Source of the DNA: a virus
IMG/VR virus record: IMGVR_UViG_3300003885_000043
Coordinates: 1-23,838 of that record
Reading direction: 5' to 3' (one strand)
DNA length: 23,838 nt
The notes under the pieces are model-generated. The model had not been told where the DNA came from. It made no database searches and saw nothing but the letters and a program-made list of their open reading frames with translations. A program made the position numbers and the translations under genes. Of this stretch, positions 1 to 23,838 are shown piece by piece. Each line of letters starts with the position of its first letter. Positions within the stretch are counted from its first letter, which is position 1.

Positions 1-153
1 GTCGCGCTGGAACTTCGTGTTGCCTAAATCCATAGACAGGTGCTCCACCTCCCGGTCTACCAAGGGAGCGAGGTCGGCTCTGCCGCCTCCAACATCGGGA
101 GCCTTGCTGAACCAATCCCGTGCCACCCGCTGGCCTAGGGTTTCGTCGCTCAT
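1..153 (-). CDS. Hypothetical protein, 3' end cut by window edge
   Basis: The reverse strand reads ATG at 151-153 and stays open for 51 codons to the window edge, so the C-terminus is missing. The protein begins MSDETLGQRVARDWFSKAP and is hydrophilic with a Gly-rich turn (DVGGGRAD). I do not recognise it. The start is supported by a 4-base ATGA overlap with the stop of the upstream gene, the coupling style used throughout this minus-strand cluster. It is the most distal visible gene of the putative lysis/accessory operon. Function unknown. Confidence 0.6.
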   Translation of the reverse strand, partial: MSDETLGQRVARDWFSKAPDVGGGRADLAPLVDREVEHLSMDLGNTKFQRD

Positions 154-392
154 AGTTCGTCCACCGTGCGATAGTTCGCGTAGCCCGCAACTTCAGCCCG
201 AGCCGAAAGTTCACTCAGCAACTCGCCAGTGGTCGCACAGCCCAGCCTCGGTACGTTGACATACTGCATAAGCTCATTGCAGATGCGGATCAGATCCTCT
301 GTAGGCATGACGAGTTCGCCAGCCGGAGTGTCGCCTTGACACATGAACAGAGCGGAAACTTCGCCTAACGCTTCTTGGATTTTCGTTCGCAT
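150..392 (-). CDS. Hypothetical protein, 80 aa
   Basis: An 80-residue, mostly helical, soluble protein starting MRTKIQEALGEVSALF, with no membrane segment. Its ATG directly follows the TAA of the upstream gene. A GAGGTG ribosome binding site lies about 8 bases before it, inside the end of that gene. Its TGA overlaps the ATG of the next gene. Two cysteines in the middle (IRICNEL and RLGCATT) are not arranged as a metal site. I do not recognise a family. The operon position suggests a small accessory gene in the same transcript as the M15 peptidase. Confidence 0.6.
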   Translation of the reverse strand: MRTKIQEALGEVSALFMCQGDTPAGELVMPTEDLIRICNELMQYVNVPRLGCATTGELLSELSARAEVAGYANYRTVDEL

Positions 393-626
393 TTAGTTGC
401 ACCTCTTCATAGCCCGTGGGCTCTTGGTCACTATGTGCCCTCGCTTGATCCGCTGCGAGCCTTCCCAGCAGTCCGAGCCGTACCAACTCTCGACCCGCTT
501 GACCTGGAACGAGAACTGGTAGAGCACCTGCCCTGGCACGGCCGTGTAGCAGTAGGACGCGCCGGTTGCGCTGTAGCCGCACAGGCCGGCTAGGCCGAGG
601 GTTGTGATGATCCAAACGTATGTCAT
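393..626 (-). CDS. Small membrane-anchored protein (77 aa), lysis-type candidate
   Basis: The 77-residue protein starts MTYVWIITTLGLAGLCGYSA. A hydrophobic stretch of about 15-18 residues at the extreme N-terminus could be a signal anchor. The rest is a soluble, basic, aromatic tail ending RAMKRCN, with cysteines at Cys16, in ASYC, in GSDC and near the C-terminus. The start at 626 is chosen because its ATGA overlaps the stop of the upstream gene; an in-frame ATG at 689 would overlap that gene by more than 60 bases. A one-span membrane protein in the same operon as a peptidoglycan peptidase could be a holin or spanin component, but no family signature is visible, so this is inference from context. 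Confidence 0.6.
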   Translation of the reverse strand: MTYVWIITTLGLAGLCGYSATGASYCYTAVPGQVLYQFSFQVKRVESWYGSDCWEGSQRIKRGHIVTKSPRAMKRCN

Positions 627-805
627 GCCGGCGTTACCTCTTCGTAGCTCCAATTCCTGAGCACCTTCTTGTGGGCTTGCTCGTCCCATACCCAGACAGT
701 CAAGACTGGGTGGCCGCTGACGACGTAGACGCCGACTACTTCTCCGAGCTTGTTCTTGCGCCGAACGTCGGTGCCTACGAGACGCGAGAAGTCGCTACTA
801 CTCAC
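623..805 (-). CDS. Hypothetical 60-aa protein, probably beta-rich
   Basis: A GTG start at 803-805 is preferred because it forms a 4-base GTGA overlap with the TGA of the upstream gene, matching its neighbours. An ATG farther upstream at 841 would overlap that gene by 40 bases. The product begins VSSSDFSRLVGTDVRRKNK and has alternating hydrophobic stretches (GEVVGVYVV, PVLTVWVWD) that predict a small beta-barrel or SH3-like fold. The end is acidic. I do not recognise the family. No cysteines and no membrane segment are visible. Confidence 0.6.
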   Translation of the reverse strand: MSSSDFSRLVGTDVRRKNKLGEVVGVYVVSGHPVLTVWVWDEQAHKKVLRNWSYEEVTPA

Positions 806-975
806 TCGCCTAGCCCCAGCTTGCGGCGGATTGCTTCCCACTCGTAGATATCTTCAGTTGTGTCTTGGCGATTCCACCAGACTTCGCGCTGCTCCAGCTT
901 GGCAATGCGAGCTTCAAGCGATGCAATCTCCCGTGCTGAATCCATGATGTCGTCTTGATCGTCTTCGTAGCTCAC
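802..975 (-). CDS. Short coiled-coil protein (57 aa)
   Basis: A GTG start at 973-975 overlaps the upstream stop by 4 bases (GTGA). An internal ATG ten codons later (MDSAREIASLE) is the alternative start. The protein is acidic at the N-terminus (SYEDDQDDI). A heptad-like helix follows (IASLEARIAKLEQREVWW), then a second helical segment (YEWEAIRRKLGLGE). This looks like a small coiled-coil oligomer. No function can be assigned. It sits between the zinc-ribbon gene and the 60-aa gene in the minus-strand chain. Confidence 0.55.
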   Translation of the reverse strand: MSYEDDQDDIMDSAREIASLEARIAKLEQREVWWNRQDTTEDIYEWEAIRRKLGLGE

Positions 976-1220
976 TCGAAAATCCCCCGTCTTCGGTACG
1001 CGACGTTCCGGCAGGCTCCGCCAAGACACATCGTCGCGTCCTTGCGACGCTTCCGGCCGCTGGGTCGATGAATAGGCAGTTGCTTGTCGCAGATGATGCA
1101 GTAGCGGACGAATTTGAGCTCTTGCATCTCGTCTATGCAGCGGTAGCAAACGATCCAATCGCGGTGTCTGACTGTTTCGCTCTCATGGGCGGATTCTCCG
1201 CAGCCGTAGCAAGCCACCAT
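972..1220 (-). CDS. Double zinc-ribbon small protein (82 aa)
   Basis: The ATG at 1218-1220 shares one base with the TGA of the M15 peptidase (TGATG), so the two are translationally coupled. The 82-residue product has two cysteine sets. Cys4-x2-Cys7 pairs with Cys25-x2-Cys28 (ACYGC and VCYRC), and Cys41-x2-Cys44 (YCIICD) pairs with Cys65-x4-Cys70. A basic stretch (SGRKRRKD) lies between the last pairs. This predicts two small zinc-binding modules, typical of phage regulatory or nucleic-acid-binding mini-proteins, but no specific family is recognised. A longer reading frame extends upstream to 1802, but it lies antisense-shifted through the M15 gene and is not credible. Confidence 0.7.
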   Translation of the reverse strand: MVACYGCGESAHESETVRHRDWIVCYRCIDEMQELKFVRYCIICDKQLPIHRPSGRKRRKDATMCLGGACRNVAYRRRGIFE

Positions 1221-1663
1221 CAGATGTCCAGGCGCTTGATCTCGAAGTGCCCGATGTCGTCGAAGCCCTGATCGGAGAAGTCCATGTCTCCGTCCCAGTC
1301 GCCTCCCCAACGCAGCCTGAAAACGGTGCGTCCCATCTTGGCCCTTGCGGTGTTCTTGCGATCCACCACGGCCTGGATGTAGCCCGCGAGGTAGTAGAAG
1401 CGCGCCAGCGACTTGGGCCGGTTGCTCCAGTCGATGGGGTAGGGCGCAACGTCTACGGCCAGCGAAGGGCTCTGGTTGTGCTTGCCGTTGGGCCAACGCA
1501 GCTTGGAGAGCTTCTTGTCGAAGGCCGCGTTCTGGTCGGCCTCGCCCCGGTGCCCGGTCAAGATGCTGAAATCGAGGCTCAGGATGACCTCCTCGAGTAC
1601 CTCGATCCAGAAAGCATGGCACGTCTCCAGACGACCTCGCGACGCAGCTCCGAAACTCGGCAT
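1220..1663 (-). CDS. M15-type peptidase, probable endolysin
   Basis: This 147-aa protein resembles phage VanY/M15-like D,D- or L,D-peptidases that cut peptide cross-links of peptidoglycan. Family-type blocks are in order: RLETCHAF near residue 11, SILTGHRGEADQNAAF near 33-48, SKLRWPNGKHN near 53-63, SLAVDVAPYPIDW at 67-79, LRWGGDWDGDMDF near 117-129 and GHFEI at 138-142. The expected zinc ligands are His62, Asp71 and His139, with Asp136 or a neighbour as the catalytic acid. There is no signal peptide, so access to the wall would need a holin. AGGAG at 1672-1676 lies 8 bases before the ATG. It is the first gene of the minus-strand operon. Length is normal for this group. The exact bond cut is not determinable. 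Confidence 0.88.
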   Translation of the reverse strand: MPSFGAASRGRLETCHAFWIEVLEEVILSLDFSILTGHRGEADQNAAFDKKLSKLRWPNGKHNQSPSLAVDVAPYPIDWSNRPKSLARFYYLAGYIQAVVDRKNTARAKMGRTVFRLRWGGDWDGDMDFSDQGFDDIGHFEIKRLDI

Positions 1664-1685
1664 GATGGCGACTCCTATGCCTACG

Positions 1686-1714
1686 AGTATAAGAGGGATC
1701 GCCGCCGATCGAAA
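1686..1714 (-). promoter_or_regulatory. Candidate sigma70-like promoter for the minus-strand operon
   Basis: On the reverse strand a TATACT -10 box (1686-1691) is preceded after 17 bases by a weak -35 (TTTCGA, 1709-1714). The inferred start near 1679 would give a leader of only about 15 bases before the M15 peptidase ATG, with the AGGAG site just inside. The -10 is good and the -35 poor, so an activator may be needed or the call may be wrong. Confidence 0.35.
1697..1710. promoter_or_regulatory. Inverted repeat between divergent promoters, possible operator
   Basis: GATCG and CGATC form a perfect 5-bp inverted repeat around a CCGC centre. It lies inside the spacer of the minus-strand promoter candidate and just upstream of the -35 box of the plus-strand candidate. 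A repressor bound here could influence both directions. No repressor gene is in the window, and the arms are short enough to occur by chance. Confidence 0.3.
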
Positions 1715-1717
1715 GGG

Positions 1718-1745
1718 TTGATCTATCCCCCCACCACGGTATTAT
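1718..1745 (+). promoter_or_regulatory. Candidate sigma70-like promoter for the rightward genes
   Basis: TTGATC (1718-1723) and TATTAT (1740-1745) match the -35 and -10 consensus at 4/6 and 5/6 positions with a 16-base spacer. Transcription would start near 1752 and give a leader of about 125 bases before the first plus-strand gene at 1877. This is the best promoter match in the only sizeable divergent gap of the window. Confidence 0.5.
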
Positions 1746-1854
1746 TCTCGTAGGCGGACGAGGCTTAAAGCTCGAAACGGCTACCGGGGTGCGTTGCCCC
1801 AATGGCCAATTTCGGGGCTCAGTGATGAGGAACGTGGGAGTTCAGCCTCGCCCG

Positions 1855-1870
1855 CCCTATATAGATAGGG
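1855..1870 (+). promoter_or_regulatory. Palindrome overlapping the first plus-strand ribosome binding site
   Basis: CCCTAT and ATAGGG form a 6-bp inverted repeat around ATAG, with a perfect CTATATAG palindrome inside. The right arm runs into the purine tract GGGGGAGAG directly before the ATG at 1877. In RNA the hairpin would sequester part of the Shine-Dalgarno sequence. In DNA it could be an operator. Confidence 0.35.
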
Positions 1871-1876
1871 GGAGAG

Positions 1877-2077
1877 ATGAAGGTCGACGGGTTTGCGCTG
1901 GGACTGTGCCTGATTCTTCTGACGGCCGGCTTGACGCTGGGAGGCGCTGTCTGGCTCGCCACGCCGGCCCAGTGCCAGGGGGACTGCCTCCCTACCTTCT
2001 GTGGCTTTGACGCCGACTGCCCCGGCCCCTGCCGCTGCTACGTGCCTCAGGGCAAGGCCACCGGGGAGTGCTTCTAG
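1877..2077 (+). CDS. Secreted or membrane-anchored cysteine-rich knottin-like mini-protein
   Basis: A 66-aa protein with a short basic start (MKVDG), a hydrophobic segment at residues 6-28 and a possible cleavage near A28 or A31. A compact domain follows with cysteines at 33, 37, 42, 48, 52, 54 and 65. The spacing C37-x4-C42-x5-C48-x3-C52-x1-C54-x10-C65, with an Asp before C48, matches the central x5-x3-x1 pattern of inhibitor cystine knots such as squash trypsin inhibitors. The loops differ in length and a seventh cysteine is present. Disulfides would require the periplasm or cell surface, agreeing with the N-terminal segment. It is the first gene of the rightward operon, behind a GGGGGAG tract. 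The target is unknown, and a non-knottin Cys-rich protein is possible. Confidence 0.65.
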   Translation: MKVDGFALGLCLILLTAGLTLGGAVWLATPAQCQGDCLPTFCGFDADCPGPCRCYVPQGKATGECF

Positions 2078-2078
2078 G

Positions 2079-2282
2079 ATGGGGCTGCTCCGCTGGCTGC
2101 GACGCCGCCGCCTGAGAAGGCTCCTCAAGCAGTACGTCACCCTAAAGGATGGGAAGCTCCATCCTCTTAGCGAGAGCGACCTCGACCCGCCTCTGCGCCA
2201 AAAAACCGACGCTGCGCCGGGGTCAGCTTTCGGCCGTGGACGCTCCCATCGGCAAGGATCTTCTTCGCCTTCCGAGGAGTGA
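2079..2282 (+). CDS. Small basic hypothetical protein (67 aa)
   Basis: The reading frame starts MGLLRWLRRRRLRRLLKQY, one base after the previous TAG. The first 20 residues form a strongly amphipathic Arg/Leu helix, and the remainder is polar and Ser-rich, ending SSSPSEE. A GGGGAG tract about 10 bases upstream could be its binding site. It could bind nucleic acid or a membrane surface. I do not recognise it. A competing frame (2149-2577) overlaps it but has shadow-type composition. Confidence 0.5.
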   Translation: MGLLRWLRRRRLRRLLKQYVTLKDGKLHPLSESDLDPPLRQKTDAAPGSAFGRGRSHRQGSSSPSEE

Positions 2283-2285
2283 CAG

Positions 2286-2603
2286 ATGGGCTCCGAGGCT
2301 TCTTTTTCTTCATGCCCCGAGTGTGGCCAAAGACCACGCCGCGCGCGAGGCCGGCGCTGCTCCGAATGCCATGCGGCCTACATGCGCCAATACCGCGAAA
2401 ATCACGGCGGCGAGTACCTGTATCTGGGCAAAAGAGCCAAAAAGCGTGCCAAGATCCGCTCCATGCTCCGATCCAGAATCGCCCGAGGCAGCCTCAAACG
2501 GCTCCCGTGTGACAGATGCGGTCACAAACAGGCTGCCATGCGGGTGGAGAATTACGCCAAGCCACTCGAAAGCCTGATTTTCCGGTGTCTCGGCTGTCGG
2601 TGA
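2286..2603 (+). CDS. HNH-like zinc protein with altered active-site region (105 aa)
   Basis: An N-terminal zinc ribbon has Cys10-x2-Cys13 and Cys25-x2-Cys28, followed by the AAYMRQYREN block common in small phage zinc proteins. A basic middle (KRAKKRAKIRSMLRS) leads to a second set, Cys75-x2-Cys78 and Cys101-x2-Cys104, with YAKPLESL between. Relatives usually read H-H-x-D-Y-x-K-P-L at that point; here the sequence is MRVENYAKPL, so the expected histidines are missing. It probably binds DNA or protein without HNH nuclease activity. GAGGAG lies about 7 bases before the ATG. It sits just before the terminase genes, where phages often place HNH proteins that act with terminase. Confidence 0.65.
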   Translation: MGSEASFSSCPECGQRPRRARGRRCSECHAAYMRQYRENHGGEYLYLGKRAKKRAKIRSMLRSRIARGSLKRLPCDRCGHKQAAMRVENYAKPLESLIFRCLGCR

Positions 2604-2652
2604 CGGCCGGGAGGCCCTTCTGTGCTACCTCAAAATGCAGAGGAGCGCGTGG

Positions 2653-3360
2653 ATGCCGAGGCCGACCGAGAAACAGAGCCGGGCCATCGAGCTTCGTGAG
2701 AGCCTCGAGCCGTCAATGGCATGGCCCGATGTGGCTCGTGCGATGGGAACCACCCCCAAGCAAGCCCGCCAATTCTATCTGCGCGGCAAGAAGCGCGAGA
2801 CGCACGATCTAGGCCGCGACCGGCTCGAAATCAACCCTGGTGTCACGGGCGAAGTGTTGGTCGCCCACTCAGACCCCCTGAATACGACCATCGCGTCGAT
2901 TGCTCGTGATGCCGGGGTTTCCAAACACGTCGCCAATGGCATCATCGAAGCCGCCAAGCGACTGATGCCGGCCCAGGTCGAAACGCTCCGCAAGGTTCAT
3001 ACTGCGCGCCTCCAGGACCTGCTAGACCACAACAGCGACCGCATCCTCGAAGCAATCTCGACCCTCCCGATGGACTCCCTGCAAGCCGAGGGCGTCAAAG
3101 ACCTGTCGATTGCCATGTCGGTGCATCTCGAAAAGCGCGCCCTGCTCCGCAAGGAGCCCACACAGCGCATCCAGGTCGAAGACCGCCGCCACATGAACGA
3201 GCTGCTAGAAGCCGTCCAGGACGAGATCCTGCGCCGTGGCCTCGAAGTCGAGGTCAACGAGTTCACGCAGGAGCAGGCCGTCGTCGATGGCGAGCTCAAC
3301 ATCTTCGAGCGCAACAAGGTCGTCGATGGCGAGATCGTAGAAGGCCCGCCGCATGGCTGA
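2653..3360 (+). CDS. Probable terminase small subunit (DNA recognition)
   Basis: A 235-aa protein with two predicted helix-turn-helix segments: WPDVARAMGTTPKQARQF near residues 26-43, and IASIARDAGVSKHVANGI near 79-96. A long helical oligomerisation region follows (LQDLLDHNSDRILEAIS onward), with a charged beta-prone tail. This agrees with a terminase small subunit that binds the packaging site and assembles on DNA, and it sits 283 bases upstream of the large subunit. ATG 2653 is preferred over 2635 because AGAGGAG at 2639-2645 is 7 bases before it. No sequence-level family hallmark is visible, so another DNA-binding role is possible. Confidence 0.68.
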   Translation: MPRPTEKQSRAIELRESLEPSMAWPDVARAMGTTPKQARQFYLRGKKRETHDLGRDRLEINPGVTGEVLVAHSDPLNTTIASIARDAGVSKHVANGIIEAAKRLMPAQVETLRKVHTARLQDLLDHNSDRILEAISTLPMDSLQAEGVKDLSIAMSVHLEKRALLRKEPTQRIQVEDRRHMNELLEAVQDEILRRGLEVEVNEFTQEQAVVDGELNIFERNKVVDGEIVEGPPHG

Positions 3361-3634
3361 CATCAATGTCAGCGACTGGCGGACTCAACGCAAGATCGTC
3401 ACGATGCCGATGGGCGAGGCGAACACACCCGAAGTCGTGTTAGCGCGTACCCTGGAGAAGGCCGTCGCCGGCCACATTCGCGGCATAGTGGTGTCGATCC
3501 TGTGGGACGATGAATCCACTGGGTCAGACTTCTCGTACTTGAATCCACGCGATGCGCTCTACATCACCAAGAGCAGCCAGCTTTGGATCGAAGACTGGAT
3601 GAGAAGCGACGAAACAGAGGATCTGTTCCCTTGA
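3353..3634 (+). CDS. Conserved-type small hypothetical protein between terminase genes (93 aa)
   Basis: The start overlaps the end of the preceding gene by 8 bases (ATGGCTGA), with AGAAGG upstream. The protein has no cysteines or membrane segment. It shows a helix (VVLARTLEKAVAGHIRG), then a strand (IVVSILWDDE), a Tyr-rich middle (YLNPRDALYIT) and an acidic C-terminus ending ETEDLFP. Acidic C-terminal peptides of this kind are often protein-interaction tails. I do not recognise the family. Its location between the two terminase subunits suggests a packaging-associated role, but this is inference. Confidence 0.7.
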   Translation: MADINVSDWRTQRKIVTMPMGEANTPEVVLARTLEKAVAGHIRGIVVSILWDDESTGSDFSYLNPRDALYITKSSQLWIEDWMRSDETEDLFP

Positions 3635-3643
3635 GTCCTGGCG

Positions 3644-5380
3644 ATGGCGTTTCAAAGCATTAGCTCGTTAAACGAGCTGACCGCGAAAGATGTCTGCAAG
3701 CTGTCGCGGCAAGACTTCAAGCGCGTCGTCACGCAGCTTCTCGAAGTCCACGCCGACGACCGCCGCGAGAACGACCTTCGCTACTACAAGCCGGTTAGCG
3801 AACACGCGAAGCAGATCCATCTCTCGACCAAGAAGACGGTAGGTGTCGGTGGGGGCAACGGCAGCTCCAAAACTGAGACGTGTCTCGTGGATATGGTGAT
3901 GCTCGCTACCGGCATCATTCCCGAGTCTCTTCAAGACGATATCCCGCCCGAACGTGTGTCGGGTGGACCCTTCCAATGCCGCGTCGTGTGCGTGTCATTG
4001 ACCAGCACGATGTCCACTATCTTGCTGCCCAAGCTCCAGTGGTTTCATTGGACTGGTGTGGACGCTCCCGGCGGCAAGCGTGGCCACTGGGGATGGGTTC
4101 CGCGTAGCCATCTAGTCGATGGACAGTGGGACAAGAGCTGGAGTGAGAAGCTGCGCGTACTTCGGATCAAGTATTTCGATCCCGTGTTGGGACGCTTCAA
4201 CGGCGAGTCTTCCATCCAGTTCATGTCCTACGATCAAGAGCCACAGAGCTTTGCCTCGGGCGACTATCATCGCGTGCTGTGTGACGAGCCACCTAGCCTG
4301 CCAATCTGGACGGAGAATGAAGCGCGTACCATGCGCGTCAATGGCCGCATGATGATGGCCATGACGTGGCCCGACGATCCCGTGATCCCGGTGGCCTGGA
4401 TCATCGACCAAATCTATGAGCCCGGGATGCGCGGCGATGATGTGAATGTAGACTGGTTCGAGCTGTTCACGACCGACAACCCCAACCTCGATCAAGAGGC
4501 CGTAGCGATCCAGGCCGAGCAGTGGGACGAGGAGATGCGCAGAGTCCGCGTCTACGGCCAGCCCATTCACTTCAGCAACCTCGTGCATCCTTTGTTCACC
4601 GAGCAGGAGAAGACGTGGTGTTTTGCGTGCGGCTCGACGCAGGTGCTGAATGAGGACCTGTGCTTCAAGTGCGGGTCTTCTGAGACGGCCTACTACAACC
4701 ACGTAGAAGACCGCGAGATCGACACTCAGCTTCCAACGATCTGGCTGCTTGACCCACATCCCCGTAAGCCGCACATGTTCATGTGGGCGCAAATCCTGCC
4801 CAGCGATGACATCGTGGTGATCGCAGATGGCAAGTGCGATGGAGACTGCACCGATGTCTACGACTACGTTCGTGCCTTCGAGACTACGAACAGCATCAAC
4901 GTCACCCGACGAATCATCGACCCTTCGATGGCACGGCAGCCTGCCGGACAGCACCGGGAAATTTCCTGGCAGGATGAGTTCGAGGACGCCGGGCTACGTC
5001 TCGACCGCGGGAACAACAGCGACGTGGGACGAAAGCGACTCAACCAGTACCTCGCCCCTGACCCTCATACACTTCGGCCACGCATCCATTTTCGGCCTCA
5101 GTGCAAGGAGCTGATCTACCAGATGAAGCGCTTTATCTGGGAGGACTACAAGAAGATCCAGGAGAAGGCGCAGAAGCAGAAGACCCGCGATATGAACGAC
5201 GACTATCCCGACCTGCTGAAGTACCTGATGAACTCCGATCCCACGTTCACGTTCGCATCGCACGGCAGCACCATCATTCGCCGGCATCAGGGCAACCGCA
5301 GCGACAAACGCCGGATGCTCGAGCAGCGGCGTATGCGTGAAGGTCGGCGTGAAATCCACCACTCCACAGGAGGTCGATGA
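3644..5380 (+). CDS. terL: Terminase large subunit with zinc-ribbon insert
   Basis: This 578-aa DNA-packaging motor has an N-terminal ATPase and a C-terminal RNase H-like nuclease. The Walker A region is GGNGSSKT at residues 70-77, with Ser where Gly is common. Walker B is VLCDEPP at 211-217, with Asp214 and catalytic Glu215. The coupling motif is MAMTWPDD around 238-245. Nuclease acidic positions are Asp370 (IWLLDPHP), Asp426 (RRIIDPSMA) and Asp519/520/523 (MNDDYPDLLKY). A zinc-ribbon, Cys326-x2-Cys329-x10-Cys340-x2-Cys343, is inserted between the two domains. The tail is very basic. It follows the preceding gene after 9 bases with a weak ribosome binding site. The end overlaps the next gene at TGATGATG. 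Confidence 0.95.
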   Translation: MAFQSISSLNELTAKDVCKLSRQDFKRVVTQLLEVHADDRRENDLRYYKPVSEHAKQIHLSTKKTVGVGGGNGSSKTETCLVDMVMLATGIIPESLQDDIPPERVSGGPFQCRVVCVSLTSTMSTILLPKLQWFHWTGVDAPGGKRGHWGWVPRSHLVDGQWDKSWSEKLRVLRIKYFDPVLGRFNGESSIQFMSYDQEPQSFASGDYHRVLCDEPPSLPIWTENEARTMRVNGRMMMAMTWPDDPVIPVAWIIDQIYEPGMRGDDVNVDWFELFTTDNPNLDQEAVAIQAEQWDEEMRRVRVYGQPIHFSNLVHPLFTEQEKTWCFACGSTQVLNEDLCFKCGSSETAYYNHVEDREIDTQLPTIWLLDPHPRKPHMFMWAQILPSDDIVVIADGKCDGDCTDVYDYVRAFETTNSINVTRRIIDPSMARQPAGQHREISWQDEFEDAGLRLDRGNNSDVGRKRLNQYLAPDPHTLRPRIHFRPQCKELIYQMKRFIWEDYKKIQEKAQKQKTRDMNDDYPDLLKYLMNSDPTFTFASHGSTIIRRHQGNRSDKRRMLEQRRMREGRREIHHSTGGR

Positions 5381-5685
5381 TGGCAGCGAGACGACGAGGA
5401 AGCAAGAGAAAGGGCGTCAGTGAGAACCTGTCGAGTGGACGACGAGGTATCACGCGCTATGGCAAGACGACCAACCAATCAGGTCGCAGAATAGAGGATG
5501 AGCGCAGTTATCGAGATCAACTGGTTAGGCAGTCTTCTGATGAATGGGGCAATTTTGGTAAAGGAGGACATCGCGGAGAGAAATCTCAGGAAAGGCAGAA
5601 GCGAGCCAGAAAGATCCTGAAAGAGAGTCAAGCAAGATCTCGCAAGAAGTCATCCCGCAAGAAGAAGGCAAGGAGGAAGAAGTAG
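5380..5685 (+). CDS. Histone-tail-like Lys/Arg-rich protein (101 aa)
   Basis: About a third of the residues are Lys or Arg. The N-terminus is MAARRRGSKRKG and the C-terminus is a run of KK/RK clusters (SRKKSSRKKKARRKK) resembling linker-histone tails. The centre is polar and Gly-rich. It is probably disordered and nucleic-acid-binding. Two adjacent ATGs exist; 5380 is chosen because AGGAGGT at 5368-5374 lies 5 bases before it, against 2 for 5377. The gene is more A-rich than its neighbours, partly because of Lys codons. Between the large terminase and the portal, it may help with DNA packaging or condensation. No family is recognised. Confidence 0.75.
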   Translation: MAARRRGSKRKGVSENLSSGRRGITRYGKTTNQSGRRIEDERSYRDQLVRQSSDEWGNFGKGGHRGEKSQERQKRARKILKESQARSRKKSSRKKKARRKK

Positions 5686-8106
5686 ATGGCCTTTGACCTC
5701 GATATTCAGGCCGACCCGCAGGAGCTGTTTCAGGACCCGGACCTGAAGACCGAACGCCGCCGCTCCACGTCACGGATGCGAAAGAGCAAGCGCCAGGAGC
5801 TTGCGAACCGGGTGATCGTATTCCACACGCAGGATCTGCAAGACCGCTACAACGACGACGAGATGCGGCTGCAACGCTACGCGAAGTACCGCAACTGGAC
5901 CGAGGGCACGGACTTTCCCTGGGAAGGAGCTTCGGATCAGGCCGTGCCGGACATGATGACCAGCTCGCTGCGGATTCAGGACTCGCTGCACAACTCGGTG
6001 ATGTCGTCGCGTCCCAGCGTCACGAGCAAGGCCACCAACGACAGCGACGAGGAGCGGCAGGACAAGATCGACCAGATGCTCGATTACCAGTTCTTTGTCG
6101 AGCAGGAAGGCGAGAACATCATTGGCGAGATGGCCGACGCTTTTGTCAACGATGGAGTAATCACGGCCTTCGTAGCGTGGGTGCGTGACGTGCGGCCCAA
6201 CACCACCTTGCGGCGCTTCATTCGAGAAGATCCTCCGGGCACCATGCCCGTTCAGGTGTTCCGCGACCTGCTGCGTGAGCACTACTCCACCTACAACCAC
6301 TATGCGCTGGACGAGGAGATGTGGGACTGGGAGCTGAAACGCAAGAAGCCCGTCCGACGCGACGAGGAGCCCATCCGAATCTCGTTCTACCACGATGATG
6401 CGGTGCCCGACGAGTGGGAAATGCAGATCAACGAGGATACGGTGGTCTACGAGGGGCCGCGGGTGCTCATCAAGGACTACGACGATGTGTTTCACCCGCC
6501 GCGTTCGGCCAACTTGCAGATCCCCTCGCCAGCCAATCCGGATGGTGCAACCCACGTTCTGATCGTCGACTACCCCTCGATTGACGAAATCGAGCGGCTG
6601 ATCGACGATGGCACCTACGACCTCGTGCCAGACGAGCACATCGCCAAGATCAAGAAGGCAAGGCTTTCGCGCGACGACCTCAACCAGGCCAAGGAGCAGA
6701 AGGATCTGATCTCGGGCCGCACCACGCACTCCGAGCCCAAGGACGACACGCACGGCACACTGACCCGAATCCTGTGCTTCGATATGTACGACATCGACAG
6801 CGACGGCGTGAACGAAGACATGGTGTTCTGGGTCATCCTGGAAACCGAGACGTTGCTGAAATCCCAACGCCTCGGCGAGGCGTTCCCGTCCAAAGACGGC
6901 CCCAGCCGGCCTTTTGCCGAGTCGAGCTTTTTGCCCGTCAAGGGACGCCGCGAGGGCATCAGCCACCTCGAGCAGATGGAAGGGCTCCACGATCTCACCA
7001 AGCAGCTCGTCGATCAGACCGTCGACAACGGCACGCTGGCCAATGCTCCGATTGGCTTCTACCGCGCCGCGAGCTCGATGAAGCCCGAGCGGCTGCGCAT
7101 GTTCCCGGGCGACATGATCCCGGTGTCCGATCCCAACACCGATGTCTCGTTTCCCAAGATGGGCCACGAGTCCCAGTCCTTCGGCATCAACATGCTGGCC
7201 GTCACCGACCAGATGAAGGAGCGGCTGTCTCTGGTTGGCGATCTCCAACTAGGTAGGGTGCCCTCTGGCAAGTCCAGTGCGCTGCGCACCATCGGCGGGA
7301 TGCAGACCGTCCTATCTCAGGGAGAGGCACGGCCCGAGCGCAACCTGCGCCGCTTCTACATGGCCTACACCGCGATCTACGCCAAGATGCACGACCTGAA
7401 CCGCCAGTTTGCCCCCGATCAGAAGCGCTTTCGCATCTACGGCTACACGGAGGAGGACCAGGACCCCTACGCCAGCGTGAACCGGGGCACGGACCTCGAT
7501 GTGGCAATGGAGTTCGATTTCCACGCCAACGTACTCAACTCGTCCAAGGAGGCCCTACAGCAGGGCATGGGGCAGTTGATGGGGACCTACCTCCAGCCTG
7601 CCTTCATTCAGGCCGGGCTGACCACGCCTCGCACGATCTACAATCTAGGTAGGGACTTCGCGCGCTATCAGGGCCAGAACCCCGACGGCAAGTACCTCGA
7701 AAAGCCCCATCCCGAGGCCGGCCTGCCCAAGATCAGCTACGAGGAGGCGATCACCTACATCCTCTCGGGTCGAAAGCCCCACGGCCTGCCGATCGAGCCT
7801 GCGCCCGAGCACCTTCAGAAGCTCCAGGAGTTCGTCTCGGACCCGGTGCGCATCCGAATGCTCAACGACAACGGGATGCAGATGCTTCAGGAGTACATGC
7901 GGGAGATTGCGGGCAGGGCGCAGCAGGAGCAGCAGCAGCAGGCACTCGCCCAAGCCGCCCAGCAGGGGCAAGGTGCCCCAGGCGCCCCGGCTCCCACAGC
8001 GCAACCGGGGGAGAACTCCCCCACTCCGGTGCAAGGTGACGAGCTGCTCGATGAGTCCCTGCCAGGGGCTGGCGGCGGAGCGAATCAGGGGGTGCCGGGT
8101 GTCTGA
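5686..8106 (+). CDS. Portal protein (large, 806 aa)
   Basis: The portal is the dodecameric ring through which DNA enters and leaves the capsid. The N-terminal block FPWEGASDQAVPDMMTSS near residues 77-94 is the usual portal entry motif. A long alpha/beta core follows, with an aromatic acidic region and a helical stem region (SLVGDLQLGRVPSGKSSAL near 514-532). The C-terminal part contains a Gln/Ala/Pro-rich low-complexity stretch at about 743-775 and a Gly-rich end. At 806 aa it is longer than the T7 portal and in the size range of P22-like portals with C-terminal extensions. AGGAGG at 5671-5676 lies 9 bases before the ATG, which abuts the previous TAG. Its position after the terminase supports the call. 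Confidence 0.88.
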   Translation: MAFDLDIQADPQELFQDPDLKTERRRSTSRMRKSKRQELANRVIVFHTQDLQDRYNDDEMRLQRYAKYRNWTEGTDFPWEGASDQAVPDMMTSSLRIQDSLHNSVMSSRPSVTSKATNDSDEERQDKIDQMLDYQFFVEQEGENIIGEMADAFVNDGVITAFVAWVRDVRPNTTLRRFIREDPPGTMPVQVFRDLLREHYSTYNHYALDEEMWDWELKRKKPVRRDEEPIRISFYHDDAVPDEWEMQINEDTVVYEGPRVLIKDYDDVFHPPRSANLQIPSPANPDGATHVLIVDYPSIDEIERLIDDGTYDLVPDEHIAKIKKARLSRDDLNQAKEQKDLISGRTTHSEPKDDTHGTLTRILCFDMYDIDSDGVNEDMVFWVILETETLLKSQRLGEAFPSKDGPSRPFAESSFLPVKGRREGISHLEQMEGLHDLTKQLVDQTVDNGTLANAPIGFYRAASSMKPERLRMFPGDMIPVSDPNTDVSFPKMGHESQSFGINMLAVTDQMKERLSLVGDLQLGRVPSGKSSALRTIGGMQTVLSQGEARPERNLRRFYMAYTAIYAKMHDLNRQFAPDQKRFRIYGYTEEDQDPYASVNRGTDLDVAMEFDFHANVLNSSKEALQQGMGQLMGTYLQPAFIQAGLTTPRTIYNLGRDFARYQGQNPDGKYLEKPHPEAGLPKISYEEAITYILSGRKPHGLPIEPAPEHLQKLQEFVSDPVRIRMLNDNGMQMLQEYMREIAGRAQQEQQQQALAQAAQQGQGAPGAPAPTAQPGENSPTPVQGDELLDESLPGAGGGANQGVPGV

Positions 8107-8503
8107 CCGCCGAGAACGCTTCCTCGAGCAGGTGAAAAAGCGTAATTCGCGTATTTCGCGTAGTGCCGACGATTACCAGCTTCGGCAAATGACTCAGGGT
8201 CAGGCTCCGATGGAGGCGCTGACGACCAGTCCGGAGTGGGAAATCTTCCGCAACGTGATTCAGGGCGAGATCGAGAGGCTCGAAAAAGCCCTTGCGGAGC
8301 TCGCCCCTACCTTTCTTAACCCCGAGACGACGACCTTCGAGCAGATGCTGGGCCTCAAGTTCAACGCCCTGATCGCCGGAGCCCGGGTAGACGCATTGCG
8401 GGAAGTGCTCGGAATGCCTCAGGTAATCATAGAAGACGGGGAGAAGGCGCGTGACATTCTCGCAGAGCGTTTCCGTGAAAAATCCAGTCCATCCCACTCG
8501 TAA
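8099..8503 (+). CDS. Helical hypothetical protein after the portal (134 aa)
   Basis: A GTG start at 8099 overlaps the portal end by 8 bases, with an AGGGGGTG tract upstream. The product begins VSDRRERFLEQVKKRN and is almost entirely helical and charged, with two amphipathic segments (IFRNVIQGEIERLEKALAEL and FNALIAGARVDALREVLG). No cysteines or membrane spans are present. Proteins of this size between portal and scaffold are often minor head proteins. I do not recognise the family. The C-terminus overlaps the following Com-like frame if that gene starts at 8451. Confidence 0.7.
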   Translation: MSDRRERFLEQVKKRNSRISRSADDYQLRQMTQGQAPMEALTTSPEWEIFRNVIQGEIERLEKALAELAPTFLNPETTTFEQMLGLKFNALIAGARVDALREVLGMPQVIIEDGEKARDILAERFREKSSPSHS

Positions 8504-8666
8504 GATCCGTTGCCCGGCGTGCAACCGCTTCCTGTTCGTGTGCTCTACGGCCGCAGACGTCTTCATCGAGGTCAACTGCCGGGGCTGCAAACAGACGGTG
8601 GTGTATCTGAATGGGCAGGCCAAGGTCCAAGCCCTCGAAGTTGACACGCTCGTAGCCCCCGTGTAA
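8451..8666 (+). CDS. Com-like zinc-ribbon protein
   Basis: The core KIRCPACNRFLF ... VNCRGCKQ has Cys21-x2-Cys24 and Cys43-x2-Cys46 separated by a beta-rich stretch. This is the layout of the phage Mu Com family, a small zinc protein that activates translation of mom mRNA. Length (71 aa) fits. The GTG at 8451 has a GGGGAG site about 9 bases before it but overlaps the previous gene by 53 bases. A GTG at 8475 would start closer to the family's usual N-terminus but has a weak site. No mom gene is adjacent, so the partner is unknown. The gene ends just before a terminator. Confidence 0.7.
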   Translation: MTFSQSVSVKNPVHPTRKIRCPACNRFLFVCSTAADVFIEVNCRGCKQTVVYLNGQAKVQALEVDTLVAPV

Positions 8667-8692
8667 ACCACCCCACATAGGCCAGCAAGGTC

Positions 8693-8712
8693 CTGGTTCA
8701 GGCGTGAACCAG
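8693..8712 (+). other. Perfect 8-bp hairpin upstream of the terminator
   Basis: CTGGTTCA and TGAACCAG form a perfect stem around a GGCG loop, 26 bases after the Com-like stop. It has no T-run of its own, and the terminator hairpin follows 8 bases later. It could protect the 3' end of the mRNA, or be a protein or RNA recognition site. Confidence 0.7.
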
Positions 8713-8720
8713 AACAGAGG

Positions 8721-8749
8721 CGCTTCCACGGCAGTGGGGGCGTTTTTTT
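8721..8749 (+). terminator. Rho-independent terminator
   Basis: CGCTTCCAC (8721-8729) pairs with GTGGGGGCG (8734-8742), including two G-U pairs, around a GGCA loop. Seven T residues follow directly (8743-8749). It separates the packaging/portal block from the scaffold/capsid block and is the only clear intrinsic terminator in the window. Confidence 0.85.
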
Positions 8750-8799
8750 GTTGGGCCGGATCGTAAACCGGGTGACTCGATCCCACCCAAGGAGTGTGT

Positions 8800-9606
8800 A
8801 TGCCCGACGTAGCCGGTTCGTCCCCGGAAGGTGACGAGAACGCGATTCCGCATTCTCGAGTCACCGAGATGGTCGACAAGGCCAAACAAGACATGCAGAC
8901 GCAGCTCGACTCCGAGCGTCAGCGTTCTCAGAGTCTTCAGGCCCAGTTGGCAGTCGCCGCCGTCGCAAAGGCTGGCGGAGCGCAGGACCCGCAAGGTCCT
9001 GCCAAATGGACACGCGAGGCGCTTCAGGCCAAGGTGGAGTCCAGCGAGCTGACGCCAGAGCAGGCAGGAGCCATCTGGCAGAAGCAGGAGATCGAGGAGA
9101 AGGTCACAGAGCAGGTGGCCGGTGTGGAACAGCGCCTGCGTGCTGAACAGATGCAGCGAAGCACCGCCACCACGCTTCAGTCTCAGGTCGATGCGTACAA
9201 GGGCTCCGTTCCCGAGGTCATGAACGAGGGAAGCGAGGAACGCGACCGGCTGAAGTCGGAGTATCAGTGGCTTCTAGGGCAGGGATATCAGCAAAACCTG
9301 CACACGGAGCTGCTGGCACTCCGGGCCGCCTTCGGAGACGTGGCCTCCCGCAAGAACTCGAAGGAGACGACCTCGCAGCGGCCTCGGTCCAAGGAGGTTG
9401 CGGGCAGCGGAGGCCGTCGCGGCAAGACCCCCAAAGTCGACAACGAAGGCGGTTCCGACATCGACCTTACCGACCGGCAGCAGTCCTACTACCAGCACCG
9501 CGTCGACGCCGGCCAGATGACGTGGAAGGACATTCGCGAACGCTTCGCTCGAGTGAGTAAACGCCGCGCCGAGCGTCCCAACCAAGTGTTGAGGCACGGC
9601 ACCTGA
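8800..9606 (+). CDS. Probable capsid scaffolding protein
   Basis: A 268-aa charged, helix-rich protein with Gln/Glu/Ala-rich coiled-coil stretches (DMQTQLDSERQRSQSLQAQL near residues 29-48, then EIEEKVTEQVAGVEQRLRAE). It has a flexible basic Gly/Ser linker and a basic C-terminal segment (ERFARVSKRRAER) that could bind coat protein. This layout and its position between portal and major capsid protein fit an internal scaffold. AAGGAG at 8789-8794 supports ATG 8800 rather than the GTG at 8794. It is the first gene after the terminator, so it must be read from a promoter downstream of 8749 or by readthrough; no good promoter is seen. The stop overlaps the next ATG (TGATG). Confidence 0.72.
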   Translation: MPDVAGSSPEGDENAIPHSRVTEMVDKAKQDMQTQLDSERQRSQSLQAQLAVAAVAKAGGAQDPQGPAKWTREALQAKVESSELTPEQAGAIWQKQEIEEKVTEQVAGVEQRLRAEQMQRSTATTLQSQVDAYKGSVPEVMNEGSEERDRLKSEYQWLLGQGYQQNLHTELLALRAAFGDVASRKNSKETTSQRPRSKEVAGSGGRRGKTPKVDNEGGSDIDLTDRQQSYYQHRVDAGQMTWKDIRERFARVSKRRAERPNQVLRHGT

Positions 9607-10022
9607 TGGGCACGGCGGAGATTTTCGTAGATAGCACTGCGCGACAGGTGTTTCCCAACGCGCAGAAGAACCGAAATCTACGAGGAAACAAGCTCGCAAA
9701 CATGTTCCGCCTCGGGCACAGGATAGGAAGTGTCCCAGGCTCGCGCATTGCTGATTTGGTGTCGATGCGAAAGACGCTGCTTCTCTGCACATCCCATCGC
9801 AAGAAGTTCAACGCACGCGCAGCCAACTACTTCTATGACAAGAACCTCCCAGATGTCGTGGGGACCTGCGAGGAATGCGGGGTCCGTTCACCGAACGCGA
9901 GACTCCTGATCCACGAAAGCTATGTGGCGACTCGTTCCGAAATGGGAATAGGGTCGTGGTACGTCCCGAAACAGGAATTGGATTCCATAGACCGTGCAAT
10001 GCACGCGAGAAGGAGACGATAA
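9606..10022 (+). CDS. Hypothetical protein with CxxC motif (138 aa)
   Basis: The ATG shares one base with the scaffold stop and the TAA overlaps the next ATG, so it is coupled on both sides. The basic N-terminal half reads NAQKNRNLRGNKLANMF. The second half has GTCEECGVRSPN near residues 86-97 and an LLIHES block, which with Cys61 may form a zinc site. It ends in a run of arginines (HARRRR). I do not recognise a family. A location between scaffold and decoration genes suggests a minor head protein or assembly factor. Confidence 0.65.
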   Translation: MGTAEIFVDSTARQVFPNAQKNRNLRGNKLANMFRLGHRIGSVPGSRIADLVSMRKTLLLCTSHRKKFNARAANYFYDKNLPDVVGTCEECGVRSPNARLLIHESYVATRSEMGIGSWYVPKQELDSIDRAMHARRRR

Positions 10023-10699
10023 TGCAGGCAGCAGGAAGCGTAAGCGGCGGGTCTTTCGTATTCATGGACATGGACATCGGCTTTTCAGCCATCGCAGGCC
10101 AGCCGTTGCAGGCTGCCGCAACGAATGGCGAGGGGCTGATCACGGCTACGTCCACCACGGCGTGTACCAACTATGTCGGGATCAGCACGCAGGCCGTGAC
10201 CCAGGTCAACACGCAGTTGGTCGGAACCGATCAGCAAGCGTCGATGCAGGTCGGCATCAATCCTGACATGATCCTCCGGGTGCGAATGTCGGGTACGGCC
10301 GCAACAGGCGGAGCGTTGGCGACCATCGCGGCGCTCACGATCAGCGCCGACGGGCTCGATAACGGAGGTGTCGGAACGGCCTCATTCACCATCTGGGGAC
10401 ACACGGGTCCGAACACCGAGACTTTCCGTGTGCAGTCGGCTGCCGACGTGCCGTCAGTGGCATGGCCCTACGTCAACGCCGTTGGAGATGAGTGGCTGGA
10501 GGCTGGCTGCAACGTTGGCATGTTCGGAGCGGGCATCACGCTGACCACCGAACTGGACGAGTTCGATGCTTCGGGCACCTTCAACACCACCGACAACTTC
10601 AATGCCGTTCGTGTCGAGGGCTACGGGGCCTCCCACGAGGGCACCACCAAGAGCTACGTTCACGTCGTCCCTGGAGATCCTTACTGGGGAAATACCTAG
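10022..10699 (+). CDS. Probable capsid decoration-type protein (225 aa)
   Basis: This 225-aa protein is small-residue rich (Ala, Gly, Thr, Ser), with many short beta stretches and few charges, beginning MQAAGSVSGGSFVFMDMDIG. Features include LITATSTTACTNYVGIS, an INPDMILRVRMSG strand and an acidic aromatic end (VVPGDPYWGNT). Beta-rich proteins next to the major capsid gene are typically head decoration or capsid-stabilising proteins. The internal start at 10022 is fixed by AAGGAG about 6 bases upstream and by the TAATG overlap. No specific family is recognised, so the decoration role rests on context and composition. Confidence 0.6.
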   Translation: MQAAGSVSGGSFVFMDMDIGFSAIAGQPLQAAATNGEGLITATSTTACTNYVGISTQAVTQVNTQLVGTDQQASMQVGINPDMILRVRMSGTAATGGALATIAALTISADGLDNGGVGTASFTIWGHTGPNTETFRVQSAADVPSVAWPYVNAVGDEWLEAGCNVGMFGAGITLTTELDEFDASGTFNTTDNFNAVRVEGYGASHEGTTKSYVHVVPGDPYWGNT

Positions 10700-10756
10700 G
10701 ACTAGAAGCTCGATTCACAGCAGGTCCAGCAGGGACACAACCTATAGGAGATTGCT

Positions 10757-11674
10757 ATGGCAGTCCCGCATGTATCAGGTGCCTTTGGCGACCTGCTGGA
10801 TATCGACTTCGAGGATATCTTCAACGACACCTACGATCAGCTCGAAGACAAGATCCCGATGCTCTACACGATGGTTCCCCACAACGGGCAGAACCACATG
10901 CGCTGGAGCGAGATCGGAACGGTGCCGGACTTCACGGAGTTCACCGGGCAGATCACGTACCAGAGCCAGGCGCAGGGCTACGATGTCCAGGCCACCTACA
11001 TCGAGTTCACCAACGGCATCCAGGTGCGTCGAAAGCTCTTCGACGACGACCAGTACCATGTGATGAACGAACGGCCCAAGGGCCTCGCGATGTCGGCGCA
11101 ACGGACTCGCCAGCAGGATGCGTTCCGCATCTTCAACGAGTCGACGGCCACCGGCAGCTCGTTCTTCACGAACTCCGAAGGCGTGGCACTGATTTCCAGC
11201 GCTCACACGACCAACGCAGCGGTATCGACGGCAAACGGCTTCGACAACTCGGGCACAGCGGCCTTGACGGCGACGGCGGTGCAGGCGTCTCGGATCGCCA
11301 TGCGCGGCTTCCGAGACGACACGGCCGGGCGAATGTCGGTGACTCCCGACGAGCTGTTCTACCCAGTCGATCTGTTCGCAGAGGCCGAGGAGATCATCGG
11401 GTCTTCCGGCAAGCTCGACGGCGCCGACAACAACCTCAACGTCAACAAGAACGCCTACGAGGGCTATGACTGCGAGTACTTGACCGACGCCAACAACTGG
11501 TGGATGTGCGACAGCAAGAAGCGGCGTGAGTACCTCTTCTGGGTCGAGCGCATCCCGCTTGAGTTCGGCATGGCCGAGGAGTTCGACACCTTCATCGCGA
11601 AGTGGCGGGCCTACATGCGGTACTCGTTCGCCTATGTGAACTGGCGCTGGGTCTACGGGAACATCGTCGCGTGA
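10757..11674 (+). CDS. Major capsid protein
   Basis: The 305-aa protein starts MAVPHVSGAFGDLLDIDFED and has the profile of an HK97-fold coat protein. An N-terminal helix region is followed by ARTRQQ-like spine text (AMSAQRTRQQDAFRIFNES near residues 110-128), a central beta-rich domain with an ISSAHT block, and an aromatic C-terminus (VERIPLEF ... YVNWRWVYGN). The general sequence resembles Mu gpT-like coat proteins. It follows scaffold and decoration genes, has a strong AGGAG site 6 bases before the ATG, and shows the highest-GC, most biased codon use of the region, as expected for the most abundant virion protein. Confidence 0.82.
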   Translation: MAVPHVSGAFGDLLDIDFEDIFNDTYDQLEDKIPMLYTMVPHNGQNHMRWSEIGTVPDFTEFTGQITYQSQAQGYDVQATYIEFTNGIQVRRKLFDDDQYHVMNERPKGLAMSAQRTRQQDAFRIFNESTATGSSFFTNSEGVALISSAHTTNAAVSTANGFDNSGTAALTATAVQASRIAMRGFRDDTAGRMSVTPDELFYPVDLFAEAEEIIGSSGKLDGADNNLNVNKNAYEGYDCEYLTDANNWWMCDSKKRREYLFWVERIPLEFGMAEEFDTFIAKWRAYMRYSFAYVNWRWVYGNIVA

Positions 11675-11859
11675 ACAAGTGGCACTCGGACATCAAGAAT
11701 CCGTGGGGCACTGGCAAGGGCAAGGCGAAGCGTCAGGAAGCAGAGCCGCCCAAGGGGCCGGAGAAGACTGCGGCGTGGCCGGGACTGCCCGGCAAGAAGG
11801 GTCCGAACCGCGCGGCGGGGACTCCGAGAGTCAAGACCGGGATGAAGGACGACTACTAA
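11671..11859 (+). CDS. Small Lys/Gly/Pro-rich protein (62 aa)
   Basis: A GTG start overlaps the capsid gene stop by 4 bases (GTGA). The product begins VNKWHSDIKNPWGTGKGKAK and is Lys, Gly and Pro rich (PPKGPEKT, PGLPGKKGPN), ending MKDDY. It is probably disordered and has no hydrophobic core. There is no strong ribosome binding site, so translation likely depends on ribosomes finishing the capsid gene. It could be a minor capsid-associated peptide. I do not recognise it, and a chance reading frame is the alternative. Confidence 0.5.
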   Translation: MNKWHSDIKNPWGTGKGKAKRQEAEPPKGPEKTAAWPGLPGKKGPNRAAGTPRVKTGMKDDY

Positions 11860-11932
11860 GTCACAGCGGGGTGCCGGGTCGAAGGTACGCGACGCATAAG
11901 GCGATACCCCAACTGTACCGAGGAGAACGAAA

Positions 11933-12865
11933 ATGTCTGGACTGACTCGCTACGGAGCCATCTGGGGCGCAATTCCGAACACCGCAGGCCGAGTCATCTG
12001 GGTGGCACCGGGGGCTGGTGCGTACCGCGTCGACGGCAAGAGCTACGATGCGAGCGACGGCAACGACGGACTCGATCCGCGACGTGCCAAGGCCACCGTC
12101 AACAGCGCGATGGATCAGACCACGGCGGCATCTGGTGATGTCATCGTGTGCCTGCCGGGTACTCACGACCACACGGCTTCGATTGTCATGGACATCGCCG
12201 GTGTGACTCTGATGGGTCTGCCGGGTGGTGCTGGAAATCCCTATCTGCACAAGACGACGCTGGACGCGACCAACATCACCACAAACCAGCTCATCAACGT
12301 AACGGCAGCGGACTGCGAGATCGCCTACCTGAACATCATTCCGCTGACGGCGGACTCAGGCATCGACCTGACGGCAACCGCCGATCAACTCTACATCCAT
12401 CACTGCTCATTCGATATGAGTGGCCCGGCTGTCAACGCGGCGACCATCGGCATTGACGCCATTGGCGGTGCATCCAACGTGGTGATCGACACCTGCGTAT
12501 TCCACGTCGATGGGGCTCAGGGTGCGGCGATTGTGCTCGGGGCGATGGTCGACGGGCTCGTTCAGAACTGCATCTTCAAGAACTCCGCCGGTACTTGGGT
12601 TTCGGCGATGACGCAGGCTGCGACGGGCCGTCGCATGGTGATCCGAGGCAACGAATTCGTGGCCGGCGTAGGCACCATCACCAACGGCTGCCTCGGGACG
12701 ACGGGTGGTGAGGAAGAGATGGCGAACTTCATCGGCAACCACAACACGGTCAGCGTCACCAAGATGGTCGACGGCTACGACGGCGGAGACGCCGTTCTTG
12801 CAGTCAACTACATCGGCACCGTGGGCGGCGGCACGGGTGGCACGCTGGTTACAGTCACCACCTAA
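11933..12865 (+). CDS. Parallel beta-helix (pectate-lyase-like) structural protein
   Basis: This 310-aa protein has repeated short strands with Asn/Cys/Phe ladder positions typical of right-handed beta-helix rungs, for example IVMDIAGVTLMG, IAYLNIIPLT, LYIHHCSFDM, VVIDTCVFHV, VQNCIFKN and MVIRGNEF. The N-terminal segment (VIWVAPGAGAYRVDGKSYDA) resembles the lead-in of phage beta-helix proteins. No catalytic residues can be assigned. It sits immediately after the capsid genes rather than with the tail fibres, so it may be a capsid-attached fibre or glycan-binding protein. AGGAG lies 8-9 bases before the ATG. The 73 bases before it hold no clear terminator. Confidence 0.7.
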   Translation: MSGLTRYGAIWGAIPNTAGRVIWVAPGAGAYRVDGKSYDASDGNDGLDPRRAKATVNSAMDQTTAASGDVIVCLPGTHDHTASIVMDIAGVTLMGLPGGAGNPYLHKTTLDATNITTNQLINVTAADCEIAYLNIIPLTADSGIDLTATADQLYIHHCSFDMSGPAVNAATIGIDAIGGASNVVIDTCVFHVDGAQGAAIVLGAMVDGLVQNCIFKNSAGTWVSAMTQAATGRRMVIRGNEFVAGVGTITNGCLGTTGGEEEMANFIGNHNTVSVTKMVDGYDGGDAVLAVNYIGTVGGGTGGTLVTVTT

Positions 12866-12875
12866 GAAGGGACGC

Positions 12876-13685
12876 ATGAGCGACACAGCAAGCTACGAGA
12901 AGCCGGGACGGCCCGAGTTCTATCTGACGCCGACTCAGGTGCGCCAGAAGAAGGACGACATCGAAATCTGCGATGCCAAGCTCGCCTCTCCGGTGATCGA
13001 GGAGAAGGCTCAGGTCCGAGAGCAGCGGCAACTCGCCATGAAGGCCCTCGAAGAGCAGGCCCCGCCCGAGCTGAACGAGATCGAGCGGGACAAGGTGTCG
13101 CTGCGCGTCAAGGAGCTTCGCGACAGCATCCGTGAAGGGATGCCGACCGCAGAAGAGATGCGCAAGAAGCCGCCCGGAGCGGTGTCGAAGCATCAGTCGT
13201 GGGAACGTTCCAAGAAGCAGGAGGTCTTCGAGTACCGACGCGGCTTGCGAATGCTGGACCCCGAGAACACCGAGTCCGAATACACCTCAGTCGAGCATCT
13301 GCGGCCTCCGTCGAACTCGCTGAACCTGGACAACGCCTTCATTCCGGGAAAGAACTTCGACTTCCCATCGGAGCAGTACATGGCCAATTTCGACTCCATC
13401 TTCCGCAAGGAGGAGCCGGTGGACAACTCGCTCGCTGAAATGGTGGCGGAGCAGCAGCAGCAGATCAACGAACTCAAGGAGATCGTAGATCGCACGCGGA
13501 TCGTGAAGCGAAAGACCACGGGCTGGACTGCCGAGAAGCGTGCCGAGCACTCCCGCAAGGCCAAGGAGCGCTACGAGGTCGGCATGGAGAAGCACCGGCA
13601 GGAGCAGCTCGATGAGGCCGAGCCCGGTCCCGAGATCGAGCTCGAGGCTCCGATCGAATCCGTAGCGGAGATTCAGGAGGCGTAA
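12876..13685 (+). CDS. Charged helical hypothetical protein (269 aa)
   Basis: The start at 12876 follows the previous stop by 10 bases with an AAGAAGG site. The protein is strongly charged and helical (EEKAQVREQRQLAMKALEEQ), with a central Ser/Asn-rich proline segment. A Gln run forms a short coiled coil (EQQQQINELKEIVDRT). A basic helix follows (WTAEKRAEHSRKAKERYE, similar in feel to DNA-binding NUMOD-type helices), and the tail is acidic. I do not recognise a family. It could be a minor head protein or an assembly chaperone. Confidence 0.72.
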   Translation: MSDTASYEKPGRPEFYLTPTQVRQKKDDIEICDAKLASPVIEEKAQVREQRQLAMKALEEQAPPELNEIERDKVSLRVKELRDSIREGMPTAEEMRKKPPGAVSKHQSWERSKKQEVFEYRRGLRMLDPENTESEYTSVEHLRPPSNSLNLDNAFIPGKNFDFPSEQYMANFDSIFRKEEPVDNSLAEMVAEQQQQINELKEIVDRTRIVKRKTTGWTAEKRAEHSRKAKERYEVGMEKHRQEQLDEAEPGPEIELEAPIESVAEIQEA

Positions 13686-14798
13686 GTGGCAGGAGCTAAC
13701 GCAAATCCGTTTGTCATAGCCGGGGAGGAGACGTTCGATCACTCCTCTCTGAGCAGCCCCGTCGAAGCGAACTTCGAGGCAAACACCTTCTTCGGAGATA
13801 TGGCGGTTGCCGACACACAGGGCAAGATGTCAGTCCCTCATTTTACGGAGCTAGCGAGAATACCAGGAGCCCCGATGCCTTATCGTGGGTGTCGTTGCCT
13901 GAGATTCCTCTCTGATAATAATTCGTCGGCTTCTGCACTCAATGAGGACACGGCCTTCGACTGTCTCATCAATGACTCCAAGTCCTATCGGTTCATGGTC
14001 TACGTCAACGACGATCTCTCCTTAGACGATGCGACTGCCGATAGCTTTTGGCTTCTGGAGCTAGAGTCAACGGGTCCAGTGTCAGAACTGGTTTTCGGTA
14101 TCACGGGAACCTCGACTGGTATCAAGTGGGGGTGGGGAGAAACCAGCACTGCCACACAGTCAGCAGGGCTGGCCACAGGCAAGTGGACTTCCATTGAAAT
14201 ACACATCTACTGCCACGCGACTCTTGGTACCATAGATGTATGGATTGATGGAGTTGCGCAGACACAGATATCAAGTCTGGCAACGGCGGAAGTCATTCAA
14301 GCAAAGTTTGGTTTACAGAGCATGGAAGCTGACACCTACGCCGATATCTACATGGATCAGATTCTGTGGGGTGCTGCGACCATCAGCGCAGCGACTACGA
14401 ATCGCCTGTTTGCAATCGGCGAGCGTCACCCGGAGACAATGGCCATCCACAGCTCGCAGCAGGTTTGCGTGGGTCCTGGCAAGCTGGAAAACGTACAGCT
14501 TCTTTCCGGGGCGGGTACGGATGCGATGCTGAGAATCTACGACACGGATATCGCCAACCCTTCCGAGGGTCGCTTGATTGCGGCAATCAAGGCCACAGCT
14601 GCAAACGAAACGGTCGATCCGGCTGGAATGCCGATTCGCTTCAATCGCGGGGTATACGCGGATCTCACCGATACGGCCGGAATCATCACTTCCGACGAGA
14701 TGGCGCTCATCAAGGTGGGAAAAGCGGCTGGCTACGGCAGTGATGCCGCCATGCGTGGGTATGCGTTGCGTCGCAAGGCTTCGGCGTCGGGGTTCTAA
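13686..14798 (+). CDS. Lectin-like (concanavalin/LamG-type) structural protein
   Basis: A GTG start directly after the previous TAA, with AGGAGG about 7 bases upstream. The 370-aa protein has, around residues 95-235, a pattern of a laminin-G/concanavalin-type beta-sandwich: YRFMVYVNDD, FWLLELES, a KWTSIEIHIYCH strand, TIDVWIDGVAQTQIS and ADIYMDQILWG. The C-terminal third looks like a separate beta domain (LLSGAGTDAMLRIYDTD). It may bind carbohydrate on the host or in the environment. The first 700 bases are less GC-rich than flanking genes (about 30 of 60 by hand count at 13921-13980), suggesting an exchanged module. Confidence 0.65.
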   Translation: MAGANANPFVIAGEETFDHSSLSSPVEANFEANTFFGDMAVADTQGKMSVPHFTELARIPGAPMPYRGCRCLRFLSDNNSSASALNEDTAFDCLINDSKSYRFMVYVNDDLSLDDATADSFWLLELESTGPVSELVFGITGTSTGIKWGWGETSTATQSAGLATGKWTSIEIHIYCHATLGTIDVWIDGVAQTQISSLATAEVIQAKFGLQSMEADTYADIYMDQILWGAATISAATTNRLFAIGERHPETMAIHSSQQVCVGPGKLENVQLLSGAGTDAMLRIYDTDIANPSEGRLIAAIKATAANETVDPAGMPIRFNRGVYADLTDTAGIITSDEMALIKVGKAAGYGSDAAMRGYALRRKASASGF

Positions 14799-14799
14799 G

Positions 14800-15303
14800 A
14801 TGGCACTTCCCGGTCAGGCAGATTTCTTCCTGTTCTTGAAGTTTCTCGACGACCGAAAAGCGTTCGAGAAGCACATCAAGACGCTGGAACAGGCCACCGA
14901 GAAGAACACCGAGAGCGTAGAGCTCGTCGGCAAGGCCAAGAACATCCAGAAGCTCGAGACGAAGGCTGGCAACGACCGCGGCGCTGCGGCCCAGGAGCTG
15001 GAGCAGGCGAAGGTCGACGCGGCCTCGACTCGGGATGCGGCGCGCAAGTCCGCCGACAAGACGATCCAGAACGCAGCCGAGAAGGCCGACGCGCAGCTCA
15101 AGGCGATGGAAGACCGGGAGTACCAGCTAACTCAGCTTCTGGAAGAGAATCAGATCCGCAAAACGGGGCTGGATCACCGGGAAGCCAAGATCGAGAAGCT
15201 GGAGCAGGCCGCATCCATGATGCTTTCCCAGGGAAACAAGCTCAAGGAAGAGTTTCAAACCAAGAGGGATGCTCTCCAGGGCGTGCTGTCCCAGGTCAAC
15301 TAG
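14800..15303 (+). CDS. Long coiled-coil protein (167 aa)
   Basis: After an N-terminal hydrophobic helix (GQADFFLFLKFLDDRK), nearly the whole protein is a continuous Lys/Glu/Ala-rich helix (KTLEQATEKNTESVELVGKA, then QELEQAKVDAAS and EKADAQLKAMEDRE) with a Gln-rich end. The ATG is one base past the previous stop with a poor binding site, so it is probably coupled. Such rods can act as virion trimerisation or scaffold elements. No family is recognised. Confidence 0.75.
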   Translation: MALPGQADFFLFLKFLDDRKAFEKHIKTLEQATEKNTESVELVGKAKNIQKLETKAGNDRGAAAQELEQAKVDAASTRDAARKSADKTIQNAAEKADAQLKAMEDREYQLTQLLEENQIRKTGLDHREAKIEKLEQAASMMLSQGNKLKEEFQTKRDALQGVLSQVN

Positions 15304-15314
15304 AAAGGTGAGCC

Positions 15315-15797
15315 GTGAAGTTCGTTCTCGTCACCTTTCGCAAGCCGGATCTCTCTAAGAAAGAAGCTCGATACAGAGAAGACGGCTACCAGTATCCCAA
15401 GCCTTTCGATGCGCGAGAAGTCCACGTTCATGGCACTGGCCCCGTGTACGACTTGGAGACGATGTTCGACACCGCCTCGGGTCGTGCGGAGTGTCTGATT
15501 CGCATTACCAATGCGATCGCCGATCGGTACGCGCAAAGCCCCTACATGAGCATCCTGACGGCTCTCGAGGCCGACGCCTGGGTCGATGCGAACCAGACCG
15601 TTCAGAACGCTTCCGAGTACGATGTCGATGAGCCCATTGTCAACGCCTTGAACTTGCGGCTGGCGGCAGGACGCACTCTCGACACCCTCGAGCTCGAGAT
15701 GCTGGACCCGGACAACCGGCGGGCTGGGATTCGCCGTGTCCGTCGCACCAAGGAAGCCCTCCTGAAGATTCGCCCCAGCGGACGGGGAGGCCCCTGA
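15315..15797 (+). CDS. Hypothetical protein, possible head-tail region component (160 aa)
   Basis: A GTG start with AAAGGTGA about 5 bases upstream. The N-terminus is a strand (VKFVLVTFRKPDL). A His-containing beta segment follows (REVHVHGTGPVYDL), then a helix bundle (AECLIRITNAIADRY, SILTALEADAWVDA) and a basic C-terminus (AGIRRVRRTKEALLKIRPS). There is no membrane segment and no metal site. The stop overlaps the next ATG (TGATG). Gene order places it upstream of the adaptor and nozzle, where small head-completion proteins usually lie. That role is inference only. Confidence 0.68.
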   Translation: MKFVLVTFRKPDLSKKEARYREDGYQYPKPFDAREVHVHGTGPVYDLETMFDTASGRAECLIRITNAIADRYAQSPYMSILTALEADAWVDANQTVQNASEYDVDEPIVNALNLRLAAGRTLDTLELEMLDPDNRRAGIRRVRRTKEALLKIRPSGRGGP

Positions 15798-16543
15798 TGC
15801 CTGCCGCGGTAGGCGATGACGTACTCAGCTCGAACTGGACGGACATCCAAATCTATCGCTACGACGGGTTTAGCAGCACCGTAACCGACACATTGGACAT
15901 GCCTGCGTTAATCAATTTGATGCGCGAGGTGACAATGGATCAGAATGGGAATCTGGTGTGGTCGGTATACACGCACATGTATAAAGACACCGGATTCACA
16001 GAAACCGTCGAAGACGATTTTGCAATGGGCGGACTCCATTTTGGAATAAGCTGGAATGATACGAATCTGGTGCGTTCTGACAACACCGCTCCTGCCGACT
16101 ACACAGAGTACACAGGGTTCTCGAATACCATTGCTTATGGGCCATTCGCCACGAGTCGATCGGGTACGACAGGACAAGGCATTGAAGAACGGTCTTTTCC
16201 GCTTCTGAACCAAGTTCACAACAACTGGAGCAATTCTCCTGGAGGTACAGATCGTTGGGTTGGCAACGTTTTGCAGGACACGATCTCCCAGGGATCTACT
16301 TTGGCTTACCGAGGTGCAGATTGGGATGGCACCAACCGACTCAGCTTGTTCCGTTTTGCCAGCATCAACACGATTCGTCGCTGGGTAGGGTTCACCGCCG
16401 TGATAGACGACGACTACACCGCCCAGGGTGGTTCAGGAGCTCACGGTCTTTCCCATTTCGTTCCGCTGCCGGCATCTTCTGGCACCCGTCGGCAGCGAAG
16501 CATCAAGGCGCTGACACGTAGTCGCAGGCGGAGGAACCACTGA
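15797..16543 (+). CDS. Beta-rich hypothetical virion protein (248 aa)
   Basis: The ATG overlaps the previous stop and the TGA overlaps the next ATG. The body is rich in Asn, Thr, Asp, Tyr and Trp, with short strands (IQIYRYDGF, LVWSVYTHMY, LHFGISWNDT) and suggests a beta-sandwich of the receptor-binding or decoration type. The last 20 residues are a separate basic tail (RSIKALTRSRRRRNH). GC content is near half by hand count in sample 60-base rows, compared with about 38 of 60 in the capsid gene; the tail-encoding end is GC-rich again. I recognise no family. Confidence 0.68.
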   Translation: MPAAVGDDVLSSNWTDIQIYRYDGFSSTVTDTLDMPALINLMREVTMDQNGNLVWSVYTHMYKDTGFTETVEDDFAMGGLHFGISWNDTNLVRSDNTAPADYTEYTGFSNTIAYGPFATSRSGTTGQGIEERSFPLLNQVHNNWSNSPGGTDRWVGNVLQDTISQGSTLAYRGADWDGTNRLSLFRFASINTIRRWVGFTAVIDDDYTAQGGSGAHGLSHFVPLPASSGTRRQRSIKALTRSRRRRNH

Positions 16544-17676
16544 TGGCGGGTCTGGCATACGACCGCTCGTATTCTCCGCGCACCTTTCAGGAGCTGTACT
16601 CGGCGCTGTCCGAAGCAGTTAAGGAGTCCGGGGAGACGGTTCGCGTAGAGATCCTGAAGCGCTACATCAACTCCGCGCATCTCGACATGCACATCGGCCG
16701 CGGTGAGAAGTTCCCGTGGGCTCAGAAGACGGCGGTTCTTGCAACGGTGCCTCAGTACACCACGGGCACGGTGTCTGTGACCAAGGGATCACAGATTTGC
16801 ACTGGGACGGGGACATCGTGGTTTACTACCAACACAGGACTTGCGAATATCAGTGTTGGAATGCGTGCTACGCCAACTCCTATCGTAGGAGGGGGAAAAT
16901 TCGTTATTTCTGGTCACGATGTTCCTTACACTAATTTGACAGACAAGGATGTAGGAGCCTCTCAGTCCGAGTCCGTGAAATTCAGCCAGACTTACGCTGG
17001 TGAGACAAATGCAACGGCGCAGTATAGGTACTTCGAGGATACCTACCTGCTGCCAGCGGACTTTCTGAAGCCGATCGACCAGCAATCGTTTTCAGACGAT
17101 CACAGCATTAGGATAATTAGCAGGCAGGAATTCAGGCGTCGCAATCCACGGATATCCAACGTGGGGACTCCTGCCTACTGCACGTTCTTTCAGGCCCCCT
17201 ATGGTGGGCTCGGTGGCAAACTGGACGCTGGCGTGACATCTACAGATGAAAGGATGAGAACCAAGATCCAGTTCAACTTGGGCACCAACGCCTTGCTTCG
17301 CATCAGCTTCACCTACGTTACTAGCAATATCGTTACCAGCACGACGGACGATTCCAACTACTCGTTGTCCGAATCCTTCGTGCTGGACTCAGACGAGCCG
17401 CTGATGCCGAACCAGTACCGATACGCGATCGTTCTGAAGGCCCTGACGCACTACTTCAGAGATCAGAACGACGACGTGCGCAGCCAGGAGGCTTCGGCCC
17501 AGTACGACGCGCTGATGACTCGCGTAATCGGAGACAACTCGTTCGGGGCTGCGGACAAGCCGCAGATCCAGCCTCGTGCGGCGCGTCACAACCAGTCCCG
17601 GGCCAAGCGGCCGTATTCGCGTCGCTACGGGCATCGTTACGATCTGAACGGCGAGTTCGACAGGTTCGAGAGGTAG
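16543..17676 (+). CDS. Head-to-tail adaptor-like structural protein
   Basis: A 377-aa protein whose ends look like phage adaptor proteins. The helical N-terminus (FQELYSALSEAVKES ... ILKRYINSAHLDMH) and a C-terminal helical part (LMPNQYRYAIVLKALTHYFRDQ, then EASAQYDALMTRVIG) flank a beta-rich middle containing TTGTVSVTKGSQICTGTGTSW. That middle is typical of insertion domains in adaptors of short-tailed phages. A basic Arg/His/Tyr-rich tail ends the protein. GGAGG lies 8 bases before the ATG. It is directly upstream of the nozzle gene, as adaptor genes are in podoviruses. The middle part (about 16790-17340) has lower GC than both ends. Confidence 0.68.
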   Translation: MAGLAYDRSYSPRTFQELYSALSEAVKESGETVRVEILKRYINSAHLDMHIGRGEKFPWAQKTAVLATVPQYTTGTVSVTKGSQICTGTGTSWFTTNTGLANISVGMRATPTPIVGGGKFVISGHDVPYTNLTDKDVGASQSESVKFSQTYAGETNATAQYRYFEDTYLLPADFLKPIDQQSFSDDHSIRIISRQEFRRRNPRISNVGTPAYCTFFQAPYGGLGGKLDAGVTSTDERMRTKIQFNLGTNALLRISFTYVTSNIVTSTTDDSNYSLSESFVLDSDEPLMPNQYRYAIVLKALTHYFRDQNDDVRSQEASAQYDALMTRVIGDNSFGAADKPQIQPRAARHNQSRAKRPYSRRYGHRYDLNGEFDRFER

Positions 17677-17677
17677 A

Positions 17678-19294
17678 ATGCCGGCGCAGGCCGTACAGTA
17701 TTTCAGGATCGAGCTGAACGGTGGGCTTTCCACCGAACGCAGCCCCTTTGCCGTCGTCGGCGTCGAGACGAACAACACGATTCGGGTGCCGTACCTGACT
17801 CGCGCTGAGAACATCCAGTACCGCACCAGCGGTGCGTGGCAGAAGGTCGGCGGGGCCGAGATCATGAACGCCACCGCGCTTGGCGATCCGGTGATTCTAG
17901 CTATGTGGGACTACTGGGCGCTCAGTGGTGTGAACGTGACAGCGGGTACACAGCAGCTCGTGGTTCGCACCGAAGATGCGATTTACACGATCGCTCCGTC
18001 TACGGGTATTGCAACCGAGCAGACCACCGGGCTCGCCGCAGCCACAATCCACATGACACAGTTCGACGATCTCCTGATCGTGTGCAGCGATGACGACACG
18101 GCTCCACAGAAGTGGGATGGCGCTGCTTTTGGTGCGGTGGGGACGAACACGCCCAACATCCACTTCTCCGAGGAGCACAAGAACTACCTGTTCGGTGCTG
18201 GCGTAGATGCCGACGAATCCACGTTGTTCCACAGCCAGTACGTTACCAACGGAGGCCCCGATGGCGACTGGGACGGGGCCAGTGCAGGAGTCATCTCGAT
18301 CTCTCCAGATGACGGGGACAAGATCACGGCCATCGTCAGCCACAACGACAAGCTGTTCATCTTCAAAGGCCCGTACAAGGGCTCGATTCACATTCTCGAA
18401 GGCTCGTCTACGGCCGGTGACGATGTGTTCAGGCTGCGCCCTCTCATCAAGAAGGGGCTCGGGGCGGTGCATCAGAACAGCATCTTCCGGTATCGCAACG
18501 ACGTGGGGTTCCTCTGGTCCGATGGCACCGTACATAGTCTCGAGGCCGTGGAGACGGCCGGGGACTTCTACATGGTGCAGTTGTCCAGGGACATCGACAA
18601 GTACATCAAGGACAACGCAGCGAAGGATCTCCTGCACAAAGCCTGGGCAGTGTCGCACGTCGAGACGGGAGAGGTGAAGATCAACATTCCGCTGACGGGC
18701 TCCGCGACTCCCAACCAGTGCATCGCACTTGACTACCGCTTCCAGGAGATGCGGTGGGCCTTCCAGGCCAAGATCGCAACGACCTGCATGATTAACTACG
18801 TCGACACGGCCAACGGGAACGAGCGGATCATCCTATCCGGCGGCACCGATGGCTATGTGCGGCGTCTGAACCGACCGAATCGTCGCTACGAGGATACACC
18901 GAGTGCCTACTCTGGCATGGAGACGGTAGTGGACTACCCGTTCATCGACTTCGGGAGCGCTGTGGACGAGAAGACGCTGATGTACGCAAGTGCGAGCTTC
19001 AAGCCGAAGGGAACTGCAACGGCACAGTTTCGCTGGACTCGAGACGAGGAGACGACGCAGACCCGGAACTTCAATCAGGACGGCGGGGCTACGCTCGACA
19101 ACTTCACACTCGGAATGGACGTGCTGGGAGGAGCCAGCGGCTACGCCACGCGCTTCATGCACATGGAGGACGGGGGGAAGTTCCGCTCTCTTGCGTTAGG
19201 AGTGAGACAACTGGCGCTGAACGAAGACATCGAGCTGTACGCACTTGGAGTTGCAATCAAGCCGGCAGGAAAGGCTTTAACCAATGTCCGATGA
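17678..19294 (+). CDS. Tail nozzle / stabilisation protein, P22 gp10-like
   Basis: This 538-aa protein has the repeated beta pattern of the P22 gp10/T7 gp12 nozzle family that closes the tail under the adaptor. The N-terminal marker GGLSTERSPF is followed by propeller-like blades such as IHMTQFDDLLIVCSDDD, KLFIFKGPYKGSIHIL and GFLWSDGTVHSLEAV. The C-terminal domain has FRWTRDEETTQTRNF. Length is close to P22 gp10 and much shorter than T7 gp12. A GAGAGGT site lies just before the ATG, two bases past the previous stop. This gene is the main evidence for a short-tailed virion. Confidence 0.8.
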   Translation: MPAQAVQYFRIELNGGLSTERSPFAVVGVETNNTIRVPYLTRAENIQYRTSGAWQKVGGAEIMNATALGDPVILAMWDYWALSGVNVTAGTQQLVVRTEDAIYTIAPSTGIATEQTTGLAAATIHMTQFDDLLIVCSDDDTAPQKWDGAAFGAVGTNTPNIHFSEEHKNYLFGAGVDADESTLFHSQYVTNGGPDGDWDGASAGVISISPDDGDKITAIVSHNDKLFIFKGPYKGSIHILEGSSTAGDDVFRLRPLIKKGLGAVHQNSIFRYRNDVGFLWSDGTVHSLEAVETAGDFYMVQLSRDIDKYIKDNAAKDLLHKAWAVSHVETGEVKINIPLTGSATPNQCIALDYRFQEMRWAFQAKIATTCMINYVDTANGNERIILSGGTDGYVRRLNRPNRRYEDTPSAYSGMETVVDYPFIDFGSAVDEKTLMYASASFKPKGTATAQFRWTRDEETTQTRNFNQDGGATLDNFTLGMDVLGGASGYATRFMHMEDGGKFRSLALGVRQLALNEDIELYALGVAIKPAGKALTNVR

Positions 19295-19565
19295 AGTATT
19301 CAAGTGGATCATGGGGGCTGGGCTAGTGCCCCTGATCGTGGTCGGGATCTACATGGTCAACGGGATGCGGGAATTGCTCGACATGCACCGGCATCCCGAA
19401 CGCACCGAGTTCGGCACGACGGGGATCAAGGAGGTGATCCAGTCGAACACCTCCGCCTTCAAGGATCTCAAGAACTGGGTGGAGTGGGTGACTGGAGAGA
19501 TGGGCCTATCCCCTCCGCCTCCTCGTGTACGTAGCAGCACAGAAATCGGCATGGAGAAGAAGTAG
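19284..19565 (+). CDS. One-span membrane protein (93 aa), holin-like candidate
   Basis: It overlaps the nozzle gene by 11 bases. One hydrophobic segment at about residues 8-27 (WIMGAGLVPLIVVGIYMVNG) is followed by a soluble helical and Pro-rich tail (LSPPPPRVRSS). This layout fits small phage membrane proteins of holin, spanin-like or unknown type found among tail genes. It could be the holin partner of the M15 peptidase, but the two are far apart and on opposite strands, and a single-span topology alone is not diagnostic. Confidence 0.75.
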   Translation: MSDEVFKWIMGAGLVPLIVVGIYMVNGMRELLDMHRHPERTEFGTTGIKEVIQSNTSAFKDLKNWVEWVTGEMGLSPPPPRVRSSTEIGMEKK

Positions 19566-19970
19566 ATGGCGATTACGCGCGTCAAGACCTGGGTATCGGG
19601 AGACAACCTGACGGCATCGGATCTGAACGCCGAGTTCAACAACCTGCTCAATGGTGCGCTCGATCTGAACGGAGCGCAGTTCACGTTCGACTCCGACGCC
19701 GACACCTATCTGGTGACGAGCACCGACGACCGGCTGGACTTCTACTTCAAGAGCGTCGATCTCATCCGGCTCGACGGAACAGCGGCCAGCCCGGTCAACG
19801 GCATGGATCTCGCAGCCAAGGCCACCGGGGTACAGCCGACGATCACAGGCCGCAGCGCCACGGACAACAATGTCAGCGTCAACGTCGTGGGTCAGGGCAC
19901 TGGAACGCTAGAGGCCGAGGGGGCCTTCGTTCTGGGTGCCCACCGACAAGAAATGTTCTACGGGAGATAG
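19566..19970 (+). CDS. Phage tail fibre-type protein (134 aa)
   Basis: The N-terminus MAITRVKTWVSGDNLTASDL continuing into LNAEFNNLLN is a common opening of phage tail-fibre and spike proteins. Beta repeats follow, with FYFKSVDLIRLDG and SVNVVGQGTGTLEAEG. The ATG abuts the previous TAG. The usual host-binding tip is absent here, so the fibre may be built from this gene plus the next three. At 134 aa it is short for a complete fibre. Confidence 0.78.
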   Translation: MAITRVKTWVSGDNLTASDLNAEFNNLLNGALDLNGAQFTFDSDADTYLVTSTDDRLDFYFKSVDLIRLDGTAASPVNGMDLAAKATGVQPTITGRSATDNNVSVNVVGQGTGTLEAEGAFVLGAHRQEMFYGR

Positions 19971-19973
19971 GTC

Positions 19974-20309
19974 ATGCCGGTCAGTCAAATTGCATTCAGC
20001 GCATCCACGAACGGGGAGCCGCTGCTCATTGCCGATACCAGCTCGGCGGGCACCGAGTTCCACCTGTGCGGCGCCAGTGCCACAGAAAAGGTGGTGGTGT
20101 ATGCGACCAATAAGCACACGGCCCCGGTGCTGCTGAGCCTGGAGATGGGCAACACCACGGGACCGATCCAAACGTATGTGGTCAATCAGGGCGGTGAGCA
20201 ACTCGTTTGCGAGGGCTTCGTCAACGTGAGTTCGGCAACCTCGTGTGCGGCGTTTGCGGGTACGACCAACGTGATCTCCCTGCACGGCTATGTGATTCAG
20301 GAGACTTAG
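19974..20309 (+). CDS. Small beta-structured protein, copy A of a paralogous pair
   Basis: A 111-aa protein that aligns by eye with the protein at 20841-21203. Shared blocks in order are TNGEPLLIADTSSAG, VVVYATNKHTAPVLLSLEMG and CAAFAGTTNVISLHGYV. It has Gly/Ala/Thr-rich strands and looks like a compact beta-barrel or immunoglobulin-like domain. GGGAG before the ATG supports the start. It is probably a fibre- or tail-associated virion protein. No named family is recognised. Confidence 0.72.
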   Translation: MPVSQIAFSASTNGEPLLIADTSSAGTEFHLCGASATEKVVVYATNKHTAPVLLSLEMGNTTGPIQTYVVNQGGEQLVCEGFVNVSSATSCAAFAGTTNVISLHGYVIQET

Positions 20310-20837
20310 ATGCTCGGATTCATCAAGAGAGTGTCGATTACTTCGCGGTTTCTCGCGGCTCCAACGTTCTACGGAAGTGACTCTACTCTCAGCGTGTTCG
20401 GTACAGGGGCAAATCTGGTATCTGCCTGGGCGATGGATGCTGCTACGGACGAAACAGTGTCTACGGCCGTCATGCTTCATGGTTTTGCTGGTGGTTCAGT
20501 AACGGTGAAAGTTCATTGGACAGCAACCACCAATGCGGCTCTGAAGAGTGTCATCTGGGTTGTGACGATGGACGAGTTTGCGCAAGGTCAAGACCTAGAT
20601 GCTTCCAGCAACACCGCTACAGCTGAGAGTTCCGATGGTGGTAGCAATGGTTTCCTGAGAACGAGCCCTGCGATGACCTTCACGGAGGCCGAACTACTGG
20701 GTTTCAACGAAAATGACATCCACATCATACGGGTAACACGCAATGCAGACGATGCTAGTGACACCTTCGTAAGCGATGCCATGTTCATCGGGCTGGAGAT
20801 CAACTACCCGCGAAACCATGCGCTGTGGCGTACCTAG
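20310..20837 (+). CDS. Jelly-roll-type tail fibre protein (175 aa)
   Basis: This gene lies between the two paralogous copies. Its C-terminal block IIRVTRNADDASDTFVSDAM followed by FIGLEINY is typical of trimeric phage fibre head domains (pattern R-x-x-D-A-x-D-T-x-x-x-D-A-x-x-x-G). The body is Ala/Thr/Ser-rich beta structure. AGGAG about 6 bases before the ATG supports the start, and the previous TAG abuts. GC content is lower than in the flanking paralogs (29 of 60 by hand count at 20461-20520), suggesting an inserted module. Confidence 0.72.
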   Translation: MLGFIKRVSITSRFLAAPTFYGSDSTLSVFGTGANLVSAWAMDAATDETVSTAVMLHGFAGGSVTVKVHWTATTNAALKSVIWVVTMDEFAQGQDLDASSNTATAESSDGGSNGFLRTSPAMTFTEAELLGFNENDIHIIRVTRNADDASDTFVSDAMFIGLEINYPRNHALWRT

Positions 20838-20840
20838 AAC

Positions 20841-21203
20841 GTGCGGATCTTGCCGCTCAGCGGCTCCACGGATGGGAAGGGCATTCTCATCAGCGATACG
20901 GCCACGCCGGGGCAGACGATCCACACTGTTCCGAAGGGGTCAGTCGATCGAATCTTCCTGTGGGCGTTCATTTCCAACTCGGGCGCAAGCTCAACTCTGC
21001 TCTCCATTGAACTCGGCGGCACAGGAGACGCCAACACGATAGAGGAAACCATCGTGGTCGATGCGAAGCCCGAGAAGATCCTGATGCCCGAAGCAGGCGA
21101 GGGGTACTGGCTGTTTGCAAACTCAGCAGCGATCACGGTCGCGGCCTTTGCAGCGACTACGAACCTCATCTCCGTCCTAGGCTATGTGGAACGCAACCCA
21201 TGA
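20841..21203 (+). CDS. Small beta-structured protein, copy B of a paralogous pair
   Basis: A GTG start gives a 120-aa protein, VRILPLSGSTDGKGILISDT at the N-terminus, homologous to copy A at 19974-20309. The matching blocks are TDGKGILISDTATPG, IFLWAFISNSGASSTLLSIE and VAAFAATTNLISVLGYV. The two copies have diverged considerably, so the duplication is not recent. There is no strong ribosome binding site. Its final codons overlap the next ATG (ATGA), so it is coupled to the GNAT gene. It is probably a tail-associated virion component. Confidence 0.7.
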   Translation: MRILPLSGSTDGKGILISDTATPGQTIHTVPKGSVDRIFLWAFISNSGASSTLLSIELGGTGDANTIEETIVVDAKPEKILMPEAGEGYWLFANSAAITVAAFAATTNLISVLGYVERNP

Positions 21204-21700
21204 CGGCTTCGGCACTGACGAAGAATCAGAAGCGGCGGCAGCGCAAGAAGCGCTCCCGGGTGCGTTTCAAGAACCCGGTGCCGATGCCGGAGCCGGAGAC
21301 TCAGCTAACGGTGCGTTTCGCGGTGCCCGAGGACAAGGCCATTCTGGAGAAGCTCTACGAGGGATACTTCGGAGAGCTCGAGATGGACTTCTCCGAGCCT
21401 CACCCGTTCTGGATTCTGGTGTGGCGGGGTGAGCAGGTGGTTGCTGCGATCCAGCTCTTCTACTCCAAGCCAATCTCGATGATCGAGAACCTGCTGGTCG
21501 TCCCAACGGACATTCGAGAGCGATCTGAGCTGATCGACTTCATCTTCCAGGTCGGTTTCTCCATCCTTGGAGATTACGGAGCGCGGCAAGTGTTCGGGTT
21601 CGTGAAGGACGACGAGAACAAGAGCTGGCTGAACTACCTCAAGAAGCGCGGCTGGATAGAGTCCCAAAATGGCTGTACCGTGATGCACGAGGCGATCTAA
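21200..21700 (+). CDS. GNAT-fold protein, T7 gp13-like position
   Basis: The 166-aa protein has a very basic leader (residues 7-24, rich in Arg and Lys) followed by an acetyltransferase-like fold. Visible elements are TVRFAVPEDKAILEKLYEG near 37-55, the strand pair FWILVWRGEQVVAAIQLFY near 70-88, IENLLVVP near 95-102 and a final NYLKKRGWIE near 125-134. The loop after IENLLVVP reads TDIRERSEL, without the usual Gly-rich acetyl-CoA pocket, so catalysis is doubtful. In T7 a small GNAT-like protein (gp13) precedes the internal virion proteins. Its location here, just before a very large virion-type gene, matches that arrangement. Confidence 0.72.
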   Translation: MTASALTKNQKRRQRKKRSRVRFKNPVPMPEPETQLTVRFAVPEDKAILEKLYEGYFGELEMDFSEPHPFWILVWRGEQVVAAIQLFYSKPISMIENLLVVPTDIRERSELIDFIFQVGFSILGDYGARQVFGFVKDDENKSWLNYLKKRGWIESQNGCTVMHEAI

Positions 21701-23838
21701 TGGGTCTAGGCTTCAATTTCTCACAATCGAAGCAGAGTGCCGAAGCGTCGAACCAGTCCGGGTTCGATGTCATCGAGCCCAATATCGTCGAGGTCGTCTC
21801 CTCGCTGCTGGGAATCCCCTACGCCCAGTCGGTACTGGGCTCCCAGCTCCAGGCTCAGGATCGTCTCACGCGGCTTACCAACTCGAGGGTGGGCGGTGGG
21901 CAGGGCTTCGTGGGAAGTCGCGTCCCAGAGCGCCTGGGAGGCCCCAGACCGCAGATCAGTTCGCTGACGATGCGGAATACCCCGTCTCCGACACGGAACT
22001 TCAGCGCTGGTACGGGCATTGGGGCTCCCGTGATGCAGAATGCGGACTTCGGCCCCGGGGCGTTGCCTTTTGGCAACATCGAGGACGTTCTGGGGCTCAC
22101 TCAGGGCACGCTGAACATCAATGACATCCTTCTCGATAGCAGCTCGACCTCAGGCCGGGCCGGCGGCGGTGGCACCGGGGGCCAAGGCTTCACCAACCAG
22201 TTTGGGCAGAGCCCGACTCAGGGAGCCACAGGCCGCGATGTCATTTTGCAGCAGGAGTACGACGACGAGATTCCTCGGCTGCTGGACGAGAAGCGGGCCT
22301 ACGTCCAGTTTCTGACCAACCAATTCGGGAACACGCTGCCCCCTGACAAGGCGCAGGCTGCGGCGAACAACGCCGCGGACAACATCTTCGAGCAGGCGCT
22401 GAACCTCGCGGCGCAGGGCGCAGCGGCGCCGGGCATCAACACCGCAGACGAGCTGTTCCGAGCCGAAGAGGACATCTACAACGTCGCTCAGGCGGGGTTT
22501 ACCTGGACGGACGGCGAGCTTTCGGTTGGGGCTCCGGGCTACGGCGCCATTGGAACGATCAACGGCTTCATCATCAATCCCATTGGAGGCCGAGAAGCCG
22601 CAGGGCCTCCCACCTCTGATCGAGCTGGGGCTGGTATCCGTGGGGGGCCTGGTCCCGGTGAGGTCATGGGTGGGAGAGCCTTCGGCGACCTGCTGACCAG
22701 CGGCCGAGCCTTCTCGGAGAACGACCTCTCCGGGCTCGGCCTTGGCGGCGGCGGAGGTGGCAACCGCTTCAACAACCCGTTTGGTGGCGGCGGTGGAGCG
22801 TTTGGTGGCGGAGCCTTCGGCGGTGGGGGCCCGGGCTTTGTGCTCGGCCCGGACATCATGGCTGGCGACGTGACGGGGAGTTCACTCGGAGTGCCACCTG
22901 GCTCAGTCGACGACTCGGCGAATCGGATCATAGGCGGCGGCGGAGGGGGAGGCGGCAACAACTTCGCAGGCCCGATCTTGTCGGACAAGGACATTCTGTC
23001 TCAGGTCACGGGGATCTTCGGGAGCATCTTCGGGCCTGAGGCATTGCCGGCAGGCGGTCGCCAGTCGGATTTGCGATCCAACATCGCTGTATTCAACCCT
23101 GATTTCGAGGCGTCTCTTCCCATCGGACCTAACAATCCGTTGCTGATGATTTCTGAAGGTGGAATCTACAGGAAACAACGAAACGCGAATGGTCTTGACG
23201 TTGGGGGGGCACCTTCTGGCGGATTTGTGGATTTCAATTTTCCATTGACGTCTATTTACGGAGGCGGAGATGGAGGAAGGCGTGGACCGGGACTAATAGG
23301 CGATGCCACCTTTGGACCAGGCATAGGGAATTACGTAGGCAATCGTAACACTAGAGGGTGGCTTGGCTTACCTGAGAGTGGTTACACGGAAGTGCTACGG
23401 AGAGGCGCTCTCATTCCCGGCGAGATTCCGCAGAACATCGTCGACCTGATCGGTGCAAACCCGAGCTATCTCGACGTGCAGAACGCCGCAACAAGAGAGG
23501 TAGACCGTCTCCTCGCTCAGAACGAAAGCAACCGCGCCGGCACCGCAACCGCCCAGACCGGAAACATCCAGTTCGGAGAGTCCAGTCACAATGCGGCGCC
23601 TGGAACCGAGGGCTTCGCACACGGCGGCATTGTCACGCAGCCGACCGTTACAACGCTCGGAGAGCAGGGACCGGAGGCCGTCGTGCCGCTCAATCGCCCC
23701 GACATTCTGCAATCGCTCGCTGGGCTGCTCGGCGGTGGCATCGGGGTCGGTGCTGGACGCGGAGGCGGCAGCCTCGGCCTCGGTGGTCAGATGCCCAATC
23801 TTGGACGCTACGGGAGTCTTGGCGGGCTGTTCGGTGGT
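21700..23838 (+). CDS. Large Gly-rich tail/ejection-type protein, 3' end outside window
   Basis: Starting at ATG 21700 (TAATG overlap with the GNAT gene), one frame stays open for 713 codons to the window edge. The N-terminus is MGLGFNFSQSKQSAEASNQS. Helical parts (ARRLL-type EIPRLLDEKRAYVQFL near residues 188-203) alternate with long Gly tracts near 345-385 and 411-421. Near residues 638-664, FAHGGIVTQPTVTTLGEQ followed by GPEAVVPL is the signature usually found near the C-terminus of tape-measure proteins. In a short-tailed phage it is more likely an internal ejection protein or a tail-spanning protein. The stretch coding residues 461-567 is noticeably less GC-rich than the rest. Confidence 0.78.
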   Translation, partial: MGLGFNFSQSKQSAEASNQSGFDVIEPNIVEVVSSLLGIPYAQSVLGSQLQAQDRLTRLTNSRVGGGQGFVGSRVPERLGGPRPQISSLTMRNTPSPTRNFSAGTGIGAPVMQNADFGPGALPFGNIEDVLGLTQGTLNINDILLDSSSTSGRAGGGGTGGQGFTNQFGQSPTQGATGRDVILQQEYDDEIPRLLDEKRAYVQFLTNQFGNTLPPDKAQAAANNAADNIFEQALNLAAQGAAAPGINTADELFRAEEDIYNVAQAGFTWTDGELSVGAPGYGAIGTINGFIINPIGGREAAGPPTSDRAGAGIRGGPGPGEVMGGRAFGDLLTSGRAFSENDLSGLGLGGGGGGNRFNNPFGGGGGAFGGGAFGGGGPGFVLGPDIMAGDVTGSSLGVPPGSVDDSANRIIGGGGGGGGNNFAGPILSDKDILSQVTGIFGSIFGPEALPAGGRQSDLRSNIAVFNPDFEASLPIGPNNPLLMISEGGIYRKQRNANGLDVGGAPSGGFVDFNFPLTSIYGGGDGGRRGPGLIGDATFGPGIGNYVGNRNTRGWLGLPESGYTEVLRRGALIPGEIPQNIVDLIGANPSYLDVQNAATREVDRLLAQNESNRAGTATAQTGNIQFGESSHNAAPGTEGFAHGGIVTQPTVTTLGEQGPEAVVPLNRPDILQSLAGLLGGGIGVGAGRGGGSLGLGGQMPNLGRYGSLGGLFGG

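What the first reader, a model, noticed from the sequence alone, without database searches (positions are those of the whole stretch)
1877..2077. Phage-encoded cysteine-rich mini-protein with inhibitor-cystine-knot spacing
The mature part has seven cysteines, with the run x5-x3-x1 between C42, C48, C52 and C54 and an Asp before C48, as in squash-type knottins. An N-terminal hydrophobic segment would deliver it to an oxidising compartment. A secreted knottin-like protein as the leading gene of a phage operon is unexpected and could act as a surface-exclusion, protease-inhibiting or host-envelope-targeting factor.
Basis: partly seen in the sequence, partly recalled or inferred. Interest (0 to 1): 0.62.

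Follow-up and report, generated by a model that had tools for sequence, protein, structure and literature searches.

The report
Phage-encoded exported squash-type knottin-like mini-protein
This phage carries a gene for a tiny exported protein whose conserved cysteines and predicted shape match the knotted mini-proteins of squash seeds, and at least three other unrelated phages (probably four) carry versions of it, pointing to an unnamed family whose target is still unknown.

Summary
The ORF at 1877-2077 is as described: 66 codons, an N-terminal hydrophobic segment, then seven cysteines with the run C42-x5-C48-x3-C52-x1-C54. No library names it (Pfam, NCBIfam, PHROGs, PADLOC). Degenerate DNA scans of IMG/VR found four further phage contigs coding short proteins with the same layout. 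All have a hydrophobic leader, Ala just before the first Cys, seven invariant cysteines with core spacing 4-5-3-1-10, and Gly-x-Cys at the end. In leave-one-out tests four of the five resemble the others beyond their cysteines; the fifth (L167) only shares the cysteine frame. AlphaFold on the five-member alignment gives pLDDT 82.6. Foldseek's best solved matches are squash trypsin inhibitors (MCTI-A: 0.6 A rmsd, TM 0.75 by target, E 1.7). The family profile, run against all PDB sequences, returns almost only squash-scaffold knottins, best E 0.038. The reactive loop of squash inhibitors is shortened and variable, so canonical trypsin-type inhibition is unlikely. My reading is an exported, disulfide-knotted ligand of a host-envelope protein, most likely for superinfection exclusion (about 35%). 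The fold is well supported but not proven; the function is inferred.

The parts
1718..1745 (+). sigma-70-like promoter match in the divergent intergenic region
   Evidence: TTGATC-16-TATTAT, 9 of 12 matches; consensus match only
1867..1876 (+). purine-rich AGGGGGAGAG just upstream of the ATG (likely ribosome-binding region)
   Evidence: read from sequence
1877..2077 (+). 66-codon ORF of the exported seven-cysteine knottin-like protein
   Evidence: family
1892..1957 (+). N-terminal hydrophobic segment, residues 6-27 (signal peptide or signal anchor)
   Evidence: sequence; best 15-residue Kyte-Doolittle mean 2.33
1970..2074 (+). predicted mature part, residues 32-66 (possible signal-peptidase I cut after T-P-A31)
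   Evidence: Ala at this position in all five members; inference
1973..1975 (+). codon of C33, seventh, juxtamembrane cysteine; conserved, at variable distance (x2 to x5) from the core
1985..2071 (+). six-cysteine core C37-x4-C42-x5-C48-x3-C52-x1-C54-x10-C65
1220..1663 (-). divergent neighbour: endolysin (phrog_465, E 6.7e-20)
   Evidence: Pfam M15 only weak
2079..2282 (+). next gene of the operon, 67-aa basic protein, no family; starts 1 base after the stop of the knottin-like gene
2286..2603 (+). 105-aa CxxC zinc-ribbon-like protein, weak HNH/endonuclease resemblance only
2635..3360 (+). probable small terminase subunit (by position)
   Evidence: position before large terminase; no family match
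3644..5380 (+). large terminase (relatives 47-52% identical in other viral contigs)
5686..8106 (+). SU10-type portal protein
   Evidence: PF23899, E 3.9e-26

Best explanation
Shown by sequence: the gene encodes a small protein of a previously unnamed phage family with a hydrophobic export leader and seven invariant cysteines. Well supported by prediction: the mature ~35 residues fold as a squash-type knottin (C1-C4, C2-C5, C3-C6 of the six-cysteine core), and the extra N-terminal cysteine C33 is left over, perhaps for a disulfide-linked dimer or a bond to a partner. Inferred: it goes through Sec to the periplasm, is oxidised by the host Dsb system, and works as a rigid, protease-proof ligand that binds and jams a host-envelope protein. 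The most likely use is blocking a receptor or DNA-entry route so that further phages cannot infect (superinfection exclusion), in the manner of the periplasmic T5 protein Llp but on an unrelated scaffold. My estimates: exported seven-cysteine family about 0.85, knottin topology about 0.7, exclusion function about 0.35.
For: Family: L038 and L133 were found by scans with forced D/F/P positions; L198 and L167 by a scan that forced only the six core Cys and a Gly. Of 58 open matches to that last pattern, exactly the five family members combine a hydrophobic leader, a stop within 12 residues and a seventh upstream Cys; a profile of the first three scores L198 29.8 and L167 17.5 bits, best control 2.5. 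Leave-one-out with Cys kept fixed: window, L038, L133 and L198 beat 500/500 shuffles of the mature part. Fold: adding the four relatives raised pLDDT from 71.5 (one sequence) to 82.6, with all five models at 79-83; Foldseek's best PDB hits are squash inhibitors, MCTI-A rmsd 0.6 A, TM 0.75 by target, probability 0.82. The profile of the mature part picks almost only squash-scaffold knottins out of 177,635 PDB sequences, and no EGF domain. Export: hydrophobic leader and Ala before the first Cys in 5 of 5. Not a membrane-active cationic peptide: net charge -7 to 0. Gram-negative host suggested by the small single-domain endolysins (147, 143, 136 aa) encoded in three of the contigs. Precedent: T5 Llp is a small exported phage protein with a disulfide that binds FhuA from the periplasm and blocks infection (PMC9586334).
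Against: Foldseek E-values (1.7 and worse) and profile E-values (best 0.038) are not significant by themselves; the protein is very short. The 5-3-1 spacing was the search criterion, so resemblance to squash knottins in that run is partly built in. Disulfide pairing was not observed. Function has no direct evidence: gene neighbourhoods differ (packaging/endolysin region in the window and L038; recombination genes in L167 and L198; undefined small genes in L133). The host is unknown. Seven is an odd number of cysteines. L167 is not distinguishable from Cys-fixed shuffles (55/500).
Confidence: 0.5

Rival explanations
1. It is an inhibitor of a host periplasmic protease, using the knottin scaffold as squash inhibitors do, to protect phage envelope proteins or to block a protease-based defence.
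For: Best structural and profile matches are serine protease inhibitors of the squash family.
Against: The squash reactive loop (C1-x6-C2 with Lys/Arg at P1) is here C1-x4-C2 with LPTF, VPSY, AGPR, PSFT, KTIE: two residues shorter, not conserved, basic only in L133 and L198. A non-canonical mode or another loop (the 10-residue loop C54-C65) is not excluded.
Confidence: 0.17
2. It is a lysis-timing or lysis-helper protein (antiholin-like or endolysin regulator) with a membrane segment and an oxidised periplasmic domain.
For: It lies back to back with an endolysin in the window and about 1.3 kb before an amidase-type endolysin in the same operon in L038.
Against: In L167 the amidase is about 3.4 kb away on the opposite strand, and L198 and L133 have no lysis gene recognised nearby; in the window the two genes are divergently transcribed.
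Confidence: 0.15
3. It is a secreted peptide that acts outside the cell, against competing bacteria or grazers, and benefits the infected or lysogenic host.
For: Knottin folds are often secreted effectors; a GG-leader peptide from Tenacibaculum (L112) carries a near-identical cysteine frame 5-5-3-1-10.
Against: The peptide is neutral to acidic, unlike cationic membrane-active peptides; no exporter, immunity gene or lysogeny module is seen next to it.
Confidence: 0.12
4. The six cysteines form another small fold, such as a short EGF-like (tenascin-type) domain, not a cystine knot.
For: C-x-C-x8-G-x-C at the end resembles EGF endings; the top viral-library fold hit is an EGF-like protein of a cedratvirus (probability 0.96 but rmsd 6.7 A).
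Against: The x3 between C48 and C52 is very short for EGF; the profile search hit no EGF chain of the PDB; the PDB fold search was led by squash knottins.
Confidence: 0.15
5. Chance ORF with an accidental cysteine run.
For: Only one identical copy exists in the collection, and high-GC DNA is full of spurious Cys-rich frames.
Against: Relatives in unrelated phages with conserved leader, seven Cys and extra residues; codon usage and frame statistics.
Confidence: 0.03

Closest known systems
Squash serine protease inhibitors (Pfam PF00299; MCTI-A, MCoTI-II, EETI-II), knottin fold
   Same: C2-x5-C3-x3-C4-x1-C5 spacing, the D-x-D-C-P-G-x-C-x-C string in the window protein, a short helical turn at FDADC, best predicted-structure overlay
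   Different: loop 1 is 4 not 6 residues and lacks the P1 site; last loop is 10 not 5 residues; extra N-terminal cysteine; phage gene with an export leader; no significant Pfam match
T5 Llp superinfection-exclusion lipoprotein (PMC9586334)
   Same: small exported phage protein, disulfide-stabilised, proposed to work from the periplasm by binding an envelope protein
   Different: Llp is a lipoprotein with a Cys11-Cys58 disulfide and is not known as a knottin; no lipobox at C33 here (A-Q-C); this parallel is one of proposed function, not of ancestry
Tenacibaculum GG-leader peptide in L112 (Bacteroidota)
   Same: cysteine frame C-x5-C-x5-C-x3-C-x-C-x10-C with CSVDSDCPESCKC; weak Pfam Squash match E 0.023
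   Different: double-glycine leader, not a Sec-type leader; only six cysteines; from a bacterial genome assembly; profile score to the family only 9.5 bits
Tenascin-type EGF-like domains
   Same: six cysteines with C-x-C and a C-terminal G-x-C
   Different: longer C3-C4 loop, different pairing (1-3, 2-4, 5-6) (general knowledge); not hit by the family profile

Membership tests
Knottin (inhibitor cystine knot) fold | six cysteines in knottin order with compatible spacing | tested here: met
   C37-x4-C42-x5-C48-x3-C52-x1-C54-x10-C65, same in all five relatives (x10 was forced by the scan for L167 and L198 but not for L038 and L133)
Knottin (inhibitor cystine knot) fold | small triple-stranded sheet with knottin backbone | tested here: met
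   predicted only: pLDDT 82.6, strands at 10-11, 23-24, 32-34; overlay on MCTI-A 0.6 A rmsd, TM 0.75 by target, E not significant
Knottin (inhibitor cystine knot) fold | disulfide 3-6 crossing the ring of 1-4 and 2-5 | not testable with these tools
   model coordinates not exposed; needs disulfide mapping or NMR
Squash serine protease inhibitor family (PF00299) | Pfam profile above its cut-off | tested here: not met
   no match for the window protein, whole or mature part
Squash serine protease inhibitor family (PF00299) | reactive loop C1-x6-C2 with basic or hydrophobic P1 next to Ile | tested here: not met
   loop 1 is x4: LPTF; differs in every relative
Squash serine protease inhibitor family (PF00299) | C2-x5-C3-x3-C4-x1-C5 with Asp at third position of the x5 loop | tested here: met
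   GFDAD, AFDHD, MFDVD, RFDIQ; not met in L167 (YNSAG)
Phage superinfection-exclusion lipoproteins (Llp/Cor type) | lipobox with lipidated Cys | tested here: not met
   sequence before C33 is T-P-A-Q; Gln at -1 and no L-[AS]-[GA]-C; other members also lack a canonical lipobox
Phage superinfection-exclusion lipoproteins (Llp/Cor type) | blocks infection through a receptor | not tested
   needs experiment

The most novel reading that the evidence does not exclude
A family of virus-encoded knottins of bacteria: phages of several unrelated lineages carry a Sec-exported, squash-type cystine-knot ligand with an extra covalent-link cysteine, used to jam a host-envelope protein, with loops 1 and 5 diversified as the binding surface.
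Probability: 0.35. Interest if true: 0.75.

Novelty: new variant of a known kind. Interest (0 to 1): 0.55.

Why it matters
Knottins are best known from plants, arthropods and molluscs. A small family of exported knottin-like proteins in phages, absent from the protein-family libraries checked here, would add a new scaffold to the tools phages use at the host envelope, and a natural bacterial-periplasm knottin of interest to protein engineers. No paper on phage knottins was found in the held open-access library, which is not the whole literature. The claim is cheap to test: a 35-residue peptide, disulfide mapping and a binding partner.

Tried and rejected
Direct homology searches with the window protein gave only itself or insignificant hits: Microbacterium phage helicase E 4, and Paracoccus plasmid E 0.8, a frame overlapping larger unrelated genes. 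The pattern DxDCPGxCxC in viral contigs gave 17 other loci, all spurious frames or unrelated large proteins. The pattern C..D.DCP..C.C in GTDB genomes gave 56 loci and no member of the family. The relatives' proteins against INPHARED phages: nothing convincing. About 1,090 bacterial genomes from three phyla with the family profile: no convincing member; best in Pseudomonadota E 0.0014 with stops inside, and without a positive control these blanks are weak. Terminase and portal relatives (L003-L017) do not carry the gene as far as their contigs reach. Papers matching 'knottin' and phage genome that I opened were false matches to 'knotting'. Chance ORF was considered and rejected. Canonical squash-type trypsin inhibition was considered and disfavoured on loop 1.

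Full report
OBSERVATION. The ORF at 1877-2077 exists exactly as written. It starts after a purine-rich stretch, has the codon usage of the phage's large genes in its own frame only, and carries a cysteine run that shuffles of the window almost never produce. It is the first + strand gene after a divergent endolysin (phrog_465, E 6.7e-20). It is followed one base later by a 67-aa basic protein, then a zinc-ribbon-like protein, a probable small terminase, the large terminase and an SU10-type portal. The window is a 23.8-kb virus record. The only near copy, L001, is identical over 7,843 bases and adds no evolutionary information.

FINDING RELATIVES. Ordinary searches fail: Pfam, NCBIfam, PHROGs and PADLOC give nothing, and tblastn of phages and plasmids gives only chance hits. 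I therefore scanned IMG/VR with degenerate DNA patterns. DxDCPGxCxC gave only spurious frames. C-x2-D-x-D-C-P-x2-C-x-C gave L038. C-x-F-D-x-D-C-x3-C-x-C gave L133. Both are short proteins with an N-terminal hydrophobic leader, two more cysteines upstream and a Gly-x-Cys ending that the patterns had not asked for, and both show the same unforced spacing C-x4-C ... C-x10-C. A last scan asked only for the six core cysteines in 4-5-3-1-10 spacing and one Gly.

CONTROL FOR ASCERTAINMENT. Among the 58 open frames that match the last pattern, exactly five combine a hydrophobic leader, a stop within 12 residues and a further cysteine within six residues upstream: the five family members. A sixth frame with a short tail and moderate hydrophobicity is low-complexity and lacks the cysteine. 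A profile of the first three scores L198 at 29.8 and L167 at 17.5 bits; the best control has 2.5. In leave-one-out tests with cysteines held in place, the mature parts of the window protein, L038, L133 and L198 beat all 500 shuffles; L167 does not (55 of 500), so L167 shares the cysteine frame but its common descent is not shown. For L038 and L133 part of this resemblance (D, F, P) was selected by the scans; for L198 it was not.

ANATOMY OF THE FAMILY. Invariant: C33, C37, C42, C48, C52, C54, G63 and C65 in window numbering. The core spacing is 4-5-3-1-10; the distance from C33 to C37 varies from 2 to 5. All five have Ala directly before the residue at or preceding the first cysteine (T-P-A|QC, G-D-A|EC, S-L-A|C, P-A-A|DC, S-Q-A|KC), which fits signal-peptidase I cleavage just before the cysteine domain. 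That is an inference; the leaders are long enough to be anchors. No canonical lipobox is present. Net charge of the mature parts is -7 to 0.

FOLD. AlphaFold on the window's residues 29-66 alone gives pLDDT 71.5, and its weak Foldseek hits are mostly knottins. With the five-member alignment of mature parts, pLDDT rises to 82.6, with all five models between 79 and 83. The best PDB matches are squash trypsin inhibitors: MCTI-A at 0.6 A rmsd, TM 0.75 by target length, probability 0.82, and several others. E-values are above 1, as expected for 35 residues, so the rank and the coherence of the list carry the weight. Independently, the profile of the mature parts, run against 177,635 PDB sequences, returns almost only squash-scaffold knottins and their engineered derivatives (best E 0.038) and no EGF domain. 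The 5-3-1 run was a selection criterion, so part of this agreement is built in. I could not read the sulfur positions, so the crossed topology is inferred. The viral fold library offers EGF-like proteins as an alternative, with a poor overlay.

CONTEXT AND FUNCTION. In the window and L038 the gene heads the packaging operon with an endolysin next door (L038's amidase is phrog_822, E 8e-25, and its portal phrog_1216). In L167 and L198 it follows an exonuclease and a RecT- or Erf-type annealing protein. In L133 it sits among unassigned small genes. It is therefore most likely a mobile accessory gene, not a structural or packaging part. Small endolysins without extra domains suggest Gram-negative hosts, where a Sec leader plus Dsb oxidation would give a folded periplasmic peptide. 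A neutral-to-acidic, rigid, disulfide-locked exported peptide with variable loops is best read as a ligand of an envelope protein. T5 Llp shows that a small disulfide-bonded periplasmic phage protein can jam a receptor and exclude superinfection (PMC9586334). Direct evidence for this function here is nil, and I give it about 35%. Canonical protease inhibition is disfavoured because loop 1 is two residues shorter than in squash inhibitors, is not conserved, and has no basic P1 in the window protein. Lysis regulation is possible given two of five neighbourhoods. A secreted effector is possible: the Tenacibaculum GG-leader peptide in L112 shows that a near-identical cysteine frame exists in a bacterial secreted-peptide setting.

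VERDICT. It is not a member of the squash inhibitor family in the strict sense. The function is open.

Noticed in passing
L016:9974-12088: Large terminase of a relative is 704 aa because of an insertion of about 150 aa in the Walker A motif (GGGNGA^CLPLDAPVL...VVSN^SKTET) that looks like a mini-intein (weak Pfam Hom_end_hint E 1.9e-4, Intein_splicing E 0.0019).
   Followed up: partly
L014:7820-8080: In the slot upstream of the terminase genes where the window has the knottin-like gene, this relative has a different 86-aa exported-looking protein with a strong hydrophobic leader and four cysteines outside it (phrog_4641, E 0.0026), suggesting a slot for small exported cysteine proteins.
   Followed up: partly
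window 393-626, - strand: Second small exported-looking ORF with cysteines (MTYVWIITTLGLAGLCGYSATGASYCYTAVPG...), no family match.
   Followed up: partly
L112, about 1593-1775, - strand (Tenacibaculum MAG): Double-glycine-leader peptide with squash-like cysteine frame CSVDSDCPESCKC; weak Pfam Squash match E 0.023. Looks like an unnamed bacterial secreted knottin-like peptide.
   Followed up: partly
window 975-1217, - strand and 2286-2603, + strand: Two zinc-ribbon-like small proteins with CxxC pairs flank the endolysin and knottin-like gene; neither has a confident family.
   Followed up: no
L129, L130, L131, L139: A recurrent 111-codon frame (CNFDDDCRFNCGCW followed by a membrane segment) shares part of the cysteine run but has the opposite layout; possibly another membrane cysteine protein or a spurious frame.
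   Followed up: no
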